Assembly: GCF_004322775.1 (NCBI RefSeq)
Contig: NZ_CP036403.1
Coordinates: 3,100,001-3,164,000, forward strand
Direction of reading: 5' to 3'
Length of the DNA: 64,000 bases
DNA from: Ornithinimicrobium sufpigmenti
GTDB taxonomy: Bacteria; Actinomycetota; Actinomycetes; Actinomycetales; Dermatophilaceae
The notes beneath the pieces were generated by a model. The model was not told the DNA's origin and did no database searches. It saw nothing but the letters and a program-made list of their open reading frames with translations. The first letter of the stretch is position 1, and the number at the start of each line of letters is the position of its first letter. Below, in pieces: positions 1 through 64,000 of the stretch. The position numbers and the translations under genes are program-made.

Positions 1-820
1 GCAGCGAGATCGTCAGGTCCGCGCTCAAGGTGTGCGGGACCGCGCCGGAGTTGAGGATGAGGTGCACCATCCCCATCCCGGTCGCGATGACGGAGGCGGC
101 CACGAAGATGGTCAGCTTGACCAGGAAGGGACGCATCCCCAGGACCCGCACCCGCAGCTCGTTCTCCCGCACCGCCGCGGCGACGTGCCCGGCCCGGCTG
201 CGCTGGATCCAGGTGACGAGGACGAAGGTGAGCACGAGGGCGGCCAGGGCGAGCCAGTAGACGTTGCGGGTGTCGGCCACCCCGACGAGCCAGTCCGGGA
301 CGTGGTCCGTCGGCAGGCGCAGGCCCTCCTCACCGCCGGTCAGGCGGGGGTTGCGCCGCACCAGCACGGACCCGGCCTGGGCGAAGGCCAGGGTGACCAT
401 CGCGAACGGGATGCCGGTGACGCGCAGGCTCACCGCGCCGAGCAGGCTGGACATGACGACGCCGGCGACCAGGACCAGCACGGCCGCGGGCACCAGCCCC
501 AGCTCCAGCTCGCGCATGACGATCCCGAGCGCGTAGGCGCCGAAGCCGAAGTACAGCGCGTGCCCGAAGGACAGCAGGCCGGCCACCCCGAAGAGCAGGT
601 GGTAGGAGAGCGCCAGCGCGGCCATGACCATGGCCAGGGCCATCAGGTGCAGGGAGCCGGGGGTGTAGGTCGGTCCCGGCAGGACGCCCGGCAGGCTGAG
701 GTCGAGCAGCGGCAGGCAGGCGAGCAGGACGACCAGCCCCAGCCCCAGGAGGGCGCGGAACGCACCCGAGCGCAGGAACGCGTCGCGTCCCGTCCGCGCA
801 GGCATCGCGGGGGTGCTCAT
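1..820 (-). CDS. livM: Branched-chain amino-acid ABC transporter permease LivM (3' part missing)
   Basis: Inner-membrane permease that pairs with LivH to import leucine, isoleucine and valine. The visible 273 codons start at ATG 820, which overlaps the livH stop in an ATGA arrangement. The protein has a basic N-terminus (MPARTGRDAF), several hydrophobic segments, and the family stretch VRENELRVRVLGMRPF followed by LVKL, the cytoplasmic EAA-like loop that contacts the ATPases. The reading frame is still open at the window edge, so the C-terminus lies outside. Position after livH in a tightly overlapping operon supports LivM. The exact substrate is inferred from the operon, not seen. Confidence 0.9.
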   Translation of the reverse strand, partial: MSTPAMPARTGRDAFLRSGAFRALLGLGLVVLLACLPLLDLSLPGVLPGPTYTPGSLHLMALAMVMAALALSYHLLFGVAGLLSFGHALYFGFGAYALGIVMRELELGLVPAAVLVLVAGVVMSSLLGAVSLRVTGIPFAMVTLAFAQAGSVLVRRNPRLTGGEEGLRLPTDHVPDWLVGVADTRNVYWLALAALVLTFVLVTWIQRSRAGHVAAAVRENELRVRVLGMRPFLVKLTIFVAASVIATGMGMVHLILNSGAVPHTLSADLTISL

Positions 821-1692
821 GCTGTCCTCCCCATCAGGCCGGCGGGCCGGGTGAGCAGGACGACCGCGAGCAGCACCACGACGGCGAGGTCACCGGTGCC
901 CCACAGGTAGTAGTTGGCGTACTGCTGCAGGACCGCCACCAGCACCGAGGCGACCGCGGCGCCGGTGAGGCTGCCCAGCCCGCCGATGACGGTGACGATG
1001 AAGGCGAAGATGAGCAGCGTCTGGCCCAGCATCGGCGAGACGTAGTTGAAGAAGTGCGAGGCGAGCACGCCGCCGAGGCCGGCCGCCGCACCGCCGATGG
1101 TGAAGACGAGGGTGAAGGCGTTGCGGACGTCGATACCGAGCGCGGTGACCATGGACCGGTTCTCCACGCCGGCGCGGATGATCATGCCGTAGCGGGTCTT
1201 GCGCAGGAAGAGCACGATGGACACCAGCACGGCGACAGCGACGGCGATGGCCACGAAGCGGTCGTTGGGCACGTTGGCCCCGGCGATCGTCGTCGTCTCG
1301 CGCATCCAGCCGGGTTTGACGGTGGTGCGGGCGTCGGTGCCCCAGATGCCGTCGAAGAGCGCCACGGCGGCCAGCGCCAGGCCGACGGTCACCAGGACCT
1401 GCTCGATGTGCCGGTTGTAGAGCCGCTGCACCAGGAGGCGTTCGGTCAGGGCGGCGAAGGTGGCCCCGGCAAGGGCCCCGACGAAGAGGGAGACGATGAA
1501 CCCGCTCCAGGTGCCCGCACCCATCCGGGTCGCGACCTCATACCCGAGGAAGGCACCGAGGGAGAGGAAGGCGCCGTGGGCGAAGTTCAGCACCCCCATC
1601 AGCCCGTAGATGAGGCTCAGGCCGGAGGCGACCAGGAAGTAGATGGCTCCCAGACCCACCCCGGTGATCAGCAGCAGGATCGGCGTGCTCAT
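817..1692 (-). CDS. livH: Branched-chain amino-acid ABC transporter permease LivH
   Basis: A 291-residue integral membrane permease of the LivH family (family size about 290-300). The N-terminal signature LIYGLMGVLNFAHGAFLSLG at residues 27-46 is diagnostic, and about eight hydrophobic helices follow. A conserved IRAGVENRSMVTALGIDVRN stretch forms the loop that docks on the ATP-binding subunits. The start ATG overlaps the livF stop by 4 nt, and the stop overlaps the livM start by 4 nt. All liv genes therefore appear translationally coupled. Confidence 0.95.
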   Translation of the reverse strand: MSTPILLLITGVGLGAIYFLVASGLSLIYGLMGVLNFAHGAFLSLGAFLGYEVATRMGAGTWSGFIVSLFVGALAGATFAALTERLLVQRLYNRHIEQVLVTVGLALAAVALFDGIWGTDARTTVKPGWMRETTTIAGANVPNDRFVAIAVAVAVLVSIVLFLRKTRYGMIIRAGVENRSMVTALGIDVRNAFTLVFTIGGAAAGLGGVLASHFFNYVSPMLGQTLLIFAFIVTVIGGLGSLTGAAVASVLVAVLQQYANYYLWGTGDLAVVVLLAVVLLTRPAGLMGRTA

Positions 1693-2410
1693 ACGGCTCC
1701 CTCCGCTCCGGCGTGCACGCCGAGCAGGCGTTGGGTGGCGGCCTCGTCGGCGAGGAACTCCCCGGCGGGGCCGTGGTGGACGCTGCGGCCGTCGGTGAGG
1801 ACGACCGCGTGCTGGGCCAGGTCGCGCACGACCTGCAGGTTCTGCTCCACGAGCAGGACGGGCACGACCTCGGCGGCGCGTGCCAGGACGCGCCCGACCT
1901 CCTGGACGAGCCGGGGGGACAGGCCCTTGGTGGGCTCGTCGACGAGCAGGACGCGGTTGTCGTTGAGCAGTGCACGGGCCAGGGAGACCATCTGCTGCTG
2001 CCCGCCGGACAGGGTGCCGGCGGCCTGCGCGCCGCGCTGGCGCAGCTCGGGGAAGAGCTCGTAGACCATGTCGTAGCGGTGGTCGTGGCCCTTGCGCTCG
2101 GCGAGCCGGAGGTTCTCGGTGACGCTGAGCCCGGAGAAGACCTCGCGGTCCTCGGGGACGTAGCCGATGCCCAGCTGGGCGATCCGGTGGGTCTCCAGGG
2201 CGGAGATGTCGCGGCCGTCCAGCTCGACGGTGCCGGTGCGGGAGATCAGACCCATGATCGCCTTGATCGTGGAGGTCTTGCCCACGCCGTTGCGGCCGAG
2301 CAGGGCGGTCACGCCGGTGGCGGAGACCTCGAGGTCGACGTGCTCGACGACCTGCTGGCCGGCGACGTGCGCCTGCAGGTCGCGGACGACGAGGATCGGG
2401 GCGGCGCTCG

Positions 2411-2414
<4 letters not shown>
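1689..2414 (-). CDS. livF: Branched-chain amino-acid ABC transporter ATP-binding protein LivF
   Basis: A 241-residue cytoplasmic ATPase that works with LivG to energise LivHM. Walker A is GRNGVGKTS at residues 40-48, the signature is LSGGQQQ near 133, and Walker B is LLVDEP. The text following Walker B, TKGLSP, is typical of LivF rather than LivG. The gene overlaps livG and livH by 4 nt on each side, so it is an internal gene of the operon. All catalytic motifs are intact. Confidence 0.95.
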
Positions 2415-3195
<781 letters not shown>

Positions 3196-3199
<4 letters not shown>

Positions 3200-4458
3200 T
3201 GGCCGGACGCCTCCGGCGGTGCGGCCTGGTCGGCGGGGACGGTGTCGATGAGCTCCGGCACCCACTCGCCGTCCTCCTCCACGAGGCGGGCGGTGTACAT
3301 GTCCTGGATGAGCGCGTGGTCGCTCTCCCGGATGGTGGTGGTGCCCTTCGGGCCCTCGAACTCCCAGCCCTCGAGCGCGTCGACCATCGCGTTGACGTCG
3401 TCGCCGCCCTCGGCGATCGCCTGGACGATCATCTGACCCGCGACGAAGCCGTCGGGGGTGAACAGGTCGGGGGTGCCGCCGGCCTCGGTGACGTGGTCGA
3501 CGAGCGCCTGGTTCACCTCGTTGTCGGGGGCGCCCGGGAAGTAGTGCGACAGGAAGCTGATCCGGTCGCTGACCTCGCCGTAGGCGGAGTAGGTGGCGCT
3601 GTCGGCCAGGCCGGTGACGACCGGGGCGGCCTCGAAGACGTCCTGCTGGTCCAGCGCCTGCCACATGCTGCCGGCGGTGGCGCCGGCCCAGGCGACGAAG
3701 ATCAGGTCGGGGTCGGCGTCGACGAGCTGGCGGGCGAAGCCGGTGAACTCGGTCGCGTCCTCGGGGACCATGACCGACTCGACCTCGGTGCCCTCGCCGC
3801 CGAGGACGAGCTCGACCGCGCTGAGGTTGCCCTGGCCGAAGGCGTTGTCCTGCGCCAGGACGACGATCTTGCCGCCCCCGTCGGGCAGCATCGCGCCGGC
3901 GGTGGCCACGTCCTGCAGGCTCTGCCGGCCGGAGCGGAAGGTGAACTCGTTGATGCCGGTCACCACGTCCGCGGCCGCCGGACCGGAGATGTAGAGGATC
4001 TCGTTCTGCTCCGCCTGCTCGGCCATCGCGACGGCGATGCCGGAGACGACGGTGCCGCCCAGGATCTGGAACTCCTGGCCGATCAGGTCCCGGGCCGCCG
4101 CCACGGCGGTGTCGGCGTTGCCCGCGTCGTCGCGGTAGGTGATCTCCACCGGACGGCCGTTCACCTCCCCGGTGCCGTCGGTGGCGTAGTCAAGGCCGGC
4201 CTCCAGGCCCTCGCGGTACTGCTTGCCGTAGGCGGCCAGCGGCCCGGTCTCGGAGTAGATGATGCCGACCTGGACCGGCTCACCGGAGGCTTCCTCCGCG
4301 GCGGTGCCGGTCGAGTCGTTGTCGCCGGTGCTGTCCGCGTTGTTGCCGGAGTTGTTGCCCTCGTTGCCGGAGTCGGAGTCGTTGGTGGGCGCGCAGCCGG
4401 CGACCACGAGGGTGCTGGCGGCCACCAGGGCGAGCAGGCGGGCTGGGCGTGAGATCAC
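3196..4458 (-). CDS. livK: Branched-chain amino-acid ABC transporter substrate-binding lipoprotein
   Basis: A 420-residue periplasmic-type binding protein (Leu/Ile/Val-binding, Peripla_BP_6) anchored as a lipoprotein. It has a basic N-terminus, a hydrophobic signal segment and the lipobox VVAGC, followed by a long Asn/Ser/Asp-rich linker and then the type I fold opening VGIIYSETGPLA. I chose GTG 4458 because AAGGAG sits 7 nt upstream. The ATG 10 codons further upstream (4488) has no such site. It is the first gene of the liv operon, and its 4-nt overlap with livG indicates coupling. Ligand choice among branched-chain amino acids, amides or urea cannot be decided here. Confidence 0.92.
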
Positions 4459-4593
4459 GGAGACACTCCTTCGTGCACTGTCGAACATGAAAGGTGATTC
4501 ATGTTTCGAGATGGGACGTTATGGCAGGACGCCGCCTCTGTCAACGACGGGTGCCCGCCGTGACCGGATCGTGACCCGCGCCCACCCACCCCG

Positions 4594-4654
4594 ACCGGCG
4601 ACACGGTCTGCCCCCCACCGGCGACACGCTCTGCCCCGACCGGGCGCACGGTTC
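4594..4654. repeat. 2.6 copies of a 23-bp direct repeat between livK and rmuC
   Basis: The 21-bp unit ACCGGCGACACGGTCTGCCCC at 4594-4614 recurs at 4617-4637 with one change (GGTC to GCTC). A decayed third unit (ACCGGGCGCACGGTTC) starts at 4639. It lies in the 239-bp divergent spacer between livK and rmuC. It may be a regulator-binding array or slippage product; no coding sequence is seen there. Confidence 0.8.
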
Positions 4655-4697
4655 GCACCTCCCCAGGTATGTCGGACCTCGCTGCGAGGGTGTGGCC

Positions 4698-5945
4698 ATG
4701 GACCTCTCCCCTCTCGTCCTCACGCTGGCGGCACTCGCGCTCCTGCTCATCGGTATGTCGTGGGGCTGGCTGCTGGCGCAGTCCCGCGGCTCCGCGGCGC
4801 GCGCCGAGCGGGACGTCGCCCGCAGCGAGGCAGAAGGCCTGCGGCGCGAGCTCACCCTCGCCCTGGACGCTAGCCAGCAGGACCGCCGGGCCGCGGCCGA
4901 GCTGGGTCCGCTGCGGGACTCCCTGGACCGGGTGGAGCGGCAGGTCCGGACCTTGGAGCGCGACCGCGTCGAGCAGTTCGGTCAGGTCGGCGAGCACCTG
5001 GCTCAGGTCGCGGAGCAGACCCGTGCGCTGCAGCAACAGACCGCCGCCCTGTCGGGTGCGCTGTCCTCCTCCGGCACGCGCGGAACCTGGGGCGAGGTGC
5101 AGCTGCGCCGGGTGCTCGAGCACGCCGGCATGCTGGAGCACTGCGACTTCGACGAGCAGGTGAGCGGCATCAGCCGGCACGACGCCCGGGTCCGTCCCGA
5201 CGTCGTGGTCCGGCTGCCGGGCGGCAAGACGCTCGTCATCGACAGCAAGGCGCCACTGACCGCCTTCCTCCGGGCCCAGGCCGACGATCTGCCGCCAAAG
5301 GAGGTGGCCCGGCAGCTGCGCGAGCACGCCCGAGCCCTGCGGGGCCACGTCGAGGCCCTAGCCGCCAAGGACTACTGGAGCGCCTTCACGACCTCCCCCG
5401 AGCTCGTCGTCTGCTTCGTGCCCAGCGACGCGGTGCTGGCCGCCGCGCTGCGGGCGGAACCGGACCTCTACGACAGCGCCCAGGCGCACCGGGTCGTGCT
5501 GGCCTCCCCCGCCACCCTGCTGGCGGTGCTGCGCGCCACCGCACTGGCCTGGCAGCAAGACGCCCTGACCAGCAACGCCCAGGAGCTGCTCCGCCTGGGC
5601 ACCGACCTGCAGCAGCGGTTGGGCACCGTCGGGCGCCATCTCGGCGCCATGGGGACGGCCCTGCGCCGCTCCGTGGAGACCTACAACCAGCTCGTCGGCA
5701 CCCTGGAGTCCCGGGTCCTGGTCACCGCGCGCAAGATGCAGGAGCTGGGCCTGGCCGACGACGCGCCGGCCCCGACCGAGCCGGTGCAGGTCGCTCCCCG
5801 CCCCTTGACCAGTCCCGAGCTGCTTGCCGAGGAACTGGCTCGCGAGCTGACCGAGGCCACGCCCCAGCGCGACCTCGAAGACGCGCTGCCCGCGCCGGAG
5901 GCCTCTGAGGACGCCCCAGCGTGGCAGCCCCGCCGCCTGGCCTGA
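4698..5945 (+). CDS. rmuC: DNA recombination protein RmuC homologue
   Basis: A 415-residue protein of the RmuC family, whose nuclease-like fold is thought to limit inversions and rearrangements. It begins with one transmembrane segment (residues 5-28) followed by a long charged coiled coil (about 30-130). The conserved core follows: GTRGTWGEVQLRRVLEHAGM, then RPDVVVRLPGGKTLVIDSKAPL, which carries the D and DSK residues of the PD-(D/E)xK-like fold, and later FVPSDAVLAAAL. I preferred ATG 4698 because GAGGG lies 7 nt upstream; the GTG at 4692 has almost no spacing. The acidic, proline-rich C-terminus is variable in the family. Confidence 0.92.
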   Translation: MDLSPLVLTLAALALLLIGMSWGWLLAQSRGSAARAERDVARSEAEGLRRELTLALDASQQDRRAAAELGPLRDSLDRVERQVRTLERDRVEQFGQVGEHLAQVAEQTRALQQQTAALSGALSSSGTRGTWGEVQLRRVLEHAGMLEHCDFDEQVSGISRHDARVRPDVVVRLPGGKTLVIDSKAPLTAFLRAQADDLPPKEVARQLREHARALRGHVEALAAKDYWSAFTTSPELVVCFVPSDAVLAAALRAEPDLYDSAQAHRVVLASPATLLAVLRATALAWQQDALTSNAQELLRLGTDLQQRLGTVGRHLGAMGTALRRSVETYNQLVGTLESRVLVTARKMQELGLADDAPAPTEPVQVAPRPLTSPELLAEELARELTEATPQRDLEDALPAPEASEDAPAWQPRRLA

Positions 5946-6020
5946 GGCGCCAGCGGCGCCACCGCCGCCGCGCTCCCCTGGACCGAGGCGTCTCCACCGC
6001 CTTGGCGGCTCGGGCTCGGG

Positions 6021-6791
6021 CTACCCCGAAATCAGCTCGCGCAGGAAGGCCCGGCCACGCTCACTGCGCGGTTCGTCCAGCACCTGCTCGGGCGGGCCCT
6101 GTTCCGCGATGCCGCCGTCGGCCAGCAGGACGACACGGTCGGCCGCTTGCCGGGCGAACCTCATCTCGTGGGTCACCACAACCATGGTCATGCCCTCGTC
6201 GGCCAGGTCCCGCATCACCTTGAGCACCTCGCCGACCAGCTCGGGGTCCAGCGCGGAGGTCGGCTCGTCGAAGAGCATCACCTTCGGGTCCATCGCCAGC
6301 GCCCGGGCGATAGCGACCCGCTGCTGCTGGCCGCCGGAGAGGTTGTCCGGGTAGGCGTCGGCCTTGTGCGCCAGCCCCACCCGGGCCAGCAGCCCCTCGG
6401 CCTTCTCCCGCGCCTCACCCTTGCTGCGGCCGAGCACCTCCCGCTGAGCGACGGAGACGTTCTCCAGGACCGTCATGTGCGGGAAGAGGTTGAAGGACTG
6501 GAAGACCATCCCGATGCGGGAGCGGGTCGCGTTGAGCTGCTTCTCCTCATAGCTCAGCCGGTCGCCGCCGACCTCGATGGTGCCGCCGGAGATCCGCTCC
6601 AACCCGTTGATGCACCGCAGCAGGGTGGACTTGCCTGCGCCGGACGGACCGATCAGGCAGACAACCTCTCCCTCGTGCACGTCGAGGTCGATGCCGTCCA
6701 GGACGGTGGTCGAGCCGAACTTCTTCACGATCCCGCGCATCCGGACCAGCGGTTCGGCGGCCCGGCTCGGGGCGTTCTCCTCCTGCGTCAT
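6021..6791 (-). CDS. Polar amino-acid ABC transporter ATP-binding protein (GlnQ type)
   Basis: A 256-residue cytoplasmic ATPase of the PAAT family, which imports glutamine, glutamate, cystine or similar amino acids. Walker A is GPSGAGKST (48-56), the Q-loop region is MVFQSFNLFPHMTVLENV, the signature is LSGGQQQRVAIARALA, Walker B is VMLFDEP followed by TSALDPELVGEVL, and the switch His is VVTHEM. Its ATG overlaps the permease stop by 4 nt. It is the last gene of a three-gene operon. The substrate is not determined by the ATPase sequence. Confidence 0.94.
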   Translation of the reverse strand: MTQEENAPSRAAEPLVRMRGIVKKFGSTTVLDGIDLDVHEGEVVCLIGPSGAGKSTLLRCINGLERISGGTIEVGGDRLSYEEKQLNATRSRIGMVFQSFNLFPHMTVLENVSVAQREVLGRSKGEAREKAEGLLARVGLAHKADAYPDNLSGGQQQRVAIARALAMDPKVMLFDEPTSALDPELVGEVLKVMRDLADEGMTMVVVTHEMRFARQAADRVVLLADGGIAEQGPPEQVLDEPRSERGRAFLRELISG

Positions 6792-7549
6792 CGCATACCC
6801 TCCGTAGGCTCCTTGCCGGCCTGGGCGACTGGCTCACCCGGGTCCGCGACGTCGTCCCGCCCGGCCGCCACCGGCCGCCGGTGCTTGCTCAGCCGCCGCT
6901 CCAGCCCGTTCACTACCAGTGTCAGCACCAGGACGATCGCCAGGTAGTAGACCGCCACGATGATGTATGCCGTCAGCGGCTGGTAGGTGGAGGCCGCCAT
7001 GTTCTGCGAGGTGCGGAAGAGCTCGTTCATCCCGATGAACGCGACCAGCGAGGAGTCCTTCACCGCGATGATGTACTGGTTGCCCAGCACCGGCAGCGTC
7101 GTGCGCAGCGCGAGCGGTGCCTGCACCCGCTTCAGCGTCTTCACCTTCGACATCCCGAGGGATCTCGAGGCTTCCGTCAGGCCCTTGGGCACCGACTGGA
7201 ACCCGGCCCGCATGATCTCGGCGATGTAGGCCGAGTTGTGGAAGGCCAGGGCGATCGCACCGGCCCAGAACGCAGGCAGCGTGACGACGTAGGCCAGGCC
7301 GAAGTAGATGATGAAGATCTGGGTGATCAGCGGGGTGCCACGGACCAGGCCGATGTAGGCCGTCGCCAGCCACCGCAGGGGCCGCACCCTGCTCATGGCC
7401 AGCGCCGCGACCGCGGCGCCGCCGACCATGGCCATGAGCAGGGAGACCGCCGTGAGGCTCAGGGTGAGCCACGTGGCCTCGATGAAGAGCGGTGCGTACT
7501 CCGCGAACCGGGAGAAGAACTGCTCCAGTGTGGAGAGAAATCCGTCCAC
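6788..7549 (-). CDS. Polar amino-acid ABC transporter permease (HisM/GlnP type)
   Basis: A 253-residue membrane permease with about five hydrophobic helices. It carries the family motif GLVRGTPLITQIFIIYFGL and the EAA loop EIMRAGFQSVPKGLTEASRSLG that docks on the ATPase. The Arg/Lys-rich C-terminus after residue 220 is cytoplasmic. It is the only permease gene in this operon, so the transporter probably uses a homodimeric membrane channel. It starts 11 nt after the binding-protein stop and overlaps the ATPase by 4 nt. Confidence 0.94.
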   Translation of the reverse strand: MDGFLSTLEQFFSRFAEYAPLFIEATWLTLSLTAVSLLMAMVGGAAVAALAMSRVRPLRWLATAYIGLVRGTPLITQIFIIYFGLAYVVTLPAFWAGAIALAFHNSAYIAEIMRAGFQSVPKGLTEASRSLGMSKVKTLKRVQAPLALRTTLPVLGNQYIIAVKDSSLVAFIGMNELFRTSQNMAASTYQPLTAYIIVAVYYLAIVLVLTLVVNGLERRLSKHRRPVAAGRDDVADPGEPVAQAGKEPTEGMR

Positions 7550-7560
7550 GACGGTCGCGC

Positions 7561-8493
7561 TCAGCCGTCGGTCTCGGCGTCGTCGTCCGCCGGCGCCCCT
7601 GTCTCGGTGGCACCGTCGCCAGAGACATCGGTGACCTCACCCGCCGTGCCGGAGATGTCCTGGCCGAAGTACTCCTCGCTGATCTCCGCGTAGGTGCCGT
7701 TCTCCACGATCGCGGCCAGCGCCGCGTTGAGGTCCTCGACCAGGCCGGTGTTGCCCTTCTTGACCGCGAAGGCCGGGGACTCGGTGTAGAGCGGGTCGCC
7801 GCACTCGACGACGTCGAGACCGGCCTCCTCGATCTGGTAGAGCCCGACGAGGCGGTCGGTCATCACGGCGTCCAGCCGGCCGGTGCCCAGGTCGCGCAGG
7901 GCGACGACGTCGGAGTCGAAGGAGCGGATCTCCCCGACCCACTCCGCGCCCTCGTTCTCCAGGTACTCCATGTAGGTGGTGCCGGTCGCCACACCGACGG
8001 CGGGGCTGTCCATCTGGGTGATGTCCGTGCAGTCGGTGCCGCTCTGGACGAAGGCCTGGGCGCCGGAGCTGTAGTAGCCGTCGGTGAACTCGACGGCCTG
8101 GGCACGCTCCTCGGTCGGGGTCATCGAGGCCACGAGCACGTCATACCGGTTGGCCTGCAGCCCGCCGATGAGCGAGGCGAAGGTCGCGGACTCGGCCCGG
8201 ATCTCCAGACCGAGCTCCTCCGCGACAGCAGCGCCGATGTCGTGGTCGAAGCCGGTCAGCGTGTTGCCGTCGAAGTAGCTGAACGGCTGGAACTCGCCGG
8301 ACATCGCCACGATCAGCGTGCCGTCCTCGATGAGGTCTCCCTGGAGGTCGCCGGCACCGGCCGAACCGGTGTCCGTTCCGGCCGCGCCGTTGGCGTCGCC
8401 GCTGTCATCACCGTTGTCGCCGCAGGCGGACAGCACGAGCGCGCCGGAGGCGGCGAGCGCGACGAGAGCCGTGCGGGCAGTGGTCATCGACAT
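7561..8493 (-). CDS. Polar amino-acid ABC transporter substrate-binding lipoprotein
   Basis: A 310-residue extracellular binding protein of the SBP_bac_3 family (cystine/glutamine-type). ATG 8493 is preceded by GAGGAG with 6-nt spacing. A signal segment ends in the lipobox VLSACG at about residues 18-23, then a Gly/Asp/Ala linker runs to about 55. The mature domain carries the family motifs FSYFDGNTLTGFDHDIGAAVAEELG and VAVKKG/FAVKKGN, with ligand-binding residues in the R-x-x-R region. The acidic C-terminal tail (ETGAPADDDAETDG) is unusual but low-complexity. It is the first gene of the operon and the likely specificity determinant. Confidence 0.92.
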   Translation of the reverse strand: MSMTTARTALVALAASGALVLSACGDNGDDSGDANGAAGTDTGSAGAGDLQGDLIEDGTLIVAMSGEFQPFSYFDGNTLTGFDHDIGAAVAEELGLEIRAESATFASLIGGLQANRYDVLVASMTPTEERAQAVEFTDGYYSSGAQAFVQSGTDCTDITQMDSPAVGVATGTTYMEYLENEGAEWVGEIRSFDSDVVALRDLGTGRLDAVMTDRLVGLYQIEEAGLDVVECGDPLYTESPAFAVKKGNTGLVEDLNAALAAIVENGTYAEISEEYFGQDISGTAGEVTDVSGDGATETGAPADDDAETDG

Positions 8494-8792
8494 CTGATAC
8501 TCCTCGGTGCGGCGGGAGCCACCGGCTGCGGCTCCCTCGTGCCCCGGGCCGGCGCCTGACCATCCCCCGACGGTGGCCCGACACAGACCCGGTGCGGACC
8601 ACCATGCCACGACCCGGCGACGTCTTCTGCCCAGATCAGCACCGAGTTGCGAGGTGGCCGGGGGTCCGCTACCCGCGCGCGGACAGGAACGGTGAGAGGG
8701 CGGAGCCCTGCTCAAGCCTCGCGAGCCGAAGCGTTACCGAACCGTGACCTCTGGCCAGGCGCACCGACTCCTGAGCTCGGCGGCGCAGCGCG
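8494..8792. other. Intergenic region upstream of the amino-acid ABC operon
   Basis: 299 bp between the binding-protein start and the ispH stop. It should hold the promoter of the ABC operon, but I cannot assign -35/-10 elements with confidence. The 12-mer GCGCACCGACTC occurs twice at the ispH end (near 8759 and 8797), and a GTCCGC/GCGGAC inverted pair lies near 8668-8688. No ORF with plausible start and codon use was found. Confidence 0.6.
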
Positions 8793-9881
8793 TCAGCGCA
8801 CCGACTCGGCCGACCGCCTGGCGCTGGGGATCGCGTTCGGGTCGTGCTGGACCTTGACCGACTCCTTGCCGGCCGCCTTGAGGTCACGACGGATCTCCGG
8901 CGGCAGGGAGAAGAGCAGCGACTCCTCAGCGGCGGTGACGGCCGAGACGTCGGCATACCCTCGCTCGGCCAGCCAGTCCAGGACGTCGCGCACCAGCACC
9001 TCGGGCACGCTGGCCCCGCTGGTCACGCCCACGGTCTGCACGCCGTCGAACCAGGCCTCGTCGATCTCGTCGGCGTAGTCGACCAGGTGCCCGTCGCGGG
9101 AGCCGTACTCCAGCGCCACCTCGACCAGTCGCTTGGAGTTGGAGGAGTTCTGGGAGCCCACGACGATCATCAGGTCGCAGTCGGCGGCCATCTGCTTGAC
9201 CGCGACCTGGCGGTTCTGGGTGGCGTAGCAGATGTCGTCGCTGGGCGGGTCCTGCAGCTTGGGGAACTTCTCGCGAAGTCGGCGAACGGTCTCCATCGTC
9301 TCGTCGACGGACAGCGTGGTCTGGGAGAGCCAGACGACCTTCTCCGGGTCGCGCACCTCGACGTGCTCGACGTCCTCGGGGCTCTCGACCAGGGTGATGT
9401 GCTCCGGCGCCTCCCCCTGCGTGCCCTCGACCTCCTCGTGGCCCTCGTGGCCGACGAGCAGGATGTCGTAGTCGTCGGACGCGAAGCGCACGGCCTCCCG
9501 GTGCACCTTGGTCACCAGGGGGCAGGTGGCGTCGATGGTCTTCAGGCTCAGCTGGCGGGCCTCCTCGTGCACGGCCGGGCTGACGCCGTGGGCGGAGAAG
9601 ATCACCCGGGCCCCCTCGGGGACCTCCTGGGTCTGGTCGACGAAGATCGCCCCGCGCTTCTCCAGCGTGCGCACCACGTGCTTGTTGTGCACGATCTCCT
9701 TGCGCACGTAGACCGGCGGGCCGTAGAGCTCCAGCGCCTTCTCGACGGTGACGACGGCACGGTCGACGCCGGCGCAGTAGCCACGCGGGGCGGCCAGCAG
9801 GACTCGCTTGGCCCCGTCGGGTCCCGCGGGCGCGGGGGCGGAGATGTCGGCGGGTCGGGTGGACGGCGTGGTGGAAGTCAC
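8793..9881 (-). CDS. ispH: 4-hydroxy-3-methylbut-2-enyl diphosphate reductase (IspH/LytB)
   Basis: A 362-residue Fe-S enzyme for the last step of the MEP pathway, turning HMBPP into IPP and DMAPP. The three cluster-binding cysteines are visible in [23 protein letters not shown] and ICYATQNRQ. Other family motifs are [25 protein letters not shown] and [14 protein letters not shown] chose GTG 9881 because a -10 box TAGACT lies exactly 7 nt upstream, which predicts a leaderless mRNA. Longer in-frame extensions upstream would place that promoter inside the gene. In many actinobacteria ispH lies next to xseA; here a hydrolase gene and a palindrome separate them. Confidence 0.95.
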
Positions 9882-9888
9882 AGGGGAC

Positions 9889-9894
9889 AGTCTA
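9889..9894 (-). promoter_or_regulatory. -10 box of a leaderless ispH promoter
   Basis: TAGACT on the minus strand, 7 nt before GTG 9881, fits TANNNT with transcription starting at or near the G of the start codon. No Shine-Dalgarno sequence is visible. Confidence 0.6.
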
Positions 9895-9975
9895 CGGAAG
9901 ATCCCTGGCTCTCCCCTGAGCACCGTCGGGCCGGACCCCGCCGACCCGTGCCGCCTGCGCACCTTGAGCCGGGTT

Positions 9976-10013
9976 GTCATGGGTGCGCCGGCAAGAACCG
10001 GCTCCCCCATGAC
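9976..10013. repeat. Palindromic repeat, type B, solitary copy (B0)
   Basis: 16-bp arms with two mismatches around the loop CAAGAA. Its reverse complement matches copy B1 (40412-40449) at 36 of 38 positions, including the loop TTCTTG. It lies between the hydrolase stop and the ispH start, both on the minus strand. The flanks also resemble those of B1 and B2 (CCGGCTC-like, then GGT and TGC). No nuclease gene adjoins this copy. Confidence 0.85.
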
Positions 10014-10049
10014 GAGCCAGCTCTCTGTGTGGCTCATGAGGCGCCCCGC

Positions 10050-10763
10050 TCAGCCGGCCTTGGCCACCGCCTCGCGCAGCACCGCGGCCACCTGCTCGGG
10101 GTGGGTCGCCGGCATGAGGTGCGTCGCCCGCGGGACCGTGACCACGTGCGGGTCCGGTGCGGCGGCGGCGAACCTGCGGACGTGGATCCGCATCTGGTCC
10201 AGCTGGCCGTTGACCATCCACACCGGGCAGGGCACCTCGCGCAGCAGATCGGGACCGCACTCGTCGATCACCAGCTGCCAGGCCGCTGGGAGCGCGGCGT
10301 AGGCCGTCCCGTCCGGGAGCAGCTCCGCGTGCTCCCCCTTGGCACCGAGGCGCCGGAAGATGAGGTTCATCGCGGCCGCCATCCGCTCGGGGTCCACGTA
10401 GGGCAGCAGGCGGGCGAAGCCGCGGTAGAGGCCGGTGAGCGGTCCGGCGGGGTCGGCCGTGGCCCCGATGAGCACGAGCGCACCGAGGTCGTGCGGGTGC
10501 TGGGCCGCCCACATCGCGCCGAGGTAGCCGCCCAGGCTGTGGCCGGCCAGCACCGGCTTGCCGTCCCCGAGCCGACGCGCCTCGTCCACAGCCTCCTCGA
10601 CGGTGGTCAGGGCCGCGTCGCGGGTGAACTCCTCGCCCGCCCGGTCCCCGTGACCAGGCAGGTCGCGGACCACCAGCGGCAGGCCGGGCAGCAGCTGCTC
10701 GTAGGGACGCCACTGACGCCGGCTCATCCGGGTCCCGTGCAGGAGGATCAGCGCCCGTGTCAT
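10050..10763 (-). CDS. Alpha/beta hydrolase
   Basis: A 237-residue single-domain alpha/beta-hydrolase. The N-terminal oxyanion motif is LLHGTRMS (8-15), a DLPGHG motif follows, and the nucleophile elbow is GHSLGG at about 74-79. Candidate acid and His residues are in the last third (MVNGQLDQ; ATHLMPA). The family covers esterases, lactonases and C-C hydrolases, so the substrate is unknown. CACACT lies 6 nt before the ATG, suggesting a weak leaderless promoter. It is divergent from xseA. It occupies a place between ispH and xseA that is often empty in relatives. Confidence 0.88.
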   Translation of the reverse strand: MTRALILLHGTRMSRRQWRPYEQLLPGLPLVVRDLPGHGDRAGEEFTRDAALTTVEEAVDEARRLGDGKPVLAGHSLGGYLGAMWAAQHPHDLGALVLIGATADPAGPLTGLYRGFARLLPYVDPERMAAAMNLIFRRLGAKGEHAELLPDGTAYAALPAAWQLVIDECGPDLLREVPCPVWMVNGQLDQMRIHVRRFAAAAPDPHVVTVPRATHLMPATHPEQVAAVLREAVAKAG

Positions 10764-10807
10764 GCCTCAAGTGTGAAGGTGCAGCGCCCCGGCACCGGAG
10801 CCAGCCT

Positions 10808-10839
10808 CGGTATGCAGACGCTCGGGTATGCAGACGCTC
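10808..10839. repeat. Perfect 16-bp tandem duplication in the hydrolase/xseA divergent spacer
   Basis: GTATGCAGACGCTCGG occurs twice head-to-tail without a gap, just upstream of the xseA -10 box. It could be a duplicated regulator site or a fresh slippage event. Confidence 0.9.
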
Positions 10840-10894
10840 GGCCCGCTTCCACCGCCGTCCCGGTGCGCCGGCCGCCCTGCGGCGGCACACCGCA

Positions 10895-10900
10895 TACCCT
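10895..10900 (+). promoter_or_regulatory. -10 box of a leaderless xseA promoter
   Basis: TACCCT is followed by 6 nt and then GTG 10907. No ribosome-binding site is present, consistent with leaderless translation. Confidence 0.55.
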
Positions 10901-10906
10901 GACGTC

Positions 10907-12139
10907 GTGTCCTCGCAGCTGCCCGCCACCGCCAGGGAGACCACGGCGTCCACCCCCTGGCCGGTGCGCGTCCTGTCGATGAAGATCGGCGACTACGTGG
11001 AGAAGATGTCGCCGCTGTGGGTCGAGGGGCAGATCGTGCAGCTCAACCGTCGGCCCGGGATGTCGACGGCGTTCCTGACCCTGCGCGATCCCGACGTCGA
11101 CATGTCGCTGTCCGTGGCGATCCCGACCGGTGCGCTTGACGCCATGCCGAGCCCGCCGCAGCAGGGGGCCCGCGTCGTGGTGCACGCCAAGCCGACGTTC
11201 TGGGCCAAGCGGGGCACCCTGCAGCTGGAGGCCCGGCAGATGCGCCACGTCGGTGTGGGTGAGCTGCTGGCCCGGCTGGAGCACCTCAAGCAGCTGCTGC
11301 GCAGCGAGGGCCTCTTCGAGCCCGACCGCAAGCGGCTGCTGCCCTTCCTGCCCCGCCGGGTGGGGCTGATCACCGGTCGGGCGACGGCCGCCGAGCGCGA
11401 CGTCCTGGCCGGCGTGGCTCGGCGCTGGCCGGCGGCGCAGGTCGAGGTGCGGCAGGTGGCCGTGCAGGGCACCGAGACGGTCGCGCAGGTGACCGCGGCG
11501 CTGCGCGAGCTGGACGCCATGGCCGAGGTCGAGGTCATCGTCGTCGCCCGGGGCGGGGGATCCTTCGAGGACCTCCTGCCCTTCTCCAACGAGACCCTCG
11601 TCCGCGCGGCCGCTGCCACGAGGACGCCGGTCGTCTCCGCGATCGGGCACGAGAGCGACACTCCCCTGCTCGACTTCGTCGCCGACCTGCGCGCCTCGAC
11701 ACCGACCCACGCGGCGGCCGCGGTCGTGCCGGACGTCGCCGACGAGCTGCGCGGGCTGGTCACCGTCCGTCGCCGGAGCCGCCGGGCCATCGCCACCCGG
11801 ATCCGCTCCGAACGTGAACGGCTGGAGGCGCTGCTGTCCCGTCCGGTGATGACCGACCGCGCCGCGATCATCACCCGGCACCGGGACGAGGTCACCGACC
11901 TGGTCCAGCGCGGACGCGGACGCCTGGCGGAGCGGCTGGTCCGCGAGCGCGACCGCTCCCACCAGCTGCTGCGTCATCTCCGCGCCGTCTCGCCCCAGCA
12001 CACCCTGGAGCGCGGGTATGCCGTCGTCCGCCACGCCGACGGCAGCATCGTCCGCGACCGCGAGGAGGTCGACGCCGCCGAGCTGCTACGGGTGACTGTC
12101 GCCCGCGGTGACTTCGCCGTCCGGCCGGTGGCTGGCTGA
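10907..12139 (+). CDS. xseA: Exodeoxyribonuclease VII large subunit
   Basis: A 410-residue catalytic subunit of ExoVII, which degrades single-stranded DNA from both ends. The N-terminal OB-fold (residues about 15-115) is followed by the catalytic core with RVGLITGRATAAERD, VIVVARGGGSFEDLLPFSNE and SAIGHESDTPLLDFVADLRASTPTHAA, then the long coiled-coil arm and the terminal LERGYAVVR that binds XseB. GTG 10907 was chosen for its -10 context; the upstream in-frame extension has no homology. The partner xseB is not adjacent but 2.6 kb downstream, separated by gene A and a BNR gene. Confidence 0.96.
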   Translation: MSSQLPATARETTASTPWPVRVLSMKIGDYVEKMSPLWVEGQIVQLNRRPGMSTAFLTLRDPDVDMSLSVAIPTGALDAMPSPPQQGARVVVHAKPTFWAKRGTLQLEARQMRHVGVGELLARLEHLKQLLRSEGLFEPDRKRLLPFLPRRVGLITGRATAAERDVLAGVARRWPAAQVEVRQVAVQGTETVAQVTAALRELDAMAEVEVIVVARGGGSFEDLLPFSNETLVRAAAATRTPVVSAIGHESDTPLLDFVADLRASTPTHAAAAVVPDVADELRGLVTVRRRSRRAIATRIRSERERLEALLSRPVMTDRAAIITRHRDEVTDLVQRGRGRLAERLVRERDRSHQLLRHLRAVSPQHTLERGYAVVRHADGSIVRDREEVDAAELLRVTVARGDFAVRPVAG

Positions 12140-12199
12140 CCTCCGGACGAAGCCTGACCCAGAGGACGCCCTGCCGCTGCGGGTCGTCGACGCCGGCCG

Positions 12200-12229
12200 A
12201 GGCAGGCCAGGGGCGGCCCCTCCCTGCCT
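12200..12229 (+). terminator. Hairpin downstream of xseA
   Basis: An outer stem AGGCAGG/CCTGCCT encloses an inner stem GGGG/CCCC. It starts 61 nt after the xseA stop. No clear U-run follows, so it is only terminator-like. Confidence 0.5.
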
Positions 12230-12237
12230 GGGTTGTG

Positions 12238-12275
12238 CGGTAGCCCGGTGTCGCGATGGCGACACCGAACTACCG
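12238..12275. repeat. Palindromic repeat, type A, upstream copy (A1)
   Basis: Left arm CGGTAG, two unpaired bases, CGGTGTCGC; loop GATG; then the complementary arm GCGACACCG, two unpaired bases, CTACCG. It ends 106 bp before the start of gene A. It shares length and most positions with A2 (13369-13412) on the other side of the gene. Confidence 0.85.
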
Positions 12276-12381
12276 TGGACCCGCGCGTCAAGTAGACCCG
12301 CCCCTCAGGCAGACCCGTGCTTCAGGCCGCGGCTGTGGACAAGTCCTGCCCCCGGGCTCCCGGCTCGGACATCCTCGTCCC

Positions 12382-13359
12382 ATGTCGAGACCGCTGCCCC
12401 CGGTGATCTCGCGCCAGCAGGCGCTGGCGCGGGGCATCACGCCGTCGATGATCCGGCACCGGCTCAGGACCGGCCGGTGGCAGAGGATCTTCGCCGGGGT
12501 CTATGCCACCTACAGCGGGGAGGTGGCCTGGCGAGACAGGGCCAGGGCGGCGACCCTGGCGCGAGGACCGGGAGCAGTCGTCAGCCTGCACTGCGCCCTG
12601 CACCTCTGGGGCCTGCACCCGTCCGCGCCGCAGATCCTCACGCTGGCCGAGCCGGAGGCGGTGCACCGGCACGGCCCGCTGCCGGGCGTCCGCACCCGCC
12701 GACGTCGGCGGCTGACGGCGGCCATGCGCCATCAGGTCCCCGTGACCTCGCTGGCCCAGACGGTCCTCGACATCCTGGCGCTCCCGGCGACCACCGTCGA
12801 CGACGCCCTCGCTCTGCTCACCCGTGCCGTGTCGATGAGAAGGATCACCGTCCCCGAGCTGCGCGAAGAGCTGCTCCACCATCCCCGGCACTCGCGCCGA
12901 GGGGTGCTGGAGGAGATGCTGGTCGCCGCGGAGTCCGGCCTCGGCAGCGTGGCCGAGGCCCGCTACGTGCGCGATGTCGAGCAGGCCCACGGCCTACCAC
13001 CGATGGAACGACAGGTGCCGATGGACGGCCCGCAGGCGGTGGCCGACGGCCGGTCGCGCCGCCTGGACTTCATGGACCGGCGGAGGGGGCTGGGTCTGAA
13101 GATCGACGGCGACCTCTTCCACTCGACCCGGCAACGTCAGGACCGCAGCCGGGACCGGGAGGCCGCCGGCAAGGGCGAGGTGACGATCCGGGCGGGCTGG
13201 GTCGAGGTCGTCGTCCACCCCTGCGACCTCGCCGCCGACGTGGCCGCTGCCCAACAGGCACGGGGATGGGCAGGGCAGCCTCGCTCCTGCGGCCCCGACT
13301 GCCGGCTCCCCCATGACCCGCGCTGGCGACACCTTCAACCTCTCGCCGCGTCTGGTTGA
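12382..13359 (+). CDS. AbiEi-like winged-helix / DUF559 (Vsr-like) protein, 'gene A'
   Basis: A 325-residue protein common in actinobacteria but of unknown role. Residues 1-60 match the AbiEi_4-type winged helix (ISRQQALARGITPSMIRHRLRTGRW-like, then GVYA), followed by a middle domain (LHCALHLWGL). The C-terminal DUF559 domain of PD-(D/E)xK fold shows RRLDF at about 230, KIDGDLFHS, and a late GWVEVVV strand. The usual Glu of the E-x-DG motif is Lys here (GLKIDG), so nuclease activity may be lost. ATG 12382 follows CATCCT by 6 nt. The gene is bracketed by palindromes A1 and A2 and splits xseA from xseB. No AbiEii toxin gene is next to it. Confidence 0.75.
   Translation: MSRPLPPVISRQQALARGITPSMIRHRLRTGRWQRIFAGVYATYSGEVAWRDRARAATLARGPGAVVSLHCALHLWGLHPSAPQILTLAEPEAVHRHGPLPGVRTRRRRRLTAAMRHQVPVTSLAQTVLDILALPATTVDDALALLTRAVSMRRITVPELREELLHHPRHSRRGVLEEMLVAAESGLGSVAEARYVRDVEQAHGLPPMERQVPMDGPQAVADGRSRRLDFMDRRRGLGLKIDGDLFHSTRQRQDRSRDREAAGKGEVTIRAGWVEVVVHPCDLAADVAAAQQARGWAGQPRSCGPDCRLPHDPRWRHLQPLAASG
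13302..13334. repeat. Half-copies of both palindromes within the 3' end of gene A
   Basis: 13302-13317 (CCGGCTCCCCCATGAC) equals the right arm of B0 at 16 of 16 positions. 13321-13334 (CGCTGGCGACACCT) equals part of A2 (13388-13401) at 14 of 14. Together they encode roughly residues 307-318 of gene A, so the C-terminal tail appears to be built from repeat sequence. Confidence 0.85.
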
Positions 13360-13368
13360 CCCATAGGT

Positions 13369-13412
13369 CCGCGGTAGGTAGGTGTTGCGCTGGCGACACC
13401 TACCTACCGCGG
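13369..13412. repeat. Palindromic repeat, type A, downstream copy (A2)
   Basis: 20-nt arms (left arm begins CCGCGGTAGGTAGG, ends GTTGC; right arm GCGACACC then TACCTACCGCGG) with one G-T wobble around loop GCTG. It begins 9 bp after the gene A stop and lies between convergent genes, so it could also act as a terminator. It is homologous to A1. Confidence 0.88.
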
Positions 13413-13437
13413 TCCGGGGGGTCTGATGTCCAGAGTC

Positions 13438-14598
13438 TCAGAGCACCTCCACCGACAGCACCGTCGGCAGGTGGCGGGCCGCCTCCGCCCAGGTTTTCCC
13501 CTCGTCGCGGCTGGCGAAGACCGAGCCGGTGTTGGTGCCGAAGTAGACGCCGGCCGGTTCCAGGCGGTCGACGCCCATCGCCTGCCGGAGCACGGTGAAG
13601 TAGCACGCCTCCTGAGGCAGGCCGGCCCGCTGGTCCTGCCAGCTGCGGCCGCCGTCCCGCGAGCGCCAGACCGCAGCTGCGGCGGCGGGCGGGTACCGAC
13701 CCTCCATGTCACCGTTGAGCGGGATCGTCCAGACGGTCTGCGGGTCCTGCGGGTGCACCTGGATCGGGAAGCCGAAGGTCGAGGGCAGCCCGTCAGTGAT
13801 GTCCAGCCAGGTCTGGCCTCCGTCGTCCGAGCGCCATACCCCCACGTGGTTCTGCTGGTAGAGCACGTCGGCGGGGCCCGGAGCGCGCACCAGGTTGTGC
13901 ACGCAGTGACCCACCTCGCCGTCGCCCGGACCGCCCGGATGGTCCGCACCGGAGGCGCCGCCGGTCAGCCCGCCGTCCACCAGGGCGTTGCGCCGCTCCC
14001 AGGCACCCCCACCGTCCTTGCTGGCGAAGACCCCCGCGGCTGAGATCCCGAGCCAGAGCTTCTCCGGGGCGGCCGGGTCGCTGATGATCGTGTGCAGCAC
14101 CAGACCCGCGGCGCCCGGTGACCACCCGGGAACCGACGGGTGCTCGGTGAGCGACTCCACCTCGCTCCAGGTCAGTCCGTCGTCCTCGCTCACCAGGAGC
14201 GCAGCCGGCTTGGTGCCGGCGTAGAGACGGTCACCCACCCGGGCCAGCGACCAGACCTGGGCGAACCGGTCGCCGAACGGCATGGGTTGCGCACGCCAAC
14301 CGATCGACGCGGCGAAGTCCGGGTCCTTCTCCGCCCACCGGTCGACCTCTCCGACGGTCAGCTTGCTCAGCGTCCACGACGTGCCGCCGTCCGTGGAGCG
14401 GAAGACGCCCGCACCGTTCCACTCGCTCCCGCCCCCGGCCCAGACGGTGCCCGACCGCGGGTCCCCCACGACGTGGTTGATCGGCCACCCGTCGCACAGC
14501 GGCCCCCGGACCGACCACCGTTCGCGACCGGCCGTGCCGGTGAGGATGAAGGCGCCCTTGGTCGTGCCCACCAACAGGCGCGGAGCAGGCTCGGACAT
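13438..14598 (-). CDS. BNR/WD40-like repeat protein (exo-alpha-sialidase-like fold)
   Basis: A 386-residue beta-propeller protein with recurring BNR/Asp-box motifs: STDGGTSWT, SEDDGLTWSEV, SKDGGGAWE, SDDGGQTWLD, SRDGGRSWQD and SRDEGKTWAE. No signal peptide is visible, so it is likely cytoplasmic. Proteins of this type are annotated as glycosyl hydrolase or YCF48-like, but no sialidase catalytic set (FRIP motif) is seen; the activity is unknown. ATG 14598 has GGGGAG upstream. It runs convergent to gene A and lies between xseA and xseB, so it may have arrived together with gene A. Confidence 0.8.
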   Translation of the reverse strand: MSEPAPRLLVGTTKGAFILTGTAGRERWSVRGPLCDGWPINHVVGDPRSGTVWAGGGSEWNGAGVFRSTDGGTSWTLSKLTVGEVDRWAEKDPDFAASIGWRAQPMPFGDRFAQVWSLARVGDRLYAGTKPAALLVSEDDGLTWSEVESLTEHPSVPGWSPGAAGLVLHTIISDPAAPEKLWLGISAAGVFASKDGGGAWERRNALVDGGLTGGASGADHPGGPGDGEVGHCVHNLVRAPGPADVLYQQNHVGVWRSDDGGQTWLDITDGLPSTFGFPIQVHPQDPQTVWTIPLNGDMEGRYPPAAAAAVWRSRDGGRSWQDQRAGLPQEACYFTVLRQAMGVDRLEPAGVYFGTNTGSVFASRDEGKTWAEAARHLPTVLSVEVL

Positions 14599-14768
14599 GA
14601 CAGCTCCCCTCGTGCGAGGGGGTCGGTCGAGCTCACGGAGCGGGTGAGAGTCGGCCGACCCGGCCCGGGAGGACGGGCCGTTCTCAGTGTGCTGCCGTCG
14701 ACGCCGCGCCCGCAACCGCCTGCCCGGGTCGCCACCGATGGGTGGGGAGGCCCGGCACAGGGGCCGAC

Positions 14769-14774
14769 TACAGT
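14769..14774 (+). promoter_or_regulatory. -10 box of a leaderless xseB promoter
   Basis: TACAGT followed by 7 nt and GTG 14782. This gives xseB its own promoter, which fits its separation from xseA. Confidence 0.6.
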
Positions 14775-14781
14775 GGAGCGG

Positions 14782-15108
14782 GTGAGCACTCCAGACGCCG
14801 ACGCCCCGACGCCCGTGGCCGACCTGTCCTACGAGCAGGCGCGTGACGAGCTGGTCCGGCTGGTCTCCCGCATCGAGTCGGGCCAGGTGCCGCTGGAGGA
14901 GTCGATGCTGCTCTGGGAGCGGGGCGAGGAGCTCGCTGCGCACTGCCAGGCCAAGCTGGACGCCGCGCAGTCGACCCTGGACCGGGCGACGGGCGAGGGA
15001 GAGCCCGTCGCGCAAGCCGCCCCCGACGGCGACGGGACCACGGACCCGGCGCCGGATGCGCGTGCGGACCAGCCGGACGCGGCCGAGGGCTCCTCGGCCG
15101 GCACCTGA
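14782..15108 (+). CDS. xseB: Exodeoxyribonuclease VII small subunit
   Basis: A 108-residue protein whose first 70 residues are the XseB helical hairpin: LSYEQARDELVRLVSRIESGQ, then VPLEESMLLWERGEELAAHCQAKLD. It binds the XseA coiled-coil arm. The acidic, low-complexity tail (about 70-108) is species-specific. GTG 14782 was chosen because of the -10 box 7 nt upstream. The gene is normally directly behind xseA, whereas here a 2.6 kb segment intervenes. Confidence 0.93.
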   Translation: MSTPDADAPTPVADLSYEQARDELVRLVSRIESGQVPLEESMLLWERGEELAAHCQAKLDAAQSTLDRATGEGEPVAQAAPDGDGTTDPAPDARADQPDAAEGSSAGT

Positions 15109-15120
15109 GACGACCCGGCC

Positions 15121-15771
15121 TCAGTCGCGAGCCTGCACCGACTCCAGGAACTCGGGCAGCTCGGCCAACGCCCCGGCGGTGCCGTGCACGACGACGGTCG
15201 AGCCGCCGGTGTCCTCGGGCCCGAGCAGCCAGGCGAGCTCGGCGTTGCTGGGGCGGGGCCCCTGGAACTGCATGAACGCTTGCTCGCCGTCCGGCCCGGT
15301 GAGCTCCACCTCGCGGTCCTCGGTGCCGTCACGCAGCACCTCGTCGAGCCAGCGGTCGCTGACGTCCGCGGCCTGCGTCAGCGCGAGGTACTCCCCCTCC
15401 GGGGTCTCGTAGGAGATGTGCCAGGTCGGCATCTCGTCGTACCGCGCCTCGTACCAGGCGACCGTCGGGATCCACTCCTCCGGCGGCTGCGGGACCCACA
15501 CCGGGAAGTCCGACTGCTCAGCGACATACTGCGCGGTCGCCTCCGTCTCGACGTGCGGCCGCACCGGCTCAGAGGGGTTGAAGGGGATGGCCCACCACAC
15601 CAGAGCCAGCGCCCCCACGGGCAGAACCGAGAGCACCATGTTGCGCACCGAGTAGGACGCGAGCCGCTTGCGCCGCTTGTCCTGCGGGCTCTGCGAGCTC
15701 GGGCTCTGTGGGCCCGCAGAGGATCCGGGCTGTCGGTCCGGTGTCTGGGTAGGGGGTGTCGCCGTGCTCAC
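15121..15771 (-). CDS. DUF4245 domain membrane protein
   Basis: A 216-residue protein. The N-terminal 35 residues are polar and Pro/Gln/Ser-rich, then [14 protein letters not shown] precedes one transmembrane segment ([15 protein letters not shown]). The exported domain has the DUF4245 pattern ([15 protein letters not shown] and [15 protein letters not shown]). The function is unknown; the gene is regularly found beside glpX and xseB in actinobacteria, as here. GTG 15771 was selected; GGAGG lies almost directly before it, so the true start may differ by a few codons. Confidence 0.82.
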
Positions 15772-15886
15772 CCCTCCATGGTCCCACCTTCTGGGGCTGC
15801 CTCGTCCCGCCTGCGCCCTCCACCGCCCTGAAGAGGCCGGGATAGGCTGGGATCCGCCTGACCGTCCAGACGAAGGAGTCGCCCCC

Positions 15887-16912
15887 ATGGCCGCCGACCG
15901 CTCCCCCAAGCCCACCGACCAGGTGCTGCCCGACCGCAACCTTGCCCTAGAGCTGGTGCGGGTCACCGAGGCTGCCGCCCTGGCCGCTGGCCGCTGGGTG
16001 GGCCGGGGCGACAAGAACCTCGCCGACAACGCCGCCGTCGAGGCGATGCGCAAGGTGATCAGCCAGGTCGCCATGGACGGCATCGTCGTCATCGGCGAGG
16101 GCGAGAAGGACGAGGCGCCGATGCTCTACAACGGCGAGCACGTCGGCGACGGCGAGGGCCCGCAGGCGGACGTGGCCGTCGACCCGGTCGAGGGCACCAC
16201 CCCCACCGCCAAGGGGATGGACAACGCGATCTCGGTCATCGCCGTCTCCGAGCGCGGCACGATGTACGACCCCTCGGCCGTCTTCTACATGGACAAGCTC
16301 GTCGTGGGCCCCGACGCGGCCGACCGGGTCGACATCCGCCTGCCGATCCGGGAGAACCTGCGCCGTCTGGCCCGCGCCAAGAAGAAGCACGTCGAGGACG
16401 TCACCGTCGTCATGCTCGACCGCCCCCGTCACGCCGACTACGTGCAGCAGGTGCGCGACGCCGGCGCCCGCCTCCGGTTCATCACCGACGGCGACGTGGC
16501 CGGCGCGCTCTCGGCCGCGCGCGAGGAGGGCTCGGCGGACATCCTGCTCGGCATCGGCGGCACCCCGGAGGGGATCATCACCGCCTGCGCGATGCGCGCG
16601 ATGGGCGGGGTCATCCAGGGCCGGCTCTGGCCCCAGGACGACGACGAGCGGCAGAAGGCGATCGACGCCGGCCACGACCTGGACCGGGTGCTGACCACCG
16701 AGGACCTCGTCACCAGCGACAACTGCTTCTTCGCCGCCACCGGCATCACCAGCGGGCCGCTGCTGCGCGGCGTCCGCTACGGCGGGGGCGCGGCGGTCAC
16801 CCAGTCCCTCGTCATGCGCTCCCGGTCCGGCACGATCCGGGAGATCACCTCCCACCACCGCCTGGACAAGGTGGCCGCGATCGCCGACGCGCACGCCCCG
16901 GACGCCGTGTGA
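15887..16912 (+). CDS. glpX: Class II fructose-1,6-bisphosphatase
   Basis: A 341-residue gluconeogenic enzyme that removes the 1-phosphate of fructose-1,6-bisphosphate. Motifs include [18 protein letters not shown], the metal-binding DPVEGTT, and GIGGTPEG near residue 220. ATG 15887 has GAAGGAG 8 nt upstream. The stop overlaps the start of the sugar kinase gene (GTGA), so the two are coupled. TAGGCT at 15843-15848 is a plausible -10 box. This is the main FBPase type in actinobacteria. Confidence 0.95.
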
Positions 16913-17853
16913 GCCAGCGCCCCGACGACCTCGTGCTGACCGTCGGCGAGGCGTTGATCGACGTCGTCGTCTCCCCCGACGGGCAGCGCACCGAGCACGT
17001 GGGCGGCTCCCCCGCCAACGTCGCCGTCGGCCTGGCCTCCCTGGGCCACCCCAGCCGGCTCACGGCATACCTGGCCGACGACGAGCGCGGTCGGCACCTG
17101 CGCACCCACCTGGAGGGGTATGGCGTGCAGCTCACCGAGGGCTCGCTCGCGGCCGAGCGCACCTCGACCGCCACGGCGCACCTGGACGGCGAGGGCGTGG
17201 CCACCTACGACTTCGACCTGGCCTGGCGGCTCGGCGAGCAGGACCTGGGTGGGGTGGGACACCTGCACACCGGGTCGCTCGCGGCGACCGTCGAGCCCGG
17301 CGGCAGCGCGGTCGTCGACCTCATGGCGCGGGCGCGGATGGCGGGCGCGACCGTCTCCTACGACCCGAACTGCCGACCCACCCTCATGGGCCGGCCGGAG
17401 GACGCCCGGCAGCGGATCGAGGAGTGCGTGGGCCGCAGCGACGTGGTCAAGGCCAGCCTGGAGGACCTGGAGTGGCTGTATGCCGACGCGCCCGCGCTGG
17501 ACGTGGCGCGCGAGTGGGGCCGGCTCTCCCCCGTGCTGGTCGTGGTGACCCGGGGCGCCGACGGCCCGCTGGTGCACCTGCCCGCCACCGGGACGACCCT
17601 GGAGCTTCCCGCGCAGCAGGTGGAGGTGGTCGACACCGTGGGGGCCGGTGACTCCTTCATGGCCGGGCTGCTCTCCGGGCTGCTCGACACCGGGTTGCTG
17701 GGCGACGCCGCCGCCAGGGAACGTCTACGCCGTGCGACGGGCCCGGACCTCGATCCAGCCCTAGGACGGGCGGTCGCCGCCGCCTCCTGGACGGTGGGGC
17801 GCTCCGGCGCGGCGGCACCCACGCGCGCGGACCTCCACCTGACCTCGACCTGA
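16909..17853 (+). CDS. PfkB-family carbohydrate kinase (fructokinase-like)
   Basis: A 314-residue ribokinase-fold sugar kinase. The N-terminal glycine motif is [16 protein letters not shown], and the C-terminal PfkB motif with the catalytic Asp is [13 protein letters not shown] near 240. Fructose is the most likely substrate from overall similarity to bacterial fructokinases, but this is inferred. The GTG start overlaps the glpX stop by 4 nt. Coupling to an FBPase gene suggests a role around the fructose phosphate pool. Confidence 0.88.
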
Positions 17854-18041
17854 GTCCGGCTCACCTCCACCGCAAGGCTGCCCAGCAGACGGCCTCGGCC
17901 CGAACGCCTACCCGGCTCGGACGGAGAGTGACCGACCCGGACGGGCGTGACCACGGTCGACCCTGACCCTGCCGGAGCCCGCGCTAGGGTGCACCTGACC
18001 CGGACCGGGACTGCACCGTCCCCTGACGAGAGGCCTTGCCC

Positions 18042-18545
18042 ATGACCGACGCCTTCGCGGACCTCCTTGCGGCCAACGCCGACTACTCCGCCTCGCACGC
18101 CGAGGAGCTGAAGGGATTCGACGGGATCGCCCGCGCCGGGGTGGCGATCGTCACCTGCATGGACAGCCGGATCGAGCCGCTGCAGATGGTGGGGCTGACC
18201 CACGGGGACGCCAAGATCTTCCGCAACCCCGGCGGGCGGGTCACCGAGGCGGCCCTGGAGGCGCTGGTGCTCGGGGTGCACCTGCTGGGGGTCGAGCGGG
18301 TCCTCATCGTGCCGCACACCCGGTGCGCGATGACGAAGTTCAGCGAGAACGAGCTGCGGGAGAAGGTCACCGAGGTCTCCGGGCAGGATGCCTGGTGGCA
18401 GCACTTCCACGTCGTCGCCGACCAGAAGGCTGCCCTCGTGGAGGACGTCCGCCGGGTGACCACCCACCCGCTCATCGCCGGCCGCGTCGAGGCGGGCGGC
18501 TTCCTCTACGACGTGGACACCGGTGCCCTGACCCAGCTGGTCTGA
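18042..18545 (+). CDS. Beta-class carbonic anhydrase
   Basis: A 167-residue cytoplasmic zinc enzyme interconverting CO2 and bicarbonate. Zinc ligands are visible: Cys in TCMDSR (with the Asp-Arg dyad), and His and Cys in PHTRCAM. It is shorter than plant-type enzymes and matches the small actinobacterial clade. ATG 18042 is preceded by GAGAGG at 8-nt spacing. TAGGGT near 17983 is a possible -10 box. It stands alone, with 188 bp to the upstream kinase gene. Confidence 0.93.
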   Translation: MTDAFADLLAANADYSASHAEELKGFDGIARAGVAIVTCMDSRIEPLQMVGLTHGDAKIFRNPGGRVTEAALEALVLGVHLLGVERVLIVPHTRCAMTKFSENELREKVTEVSGQDAWWQHFHVVADQKAALVEDVRRVTTHPLIAGRVEAGGFLYDVDTGALTQLV

Positions 18546-18574
18546 CCCTGGCCGCCCGGGCAGGAAGCCCGGCG

Positions 18575-18637
18575 CGTTCCGCGGAACGTTTTCGCACGGT
18601 TCCCGGCCACGGTTCTGGCTGTGCGTTCCGCGGAACG
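18575..18637. promoter_or_regulatory. Pair of identical 14-bp palindromic operators
   Basis: CGTTCCGCGGAACG occurs at 18575-18588 and again at 18624-18637, 49 bp apart, and each copy is followed by GTTT(T)CGC-like sequence on the same side. The pair precedes the MauE-thioredoxin gene promoter (-10 at 18691). The half-site order GTTC-N4-GAAC is the reverse of the actinobacterial LexA box. I cannot name the regulator. Confidence 0.7.
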
Positions 18638-18690
18638 TTTCGCGCCCCCGTACGCACCTGGCGCGACCGAGGGGCCATTAGCGGGTCACG

Positions 18691-18696
18691 TAGCCT
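18691..18696 (+). promoter_or_regulatory. -10 box of a leaderless promoter for the MauE-like gene
   Basis: TAGCCT followed by 7 nt and ATG 18704; no ribosome-binding site. Confidence 0.6.
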
Positions 18697-18703
18697 GGCT
18701 GTC

Positions 18704-19738
18704 ATGCCCCCTGCGTTCGCGCTGGCTCCCCTCGCACTGGCGGCCGTGCTGGTCCTCAGCGGCGTGGCCAAGCTGCCGGACCCGAGGTCGACGCACAGCA
18801 TGATGACGTCTCTCCGGCTGCCGGGGAGGGCGGCCCACCGCACGGTCGCCCGCCTGCTGCCGTGGGCAGAGCTCGCGGTCGCGGCGCTGCTGCTCACGCC
18901 GTGGCGGTGGACCTTCGCCCTCGGCTCGCTGGCCGCGGTCCTGCTGTTCCTCGCCTTCTGGGTGGTCGTGGCGCGGGCCATGACCTTCGACCCCCGCCCC
19001 ACCTGCTCCTGCTTCGGACGCGTGGGTGACCACCGGGTCACCGGCCGGACGGTGGTCCGCAACAGCGTCCTGCTGGCGCTCGCGCTCCTGACCGCGGCGG
19101 TCGCGCTGCAGGGTGAGAGCGGCACCGGGCTGCTGGCGGAATTCGGGGCCGGTGACTGGACATGGCTCGTGCTCGCGGTCGTGCTGGCCACGGTGTCGAC
19201 CCTCGTCCTCGGCGGCGGTCCCCCCGCGGACCTGGCCGCCGACACCGCCGGCACGCACGGCAGCGCCCACACCGCCGACACCCACCTCGGGGCCTCCCCC
19301 GCCGGCGGGACGGGCTCCCAGGACGGCTCGCCCGTCGACGACGGGCTGCTCGTCGGCAGCGACCACGAGGTCGTCCCCGTGCGGCGGCTGGCCGCCCAGC
19401 AACCCCAGCTGCTGGTGCTGGCCAGCTGCTGGTGCGGCTCGACGATGGTCACCATCGACCGCCTGCCCGACTGGCGCACCCAGCTGCCGGGCCTCGGCGT
19501 GCAGCTGGTCCACACCCACGCCCCGTGGGAGGAGCCCCGGCTCGCCCGCGTCCCGGGGGTCTGGTGGGACCCCGGCGCGCGGGTCTACTCGGCCCTGCAG
19601 GCCGGCCCCAGCCCGGCCGCGGTCCTGCTCGACACCGGCGGGCAGGTCGTGGACGGGCCGGTCAACGGCGTCGAGGCGATCGAGCGCCTCGTCGCCCGAC
19701 TCGCAGGCGACCGGGTCAGAGCGCCAGGCGCTCCTTGA
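18704..19738 (+). CDS. MauE/DoxX-like membrane protein fused to a thioredoxin-like domain
   Basis: A 344-residue protein. Residues 1-170 form a four- to five-helix MauE-type membrane domain with the family CxCFG motif ([11 protein letters not shown]). After a Gly/Thr/His-rich linker (about 175-215), the C-terminal part resembles a thioredoxin-fold TlpA domain: [22 protein letters not shown], with Cys-Trp-Cys instead of CxxC. In methylamine-utilising bacteria MauE works with the separate thiol protein MauD; here both functions seem fused. No mau genes are nearby, so a general thiol or disulfide role at the membrane is inferred. Its 3' end overlaps the convergent glmM by 23 bp. Confidence 0.75.
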
Positions 19739-21062
19739 CCACACCGGCGAGGCGGTCGGCATACCCCTGAGCACGCTGCTCGGAGTCGGCCTCGACCATG
19801 ACCCGGACCACCGGCTCGGTGCCGGACTTGCGCAGCAGGACCCGGCCCTCCCCGGCGAGCTCGGCCTCGATGGCGGCCACCTCGGCCTGCAGCGCCTCGT
19901 CGCTGCCCACCCGGTCCTTGTCGACGCCCCGGACGTTGGTCAGCACCTGCGGCAGCCGGGTCATGACGGCGGCCAGGTCGTGCAGCGGGCGACCGCTGGA
20001 GACGACGCGCTCGGCCAGCGCCAGCGCCGTCAGCACGCCGTCGCCCGTCGTGCCGTGGTCCAGCATGATCACGTGGCCGGACTGCTCCCCGCCGAGCGAC
20101 AGGCCCCTGGCGCGCATCTCCTCCAGCACGTAGCGGTCGCCCACCGCGGTCTGGACGACCGAGATCCCTTCGCGCCGCAGCGCCTGCAGCAGGCCCAGGT
20201 TGCTCATCACGGTGGCCACGAGCGTGTCCTGGCGCAACTGGCCCTGCTCACGCAGAGAGACGGCGAGGATGGCCATGATCTGGTCGCCGTCCACCTGCCC
20301 GCCCTGGGCGTCCACGGCCAGGCAGCGGTCCGCGTCGCCGTCGAAGGCCACGCCCATGTCGGCGCCCCGCAGCCGCACGGCCTCCTGGAGCAGCTCCAGG
20401 TGGGTGGAGCCGGCCCCGTCGTTGATGTTGAGCCCGTCGGGGTCCCCACCGATGACGTCCACGGTGGCACCGGCGCGCCGGAGCACCTCGGGGCCCACCA
20501 CGGAGGCGGCGCCGTGCGCGGCGTCGACCACGATCCGCAGCCCGTCCAGCCGACCGGGGACGGCGTTCAACAGGTGCTCCATGTAGAACTCGGCGCCCGC
20601 GGGGAAGGGGCGGATGCGACCGACGGCGGCGCCGGTCGGGCGCTCCCAGTCGACCCCCAGCCGTTCGGAGATCCGGTCCTCGATCTCGTCGGCGAGCTTG
20701 TGCCCGCCACGGGCGAAGAACTTCAGCCCGTTGTCCGGCATCGCATTGTGCGAGGCCGAGAGCATGGCCCCCATCTCGGCGTTCATCCGGCCGGTGAGGT
20801 AGGCGATGGCCGGCGTGGGCAGCACGCCGGCGTCCAGCACGTCCACCCCGGCCGAGGCCAGACCGGCCATGACGGCGGCGGAGAGGAACTCGCCGGAGGC
20901 CCGGGGGTCGCGACCGACCACCGCGGTGGCCCGCTGGCCGCCGAACACGCTCTGGCCACCGAGCTCGTGCGCCACCGCGACCGACAGGTCGAGCGCCAGC
21001 TCTGCGGTGATGTCCTTGTTGGCCAGGCCCCGCACGCCGTCGGTGCCGAAGAGTCGTCCCAT
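19716..21062 (-). CDS. glmM: Phosphoglucosamine mutase
   Basis: A 448-residue enzyme converting glucosamine-6-phosphate to glucosamine-1-phosphate for peptidoglycan precursor synthesis. The N-terminus is [12 protein letters not shown], the active phosphoserine loop is [12 protein letters not shown] near 105, the metal loop is [11 protein letters not shown], and the sugar-binding loop is GGEQSGHVI. The phosphate-binding end is [21 protein letters not shown] lies 6-9 nt before the ATG. It lies downstream of rpsI-rplM, as in most actinobacteria, but after a strong terminator. Confidence 0.97.
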
Positions 21063-21147
21063 CCTGGGTCCTTAGTGTCGAGAAGGTGCTGTGGTCTCGC
21101 GTGCCGGCCAGGCGGCCGCAGTCGACTTGGCAGTATGCCGCACGCGA

Positions 21148-21177
21148 AAGGGGGCGCGACAGATGTCGCGCCCCCTT
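21148..21177 (-). terminator. Terminator after rpsI
   Basis: A 13-14 bp perfect stem (AAGGGGGCGCGAC and GTCGCGCCCCCTT around AGAT) lies 29 nt after the rpsI stop. It separates the rplM-rpsI operon from glmM. Confidence 0.85.
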
Positions 21178-21205
21178 CGTGGTCGGTCCAGCAGGACCGG
21201 GAGGA

Positions 21206-21715
21206 TCAGCGCTTGCTGTACTGCGGCGCCTTACGGGCCTTCTTCAGACCAGCCTTCTTGCGCTCCGGCACGCGGGCGTCACGGGTGAGCAGGCCGGCCT
21301 TCTTCAGGGCCGGGCGGTTCAGCTCCGGGTCCACGCCGTTGAGCGAGCGGGCCACGCCGAGACGGACCGCGCCGGCCTGACCGGAGGGGCCTCCGCCGTG
21401 CACGCGGACCAGCACGTCGTAGGCGCCGTCCAGCTCGAGCAGGGCCAGGGCCTCGCCGGCGATCTGCTGGTGCACCTTGTTGGGGAAGTACTCCTCCAGC
21501 GTGCGGCCGTTGATCCGCCACTCGCCGGTGCCCGGGATGATCCGGACGCGAGCCACGGCCTGCTTGCGGCGACCGGTGCCGGCGCCGGGGACCGAGGCGC
21601 TGCGGCGCTGGGCCTGCTCCTCGGTGGGAGCCTCGGACTCGGTGGTGTACTCGGAGATCGCGTTCTCGTCGAACTCGTCGGTGTCGACGTCAAGGGTGGT
21701 GTCAGTCATCGTCAT
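21206..21715 (-). CDS. rpsI: Ribosomal protein S9
   Basis: A 169-residue small-subunit protein. The conserved S9 domain starts at about residue 45 ([14 protein letters not shown]) and ends in the basic tail [11 protein letters not shown], whose terminal Arg reaches the P-site tRNA. The first 45 residues are an acidic Thr/Glu/Asp-rich extension typical of actinobacterial S9. It follows rplM with a 5-nt gap in one operon. Confidence 0.97.
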
Positions 21716-21720
21716 GTTCC

Positions 21721-22164
21721 TTACTGCGCGACCTGGGAGATCTCATAGGGCACCGGCTGCTGGGCCGCGTGCGGGTGGGCGTCGCCGGCGTAGACCTTGA
21801 GCTTGGTGATCACCTGTCGACCCAGGGAGTTCTTGGGGAGCATGCCGCGCACGGCCTTCTCCACGGCCCGGGCGGGGTTCTTCTCGAGCAGCTGCTCGTA
21901 GCTCTCGGCCTTCAGGCCACCGGGGTAGCCGGAGTGCCGGTAGGCCTTCTTCTGCTCCAGCTTGGCGCCGGTCAGGGCCACCTTGTCGGCGTTGATGATG
22001 ATGACGTGGTCACCGGTGTCGAGGTGCGGGGCAAAGATCGTCTTGTGCTTGCCGCGCAGGAGGATCGCCGTCTGGGACGCCAGCCGACCCAGGACGACGT
22101 CCGTGGCATCGATGACGTGCCAGGCGCGAGTGATCTCGCCGGCCTTGGGGGTGTAGGTTCGCAT
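21721..22164 (-). CDS. rplM: Ribosomal protein L13
   Basis: A 147-residue large-subunit early-assembly protein. Motifs are [35 protein letters not shown] and [13 protein letters not shown] 22164 is preceded by an AGGCAG site; longer in-frame sequence upstream overlaps the promoter and is not coding. It is the first gene of the rplM-rpsI operon. Confidence 0.97.
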
Positions 22165-22205
22165 CTGCCTAACCTTCGTCTGGTGTGTGATTGGGCAACC
22201 CCTCA

Positions 22206-22234
22206 AGTCTACCGACGCTGTCGGCACCACCCAA
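22206..22234 (-). promoter_or_regulatory. Promoter of the rplM-rpsI operon
   Basis: On the minus strand, -35 TTGGGT (22229-22234), a 17-bp spacer and -10 TAGACT (22206-22211) lie about 42 bp before the rplM start. The spacing and motifs fit the main vegetative sigma factor. Confidence 0.7.
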
Positions 22235-22296
22235 AACGGGCAAATCTGCAGGTCAGAGCACCCTGGAGGGGTGGCCCAGGACGCGATGCCGAGTGT

Positions 22297-22338
22297 TTGT
22301 GCATAACTATTGTGCATCCGCGTCGCGCCGCGTAGGCT
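22297..22338 (+). promoter_or_regulatory. Promoter of the winged-helix regulator gene with duplicated TTGTGCAT
   Basis: -35 TTGTGC (22310-22315), 17-bp spacer, -10 TAGGCT (22333-22338), then 6 nt to ATG 22345, so the mRNA is probably leaderless. TTGTGCAT occurs at 22297-22304 and 22310-22317, the second copy covering the -35 box. This is a likely autoregulatory operator. Confidence 0.65.
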
Positions 22339-22344
22339 GCGGGC

Positions 22345-22980
22345 ATGACCGCCCGAGACGACGCCGGGGCCGCCCGCCGTCCTGAGCGCGGCGGGGAGCG
22401 CACCAGCCCCCGCACCTCGGAGCGGTCCGCGCTGCGGACCCTGGCCCATCCCCTGCGCAGCCGGATCCTGGCCGAGCTGCGCGTGCACGGCCGGGCCACC
22501 GCCAGCGACCTGGCCCGGGCCCTCGACACGCACACCGGCGCCACGTCATACCACCTGCGTCAGCTCGAGGCCGTCGGCCTGGTCCAGGACACTGCCACTG
22601 GCACCGGCCGGCGCAGGGTGTGGGAGGCGGTGGCGCAGGAGGACGTCGGCCTGGTCACCGTGAGCTCCGGGGGCGGCGAGGAGGACGTCGACGAGGACGA
22701 CGCACATGCCGTGGACTGGCTCGCGCTGGACTACCTCGCCCACTTCGGGGACCGAGCGCGGTCCTGGCTGACCGAGCAGCACGCCTGGGACCCGGTCTGG
22801 CAGGACGTGTGCGGCCTGCAGGACCACACGGTGCAGGTCACCGCCGAACAGGCCACCGCGCTGCGCGCCGAGCTGCTGGAGGTGCTGGAGCGCTATCGCC
22901 GGGTCGGTCAGGGCAACCCCCAGGCCAAGCGGGTGGTCGTCTACACCTGCGCCCTGCCGGTCGACCGCCGCTCACCCTGA
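22345..22980 (+). CDS. ArsR-like winged-helix transcriptional regulator
   Basis: A 211-residue predicted repressor. The N-terminal 30 residues are Arg/Gly-rich and disordered. The winged helix runs from [19 protein letters not shown] to [30 protein letters not shown] (about residues 30-75). No ArsR metal-binding Cys pair is seen, so it is probably of the HTH_20/YdeN-neighbour type that senses something else. The C-terminal half (about 110-205) is an alpha-helical effector domain. It is divergent from rplM and convergent with pullulanase; its target is unclear, but a doubled TTGTGCAT overlaps its own promoter. Confidence 0.85.
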
Positions 22981-23040
22981 CCGGCTCCGCCCCGATCCGT
23001 CCTGATCCGTCCCGCTCTCACCGCGATCCCGGCATACCGC

Positions 23041-25725
<2,685 letters not shown>

Positions 25726-25734
25726 GCCCGCTCC

Positions 25735-28062
25735 TCAGCTGCCGCCGACGACGGGCACACCGACGACAGGGGTCGTGGCATGCCGGTCGGAGACGACGGA
25801 GCCCACCGGTCGCAGGTCGAGCCACCACTGGCTGCGTGGCCGGTCCAGCGTGGGCTCCATCTCCTCGGCGAGGTGGTCGATGGGGGTGATCCGCTCCTGT
25901 CCGTCGACCTCGCCGATGTAGCAGGCGCTGGCTGCTCCGGCGGTCAGCTCGTGGTCGATGTGCGCCAGGGCTGCGCGGACGAGCCGGGTGGCGAGCAACC
26001 GGTCGTAGGGCGTGGGTTCCCCGCCGGTCTGCACGTGGCCGAGGGCGATCCGTCGGACGTCGAAGTGGTCGCCGCCCTCCTCCTCGAAGATCCGGGTCAT
26101 CAGCTCGGCCGAGTAGTTCGCGTTGGCCTGCTCCCCACGGATGGCCAGCCACAGCTGCCGGCCCTGCCCGAAGGTGCGGGTCATCCGCTCCGCATCCTCG
26201 GCCAGGTCCACGATCCCGATCTCCTCCTCCGGCAGGTAGACCCGCTCGGCCCCGGCTGCGAGACCGCTCATCATCGCCAGGTAGCCGCAGGGACCGCCCA
26301 TCGTCTCCACCACGAAGCACCGCTGGGTCGCCGAGGCGGACATGCGCAGCTTGTCCAGCGCGGCGGTGATGGTGTTGAGGGCGGTGTCGGCACCGATGGA
26401 CAGCTCGGCGCCCGGGAGGTTGTTGTCGATGGCGGCCGGGACGCACACCATCGGGATCCCCAACGCAGGGTGCGCGTCCCGGGCCCCGTGCAGCACGGCT
26501 GCGGTCCGGTAGGCCTCGATGCCTCCGACCAGGACGAGTGCGTCGACGCCTTCCCGGGCCAACGTCTCGGCGATCTGCAGCGTCTGAGTAGCGTCCGGGA
26601 CGATCCTGCGGGTCCCGAGCTCGGCGCCCGCCCGCCCGACCCAGTCGTCGACCTCCGCCCAGTCCAGGGCGGCGACCCGGCCGGCGACGAGGCCGGGGAC
26701 CGAGCCGCGCACTCCCAGCACCACGTCGCCCGTCACGGACGCGGACCGCACGAGGGTACGCACCGCGGTGTTCATGCCGGGCGCGACGCCCCCGGCGTGC
26801 AGCACCGCGATGCGGCGTGGTGCCCGCGTCGGGCTCGGCGGGTATGCGGTGCCGTGCGGGTCAGCGAGTCGCCCGGGCACCCGCGGCGGGGCACAGAGCT
26901 CGGCGACGACCTCGCTGAGTGCGGAGAAGGAGCGGCCGCGCGCCGTCCGTGCGGCGGCGAAGTCTCCGCCCTCGAGCGCGGTCTTGACCGCCGTAGTGTC
27001 CTCGACCGCGCTGCCGAGAGGCAGCGGTACGAGGCGGTTGTCGCGGACCCCGACCACCTGGGCGGGGATGTCTGTGCCGTGCAGCACCTGCTGCACGGCG
27101 GCATACCCCAGCAGGGTGGGCATCCAGCGGTCATAGGCAGAGGGGCGCCCGCCGCGCTGTACGTGGCCGAGGATGGTGACCCTGGCTCCTTCGCCGCCCA
27201 GGCGTTCGGTGATGACCTCCCCGACCTGGCCGCTCGTGATCCGGTGCCCCTCCGAGTCGGTCGCGCCTTCGGCCACCACCACGATGAGGTCTCGGAGGCC
27301 GGCCTCGCGGGAGGCCTCCAGCCGGCTGACCAGCGCATCGCGCCAGTCCGGCCCCGGCGGATCCTCCGGGACGAGGACCGCGTCGGCGGCGCCCGCGACG
27401 GCGGCCATCAGGGCGAGGTACCCGCAGTGTCTCCCCATCACCTCCACCACGAACGTGCGTTGATGGCTGGCGGCCGTGGACCGCAGGGCGTCGATGGCGT
27501 CCACGATGCGGTGCAGGGCCGTGTCTGCACCGATCGTCATGTCGGTGCCGGCCATGTCGTTGTCGATGGAGCCCACGAGACCGGCGACGGTCAGCACCGG
27601 ATGGGCCTGCGGCTGCTCCGTGGTGATCGCCCCCTGCTCGAGCAGCTCGCTCAGCAGCGAGGGCCACTCGTGACGGAACTCCTCGGTCCCGCGCAGGGAC
27701 CCGTCCCCGCCGATGACGACGAGCCGGTCGATGCCGTGCTGCACGAGATTGCGCGCCGCCGCCCGCATCCCCTCCCGGGTGCGGAACTCGGGGCACCGGG
27801 CCGTGCCCAGCACGGTCCCGCCCATGTGCAGGATGCCACCGACGTCGTCCCAGGTGAGCGCGCGGATCGCGACTCCACCCGCAACCGCGCCGGCCCACCC
27901 CTCGTGGATGGCGTATGGCTGACCCCCGAGCCGGAGGGTCGCCCGCACGACGGCGCGGATGGCCGCGTTCATCCCCTGCGAGTCGCCGCCCGAGGTGAGC
28001 ACCGCCACCCGAGGCCCCAGCTCGGTCGGCGGGTGGGACGTGGAGGCGGCAGCGACGGTCAC
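25735..28062 (-). CDS. pfk: Duplicated (eukaryotic-type) 6-phosphofructokinase
   Basis: A 775-residue protein made of two PFK-A domains in tandem, about twice the bacterial length. The N-half (1-380) keeps the active site: LTSGGDSQGMNAAIR, GGDGS, GSIDND for catalysis, and EVMGRHCGYLAL. The Gly residues in GGDGS and GSIDND indicate ATP rather than pyrophosphate. The C-half (about 410-775) is degenerate: GGDGS is VGGIE and the catalytic motif is AIDNN, as in the regulatory half of eukaryotic PFK. GTG 28062 was chosen (CAAGAT lies 6 nt upstream). It is the first gene of an operon with pullulanase, linking glucan breakdown to glycolysis. Confidence 0.92.
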   Translation of the reverse strand: MTVAAASTSHPPTELGPRVAVLTSGGDSQGMNAAIRAVVRATLRLGGQPYAIHEGWAGAVAGGVAIRALTWDDVGGILHMGGTVLGTARCPEFRTREGMRAAARNLVQHGIDRLVVIGGDGSLRGTEEFRHEWPSLLSELLEQGAITTEQPQAHPVLTVAGLVGSIDNDMAGTDMTIGADTALHRIVDAIDALRSTAASHQRTFVVEVMGRHCGYLALMAAVAGAADAVLVPEDPPGPDWRDALVSRLEASREAGLRDLIVVVAEGATDSEGHRITSGQVGEVITERLGGEGARVTILGHVQRGGRPSAYDRWMPTLLGYAAVQQVLHGTDIPAQVVGVRDNRLVPLPLGSAVEDTTAVKTALEGGDFAAARTARGRSFSALSEVVAELCAPPRVPGRLADPHGTAYPPSPTRAPRRIAVLHAGGVAPGMNTAVRTLVRSASVTGDVVLGVRGSVPGLVAGRVAALDWAEVDDWVGRAGAELGTRRIVPDATQTLQIAETLAREGVDALVLVGGIEAYRTAAVLHGARDAHPALGIPMVCVPAAIDNNLPGAELSIGADTALNTITAALDKLRMSASATQRCFVVETMGGPCGYLAMMSGLAAGAERVYLPEEEIGIVDLAEDAERMTRTFGQGRQLWLAIRGEQANANYSAELMTRIFEEEGGDHFDVRRIALGHVQTGGEPTPYDRLLATRLVRAALAHIDHELTAGAASACYIGEVDGQERITPIDHLAEEMEPTLDRPRSQWWLDLRPVGSVVSDRHATTPVVGVPVVGGS

Positions 28063-28113
28063 CGCCCCATCTTGGCATGACCGAAGCCGGAGCCGATCGT
28101 TCCGGGGCATGCC

Positions 28114-28147
28114 AAAGGCCCGCCCGGATTGCTCCAGGCGGGCCTTT
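28114..28147 (-). terminator. Terminator of the rrn operon
   Basis: AAAGGCCCGCC and GGCGGGCCTTT form an 11-bp stem around a 12-nt loop, 8 nt after the 5S gene. The symmetric A/T ends could serve both strands. Confidence 0.85.
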
Positions 28148-28155
28148 GAAAAGAG

Positions 28156-28273
28156 GTCCGGCGGTGTCCTACTCTCCCACACCGTCTCCAGTGCAGTACC
28201 ATCGGCGCTGTCAGGCTTAGCTTCCGGGTTCGGAATGTGACCGGGCGTTTCCCTGACGCTATGACCGCCGTAA
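28156..28273 (-). rRNA. rrf: 5S ribosomal RNA
   Basis: The minus strand reads GTTACGGCGGTCATAGCG at the 5' end and GGACACCGCCGGACC near the 3' end, which pair as helix I of 5S rRNA. Length is about 118 nt. It is the last gene of the rrn operon. The exact ends are estimated. Confidence 0.95.
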
Positions 28274-28412
28274 CACGATCAACCCTTGTTCAACTCTGTC
28301 CTTGTGCCACGGCTGGACGTGGACACAGGGGTGGTTGTGGGTCGGGAACCGTACAGTGGACGCAGATCTTGTCTTGTCTTTGCGGGGTACACGGGGCGGA
28401 GCCCCGTGGGAT
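28274..28412 (-). other. 23S-5S spacer
   Basis: About 139 bp without a tRNA gene. It contains a mini-hairpin at 28390-28408 close to the 23S 3' end (CACGGGGC, GGA, GCCCCGTG). Confidence 0.75.
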
Positions 28413-33493
<5,081 letters not shown>

Positions 33494-33723
33494 AAACCTA
33501 AACCCTTATCAAGAGCCAGATCACAAGCAAAACCACCACACCCCAACGGGGGGTCAAGACATGGCAGTCAAAAAACGCCGCACCCAACCCAGCCAAAACC
33601 AGACCAGGCACGACAAACAAACAATTGGCATCAATAAATCTGACACGCTGTTGAGTTCTCAAGAATCGGACACACACCGACGAGTCGGGCCTGGTGGCCT
33701 TCCCCGTCCGGGGCAACCTCTCC

Positions 33724-33752
33724 AGCCTACATGCTCTGCTCCGCTGCTCCAA
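33724..33752 (-). promoter_or_regulatory. rrn promoter, proximal
   Basis: -35 TTGGAG (33747-33752), 17-bp spacer, -10 TAGGCT (33724-33729) on the minus strand, about 230 bp before the 16S 5' end. Confidence 0.65.
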
Positions 33753-33834
33753 ATCGTCATCCTGGCGGATGTGAGTGGAGGTGGGTGCCGAGCGGCTGGG
33801 CCACCTCCGCTTTCGCGTCCGGCAGCGAGATAGA

Positions 33835-33864
33835 ACAGTACAGCGTCCTCGGCCCACGAGGCAA
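33835..33864 (-). promoter_or_regulatory. rrn promoter, distal candidate
   Basis: -35 TTGCCT (33859-33864), 18-bp spacer, -10 TACTGT (33835-33840) on the minus strand. This is a second promoter candidate upstream of the proximal one; it is weaker by sequence. Confidence 0.4.
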
Positions 33865-33945
33865 ATCGGCGCCCACGGTGGCCGCCAGCCGGCCGGTCGA
33901 GCGGACATCGCCGCAGGTCAGCGCGCTGATGAGGCCCTGAAGGGC

Positions 33946-34920
33946 TCAGCCGACGGTGATGCCGATCTTGCCCACGACGTCTCCGCGCTCCATCTTCGCC
34001 AGGGCCTCGCGCGTCTGCGCCAGGGGGTAGGTGCTGTCTACCTCGGGCCGGAGCCCGCTGGTCTGCACGAACCGGCTCAGGGCGGTCAGCTCCTCCAGGC
34101 TTCCCATCGTGGAGCCGAGCACCCGCAGCTGCTTGAAGAAGATCTTGGTCAGCTCCGCCCTGGGCGGGGCGTCGCCGGACGTCGCCCCGCAGATGACGAT
34201 CGCCCCACCGGGACGCAGTGCGTTGACCGAGTGGGACCAGGTCGCCGCACCCACGCTCTCGAGCACCGCGTCGACCCGCGCCGGCAGCCGCTCCCCCACC
34301 TCGAAGGCGCGCGCAGCGCCGAGGTCCTGCGCCCTGCGCAGCTTGGTCTCGTCTCGGCCGGTGACCCAGACGGTCAGGCCCGCCGCGTGACCGAGCTGGA
34401 TCAGGGCCGTCGAGACGGCGCCGCCGGCTCCCTGGACGAGCACCGTGTCGCCGGGCCGCACGTCGGCTCGGGTGAACAGCATCCGGTAGGCCGTGAGCCA
34501 CGAGGTGGACAGGGCGGCCGCCTCGACCGCGCCCAGGTGCTCGGGCTTGGGCACCCACTGTCCCTCGGGCACTGTCACCAGCTCGGCCAGGGTGCCCTGG
34601 TGCACCTCCGACAGCAGCGAGCGGCGGGGGTCGAGGGTGAGGTCGCCAGTCCAGCCCGGAGTCCCGGACAGCACCGGGTAGATGACCACCTCACCGTGCT
34701 CGGGGTGCTGGGCCACCGCGTCGCAGCCCAGGATCATCGGCAGCCGCTCCTCCGGCAGGCCCACCCCCCGCAACGACCACAGGTCGTGGTGGTTCAGCCC
34801 TGCTGCCACGACGGGAAGGACCGCCCAACCGGGCCGCTCCTGCGGCTCGGGACGCTCGTCGACCCGTAGACCGGCCAGCGGGTCGTCGGGGTGGAGGGAC
34901 TCGGCATACGCAGCCAGCAT
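33946..34920 (-). CDS. Zinc-independent MDR-family quinone oxidoreductase/dehydrogenase
   Basis: A 324-residue medium-chain dehydrogenase/reductase. The N-terminal GroES-like domain has GLNHHDLWSLRGVG and ILGCDAV, and the Rossmann domain carries VLVQGAGGAVSTALIQLG (about 155-172) for NAD(P)H. The structural zinc cysteines are absent. The substrate is unknown. ATG 34920 was chosen because TAGGGT sits 7 nt upstream; the three-codon-longer start would lie inside that box. The -10 box overlaps the last codons of truA. Confidence 0.87.
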   Translation of the reverse strand: MLAAYAESLHPDDPLAGLRVDERPEPQERPGWAVLPVVAAGLNHHDLWSLRGVGLPEERLPMILGCDAVAQHPEHGEVVIYPVLSGTPGWTGDLTLDPRRSLLSEVHQGTLAELVTVPEGQWVPKPEHLGAVEAAALSTSWLTAYRMLFTRADVRPGDTVLVQGAGGAVSTALIQLGHAAGLTVWVTGRDETKLRRAQDLGAARAFEVGERLPARVDAVLESVGAATWSHSVNALRPGGAIVICGATSGDAPPRAELTKIFFKQLRVLGSTMGSLEELTALSRFVQTSGLRPEVDSTYPLAQTREALAKMERGDVVGKIGITVG

Positions 34921-34927
34921 GCCCGTC

Positions 34928-34933
34928 ACCCTA
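34928..34933 (-). promoter_or_regulatory. -10 box of a leaderless promoter for the MDR gene
   Basis: TAGGGT on the minus strand, 7 nt before ATG 34920, overlapping the end of truA. Confidence 0.6.
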
Positions 34934-35779
34934 GCGCCCGGGCAGCGAGCGCACCGCGCGACTCTCCAGGTCCCGGGCGGCCAGCGCCTGCTCCCCCTCG
35001 GGGTAGGTGATCTCCTCCAGGCACAACCCGTGGGCGGGCATCACCTGGACGTTCGGGTCGCGCACCGCGCGGTCGGCGACCTCCTCGGGCCAGGTCACCG
35101 GACGCCTCCCCTCCCCCACCGGGACGACGGAGCCGACCAGGGCCCGGACCATGCTGTGGCAGAAGGCGTCGGCCTCCACCGTCCCCACCACGATGCCGTC
35201 CTGGTCCCGGCGCCAGGTATGCCGCAGCAGGGTCCGCACCGTGCTGGCGCCCTCCCGGGGCCGGCAGAACGCCGCGAAGTTGCGCAGCCCCTCCAGCGAT
35301 CGGGCTGCGGCATCCATGGCGGAGACCTCCAGCGGCCGTCGCACGATGACGGTGTCCCTGCGCCGCAGCGGGTCCAGCTGGGCGGGCCGGTCGCAGATGC
35401 GGTAGGTGTACCGGCGGCGAAGGGCCGAGAACCGGGCGTCGAAGGCGTCCGGGACCTCCGTGGCGGCCCGCACCACGACGTCCTCGGGGAGCACTCCGCG
35501 CAGGCGGGTGACCAGCGCGGCACCCGGGGTGCGGTCCGAGCGCCCGGGCAGGGCACCCCATACCTGCGGGGTGACGTCGAGATGGCACACGGAGCCGCGG
35601 GCGTGCACCCCGGCGTCGGTCCGTCCGCCCACGGTCAGCCGCGGCGGTGGGACGCGCAGCACCCTCCCCAGCGCAGCGGCCAGCTCCTCCTCGACCGTGC
35701 GCAGGCCCGGCTGCCGGGCCCAGCCGGAGAAGTCGGTCCCGTCGTAGGCGAAGTCCAGGCGCACACGCACGGGGCCCAT
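34931..35779 (-). CDS. truA: tRNA pseudouridine(38-40) synthase TruA
   Basis: A 282-residue enzyme modifying the tRNA anticodon arm. The N-terminus is VRLDFAYDGTDFSGWARQPG, and the catalytic Asp is D55 in GGRTDAGVHA. The second conserved block is FCHSMVRALVGSVVPVGEG. It lies after rplQ as in most actinobacteria. I chose ATG 35779 at the start of the conserved fold; no good ribosome-binding site precedes it. Sequence further upstream is a tandem repeat and probably not coding. Confidence 0.94.
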   Translation of the reverse strand: MGPVRVRLDFAYDGTDFSGWARQPGLRTVEEELAAALGRVLRVPPPRLTVGGRTDAGVHARGSVCHLDVTPQVWGALPGRSDRTPGAALVTRLRGVLPEDVVVRAATEVPDAFDARFSALRRRYTYRICDRPAQLDPLRRRDTVIVRRPLEVSAMDAAARSLEGLRNFAAFCRPREGASTVRTLLRHTWRRDQDGIVVGTVEADAFCHSMVRALVGSVVPVGEGRRPVTWPEEVADRAVRDPNVQVMPAHGLCLEEITYPEGEQALAARDLESRAVRSLPGR

Positions 35780-35810
35780 CCTGCCACCCGCCACGCGCCG
35801 TTCTGTGGGC

Positions 35811-35878
35811 GCGAGGGACGGGAAGCGAGGGACGGGAAGCGAGGGACGGGAAGCGAGGCACGGGAAGCGAGGCAAGGA
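35811..35878. repeat. 14-bp tandem repeat (VNTR candidate) between rplQ and truA
   Basis: GCGAGGGACGGGAA is repeated three times perfectly, then once with one change (GCGAGGCACGGGAA), then a partial fifth unit. It lies 32 bp upstream of the truA start. Confidence 0.95.
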
Positions 35879-35914
35879 GGCGGGTGGATCGACAGGACGC
35901 CCTGGACAGACCAC

Positions 35915-35944
35915 AGGGCCGCCTCCCCGTGGGGAGACGGCCCT
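35915..35944 (-). terminator. Terminator after rplQ
   Basis: AGGGCCG, one mismatch, CTCCCC and the complementary GGGGAG, mismatch, CGGCCCT form a strong hairpin 31 nt after the rplQ stop, ending the alpha operon before truA. Confidence 0.8.
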
Positions 35945-35975
35945 GGATGAGCGCGCCGTGACGGGCGCGGTCAGC

Positions 35976-36689
35976 TCACTTCTGGTCGGCGTCCTCGCCG
36001 TCGGCAGCAGCCTCGTCGGCAGCGTCCGCGGCGGCGTCGTCCGCCTGAGCGTCGTCGGCACCGGCAGAGACCATGGCGGCCTCGGTGGTGTCCTCGGCGC
36101 TCTCGGTGTCCGCGACCTCGACGGTCTCGGCCGGAGCCGCGACCCCGGCGCCCTGCTCGGCGGCGGCGTCGGCGGCCTCCACCTCGGCCTGGGCCTGGTC
36201 GACGGCGGCGTCGTCACTGGTCGGCTCCTCGGCGGCCAGCTCGGCGTCGCTCACCGGCGCGGCGGGGGCGCTGTCCTTGGCGGCACGGGTGGTCGCGCCC
36301 TCGGCCTGACGCACGACGGCCTTCCTGGCGACGGGCTCGCGGACGAGCTCGATGACCGCCATCGGGGCGTTGTCGCCCTTGCGGGGAGCGATCTTGGTGA
36401 TCCGGGTGTAACCACCCTCGCGGTCGGCGACGTCGGGACCGATCTCGGTGAAGAGTCGGTGCACGACACCCTTGTCCCGGATGATCGCCATCACCTTGCG
36501 GCGGTTGTGCAGGTCACCGCGCTTGGCGAAAGTCACCAGGCGCTCGGCCAGCGGGCGCAGGCGCTTGGCCTTGGCCTCGGTGGTGGTGATGCGGTCGTGC
36601 TCGAACAGCGCGGTCGCGAGGTTGGACAGGATCAGGCGCTCGTGCGCCGGACCGCCGCCGAGGCGCGGACCCTTCTTGGGGGCAGGCAT
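35976..36689 (-). CDS. rplQ: Ribosomal protein L17 with long acidic C-terminal extension
   Basis: A 237-residue protein. L17 proper is residues 1-120 ([20 protein letters not shown] to APMAVIELV). The remaining roughly 115 residues are Ala/Glu/Asp-rich and low-complexity, longer than the tails of most actinobacterial L17. It follows rpoA as the last gene of the alpha operon. The tail carries no recognised domain. Confidence 0.96.
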
Positions 36690-36730
36690 GGGTTCTCCTT
36701 CGTCAGTTTCTTATCTGCCGTACTGACTGC

Positions 36731-37753
36731 TCAGTACTGCTCGTCCTCGGCGAAGGCGGCGTCACCCTCGTCGTCGTAGCTGCCGTCCTCGTAGCTGCTC
36801 GCGCCCTCGAACCCGGGCGGGCTGTCCTTCAGGGCCAGGCTCATCTCGGCGAGCTTGTCCTTGACCTCGTCGATGGACTTGGCGCCGAAGTTGCGGATGT
36901 CCAGCAGGTCGGCCTCGCTGCGGCCCACGAGCTCACCCACGCTGTGGATGCCCTCGCGCTTGAGGCAGTTGTAGGACCGGACGGTCAGGTCCAGTTCCTC
37001 GATCGGCAGCGCCAGGTCGGAGGCGAGCGCGCCCTCCCCGGACGAGGGGCCGATCTCGATGCCCTCGGCCTCGACGTTCAGCTCCCGGGCCAGGCCGAAC
37101 AGCTCGACCAGGGTGCGGCCGGCGGAGGCGACGGCGTCGCGGGGGGCCATCGAGTTCTTGGTCTCGACGTCGAGGACGAGACGGTCGAAGTCGGTGCGCT
37201 GCTCGACACGGGTGGCCTCGACCTTGTAGGTCACGGCCAGCACCGGGGAGTAGATGGAGTCGACGGGGATCCGCCCGATCTCCTGCTCACCAGACTTGTT
37301 CTGGGCCGCGGAGACGTAGCCACGGCCACGCTCGACGGTCATCTCCATCTCGATCTTTCCCGACTCACCGAGGGTGGCCAGGTGCAGGTCCTGGTTGTGC
37401 ACCTCCACGCCGGCCGGCGGGGCGATGTCGGCGGCGGTGACCGGGCCGGGACCCTGCTTGCGCAGGTACATCACGACCGGCTCGTCGTGCTCGCTGGAGA
37501 CGACCAGGCCCTTGAGGTTGAGGATGATCTCGGTGACGTCCTCCTTCACCCCCGGGATCGTGGAGAACTCGTGCAGCACGCCGTCGATGCGGATGCTGGT
37601 CAGCGAGGCGCCGGGGATGCTGGAGAGCAGGGTCCGGCGCATGGAGTTGCCGAGGGTGTAGCCGAATCCGGGCTCGAGGGGCTCCAGGATGAACCGGGAG
37701 CGGGTCTCGGAGACGACTTCCTCGGAGAGGATGGGGCGCTGTGCGATGAGCAC
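36731..37753 (-). CDS. rpoA: RNA polymerase alpha subunit
   Basis: A 340-residue subunit that dimerises to start polymerase assembly. The N-terminal domain shows [28 protein letters not shown]; the C-terminal domain, which binds UP elements and activators, shows [16 protein letters not shown] and [21 protein letters not shown]. An acidic tail ends the protein. GTG 37753 was chosen for an upstream GGAAGGA; sequence before it falls in a large palindrome. Confidence 0.97.
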
Positions 37754-37853
37754 TGTTCTTTGTCCTTCCCACGGGCGACCGCTATATGACGCCGCGTGAA
37801 CGTGGAGCCTCTCGGCTCCTGCCCGGACCATCTCTGTCCACGGTCCGGACGGA

Positions 37854-37893
37854 CCGGTGCAGGTATGGCGTGGACACGCCATACCTGCACCGG
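37854..37893. repeat. 40-bp perfect palindrome in the rpsD-rpoA spacer
   Basis: Two 19-nt arms (CCGGTGCAGGTATGGCGTG and its exact complement) flank a 2-nt centre. It lies between rpsD and rpoA, 101 bp before rpoA. It may act as partial terminator, processing site or repeat element. Confidence 0.85.
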
Positions 37894-37896
37894 AAT

Positions 37897-37913
37897 CTGG
37901 GGCGAAGCCCCAG
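37897..37913. repeat. GGGGC-GAA-GCCCC mini-hairpin
   Basis: CTGGGGC, GAA, GCCCCAG, 4 bp after the rpsD stop region. One of six related hairpins in the window. Confidence 0.8.
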
Positions 37914-37917
37914 CGGG

Positions 37918-38526
37918 TCAGTTCTTGGAGTAGAACTCGACGATGAGCTGCTCGGTGAGGATCGTGTCGATCTGCTCACGCGTGGGCAGCTGGTGGATGA
38001 GGATCCTCAGCGAGCCGGGGACGACCTTCATCCAGGCCGGGATCGGGCGGTCGCCGAAGGTCTGGCGGGCCAGCTCGAACGGGAAGGTCTCCACCGACTG
38101 CGGACGGACCTCGATGATGTCGTACTGCTCGACGCGGTAGGACGGCACGTCGACGCGCTGGCCGTTGACCAGGAAGTGACCGTGGGTCACCAGCTGGCGG
38201 GCGGCGCGGCGGGTGCGGGCCAGGCCGGCACGGTAGACGACGTTGTCGAGGCGGGACTCGAGGATGACCAGCAGGTTGGCGCCGGTGCGACCGGGGCGGC
38301 GGGCCGCCTCGGCGTAGTAGCGACGGAACTGCTTCTCCATGACGCCGTAGGTGAAGCGGGCCTTCTGCTTCTCCTGCAGCTGGGTCAGGTACTCCTTCTC
38401 CTGGCTGCGGCGACGGCCGTGCTGCCCCGGGGGGAACGGGCGCAGGTCGAAGCTCTTGTCGCCGCCGACGAGGTCGACCTTGAGCCGGCGGGACTTCTTG
38501 GTGATGGGTCCGGTGTAACGGGCCAT
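37918..38526 (-). CDS. rpsD: Ribosomal protein S4
   Basis: A 202-residue primary 16S-binding protein that nucleates 30S assembly. The N-terminus [19 protein letters not shown] lacks the four zinc cysteines (C-minus type). The S4 domain includes [30 protein letters not shown]. The C-terminus is LIVEFYSKN. It is part of rpsM-rpsK-rpsD-rpoA-rplQ. Confidence 0.98.
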
Positions 38527-38553
38527 GATGTTCTACCTAGTTCCTTCCGGTGC

Positions 38554-38961
38554 TCAGTTGCGGCGCTTCTTGGGCGGACGAACGCCGTTGTGGGCCTGGG
38601 GGGTGACGTCGCTGATCGCGCCGACCTCCAGGCCTGCGGCGGTCAGGGAGCGGATCGCGGTCTCGCGACCCGAACCCGGCCCCTTGACGAAGACGTCCAC
38701 CTTGCGCATGCCGTGGTCCATCGCCCGGCGGGCGGCGGCCTCGGCAGCCATCTGGGCGGCGTACGGGGTCGACTTGCGGGATCCCTTGAAACCGACCTGG
38801 CCCGAGGAGGACCAGGCGATGACGGCACCGGTGGGGTCGGTGATGCTGATGATGGTGTTGCTGAACGTGCTCTTGATGTGAGCCTGCCCGAGGGCAACGT
38901 TCTTCTTCTCCTTGCGGCGCACCTTGCGCGCACCGCTGGCCTGACGGCTCTTGGGGGGCAT
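38554..38961 (-). CDS. rpsK: Ribosomal protein S11
   Basis: A 135-residue platform protein near the E site. It has [23 protein letters not shown] and the conserved end [20 protein letters not shown]. It follows rpsM after a 161-bp spacer holding two mini-hairpins. Confidence 0.98.
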
Positions 38962-39069
38962 GTGGTTTCTCCTGATGAGGTATGCAGTGTGGGCGGCAAC
39001 TGGGCCGAGTAGTCGCAGGGGGTGGGCCCTGCGGGATCACGAGGACGTGAGTCCGCGCACCTCCGGGGT

Positions 39070-39114
39070 CTGGGGCGGAGCCCCAGCGGGGTGCACGGGG
39101 GCAGCGCCCCCGTG
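39070..39114. repeat. Two adjacent mini-hairpins in the rpsM-rpsK spacer
   Basis: CTGGGGC-GGA-GCCCCAG at 39070-39086 and CACGGGGGC-AGC-GCCCCCGTG at 39094-39114. Confidence 0.8.
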
Positions 39115-39122
39115 TGACTTGG

Positions 39123-39497
39123 TTACTTGGCCTTCTTCTTGCCGGCGACGGTGCGCTTGGGGCCCTTGCGGGTGCGCGCGTTGGTCTTGGTGCGCTGACC
39201 GTGCACGGGCAGACCGCGGCGGTGCCGCAGGCCCTGGTAGCTGCCGATCTCCTGCTTGCGACGGATGTCGGCGGCCACCTCACGGCGCAGGTCACCCTCG
39301 AGGCGGTAACTGCCCTCGAGGTGGTCGCGCAGAGCGACCAGCTGCTCCTCCGTCAGGTCCTTGACGCGGACGGACGGGTCGACACCCGTCGCGGTCAGCG
39401 TCTGGACGGCGCGGGTACGGCCCACGCCGAAGATGTAGGTGAGAGCGACCTCGACGCGCTTGTCGCGCGGCAGGTCGACACCGATGAGTCGTGCCAT
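39123..39497 (-). CDS. rpsM: Ribosomal protein S13
   Basis: A 124-residue small-subunit head protein that contacts P-site tRNA and 50S bridges. It starts [24 protein letters not shown] and ends in the basic [17 protein letters not shown] tail. It is separated from rpmJ by 277 bp, which is long for this operon. Confidence 0.98.
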
Positions 39498-39774
39498 GTG
39501 GCAGTGCTCCTTGGATTCTTGCGAGAGTCTGGTGCAACACCGGTCCGCATCCTCTGTGGTGGGCCTGCGCCCGCGGTCCCCGGCTCTCGCGGCCGGGGGT
39601 GACGTCCCGTGTCGACGGGGGTCGGGTGTTGCGTGCTACGTCGTGACGATCTTCAGTTGTGTGCGTGCACTGCCGGGCGGGAACCGCCCCACAGCTCTTG
39701 CATGTCAGCTCAATGCTGACTCGGTGTGTCGAGGTGCGCTCGTCGCGCTCTGCGACGCGTGCTGGTCGCTCTGC
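39498..39774 (-). other. rpmJ-rpsM spacer
   Basis: 277 bp without a credible ORF. A small hairpin (GTCAGC/GCTGAC around TCAAT) lies near 39706-39722. A separate promoter for rpsM could sit here, but none is clear. Confidence 0.6.
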
Positions 39775-39888
39775 TCAGCCCTGGCGCTGCTTGTGGCGCA
39801 GGTTCTCGCAGATCACCATGACCCGGCCGTGACGGCGGATCACCTTGCACTTGTCGCAGATCTTCTTCACGCTCGGCTGAACCTTCAT
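39775..39888 (-). CDS. rpmJ: Ribosomal protein L36
   Basis: A 37-residue protein starting [20 protein letters not shown] and ending [10 protein letters not shown]. The zinc site C-x2-C (residues 11 and 14), Cys 27 and His 32 is complete, so this is the zinc-containing form. It lies between infA and rpsM as expected. Confidence 0.97.
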
Positions 39889-39987
39889 GGCAACCTGCCT
39901 TGAGTCGATCTGTACGGGTGTGGTCGTGCGACGCGGACCGTCCCGGGCATGCCCGGCCGGTCCGCTGGGGCCTGACGGCCCCGTTCG

Positions 39988-40209
39988 TCAGCGGTAGCGG
40001 AAGACGATCCGTCCGCGGGTCAGGTCGTACGGGCTGAGCTCCACGACCACCCGGTCCTCAGGGAGGATCCGGATGTAGTGCTGACGCATCTTGCCGGAGA
40101 TGTGAGCCAGCACAACGTGACCGTTGGTCAGCTCAACCCGGAAGTTCGCGTTCGGGAGGGCTTCGACAACTGTGCCCTCGATCTCAATGACGCCGTCCTT
40201 CTTCGCCAT
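39988..40209 (-). CDS. infA: Translation initiation factor IF-1
   Basis: A 73-residue OB-fold factor that blocks the A site during initiation. Sequence runs [20 protein letters not shown] to [20 protein letters not shown] precedes ATG 40209. A -10 box TAGGAT lies 57 bp upstream. In other actinobacteria map lies directly upstream; here the gene B cassette intervenes. Confidence 0.97.
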
Positions 40210-40265
40210 GTCCTCCACTTTTCGCGTGACGAGTACTGCCATCAGCCCACGGGGGCCGACGCACC

Positions 40266-40271
40266 ATCCTA
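40266..40271 (-). promoter_or_regulatory. -10 box of the infA-rpmJ-alpha operon promoter
   Basis: TAGGAT on the minus strand. TTGGCC 19 bp further upstream is a weak -35 candidate. A separate promoter here would be needed because the gene B cassette breaks the link to map. Confidence 0.5.
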
Positions 40272-40411
40272 CGCGAGAATCAACCCCCAAGGCCAATCCG
40301 TCAGCGTACCCGGTCTGCCGCTCTCCTCCGGCACGACCCGCGGCGGCTGTGACCGTGTCGCCGCACTACCGCAGGACCCTCGGTCTCTCCCCTCCCACCT
40401 CATGCCGGTCT

Positions 40412-40449
40412 GTCATGGGTGAGCCGGTTCTTGCCGGCCCACCCATGAC
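40412..40449. repeat. Palindromic repeat, type B, upstream copy (B1)
   Basis: Arm GTCATGGGTGAGCCGG, loop TTCTTG, complementary arm with one mismatch. It lies in the divergent spacer between infA and gene B, where no gene ends, so it is unlikely to be just a terminator. The sequence after it (ACCGGCTCAGGGTATGCGGC) also resembles the flanks of B0 and B2. Confidence 0.88.
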
Positions 40450-40577
40450 GAACCGGCTCAGGGTATGCGGCACGGGCGCGGCCGCGGGTCCCCGCCGGCT
40501 CCGTTCGCTCCGCGTTTGTCCACAGCCTGCGCGCCGGCCACTGCGGGGCCCCGCCCGCCTGCGCCACGGTAGACGCT

Positions 40578-41564
40578 ATGTCTCCCGAGCTCGCAGCGTT
40601 CCTGGCCAGCCACGGCCAGGTGGTGACCACCGCCGAGGCCAGTGCTCTGGGCGTCAACCGGGAGACCCTGCGCTCCCTCGTCCGTGCCGGGGTGCTGACG
40701 CGCGTGGCGAGGGGCGCCTACGTGCTGACCTCGGCGTTGGCGGCGATGGACCACGAGTCGGGGCGTCACCTGCTCGCAGCCCGGGCCATCCTGCGCTCGC
40801 GCCCCGGTGCCTGGGCCGCCAGCCATGCCACGGCCGCGGTCGTCTGGGGCCTGCCCGTGCTTGAGAGGACGCTGGACCGGATCCATGTCGTCCATGCCAT
40901 GCCCGTCGGGAGCGTGCGTCGCCACGACGCCTTCACCGTGCACCGGTGCCCGGGGACGGCATACCTGATCGAGCGTGCGGGGGTCCCCACGGTCACTCCC
41001 GAGGTCGCGGTGGTCGGTGTGGCGCTGCTCGGCCCCCTGGTCTCCGCGGTGATGGCTATGGACGCTGCGTTGCGTGGCGGTTTCTGCACCCGCACATCCC
41101 TCGAGGACGCGGTTGGCCGCGCAGCCCACGTCGCCGGCGTGGGACGCGCACGTCGGGCGCTGGCGGCGGCGGACCCGACCGCGGAGTCGCCCGGCGAGTC
41201 GTGGCTGCGGGTGATCCTGCAGGCCCTGGGCTACGGGGTGGTGGCACAGCACCCGCTGCGGGACGAGCAGGGACTCATCGGGTACGTCGACTTCTACCTG
41301 CCCGAGCTCGGTGTCGTCGTGGAGTTCGACGGCAGGGTGAAGTACCAGGGTCGCCTGGGCGACGGGCTCAGCCCCTCAGACGCGGTCCTGGCCGAACGAG
41401 CCCGCGAGCGCAGGATCCGCAAGCTCGGCTATGGCGTCGCCAGGGTGGTGTGGGCCGAGCTCTTCGACCAGGAGAAGGTGCGCCGCGAGGTCGACCTGGC
41501 GGCGCGCACCGCTCGCCGTGACCTGATCGCCAGGCACGAGCGGGCCCGCGGAGGGCGGCGCTAG
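40578..41564 (+). CDS. AbiEi-like winged-helix / DUF559 (Vsr-like) nuclease, 'gene B'
   Basis: A 328-residue protein with the same plan as gene A but low overall identity by eye. Residues 1-60 are an AbiEi_4-type winged helix (VVTTAEASALGVNRETLRSLVRAG, then GAYVLT). A middle domain has HATAAVVWGL. The DUF559 domain (about 205-310) has an intact PD-(D/E)xK-like set: GYVDFYLPELGVVVEFDG, then ERARERRIRKLGYGVARVVWAELFD. It probably binds and cuts or nicks DNA, but no target is known. It lies on the plus strand inside the minus-strand ribosomal cluster, between map and infA, bracketed by palindromes B1 and B2. A weak -10 (CACGGT) lies 7 nt before the ATG. No toxin partner adjoins it. Confidence 0.8.
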   Translation: MSPELAAFLASHGQVVTTAEASALGVNRETLRSLVRAGVLTRVARGAYVLTSALAAMDHESGRHLLAARAILRSRPGAWAASHATAAVVWGLPVLERTLDRIHVVHAMPVGSVRRHDAFTVHRCPGTAYLIERAGVPTVTPEVAVVGVALLGPLVSAVMAMDAALRGGFCTRTSLEDAVGRAAHVAGVGRARRALAAADPTAESPGESWLRVILQALGYGVVAQHPLRDEQGLIGYVDFYLPELGVVVEFDGRVKYQGRLGDGLSPSDAVLAERARERRIRKLGYGVARVVWAELFDQEKVRREVDLAARTARRDLIARHERARGGRR

Positions 41565-41633
41565 CGAGACGGACCGACCCGAGCGGGGGGTCGGAGTCCC
41601 AGCCGACGCACGAGTCACACCTCCGGCCGCTTC

Positions 41634-41671
41634 GTCATGGGTGAGCCGGAACGAACCGGCTCACCCATGAC
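41634..41671. repeat. Palindromic repeat, type B, downstream copy (B2)
   Basis: Perfect 16-bp arms (GTCATGGGTGAGCCGG and complement) around AACGAA. It begins 69 bp after gene B. The loop is closest to the reverse complement of the B1 loop, so B1 and B2 face each other like terminal inverted repeats. Confidence 0.9.
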
Positions 41672-41713
41672 ATACCGGATCTGGGTGTGTCGCGAGCGAC
41701 AGGTGGGGACGAC

Positions 41714-42586
41714 TCAGTCGGCGAGCGGGGCGAAGGGGGCGCCGCGGGCCGTCAGCTGGGCCTCGCCGCCGTCGTGGGCGGTGAGCACCCACAGGCCGGC
41801 GTCGGTGACCGCGACGGTGTGCTCCCAGTGGGCGGCGTGGCTGCCGTCGGTGGTGATGACGGTCCACTCGTCGTCGAGGGTGCGGGTCTGGATCGTGCCC
41901 AGGGTGACCATCGGCTCGACGGCGAAGGTGGCGCCGCCGGGGACCAGGGGCCCCTTCGCGGCGACGCCGTAGTTGGGCACGTGCGGGTCCATGTGCATCT
42001 GGCGCCCGATGCCGTGGCCGACGAACTCCTCCAGGATGCCGTACTCGTGCACGGGGGCACCTTCGGCACGACGCCGTTCCAGCGCCGCCTGGACACTGTC
42101 CTCCACGGCGTCCCCCACCGCGAAGAGCCGGCCGCCGACGCGCAGGGCGGCCAGCCCGTCCCAGAGCGAGGCCTCGGTGTCGTCCATCAGCGCGAGGTCG
42201 GCCGCGCTCCCCCGCTCACGGCCGCCGACGACGAGGGTGATCGCCGCGTCGCCGTGCCAGCCGTCGACGATGGCGCCGCAGTCGATGGACACGAGGTCAC
42301 CGTCCTGCAGCACCCGGTCGCCGGGGACGCCGTGGACGACCTCGTCGTTCACCGAGATGCACAGGCTGCCGGTGAAGCCGTGGTAGCCCAGGAAGCTGGG
42401 CACGGCGCCGGCGCCGCGGATCGCGTCCTCGGCGGCCGCGTCCAGCTCTCGGGTGGTGGTGCCGGCGACGGCACGCTCACGGGCCAGGGCCAGGGTGTCG
42501 GCGACGACGAGCCCGGCGCGGCGCATGGCGCGCAGCTGGTCGTCGGTCTTGGACTCGATGCGGGGTCCGCGGCGGAAGATCGACAT
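41714..42586 (-). CDS. map: Type I methionine aminopeptidase
   Basis: A 290-residue enzyme removing the N-terminal Met from nascent proteins. The metal ligands are visible in SIDCGAIVDGWHGDAA, GHGIGRQMHMDPHV, VEPMVT and WEHTVAV, and the substrate His is in GYHGFTGS. It is the last gene of secY-adk-map, 11 bp after adk. The normally following infA is displaced by gene B. Confidence 0.96.
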   Translation of the reverse strand: MSIFRRGPRIESKTDDQLRAMRRAGLVVADTLALARERAVAGTTTRELDAAAEDAIRGAGAVPSFLGYHGFTGSLCISVNDEVVHGVPGDRVLQDGDLVSIDCGAIVDGWHGDAAITLVVGGRERGSAADLALMDDTEASLWDGLAALRVGGRLFAVGDAVEDSVQAALERRRAEGAPVHEYGILEEFVGHGIGRQMHMDPHVPNYGVAAKGPLVPGGATFAVEPMVTLGTIQTRTLDDEWTVITTDGSHAAHWEHTVAVTDAGLWVLTAHDGGEAQLTARGAPFAPLAD

Positions 42587-42597
42587 GGTCGGCCGGG

Positions 42598-43257
42598 TCA
42601 GCGGTCGTCGTGGCCGTCGACCGGACCGGCCGGCGGCGCCACGTGGCCCTCGGCCGGACGCCCGACCCTGCCCTCGGTCGACCGGGCCTGTATCGCCGCG
42701 GACAGCGCCTGCTCGATGCGGGCGTTGACCTCCTTGACCGAGCCCATGCCGTCGACCTCGTGCAGCAGGCCCCGCTCGCGGTAGACGGCGGCCAGCGGCG
42801 CGGTCTCCTCGGCGTAGATGCGCATGCGCGCGCGGATGACGTCTTCGGTGTCGTCGGCCCGGCCCTGCTCCTGGGCCCGGGTGAGGAGCCGCTGCACGAC
42901 CTCGTCGGTGTCGACGGTCAGCTCGATGACGGCGTCCAGCCGGCGCCCGGCGTCGCCGAGCATCTCGTCCAGGGCGTCCACCTGGCCGGTGGTCCGGGGG
43001 TAGCCGTCGAGCAGGAAGCCCATGGCCGCATCGGACTGGGCCAGCCGGTCCTTGACGATCGCGTTGGTGATCTCGTCGGGGACGTAGCCGCCGGAGGCGG
43101 TGATCTCCTTGACCTGCAGGCCCAGCGGCGTCTCGTCCTTGATGTTCGCCCGGAAGATGTCACCGGTGGAGATGGCCGGGATGCCGTGGGTGTCGGCGAC
43201 GAGGGCTGCCTGGGTGCCCTTACCGGCACCGGGAGGGCCGAGCATGATCAGACGCAT
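42598..43257 (-). CDS. adk: Adenylate kinase
   Basis: A 219-residue enzyme catalysing ATP + AMP = 2 ADP. P-loop LGPPGAGKGTQA at 6-17, AMP-site STGDIFR, and GYPRTTGQ. The LID is the short form without zinc cysteines. The C-terminal 25 residues (Gly/Pro/Arg-rich) are an extension. The ATG overlaps the secY stop by 1 nt (TGATG). Confidence 0.97.
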   Translation of the reverse strand: MRLIMLGPPGAGKGTQAALVADTHGIPAISTGDIFRANIKDETPLGLQVKEITASGGYVPDEITNAIVKDRLAQSDAAMGFLLDGYPRTTGQVDALDEMLGDAGRRLDAVIELTVDTDEVVQRLLTRAQEQGRADDTEDVIRARMRIYAEETAPLAAVYRERGLLHEVDGMGSVKEVNARIEQALSAAIQARSTEGRVGRPAEGHVAPPAGPVDGHDDR

Positions 43258-44582
43258 CAGCGGAGGAACCCTTCGTAGTCGTGCTGCTGGAGCTGGGACT
43301 CGATCTGCTTGATGGTCTGCAGACCCACGCCCACGATGATGATGATGGAGGCGCCGCCCAGCGGGAAGTCCTGGATCTGCAGGACGTTGAAGGCGATCAG
43401 CGGGATGAGCGCCAGCCCGGCCAGGTACAGCGAGCCGGGGGTGGTGATCCGGGTGATGACGTACTGCAGGTACTCCGCCGTGGGCCGGCCGGCACGGATG
43501 CCGGGGATGAACCCGCCGTAGCGCTTCATGTTGTCGGCGACGTCGGTGGGGTTGAAGGTCACCGAGGTGTAGAAGAAGGCGAAGAAGATGATCATCGCGA
43601 CGTAGATGACCATGTAGAGCCAGTGCGTGCCCTGACCGGTCATCCCCATCGACAGGTAGCGGTCGACGAAGGTGACCCAGCCAGGCGCCTGCTCCCCCAC
43701 CGCCACGGGCCGGTTGAAGTTGGCGACCAGCATCGGCAGCATGAGGATCGAGCTGGCGAAGATGATCGGGATGACGTTGGCCATGTTCAGCTTCAGCGGG
43801 ATGTAGGTCGAGGTCCCGCCGTACTGGCGCCGCCCGATCATCCGCTTGGCGTACTGCACCGGGATCCGGCGCTGGGACTGCTCGACGTAGACGACCAGGG
43901 TCATGATCGCCAGGCCCAGCAGCATGACGAGGACGAAGGTCATCACGTCGCGCTGGAAGATCGAGGTCAGCGCGCCGGGGAAGCTGGCGGCGATGGAGAC
44001 GAAGATCAGCAGCGACATACCGTTGCCGACGCCGCGCTCGGTGATCTGCTCGCCCAGCCACATGATCAGCCCGGTGCCGGCGGTCATCGTCAGCACGATG
44101 AGCAGCATGGTGCCGATCCCGTCGTCCTGGAGCACGCGCGCGCAGGTGCCGCCGAACAGCCGCGCTGGTTCACGGGCGATGGTGACCAGGGTGGATGCCT
44201 GCAGCACCGCCAGACCGATGGTCATGTAGCGGGTGTACTGCGTCATCTTGGTCTGCCCGGCCTGGCCCTCCTTCTTCAGCTGCTCGAACCGCGGGATGAC
44301 CACGGTGAGCAGCTGGGTGATGATGGCCGCCGTGATGTACGGCATGATCCCCAGCGCGAAGATCGACAGCTGGACCATCGCCCCGCCGGAGAAGAGGTTG
44401 ACCATCCCCAGCACGTTGCCCGAGAGCTCGGCGTTGGAGAGGCACTGCTGGACCAGTCCGTAGTCGACGCCCGGGCTGGGGATGTGTGTCCCGAGCCGGT
44501 AGATCGCCATGATCGCGAGCGTGAAGAGGATCTTCGTCCGAAGATCCGGCGTCTTGAACGCACGCACGAAGGCGGAGAGCAT
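43257..44582 (-). CDS. secY: Preprotein translocase subunit SecY
   Basis: A 441-residue channel subunit with ten predicted membrane helices. It opens with LRTKILFTLAIMAIYRLGTHIPSPGVD and contains GIMPYITAAIITQLL and the plug region. The C-terminal loop is typical (KQIESQLQQHDYEGFLR). It starts 285 bp after rplO beyond a terminator, so it likely has its own promoter. It is the first gene of secY-adk-map. Confidence 0.97.
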   Translation of the reverse strand: MLSAFVRAFKTPDLRTKILFTLAIMAIYRLGTHIPSPGVDYGLVQQCLSNAELSGNVLGMVNLFSGGAMVQLSIFALGIMPYITAAIITQLLTVVIPRFEQLKKEGQAGQTKMTQYTRYMTIGLAVLQASTLVTIAREPARLFGGTCARVLQDDGIGTMLLIVLTMTAGTGLIMWLGEQITERGVGNGMSLLIFVSIAASFPGALTSIFQRDVMTFVLVMLLGLAIMTLVVYVEQSQRRIPVQYAKRMIGRRQYGGTSTYIPLKLNMANVIPIIFASSILMLPMLVANFNRPVAVGEQAPGWVTFVDRYLSMGMTGQGTHWLYMVIYVAMIIFFAFFYTSVTFNPTDVADNMKRYGGFIPGIRAGRPTAEYLQYVITRITTPGSLYLAGLALIPLIAFNVLQIQDFPLGGASIIIIVGVGLQTIKQIESQLQQHDYEGFLR

Positions 44583-44867
44583 TCAGGTCCTCCTGTGGGT
44601 CCCCTGGGTGCCACGGTCCACGAGACGGGCACCGGGGAGCGGGCATCGATCCGGATGACGATAACACCCTCGTCGGTGGGGGCGGTAAGCGTCGGTGTCT
44701 GACGAATGTGTGTGGTGCAGGTATGTCGGGCACGAAGCCGTGCCCGACGTCAGTGCGGGACCTGCGGCTCGACCCGGCGTGGTGCGCCGGGACGCGCGGG
44801 CCCGCCTGGGACGGAACAGGCCCCGGGTCGCGCGTGCGACCCGGGGCCTAGTCCGCGTTGGTGCTGC
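44583..44867 (-). other. rplO-secY spacer
   Basis: 285 bp holding the rplO terminator (44818-44849), a second hairpin (GTCGGGCAC/GTGCCCGAC near 44722-44745) and a possible -10 box (TATCGT, minus strand, near 44658-44663) for secY. No coding region is seen. Confidence 0.65.
44818..44849 (-). terminator. Terminator after rplO
   Basis: 14-bp perfect stem AGGCCCCGGGTCGC and its complement around GCGT, 19 nt after the rplO stop. It ends the S10-spc transcript before secY. Confidence 0.85.
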
Positions 44868-45356
44868 TCAGGCCTGCGTGACGGTCCCGCCGGCGGCCTG
44901 GATCTTCTCCTGGGCGGAGGTCGAGAACCGGTCTGCGGTCACGTCGACCTTCACGGAGATCTCGCCGTTGCCCAGGACCTTGACCGGCTGGCCCTTGCGG
45001 ACCGCGCCCTTGGCCACCAGGTCCGCGGGGGTGACGGTGCCACCCTCGGGGAACAGCTCGGAGAGGGTGTCGAGGTTCACGACCTGGTAGGTGGTCTTGA
45101 ACCGGTTCTTGAAGCCACGCAGCTTGGGCAGCCGCATGTGCATCGGGGTCTGGCCGCCCTCGAAGGTCGCGGGCACCTGGTAGCGGGCACTGGTGCCCTT
45201 GGTGCCGCGCCCGGCGGTCTTGCCCCGCTTACCGCCCTCACCGCGACCGACGCGGATCTTGGCGGTCTTGGCGCCGGGGGCGGGCCGGAGGTGGTGCACC
45301 TTCAGCGCGCGCCCGGGGGTGTTGTCGGCGCCGGTGGCAGAAGTCTGCTCACTCAT
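44868..45356 (-). CDS. rplO: Ribosomal protein L15
   Basis: A 162-residue late-assembly 50S protein. It shows [37 protein letters not shown] and the C-terminal AGGTVT end. A short extra N-terminal segment ([15 protein letters not shown]) precedes the fold. It starts 2 nt after rpmD. Confidence 0.98.
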
Positions 45357-45358
45357 GG

Positions 45359-45541
45359 TCAGTCAACCTCCTCGACGGTCACCAGGTGGGCGACCGTGCG
45401 GACCATACCCCGGAACTCGGGGCGGTCCTCCTTGATGACGGTGTCACCGATCCGCTTCAGGCCCAGGCTGCGCACGGTCTCCCGGTGCATGTGCTTGGTC
45501 CCCACGGTGGACTTGATCTGGGTCACCTTGAGCTTGGCCAT
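45359..45541 (-). CDS. rpmD: Ribosomal protein L30
   Basis: A 60-residue 50S protein, [20 protein letters not shown] through to VEEVD. The ATG overlaps the rpsE stop by 1 nt (TGATG). Longer in-frame sequence upstream lies inside rpsE. Confidence 0.97.
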
Positions 45542-46212
45542 CAGGCACCCGCCTTCGCCTCGGCCGCCGCGGCGGCGCGGGCCCGCAGCATCGCGGCCGG
45601 GGCCACGTGCTCCAGCGACATACCCCGACGGGCGGCGACCGCCTCCGGCTGCTCCAGGCCCTTCAGGGCGGCCACCGTGGCGTGCACGATGTTGATGGAG
45701 TTGCTGGAGCCGAGCGACTTGCTCAGCACGTCGTGGATGCCGGCGCACTCGAGCACGGCGCGCACCGGGCCACCGGCGATGACACCGGTACCCGGGCTGG
45801 CCGGCTTGAGCATGACGACGCCTGCCGCCTTCTCACCCTGGATGGGGTGCGGGATGGTGCCGGCGATGCGGGGGACGCGGAAGAAGTTCTTCTTCGCCTC
45901 CTCCACGCCCTTGGCGATGGCCGCGGGCACCTCCTTGGCCTTGCCGTAGCCGACGCCGACGGTGCCGTCGCCGTCACCCACCACGACGAGCGCGGTGAAG
46001 CTGAAGCGGCGGCCACCCTTGACGACCTTGGCCACCCGGTTGATGGTCACGACGCGCTCCAGGTACTGGTTGCGGTCGTCTTCACGGCCGCGGCCAGAAG
46101 ACCTGTCGCGGCGGTCGTTGCTGTTGCTGTCGCGGCCGCCCCGACGGTTGTCGCGGGCGCCACCGGCGGACGCTGTGTCACCGGTGCCGCGGCGCTGGAA
46201 GTCACCAGCCAT
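45541..46212 (-). CDS. rpsE: Ribosomal protein S5 with Arg/Gly-rich N-terminus
   Basis: A 223-residue protein important for decoding accuracy. The conserved domain starts near residue 50 ([20 protein letters not shown]) and includes [21 protein letters not shown]. The first 48 residues are an RGG-like, Arg/Asn/Asp/Gly-rich extension, and the C-terminus is Ala-rich. Confidence 0.97.
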
Positions 46213-46239
46213 AGGAATGGTTCCTCTTTCCTTGTCGGA

Positions 46240-46614
46240 TTACAGCGACAGGCCGCCCTCGCGGGCGCCCTCCGCGATCGCAGCCACGCGGCCGGCGTAG
46301 CGGTTGCCACCCCGGTCGAACACGGCGGTGTCCACGCCCAGGGCCTTGGCGCGCTCGGCGAGCAGCTCGCCCACGCGCTTGGCCTTGGCCGTCTTGTCGC
46401 CCTCGAGCGCGCGCAGGTCTGCCTCCATGGTGGACGCGGACGCGAGCGTCTTGCTCTCGGTGTCGTCGACCAGCTGGACGAAGACGTGGCGCGAGGACCG
46501 GTTGACCACCAGGCGCGGACGCGCCGGGGTGCCGGTGACCTTCTTGCGCAGCCGCAGGTGCCGCCGCTGACGGGCCGCAACCTTGGTCTTGGAGCGCTTG
46601 ACGATCTGTGCCAT
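46240..46614 (-). CDS. rplR: Ribosomal protein L18
   Basis: A 124-residue 5S rRNA-binding protein. It has [21 protein letters not shown] and the end [17 protein letters not shown]. Next to rplF with 3-nt spacing. Confidence 0.97.
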
Positions 46615-46617
46615 GGC

Positions 46618-47157
46618 TTACTTACCAGCCTTTCCGACCTTGCGGCGGATGTGCTCACCCTCGTAGCGCACGCCCTTGCCCTTGTACGGGTCGGGCTTAC
46701 GCAGCTTGCGGATGTTCGCAGCGACCTCGCCGACCTGCTGCTTGTCGATGCCCGTGATCGAGAACCGGGTGGGGTTCTCGACCTGGAAGGTGATGCCCTC
46801 CGGGGCCTTGATCGTGATGGGGTGGCTGTAGCCGAGCGCGAACTCCAGGTCGCTGCCCTTGGCCACCACGCGGTAACCGGTGCCGTGGATCTCCAGCTTC
46901 TTGGTGTAACCGTTGGTCACACCCTCGACCATGTTGGCGATGAGGCTGCGGGTCAGACCGTGGCGGGCGCGGGACTCGCGCTCGTCGTTGGGCCGGCTGA
47001 CCTGCACGGTGCCGTCCTCGCCCTTGCCGACGGAGATGGGCTGGGCCACGTTCAGCGCCAGCTGGCCCTTGGGCCCCTTGACCGTGACGGTCGCGCCGTC
47101 GATGGCCACGTCCACACCGGAGGGGATGGTGATCGGAAGTCGTCCAATACGAGACAT
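46618..47157 (-). CDS. rplF: Ribosomal protein L6
   Basis: A 179-residue two-domain protein near the factor-binding centre. It begins [20 protein letters not shown] and ends with the conserved [24 protein letters not shown]. Confidence 0.98.
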
Positions 47158-47179
47158 ATCTAGTTCAGCTCCTTCCAGG

Positions 47180-47578
47180 TCACCAGACGTAGGCGAGCAC
47201 TTCGCCGCCGACGCCCTTGGCGGCTGCCTGGCGGTCGGTGAGCAGGCCGGAGGACGTGGAGATGATCGCCACGCCCAGGCCGCCCAGCACGCGGGGCAGG
47301 TTGGTGGACTTCGCGTAGACGCGCAGGCCGGGCTTGGACACCCGGCGCACGCCCGCGATCGAACGCTCGCGGTTCGGACCGTACTTCAGGTCGATGGTCA
47401 GCGTGCTGCCGACCTCGGCGTCCTGCGTGGTCCAGGAGGCGATGTAGCCCTCCGCCTTGAGGATGTCGGCGATGTTCGCCTTCAGCTTGGAGTACGGCAT
47501 GGAGACCTGGTCCTTGTGCGCCGAGTTGGCGTTCCGGATCCGCGTCAGCATGTCCGCGATCGGGTCGGTCATGGTCAT
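47180..47578 (-). CDS. rpsH: Ribosomal protein S8
   Basis: A 132-residue 16S-binding protein. It begins [20 protein letters not shown] and ends [27 protein letters not shown]. It lies between rpsN and rplF. Confidence 0.98.
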
Positions 47579-47702
47579 GGGGCTTCGTGCCCTTTCTCAT
47601 CGCGGTTTCCCCCGGGACCCTCAGGGCCCGGGCGACCTTCGATGGTCAGGATGGTTCTGGCTTCGGTGGTGGGGTGGGTATGCCGTGCGCGCAGCAGGCT
47701 GC

Positions 47703-47888
47703 TCACCAGCTGGACTTGGTCACGCCGGGCAGCTCGCCGCGGTGGGCCATCTCCCGCAGGCAGATCCGGCACAGGCCGAACTTGCGGTAGACCGAGTGCG
47801 GACGGCCGCAGCGCTGGCAGCGGGTGTAGCCACGAACCTTGAACTTCGGCTTGCGGTTGGCCTTGTTGATCAGAGCGGTCTTCGCCAT
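47703..47888 (-). CDS. rpsN: Ribosomal protein S14, zinc type
   Basis: A 61-residue protein with CxxC pairs in [11 protein letters not shown] and LCRICLRE. It is the short zinc-binding S14 (C-plus) of the spc operon. It starts 4 nt after rplE. Confidence 0.98.
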
Positions 47889-47892
47889 CGGC

Positions 47893-48501
47893 TCAGTTCT
47901 CCTTGAACGGGAAGCCCAGACGCTTCAGCAGCGCCCGGCCCTCGTCGTCGTTCTTCGCGGTGGTGACGACCGTGATGTCCATGCCGCGGACCCGGTCGAT
48001 CTTGTCCTGGTCGATCTCGTGGAACATGGACTGCTCGTTGAGACCGAAGGTGTAGTTGCCGTTGCCGTCGAACTGCCGCGGCGAGAGGCCGCGGAAGTCA
48101 CGGATACGGGGCAGCGCCAGGGACAGCAGGCGGTCCAGGAACTCCCACATCCGGTCGCCGCGCAGGGTGACGTGTGCACCGATCGGCATGCCCTCGCGCA
48201 GCTTGAACTGCGCGATGGACTTGCGGGCCTTGGTGACCGCCGGCTTCTGGCCGGTGATGGTGGCCAGGTCGCGGATGGCGCCCTCGATGAGCTTGCTGTC
48301 GCGAGCGGCCTCGCCGACACCCATGTTCACCGTGATCTTGACCAGGCCGGGGACCTGCATCACGTTGCCGTGGCCGAACTCGGCCTGCAGGGCGGGCTTG
48401 ATCTCCTCGTGGTAGCGCGCCTTGAGCCGCGGGGCGGCAGGCGTGCCGTGGGTGCTCGTCTCGGTGCCCGTCTCGGGGCTGATCGTCTCGGTCATGCTCA
48501 C
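47893..48501 (-). CDS. rplE: Ribosomal protein L5
   Basis: A 202-residue 5S rRNA-binding protein. The fold runs from [22 protein letters not shown] to [30 protein letters not shown] 48501 overlaps the rplX stop (GTGA), but ATG 48495, two codons in, has better spacing from AAGGAC and is a real alternative. Confidence 0.96.
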
Positions 48502-48842
48502 AGGTCCTTACCCGAGCGCACCGCGACGCGGGTGCGCACAGTCTTGTTGCGGCCATCGCGCTCGACGGTCTCGACGCGGGTCCTGGTCCGGGTCGGCGTC
48601 TTGGTCTCCGGGTCGACCACCATCACGTTGGACACGTGGATGGGGGCCTCCTGGACCTGGATGCCGCCGGTGTTCACACCACGGTCGCCACCGGCACGGG
48701 TGTGCTTGGTGATGCGGTTGACACCCTCGACCAGGACGCGGTCGGTCTCGCGGTAGACCGCGATGACGCGACCCTGCAGACCCTTGTCCTTGCCGGCGAT
48801 GACCTGCACGAGGTCATTCTTCTTGATCTTCATCTTCGCCAT
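48498..48842 (-). CDS. rplX: Ribosomal protein L24
   Basis: A 114-residue assembly initiator of the 50S subunit with a KOW motif ([22 protein letters not shown]). Gene order rplN-rplX-rplE is standard. Confidence 0.97.
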
Positions 48843-48845
48843 GGC

Positions 48846-49214
48846 TCAGATCACCTCCGGCGCGAGCGAAACGATCTTCATGAATCGCTTGTCGCGCAGC
48901 TCACGACCCACCGGGCCGAAGATACGGGTGCCGCGGGGGTCACCGTCGGTCTTGAGGATGACCGCGGCATTCTCGTCAAAACGGATGTAGCTACCGTCGG
49001 GGCGACGGCGCTCCTTCTTGGTGCGCACGATGACAGCCTTGACGACGTCGCCCTTCTTGACGTTGCCGCCGGGGATGGCGTCCTTCACGGTCGCCACGAT
49101 GGTGTCACCGATGCCCGCGTAGCGGCGGCCGGAACCGCCGAGCACGCGGATGCACAGGATCTCCTTGGCACCGGTGTTGTCGGCGACGCGCAGTCGCGAC
49201 TCCTGCTGGATCAC
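48846..49214 (-). CDS. rplN: Ribosomal protein L14
   Basis: A 122-residue intersubunit bridge protein starting [19 protein letters not shown] and ending [19 protein letters not shown]. It follows a 183-bp spacer after rpsQ with two hairpins, so it may be transcribed at a different level from the S10 part. Confidence 0.98.
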
Positions 49215-49339
49215 AGTTCGTTCTCCTACTGCCGGCGGGTTCTCGTCCCGGTGACCGGGGCGAGCCTTGCCGAACGTCGTGGATTGGTATGGCGTTATGC
49301 CGGTGTGTTCGTGCCCCTCGCCCCAGCCTGTCGGTGGGT

Positions 49340-49390
49340 CCGGGGGGCGGAGCCCTCCGGTGGGGGGTACCCGGGGGCGAAGCCCCCGGG
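49340..49390. repeat. Two mini-hairpins in the rpsQ-rplN spacer
   Basis: An imperfect hairpin at 49340-49360 (CCGGGGGGC-GGA-GCCCTCCGG) and a perfect one at 49370-49390 (CCCGGGGGC, GAA, GCCCCCGGG). They match the mini-hairpin family. Confidence 0.8.
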
Positions 49391-49397
49391 CGAGGTG

Positions 49398-49781
49398 TTA
49401 CTTGGCCTTCTCCAGGATGTCCACCAGACGCCAGCGCTTGGTGGCGCTCAGCGGGCGGGTCTCCATGATCAGGACGCGGTCACCGACGCCGGCCGCGTTG
49501 GCCTCGTCGTGCACCTTGACCTTCTCGCTGCGGCGCAGGACCTTGCCGTACAGCGCGTGCTTGACGCGGTCCTCCACCATGACGGTGATGGTCTTGTCCA
49601 TCTTGTCGCTGACCACGTAACCCTGGCGGGTCTTGCGGTAGTTACGGTCGCCGCCGTGGCCCAGCGAAGCCTCGCTGGCCTCGTGCGCGACGTGGGTGCT
49701 GGTCTCGGTGGAAGTCTCGGTGGCTGCGGTCTCCTGCGAGTCCACCTCGACCTCGGGGTTCTCGGTCGTGTTCTGGCTCAT
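49398..49781 (-). CDS. rpsQ: Ribosomal protein S17 with N-terminal extension
   Basis: A 127-residue 16S-binding protein. The S17 fold starts near residue 45 ([22 protein letters not shown]). The first 44 residues are a Thr/Glu/Ser-rich extension. Confidence 0.97.
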
Positions 49782-49783
49782 CC

Positions 49784-50065
49784 TCAGCCCACCTTCTCGT
49801 TCTCGTCCGCGCTCGCTTCGGCGCTGTCATCGGCGCCCTGGGGGGCCCGGCCGATACCGAGCTCACGCTCGCGCATCTCGGTGTAGATGCGCGCGATGTC
49901 CTTCTTGACCGCGCGCAGGCGGCCGTGGCTCTCCAGCTGGCCGGTGGCCGACTGGAAGCGCAGGTTGAACAGCTCCTTCTTGGCCTCGACCAGGGCGTCC
50001 GCGAGCGGACCGTCCTCGAGACCGCGCAGCTGCTCGGGGGTCAGGTTCTTGGAACCGACTGCCAT
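49784..50065 (-). CDS. rpmC: Ribosomal protein L29
   Basis: A 93-residue protein at the exit-tunnel rim. It has [25 protein letters not shown] and [17 protein letters not shown]. The acidic tail (about 75-93) is an extension. It overlaps rplP by 1 nt. Confidence 0.96.
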
Positions 50066-50484
50066 CAGATGTCACCACCCTCACGCGTGACGAAACGGGT
50101 CTTCATGGGGAGCTTGTGCTGCGCCAGGCGCATGGCCTCGCGAGCGACCTCCTCGGTGACGCCGGAGAGCTCGAACATGACGCGTCCGGGCTTGACGTTG
50201 GCCACCCACCACTCGGGGGAGCCCTTACCCGAACCCATGCGGGTCTCGGCCGGCTTCTTGGTCAGCGGGCGGTCGGGGTAGATGTTGATCCACACCTTGC
50301 CACCACGCTTGATGTAGCGGGTCATCGCGATACGCGCGGACTCGATCTGCCGGTTGGTGATGTAGGCCGGCGCGAGCGCCTGGATGCCGTAGTCACCGAA
50401 CGCCAGCGCGGTGCCGCCCTTGGCCATGCCGGAGCGGCCGGGGTGGTGCTGCTTGCGGTGCTTGACGCGACGGGGAATCAACAT
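50065..50484 (-). CDS. rplP: Ribosomal protein L16
   Basis: A 139-residue protein at the A-site/peptidyl-transferase region. It starts [24 protein letters not shown] and has [28 protein letters not shown] overlap with rpsC. Confidence 0.98.
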
Positions 50485-51311
50485 CAGGACTGCTCTCCCT
50501 CGGTGGTAGCAGGAGCGGCGGCGGCCGGAGCACCGGAGGCCGGGGCCTCGTCGCGACGCGGCGCACGGCCGCGACGCTCGCCACGCTCAGCGCGCGGGCC
50601 ACGGTCCCCACGACCGCCGCGGCGGTCGCCACGGCTGCCGGCGGACTGGGCCTCTTCGCGGGCCAGCTCCTTGGCGGTCAGGTCACCCTTGTAGATCCAG
50701 ACCTTCACGCCGATCCGGCCGAAGGTGGTCTTGGCCTCGTAGAAGCCGTAGTCGATGTTCGCGCGCAGGGTGTGCAGCGGCACGCGGCCCTCGCGGTAGA
50801 ACTCCGACCGGGACATCTCGGCGCCGCCGAGACGACCGGAGCACTGGATCCGGATGCCCTTGGCACCGGCGCGCAGCGCGGACTGCATACCCTTGCGCAT
50901 CGCGCGCCGGAAGGTGACGCGGGCGGCGAGCTGCTCGGCGATGCCCTGGGCGACCAGCTGGGCGTCCACCTCGGGGTTCTTCACCTCGAGGATGTTCAGC
51001 TGGACCTGCTTGGCGGTCAGCTTCTCCAGCGCGCTGCGCAGGCGGTCGGCCTCCGCGCCGCGACGGCCGATGACGATGCCCGGCCGGGCGGTGTGGATGT
51101 CGACGCGGACCCGGTCACGGGTGCGCTCGATCTCGACCTTGGAGATGCCGGCGCGGTCCATGCCGGTGGAGAGGAGCTCGCGGATCGCGACATCCTCCTT
51201 GACGTAGTCGCGGTAACGCTGACCCGGCTTGGTCGAGTCGGCGAACCAGCGGCTGCGGTGGTCGGTGGTGATGCCGAGGCGGTAGCCGTTCGGGTTGATC
51301 TTCTGCCCCAT
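50484..51311 (-). CDS. rpsC: Ribosomal protein S3
   Basis: A 275-residue protein of the mRNA entry channel. The KH domain ([41 protein letters not shown]) and C-terminal domain are intact to about residue 215. The final roughly 60 residues are Arg/Gly/Ala-rich ([21 protein letters not shown]). Confidence 0.97.
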
Positions 51312-51691
51312 CAGCGGGCACCTCCCTTGGCGGTGGTCTTGCGGGGACGCTCAGCGAGCACCACGGTGATGTGGCTCGTGCGCTTGTTGATGCGGCTGGC
51401 GCGGCCCTGGGCGCGCGGCCGGAACCGCTTCATGGTGGGGCCCTCGTCGACGAACGCCTCCTGGACGAACAGGTCCGCCTCGTCGAAGGCGGTGCCGTGC
51501 TGGTCCGCGGCGAAACGGGCGTTGGCCACCGCGCTGTTGAGGACCTTGAGCACCGGCTCGCTGGCGCTCTGCGGGGCGAACCGCATCAACGCCTGCGCCT
51601 CCGGGACGGACTTGCCCCGGATGAGGTCCACGACGCGCCGGGACTTCATCGGCGTCACGCGGACGTACCGCGCCACGGCCTTGGCTTCCAT
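51311..51691 (-). CDS. rplV: Ribosomal protein L22
   Basis: A 126-residue protein lining the exit tunnel. It starts [27 protein letters not shown] chose ATG 51691 because AAGGA precedes it at good spacing. A start at 51718 overlapping the rpsS stop (TGATG) would add nine residues and cannot be excluded. Confidence 0.95.
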
Positions 51692-51717
51692 GGTGTTTCC
51701 TTCGGTCTGGGTAGTCA

Positions 51718-51999
51718 TCAGCGACGGCGACCCTTCTTGTCGTCCTTCTCGTGACCCTTGAACGTGCGGGTCGGAGCGAACTCACCGAGCTTGTGGCCGA
51801 CCATCGACTCGGTCACGAAGACCGGGACGTGCTTGCGGCCGTCGTGCACGGCCAGGGTGTGGCCGAGCATGTCGGGGGTGATCATCGACCGGCGGGACCA
51901 GGTCTTGATGACGTTCTTGGTGCCGGCCTCGTTCTGCGCGTCCACCTTCTTGACGAGGTGGTCATCGACGAACGGGCCCTTCTTCAGGCTGCGAGGCAT
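51718..51999 (-). CDS. rpsS: Ribosomal protein S19
   Basis: A 93-residue 30S head protein. It starts [21 protein letters not shown], with [23 protein letters not shown]. Confidence 0.98.
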
Positions 52000-52017
52000 T
52001 GTTGTCTAACTCCCTGC

Positions 52018-52854
52018 TCAGCGCTTCTTGCCGGTCCGGCGACGACGCACGATGAGGTTGTCGCTCGGCTTGTTGGGCTTACGGGTGCGGCCTTCTTTCT
52101 GGCCCCAGGGGCTCACCGGGTGACGCCCACCGGAGGTGCGGCCCTCGCCACCACCGTGCGGGTGGTCGATCGGGTTCATCACCACACCACGCACGCTGGG
52201 GCGCTTGCCCTTCCAGCGCATGCGGCCGGCCTTGCCCCAGTTGATGTTGCTCTGCTCGGCGTTGCCGACCTCGCCGATCGTGGCGCGGCAGCGTGCGTCG
52301 ACGTTGCGGATCTCACCGGAGGGCATGCGCAGCTGAGCCATCGCGCCCTCCTTGGCGACCAGCTGCACGCGGGCGCCGGCGGAGCGGGCGATCTTGGCTC
52401 CACCGCCGGGGCGCAGCTCGATCGCGTGCACGACCGTACCGACCGGGATGTTGCGCAGCGGCAGGTTGTTGCCCACCTTGATGTCCGCGGATGGGCCGTT
52501 CTCGACCACGTCGCCCTGCTTGAGCCGGTTCGGCGCGATGATGTAACGCTTCTCGCCGTCGGTGTAGTGCAGCAGCGCGATGCGTGCCGTCCGGTTGGGG
52601 TCGTACTCGATGTGCGCGACCTTGGCGTTGACGCCGTCCTTGTCCGCCCGGCGGAAGTCGATGACGCGGTAGGCACGCTTGTGCCCGCCACCGATATGCC
52701 GGGTGGTGATGCGCCCGGAGGCGTTGCGGCCACCAGACTTGGACAGCGGCTTGACCAGCGACTTCTCCGGGGTGGTGCGGGTCACCTCGACGAAGTCGGC
52801 CACGCTGCTGCCGCGACGCCCAGGCGTCGTCGGCTTGTACTTGCGAATAGCCAT
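52018..52854 (-). CDS. rplB: Ribosomal protein L2
   Basis: A 278-residue protein needed for subunit joining and peptidyl transfer. It starts [18 protein letters not shown] and has the conserved end [29 protein letters not shown] with the functional His. Confidence 0.98.
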
Positions 52855-52882
52855 GTCTAAAAGTTCCTCTACTCGTCCAGGC

Positions 52883-53191
52883 TCAGAGCGTGCCGAAGAT
52901 GTCGATGGTGCCCTCGCGCAGCGTCACGATGGCGCGCTTGGTGTCCTTGCGCTTGCCCGTGCCGAAGCGGGTCCGACGGGTCTTGCCCGGCCGGTTGAGG
53001 GTGTGGACCGACTCGACCTTGACCCCGAAGATGCTCTCCACGGCCCGCTTGATCTCGGACTTGTTCGACCGGGGGTCCACCACGAAGGTGTACTTGCCCT
53101 GGTCGAGCAGCGCGTAGGACTTCTCGGAGACGACCGGCGAGAGCAAGATGTCGCGCGGGTCCTTGCTGGTGTTGAAGGCTGCGGTGCTCAC
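52883..53191 (-). CDS. rplW: Ribosomal protein L23
   Basis: A 102-residue exit-tunnel protein that docks SRP and trigger factor. It contains [25 protein letters not shown]. Overlaps rplD by 4 nt. Confidence 0.97.
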
Positions 53192-53859
53192 TTGCTCTCC
53201 TCCTCGGCCTGGGTGGTGGCGCGGGTCCCGCGCGCACCAGACAGGTAGGCGTCCAGGGCGGCCTCGGTGAAGACCACGTCGTCGGCGCAGAGCACGTCGT
53301 AGGTGTTCAGCTGGTCGGCGAACAGCACGTGCACCTGCTCCAGGTTGCGCACGCTGCGCAGGCCGACCTCGTCCGCGCGGTCCAGGACCACGAGGAAGTT
53401 GGGCCGGTCGGACAGGGCGGCGATCGCGGTCCAGGCGGTCTTGGTGGAGGGGGTGTCCCCCTCGACCAGTGCGCTGAGGACGTGGATGCGGCCGTGGCGG
53501 GCCCGGTCGGAGAGGGCACCGCGCAGGGCGGCGGCCTTCATCTTCTTGGGGGTCCGCTGGCTGTAGTCGCGCGGCTGCGGGCCGTGGACGACGCCACCGC
53601 CGGCGAACTGCGGGGCGCGGGTCGAGCCCTGGCGGGCGCGGCCGGTGCCCTTCTGGCGGTACGGCTTGCGCCCACCGCCACGGACCTCGCCGCGGGTCTT
53701 GGTCGAGTGGGTGCCCTGGCGGGCCGCGGCCAGCTGGGCCACGACGACCTGGTGGATCAGCGGCACGTTGGTCTGCACGTCGAAGATCTCGGCGGGCAGG
53801 TCCACGGTGCCGGCGTCACCGCCGGTGGGCGTGTGTACGGAGATGGTGGGAAGTGACAT
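53188..53859 (-). CDS. rplD: Ribosomal protein L4
   Basis: A 223-residue exit-tunnel protein. The loop motif [30 protein letters not shown] is diagnostic. ATG 53859 starts [13 protein letters not shown], 7 nt after rplC; longer in-frame sequence lies within rplC. Confidence 0.97.
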
Positions 53860-53866
53860 AGGAGGC

Positions 53867-54523
53867 TCACGCACCCTTCGCGGCCGTGCGCACGAGGACG
53901 ACGCTGCCTCGGGGGCCGGGGACGGCACCCTTGATCAGCAGTAGGCCCTTCTCGGCGTCCACGGCGTGGACGGTCAGGTTCGGGGTGGTCTGGCGCACGC
54001 CGCCCATCCGGCCCGCCATCCGCATGCCCTTGAACACGCGGCCGGGGGTGGAGGCGCCGCCGATGGAACCGGGCTTGCGGTGGTTGCGGTGGGAGCCGTG
54101 CGAGGCCGAGACACCGGCGAAGTTGTGGCGCTTCATCACACCGGCGAAGCCCTTGCCCTTGGTGGTGCCGGTGACGTCGACCGTCTGGCCGTCCTCGAAG
54201 ACGTCAGCCGTGATCTCCTGGCCCAGCTCGTAGGTCTCGGCGTCGGCGGTGCGCAGCTCCACCACGTGGCGGCGGGGGGTGACCCCCACCTTGGCGAAGT
54301 GGCCCTTCAGCGGCTGGGTGACCTTGCGGGGGTCGATCGCACCGAAGGCGATCTGCACCGCGTTGTACCCGTCGGTCTCGGCGTTGCGCAACTGGGTCAC
54401 GACGGCCGGCCCGGCCTTGATCACGGTGACGGGGACGAGGCGGTTGTCCGCGTCCCACACCTGGGTCATGCCGAGCTTTTCGCCGAGGATGCCCTTGACG
54501 CTGCGCTCTGTCGTAGCAGTCAT
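53867..54523 (-). CDS. rplC: Ribosomal protein L3
   Basis: A 218-residue protein near the peptidyl-transferase centre. It has [24 protein letters not shown] and [33 protein letters not shown]. Confidence 0.98.
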
Positions 54524-54536
54524 TGGTCTGTGGTCC

Positions 54537-54845
54537 TTACAGCTTGATCTCGATGTTGACGTCGGCCGGCAGGTCGAGACGCATCAACGAGTCGACCGCC
54601 TTGGGGGTGGGGTCGACGATGTCGATCAGGCGCTTGTGCGTGCGCATCTCGAAGTGCTCGCGGCTGTCCTTGTACTTGTGAGGCGACCGGATGACGACGA
54701 AGACGTTCTTCTCCGTCGGGAGCGGCACCGGGCCGACCACCGTGGCGCCGGCACGGGTCACCGTGTCGACAATTTTGCGCGCCGAGCTGTCGATGACCTC
54801 GTGGTCATAAGACTTCAGCCGGATGCGGATCTTCTGTCCCGCCAT
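54537..54845 (-). CDS. rpsJ: Ribosomal protein S10
   Basis: A 102-residue 30S head protein, also the NusE antitermination factor. It starts [19 protein letters not shown] and ends [13 protein letters not shown]. It is the first gene of the S10 operon; in-frame sequence upstream is not conserved. Confidence 0.98.
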
Positions 54846-55199
54846 CGCTTGTCTGACTCTCTCTCGTCGTCCTGCTGGAACATTCGTGGTTACCGTCCCT
54901 GCCTGGCTCGGATTCCTCCGACCCCCGCGGTCGGGCGTGTCGCCCTCTCCGCGGACGCGGCTGATGACAGACCTTCTCGTCATCGGCGGTGTCCGTGCCC
55001 GGCCGGTGCCGGGGCTTGCGCTGCCGTCGCCCGCCCCGTTCGTCCGACCGGCCCGGGTGAGACCCGGATCAGCCAGCTCGTGCTGGGGCGTGCCGGACGG
55101 CCGGCGGCGCGCACTCGGATGCACACCACGCGTCAAGCAACCTGTCTAGTGTGCCATGGATCCGGCCATGGCCCCAAATCGGGCCGGGTCGGGCCGGAC
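54846..55199 (-). other. S10 operon upstream region
   Basis: 354 bp between the SUKH gene stop and rpsJ. The S10 promoter should be here. One candidate on the minus strand is TTGGGG (near 55172-55177), 18 bp, CACACT (near 55148-55153); it is weak. No L4 autoregulatory hairpin is evident, and no ORF is credible. Confidence 0.5.
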
Positions 55200-55874
55200 T
55201 CAGCGCGTGGACAGCCTGGTCAGGACGTCCGGGTCGACGGGGCGCGCGTAGGGGTCCGGCTCGTCGTCCGGGAGGTCGGGCGAGGCCCAGGCGAGCAGCG
55301 CGTGCAGGTGCTCGTCGTCGAACTCGCTCTCCCCGTCCCGCAGCCCGGACGGCACCCCGAGCTCGTCCAGGCAGGTGGCGACACCCTCGGTCTCCCCCAG
55401 CGCCAGCGGCAGGTAGTAGGCCGCCCACGCGGCGAGGAAGCCCGCCAGCGAGGTGCCCAGGACGGCCATGGCCGGCCGTCCGTCCAGCGACATGACGGCC
55501 TGCACCACCGTGCTGCGGCGGGCCCCCGCCGGCGTCCACACCCCGATCGCCCCGTCCCCGCCGTCGCTGCCCAGCAGGACCAGCTCCTGGGGGATCACCC
55601 AGTCCCAGGAGCGGTAGGTGGCCGCCGCCTCCACGACCCCGAGCTCCTCGTCGGTGCCCAGGAGCGGGTAGAGCTGCAGCTCTCCCCCGCCCAGCTCCAG
55701 CCCGTCGGCAGCCCGGTACAGCTCGACAACCTCGGAAGGTAGTGCGCGCCCCACGGCGCTCTCGGCTGCGGCCACCGTCTGCGCCGAGGCGCCGGGTGCG
55801 AGACGTACGGCCTGGCCCACGCGGGACAGCGCGGACAGCACCTGCGGGACGGTGTGGCTGGACGAGCGGGTCAC
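55200..55874 (-). CDS. SMI1/KNR4 (SUKH) family protein
   Basis: A 224-residue protein with the SUKH pattern: [18 protein letters not shown], then [17 protein letters not shown]-containing strand [24 protein letters not shown], and a C-terminal helix ([14 protein letters not shown]). SUKH proteins often give immunity to secreted toxins, but no toxin gene is close, so the role is open. GTG 55874 follows TAAGGT by 7 nt (leaderless). It sits between tuf and rpsJ, which are often adjacent. Confidence 0.75.
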
Positions 55875-55881
55875 AGCTCAG

Positions 55882-55887
55882 ACCTTA
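55882..55887 (-). promoter_or_regulatory. -10 box of a leaderless promoter for the SUKH gene
   Basis: TAAGGT on the minus strand, 7 nt before GTG 55874. Confidence 0.6.
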
Positions 55888-55911
55888 GGACAGCGGCCTA
55901 CCCGGCATGCA

Positions 55912-55947
55912 CGAGGCCCCCGCCACCAGGTGGTGGCGGGGGCCTCG
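55912..55947 (-). terminator. Terminator after tuf
   Basis: A 17-nt arm CGAGGCCCCCGCCACCA and its exact complement around GG, 51 nt after the tuf stop. It is one of the strongest hairpins in the window. Confidence 0.88.
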
Positions 55948-55997
55948 CGAGCCGTGCGGCGGGTCCGGGTCCTCCTCGGGGGGAGGACCCGGTCAGA

Positions 55998-57191
<1,194 letters not shown>

Positions 57192-57286
57192 TGGGTCCTC
57201 CTGTTGGACTTTCGTTGTGCGTTCGTCACCGGCTGGGTGCCGCGACGACGTTCATGGGTTGGATGGTGATAGTTGCTCAGGTCCAT

Positions 57287-57312
57287 CACTCCGCAGGCGG
57301 AGTGAGTCAGCT
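57287..57312. repeat. Overlapping alternative hairpins between fusA and tuf
   Basis: CACTCCG-CAGG-CGGAGTG (57287-57304) and a second pairing of GAGTGAG with CTCACTC (about 57300-57318) share bases, so only one can form at a time. Confidence 0.6.
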
Positions 57313-59414
57313 CACTCGCCGCGAACCTTCTTGATGATCTCCTCGGCCACGTTCCGAGGAACCTCGGCGTAGGAGTCGAACTGCATGGTGTAGTTGGCAC
57401 GACCCTGCGTCTTGGACCGCAGGTCACCAACGTACCCGAACATCTCCGACAGCGGCACCACGGCCCGGACGACCTTGGCGCCGGACACGTCCTCCATGGC
57501 CTGGATCTGGCCACGGCGGGAGTTGAGGTCGCCGATGACGTCGCCCATGTAGTCCTCGGGCGTGCGCACCTCGACGGCCATGACCGGCTCCAGCAGGACC
57601 GGGTCGGCCTTGCGGGCAGCCTCCTTAAAGGCCATCGAACCGGCGATCTTGAACGCCATCTCCGAGGAGTCGACGTCGTGGTAGGCACCGTCGATCAGGG
57701 TGGCCTTCACGCCCACGAGCGGGTAGCCGGCGAGGATGCCCAGCTGCATCGCGTCCTGGATGCCCTGGTCCACGGAGGGGATGTACTCGCGCGGGACGCG
57801 ACCACCGGTGACCGTGTTGTCGAAGGTGTACAGCTCGCCCTCGGAGGTGTCCATCGGCTCGATGCTGATCTGGATCTTGGCGAACTGGCCCGACCCACCG
57901 GTCTGCTTCTTGTGGGTGTAGTCCAGCTTCTCGACCTTGCGGCGGATGGTCTCACGGTAGGCCACCTGCGGGGCGCCCACGTTGGCCTCGACCTTGAACT
58001 CGCGCTTCATCCGGTCCACCAGGATGTCCAGGTGCAGCTCGCCCATCCCGCCGATGACGGTCTGGCCGGTCTCCTCGTCCAGGCGGACGGTGAAGGTCGG
58101 GTCCTCCTGGGCCAGCTTCTGGATCGCGGTGCCCAGCTTCTCCTGGTCGCCCTTGGTCTTGGGCTCGATGGCGACGTGGATGACCGGCTCCGGGAAGGTC
58201 ATCGACTCCAGGATGATCTGCTCGCTCATGTCGCAGAGCGTGTCACCGGTGGTGGTGTCCTTCAGCCCGATCACCGCGTAGATGTGGCCCGCGGAGACCT
58301 TCTCGACCGGGTTCTCCTTGTTGGCGTGCATCTGGAACAGCTTGCCCAGGCGCTCGCGCTTGCCCTTCGTCGCGTTCATCACCGGCTGACCGGCGGAGAT
58401 CTCGCCGGAGTAGACCCGGATGTAGGTCAGGGTGCCGAAGAAGGGGTGCGTGGCGATCTTGAAGGCCAGCGCCGCGAACGGCTCGTCGGTGCTGGGCCTG
58501 CGGGTGACCGTGGTCTCCTCGTCGCCCGGCTTCAGGCCCTCGGTGGGAGGCAGGTCCAGCGGGGAGGGCAGGTAGTCCACGATCGCGTCCAGCAGCGGCT
58601 GGACGCCCTTGTTCTTGAAGGCGGTGCCGCAGAAGACCGGGTTGACCTCGCCGGCCAGGGTCAGCGCGCGCACACCCTTCTTGATCTCCTCCTCGGTCAG
58701 CTCCTCGCCGCCCAGGTACTTGTCGAGCAGCTCCTCGTCCGCCTCGGCGACCTTCTCGACCAGGGCGTTGCGGTACTCCTCGGCCCTCTCCTGCAGGTCG
58801 GCCGGGATGTCCCCGGTGTCGTAGGCCTCGCCCAGGGCGGTGTCCACCGACCAGGTCAGGGCCTTCATGCTGATCAGGTCGACGACGCCGATGAAGTCGG
58901 ACTCGGCGCCGATGGGCAGCTGCATCACCAGCGGGGTGGCGCCGAGGCGGTCCACCATGGTCTGCACGGAGAAGTAGAAGTCCGCGCCCATCTTGTCCAT
59001 CTTGTTGATGAAGCACATGCGCGGGACGCCGTACTTGTCGGCCTGGCGCCACACGGTCTCGGACTGGGGCTCGACACCCTCCTTGCCGTCGAAGACGGCG
59101 ACGGCACCGTCCAGGACGCGCAGGTTGCGCTCCACCTCGACGGTGAAGTCGACGTGGCCGGGGGTGTCGATCAGGTTGATCTGCGTGCCGTGCCAGAAGC
59201 TGGTGACGGCTGCGGAGGTGATGGTGATCCCCCGCTCCTTCTCCTGCTCCATCCAGTCGGTGGTCGAGGCGCCGTCGTGCGTCTCGCCCATCTTGTGGTT
59301 GCGACCCGTGTAGAACAGGATGCGCTCGGTGGTCGTCGTCTTGCCGGCATCGATGTGCGCCATGATGCCGATGTTGCGGACCTTGCGTAGGTCCGTCAGG
59401 ACGTCCTGTGCCAC
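57312..59414 (-). CDS. fusA: Elongation factor G
   Basis: A 700-residue translocation GTPase. G1 [19 protein letters not shown], switch I region [10 protein letters not shown]3 DTPGHVDF, G4 NKMDK. Domains II-V are complete. It follows rpsG after 141 bp containing a hairpin. Confidence 0.99.
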
Positions 59415-59510
59415 AGTTTCTTCTCTCTGCTGCTGTGCGTGGTCAGTGGTGGTGCTGATGCTGGGTGGTGGGGCCTGCGCGTGCGTACCAGGTACGCCGG
59501 GCAGGCGACG

Positions 59511-59550
59511 GGGAGGTGAGGGCGTGCGGGCACGCCATACCTCACCTCCC
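59511..59550 (-). terminator. Hairpin between rpsG and fusA
   Basis: GGGAGGTGAGG and CCTCACCTCCC pair, with an inner GCGTG/CACGC stem and an unpaired CATA on one side. It may reduce read-through or mark processing within the str operon. Confidence 0.55.
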
Positions 59551-59555
59551 GGTCA

Positions 59556-60026
59556 TCACCAGCGGTAGTGCGCGAACGCCTTGTTGGCGTCGGCCATCTT
59601 GTGGGTGTCCTCGCGACGCTTCACCGCGGCGCCCAGGCCGTTGCTCGCGTCGAGGATCTCGTTCATCAGCCGCTCGGTCATCGTCTTCTCGCGGCGCTGA
59701 CGGGCGTAGCCGGTCAGCCAGCGCAGGGCGAGGGTGGTGGACCGGCCGGGCTTGACCTCGATCGGCACCTGGTAGGTCGCACCGCCGACGCGGCGGGACT
59801 TGACCTCGAGGCTGGGCTTGACGTTGTCGAGCGCACGCTTGAGCGTCTGCACGGGGTCGGTGCCGGTCTTGGCGCGGCAGCCCTCGAGGGCGCCGTAGAC
59901 GATGCGCTCGGCCGTCGACTTCTTGCCGTCGGTCAGGATCTTGTTGACCAGCTGGGTGACCAGCTGGCTGCCGTAGACCGGGTCCTGGATGAGGGGGCGC
60001 TTCGGAGCTGGGCCCTTACGAGGCAT
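59556..60026 (-). CDS. rpsG: Ribosomal protein S7
   Basis: A 156-residue 30S head assembly protein. It starts [21 protein letters not shown] and has [19 protein letters not shown]. The ATG overlaps the rpsL stop by 1 nt (TAATG). Confidence 0.98.
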
Positions 60027-60400
60027 TACTTCTTCTCCTTCTTGGCGCCGTACCGGGAGCGGGCCTGGTTGCGGCCCTTGACGCCCTGGGTGTCCAGGGA
60101 GCCGCGGATGATCTTGTAGCGCACGCCGGGCAGGTCCTTCACGCGGCCGCCGCGGACGAGCACGATCGAGTGCTCCTGCAGGTTGTGGCCGACGCCCGGG
60201 ATGTAGGCCGTCACCTCGACGCCGCTGGTCAGGCGCACACGGGCGACCTTGCGCAGGGCGGAGTTCGGCTTCTTGGGGGTGGTCGTGTAGACGCGGGTGC
60301 AGACGCCACGGCGCTGCGGGTTGCCCTTGAGCGCGGGCGAGTTGGTCTTCTTGACCTTGTCGGCCCTGCCCTTGCGGACAAGCTGGTTGATCGTAGGCAC
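60026..60400 (-). CDS. rpsL: Ribosomal protein S12
   Basis: A 124-residue decoding-centre protein, [15 protein letters not shown]... to GAKKEKK. Lys in [12 protein letters not shown] (K43 region) and Lys in GRVKDLPG (K88) are present, the streptomycin-sensitive form. GTG 60400 is preceded by GAGAGA. Confidence 0.98.
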
Positions 60401-60678
60401 TGAATCTCTCTCAGTCGTCGTCGTTGTCTGTGCTCCGGCCGCGGCGTGGACCGCAGGTCGCACTCCTTGGGTTGTGCCTGCCCCACGCACCCGAGGTCGG
60501 GTGTGTCGGACACGCTGCTCTCCCCCGCACTTCCCGCAGCCGGCCCGCCCGTGGTGCATGATGTGCATCGACGGGGTGGGCCGGGCGGACTGCCCGGCGA
60601 GAGGGTGTACGGGCGACGTGCTGCTCGTGCCGTCCCGCGAGCGCGCAGGACTGCAGGACAGCCCACGCACAGTTCTCC

Positions 60679-60708
60679 AGACTACCGGGAACCGGGGGAT
60701 GCGACCAA
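60679..60708 (-). promoter_or_regulatory. Promoter of the rpsL-rpsG-fusA-tuf operon
   Basis: -35 TTGGTC (60703-60708), 18-bp spacer, -10 TAGTCT (60679-60684) on the minus strand. This gives a leader of about 270 nt. Confidence 0.6.
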
Positions 60709-60721
60709 ATCAGCCCGCCGA

Positions 60722-60769
60722 CGCCAAGGGGCGGGTATGCCGTGCGGTACGGCATACCCGCCCCTGGCG
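60722..60769 (-). terminator. Terminator after rpoC
   Basis: 17-nt arm AGGGGCGGGTATGCCGT and its exact complement around GCGGT, with extra pairing CGCCA/TGGCG outside. It lies 16 nt after the rpoC stop. The arms contain GGTATGCC. Confidence 0.88.
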
Positions 60770-60784
60770 GTGATCAGCGGGTGA

Positions 60785-64000
<3,216 letters not shown>

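Follow-up and report, generated by a model that had tools for sequence, protein, structure and literature searches.

Gene B lies in a ribosomal cluster of Ornithinimicrobium sufpigmenti, in a 64-kb stretch of DNA that was analysed as a whole and is called the window here. It is on the plus strand amid a minus-strand cluster, as the sequence-only reading had described, and was the sole plus-strand gene among the 13 predicted within 36–46 kb. The identity of map comes from Pfam and that of infA from an ORF read by eye and tblastn to relatives; the names secY, adk and rpmJ are based on ORFs read by eye, and the names ispH and alpha/beta hydrolase, beside a solo repeat, on ORF reading, not family search. 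Gene B and its repeats comprise the following features.

40396..40465, unstranded: 5' repeat B1, about 70 bp, with palindromic core 40412–40449
40515..40525, plus strand: DnaA-box-like element TTTGTCCACAG before gene B, its TCCACA beginning 59 bp before the start codon
40578..41564, plus strand: gene B, encoding a 328-aa AbiEi-Vsr fusion, a putative nuclease
40578..41174, plus strand: AbiEi-antitoxin-fold part of gene B, residues 1–199, with the winged helix at the N terminus
41187..41519, plus strand: Vsr/EDxHD-type nuclease domain of gene B, residues 204–314
41618..41687, unstranded: 3' repeat B2, about 70 bp, with core 41634–41671, inverted relative to B1
9960..10029, unstranded: solo gene-B repeat (core 9976–10013), between ORFs reading as ispH and alpha/beta hydrolase

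A Pfam scan of the gene B protein gave a solid AbiEi_4 match at the N terminus (E 1.7e-13), bearing out the AbiEi-like winged helix that had been read there, and no transposase domain. Structure matching placed AbiEi over residues 1–199 and Vsr/I-Bth0305I over residues 204–314. The C-terminal part is Vsr-like by fold, and E207, D238, E249, D251 and K255 of the nuclease domain were invariant in 54 aligned sequences. An intact DUF559 motif had also been read, and here the match to the Pfam family was not upheld: the C-terminal part of gene B is below the Pfam cut-off for DUF559 (PF04480), with nothing at E≤1, and a genome-wide search gave 0 matches. Named homologues of gene B are annotated as AbiEi antitoxin-domain, hypothetical or very-short-patch-repair proteins. 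The protein had no match by sequence in the PDB and, searched whole, none in 50,697 phage records; the nuclease domain had a single distant match in 72,556 plasmid records, and a search with this domain alone gave 6 proteins, 2 of them named.

Gene B has the antitoxin fold of the AbiE type IV toxin-antitoxin systems but is fused to a nuclease, and no AbiEii nucleotidyltransferase toxin gene was seen adjoining it, the neighbours being infA and map. With I-Bth0305I, other EDxHD homing endonucleases and Vsr it has in common the Vsr-like catalytic fold, from which cleavage is predicted; it differs from them in its AbiEi-type reader domain, in the lack of a phage match and, since no Rfam family was matched over 38–44 kb, in the lack of a known intron there. 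According to excerpts of its description (PMC12907096), the DUF559 protein VsrA of Caulobacter is likewise a Vsr-like nuclease, of the PD-(D/E)XK superfamily, but is tied to a solitary cytosine methyltransferase, and those excerpts do not mention flanking repeats. A search that covered mainly open-access papers gave nothing joining DUF559 with an inverted repeat or AbiEi, and the papers that joined it with a palindrome were seemingly unrelated.

Palindromes of 38 bp had been placed at 40412–40449 and 41634–41671; both positions were exact. The repeat unit proved longer, at about 70 bp: in an alignment of the 8 copies of this genome and 2 from the genus-mate G019, the 38-bp core is enclosed by the conserved ends CACC...GGTG. 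B1, between the divergent infA and gene B, has a core with 16-bp arms, a 6-nt loop and one mismatch, and the core of B2, between the convergent gene B and map, is a perfect palindrome. The two copies aligned better inverted (SW 81) than direct (SW 65), in agreement with the inverted orientation first proposed. Single-stranded DNA folding gave z scores of −6.0 (B1) and −7.2 (B2) against dinucleotide shuffles; covariation in ten gene-B elements, from pair counts, was not above shuffles and so gave no support for recognition as a folded single strand. Hairpins with a stem score of at least 11 numbered 13 in the whole window, whereas three first-order Markov resamplings gave 1, 0 and 0.

The two palindromes do belong to one family, which was found at 8 places in the 4.17-Mb genome (a single contig of 4,169,359 bases) with at most 3 mismatches, the reversed-pattern control giving 0. 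These places are B1, B2, the third copy in the window and five elsewhere, that is, 6 beyond the flanking pair. Among 30 genus-mates only G019 had a match (one). Strong palindromes containing GGTATG, possibly another repeat family, were seen at 37854–37893 and 60727–60765 of the window and at 3595–3643 of locus L012.

We gathered 174 loci of this kind: 7 from the same genome (gene B included), 57 from named records, 109 from the genus and gene A of the window. The genus listing had 122 rows, of which 30 came with loci, 6 were among the own-genome loci and 86 were other rows; 81 of these 86 were taken in 80 stretches and 5 were left out. Gene models were our own, some with wrong starts (that of gene A, for example), and were available for 159 of the 174 loci (15 had none); 154 had usable 450-bp flanks (5 dropped). 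Each locus was scored by the best local alignment (SW) of its own 5' flank with its own 3' flank. The score was at least 40 at 107 of the 154 loci, compared with 1.35 expected from 6160 swapped pairs. A score of 34 was reached by 114/154 family loci and by 0/154 neighbouring genes (maximum 33), a control that covered named loci and the window but no genus loci. The match was present in named (31/42) and genus loci (76/112), and when loci were clustered by identity, matched members formed the majority in 28 of the 40 clusters at 50% and in 11 of the 17 at 40%. Scores in the own genome were 81 for gene B, 103 for L013, 58 for both L014 and L015, 48 for L012, 37 for L010 and 24 for L011. The expectation of a matching pair at every such gene was only partly borne out, 47 of 154 loci scoring below 40; two sub-40 loci of the own genome look matched, L010 on inspection and gene A with a corrected start.

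Scanning the paralogues for hairpins alone overlooked most of the matched flanks, since many of these are tandem and not palindromic, and was replaced by flank-to-flank alignment with the swap and neighbour controls. One style of flank has a single long palindrome on each side (gene B, L111, L037), and the other has tandem arrays of about 20-bp units that are inverted between the flanks (L014, L015, L057). At 46 loci with non-palindromic repeats, the orientation was inverted in 34 and direct in 12. A strong self-match at an offset of 14–45 bp was found in 98 of 214 flanks of matched loci, compared with 1 of 214 shuffled flanks. The commonest offsets were 32 (17 flanks), 22 (16), 21 (9) and 19 (6), then 17, 29, 30, 42 and 44 (4 each), counts that are not independent because orthologue groups supply several flanks each. 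The main offset peaks fall close to two and three turns of the helix and so suggest recognition of double-stranded DNA from a single face.

The window holds a second gene of the same kind, gene A, which a search with the gene-B protein did not detect at E≤0.001.

12238..12275, unstranded: 5' palindrome of gene A, of a repeat family that differs from gene B's
12334..12342, minus strand: DnaA-box-like element TGTGGACAA before gene A, 48 bp before the reassigned start
12382..13359, plus strand: gene A, with its start moved from 12256 to 12382
13369..13412, unstranded: 3' palindrome of gene A, matching its 5' partner (SW 46 direct, 40 inverted)

In the longer ORF (12256–13359) the AbiEi matches start at residue 45 or later, and the start at 12256 is probably wrong. 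The start at 12382 was chosen because of the position of the AbiEi match, the DnaA-box-like element at −48 and the repeat spacing; it frees the 5' palindrome, and the flank score is 46 with this start and 27 with the ORF start. A half-palindrome like the gene-B repeat was also seen at the 3' end of gene A (window 13302–13317).

The whole 64-kb window has just two occurrences of TTRTCCACA, one ahead of gene A and one ahead of gene B, and the element of gene B recurs with the same class and distance in many relatives. Within 150 bp before the start, TCCACA/TGTGGA was found at 129/154 loci, compared with 3/154 of the 3' flanks and 22/396 random 150-mers; for TTRTCCACA the corresponding counts were 78/154, 0/154 and 1/396. 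The core lay at either of two fixed distances before the start at 96/154 loci, in distance windows that were chosen after the distances had been seen. The TCCACA core was commoner in genus loci (105/112) than in named loci (24/42). The upstream element is a putative DnaA box by its resemblance to the actinobacterial consensus. At the contig start, past an ORF read by eye as DnaA, we found TTTATCCACAG and GTTATCCACAG; six cores fall within 400 bp there, which fits the DnaA boxes of oriC. A −35-like reading of CTGTGGACAAC was set aside because both strands were about equally represented (48 and 52 occurrences) and two different fixed distances were used. Lying before the start codon, the element probably ties expression of these genes to DnaA.

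Repeat privacy and synteny were counted among the 107 matched loci only (76 from the genus), giving 5671 pairs. Repeats were shared by 0/5458 pairs below 50% protein identity, 10/107 at 50–60%, 10/39 at 60–70%, 17/24 at 70–80% and 43/43 above 80%; above 70%, where orthologues in place make up most of the pairs, sharing is due in part to common descent. Among the 76 matched genus loci, 61 of 62 pairs with at least 70% protein identity were syntenic on at least one flank. For the most part the genes are inherited at a fixed position, and it is the repeat, not the gene, that multiplies. Syntenic genus pairs at 50–70% identity had repeats in common in only 10 of 45 cases, while the two flanks of each locus still matched (matched loci only); the two flanks of a locus have thus changed in concert. 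The best predictor of repeat similarity was winged-helix identity (standardised 0.50 vs 0.21 and 0.15, over 172 non-independent pairs).

Copies of several repeats were dispersed in the genomes that carry the cognate gene. The L015 motif had 72 matches in the own genome, including those beside L015 (control 1), and 1–7 in each of 30 relatives (reversed control 0–4); outside this genome, the closest L015 homologue has 57% identity. The raw count for the L013 family was 100 against a control of 36 at 3 mismatches, and for this reason only pairs of forward and reverse copies at a distance of 41 bp were counted; of the six such pairs, two flank L013 and four are solo. The motif of the clade formed by L199, L200, L206, L212, L213 and L215 had 16–363 matches in 8/8 carrier genomes (G003, G004, G008, G013, G020, G021, G028 and G029, assigned from the listed match places), with one gene listed per carrier; the match to the clade gene in G013 has an internal stop. 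Carrier flanks, from which the pattern was derived, account for only a few copies. Among non-carriers, in which no gene of the clade was detected, G016 had 109 matches, G012 had 18, G030 had 9 and the other 20 genomes had 0–5. At least 10 matches were thus present in 8/8 carriers and 2/23 non-carriers (Fisher p 5.7e-6, with a cut-off picked after the counts had been seen). G016 holds an orphaned population of this repeat, 109 matches without a detected clade gene, and may have lost that gene. Inverted arrays of the L015 motif were also seen to bracket other ORFs (L260, 1529–2973; L261, 1472–2376; L262, 1434–2659), which are not nuclease relatives (no tblastn match at 1e-4), as if cargo could be bracketed too.

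By approximate gene calls, 48 dispersed sites from four families lay between convergent genes (22), between codirectional genes (18), between divergent genes (2) or inside genes (6); the convergent share was 4/7 for the gene-B family, 4/4 for L013, 8/21 for L015 and 6/16 for the L199 clade. This placement is close to that published for REPs, as given in excerpts of PMC3733652. At five array sites of G004 compared with G003, no clean target-site duplication was seen, the junctions having diverged; a recognisable unit was present at 0/5 of these sites in G003, with one decayed array by eye.

Taken together, we think it probable that gene B belongs to a large actinobacterial family of AbiEi-Vsr fusions with private repeats, which resembles REP/RAYT but has an unrelated enzyme, and for which we infer binding, cleavage and dispersal. 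The suspicion that the unit recognises itself in the manner of REP-RAYT systems thus gains strong family-wide support from flank matching, privacy and cognate dispersal, and the palindromes were not placed at random relative to these genes.

The repeats could instead be operators, at which the protein would repress itself, with the 3' copy aiding looping, the dispersed copies acting as decoys or a regulon and the nuclease acting elsewhere. Excerpts of PMC7319586 provide a precedent in AbiEi and Rv2827c, which are autoregulated through inverted repeats in their promoters. The 5' repeat ends a median of 90 bp before the start, the spacing within the arrays suits binding by a protein, and repeat similarity follows the winged helix most closely. 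This account does not call for a matching 3' copy, at a median of 22 bp past the stop, or for up to 363 motif matches per genome, and with 22 convergent and 2 divergent sites among 48, most dispersed copies are not at the promoters of gene pairs. Nor do operators alone explain a solo element between map and infA in G012, described below. We regard this account as unlikely; the 5' copy may also serve in autoregulation as an AbiEi-like operator, which does not explain dispersal.

The map-infA junction had been described as normally uninterrupted, and the gap was intact in all genus-mates examined, namely the 28 of 30 in which map was found at E≤1e-60 (G017 and G023 were excluded). Gene B was absent from 28/28 gaps, which at 89–312 bp are too short for it, and none of these relatives carried gene B without palindromes at this site. 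The gap of G019, the closest relative (map 91%), holds one degenerate gene-B repeat in line with B1 (SW 46); the best gene-B relative in that genome is only 50% identical and is located elsewhere. The gap of G012 holds a solo palindrome with a 30-bp stem, which aligned at SW 118 with the repeat flanking G012's nuclease L153, is missing in four aligned relatives (G003, G013, G016 and G021) and shows no clear target-site duplication. Apart from these two, no gap among the 28 scored above 33 with the repeats of any of the 107 loci. Two unrelated nuclease-tied repeat families thus occur in one gap in two lineages.

The absence of gene B from this site in the relatives and the single degenerate repeat in the closest of them would fit a transposon or homing element made of the whole gene and its repeats, in which the palindromes would be the ends or the target, as would the resemblance of the nuclease domain to a homing endonuclease and the mostly inverted non-palindromic repeats (34/46). 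We consider such an element improbable: the genes are mostly syntenic across species, the L199 clade has one gene per carrier against 16–363 motif matches, and solo repeats occur where no gene stands. The mobile cassette originally envisaged is thus the less well supported part of the first reading: gene B is absent from the site in 28/28 relatives, but the genes mostly stay in place (61/62 pairs syntenic). That the palindromes are ordinary bidirectional terminators, alike by chance, is scarcely credible, even though B2 lies between the convergent gene B and map and the window has further strong hairpins: terminators need neither match within a locus nor be private to a clade, neighbouring genes gave 0/154, no T run follows the hairpins (sequence read by eye), and this reading was set aside because the matching is locus-specific.

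In the reading we prefer, an AbiEi-Vsr protein that spreads its own repeat, the winged helix of AbiEi type would read the cognate repeat. On both sides of the gene this repeat is built of short half-sites in symmetric or inverted arrays, many of them spaced by about whole helical turns. The Vsr/I-Bth0305I-type domain, judging by its fold and invariant acidic residues, would cut at or near repeat sites. Repair of the cuts would copy the short repeat elsewhere, mostly between genes, and would keep the copies alike, the two flanking the gene included; this step is suggested by the joint turnover of both flanks and by a dispersal largely confined to genomes with the cognate gene. The gene itself mostly stays in place, and the DnaA-box-like element before its start would probably couple its expression to DnaA.

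REP/RAYT systems, as described in excerpts of PMC2817692, PMC3733652 and PMC8266576, have a nuclease gene flanked by two private, co-evolving repeats and dispersed copies that often lie between convergent genes, in numbers tied to the cognate gene. The AbiEi-Vsr family has the same genetic signature as RAYT/TnpA-REP and REPINs (PMC2817692, in part). Two cognate inverted repeats flank gene B as they do a RAYT gene, and in the family 107/154 loci are matched, with 34/46 of the non-palindromic repeats inverted. Repeat abundance likewise depends on the cognate gene (72 vs 1–7 for L015; 8/8 carriers for the L199 clade), with G016 and G012 as exceptions. RAYTs are HUH (Y1) tyrosine transposases, whereas gene B combines an AbiEi fold with a Vsr/EDxHD-type nuclease. 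The GTAG tag of RAYT repeats is absent from the alignment of gene-B elements, the only repeat family in which it was looked for. The AbiEi-Vsr repeats also differ in often being tandem arrays of half-sites at near-whole-turn spacing, which suggests double-stranded recognition, and the examples here are from Actinobacteria.

The CGTC-tagged REPs are dispersed palindromic repeats apparently without a dedicated transposase, with stems of 8–9 bp and loops mostly of 4–5 (excerpts of PMC3733652). The gene-B repeat is also a dispersed palindrome, and its own copies bear CGTC at exactly one end in 6/8 cases, at both in 1/8 and at neither in 1/8, a likeness that does not imply descent; its stem of 13–16 bp, a range set by inclusion or omission of the tag, and its loop of 6 are outside the published sizes.

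These results point to an undescribed family of AbiEi-Vsr enzymes that marks and probably spreads short repeats. We are evenly balanced on the broader claim that this is a second, evolutionarily unrelated solution to the one reached by REP/RAYT, in which fusions of an antitoxin with a homing nuclease would read double-stranded half-site arrays, cut them, and through repair seed and homogenise private repeats between genes across Actinobacteria under DnaA-box-tied expression. The finding pairs one protein family with its repeats, which reach 363 motif matches per genome, in a concrete way that can be tested. Some REP-like repeats, such as the CGTC REPs (PMC3733652, in part), have no known enzyme. 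The enzyme-site pairs are natural material for studying how DNA is recognised, and a link between DnaA and a nuclease that may spread repeats becomes open to test. The private pairing of enzyme and repeat also suggests why a genome holds many private versions of the gene.
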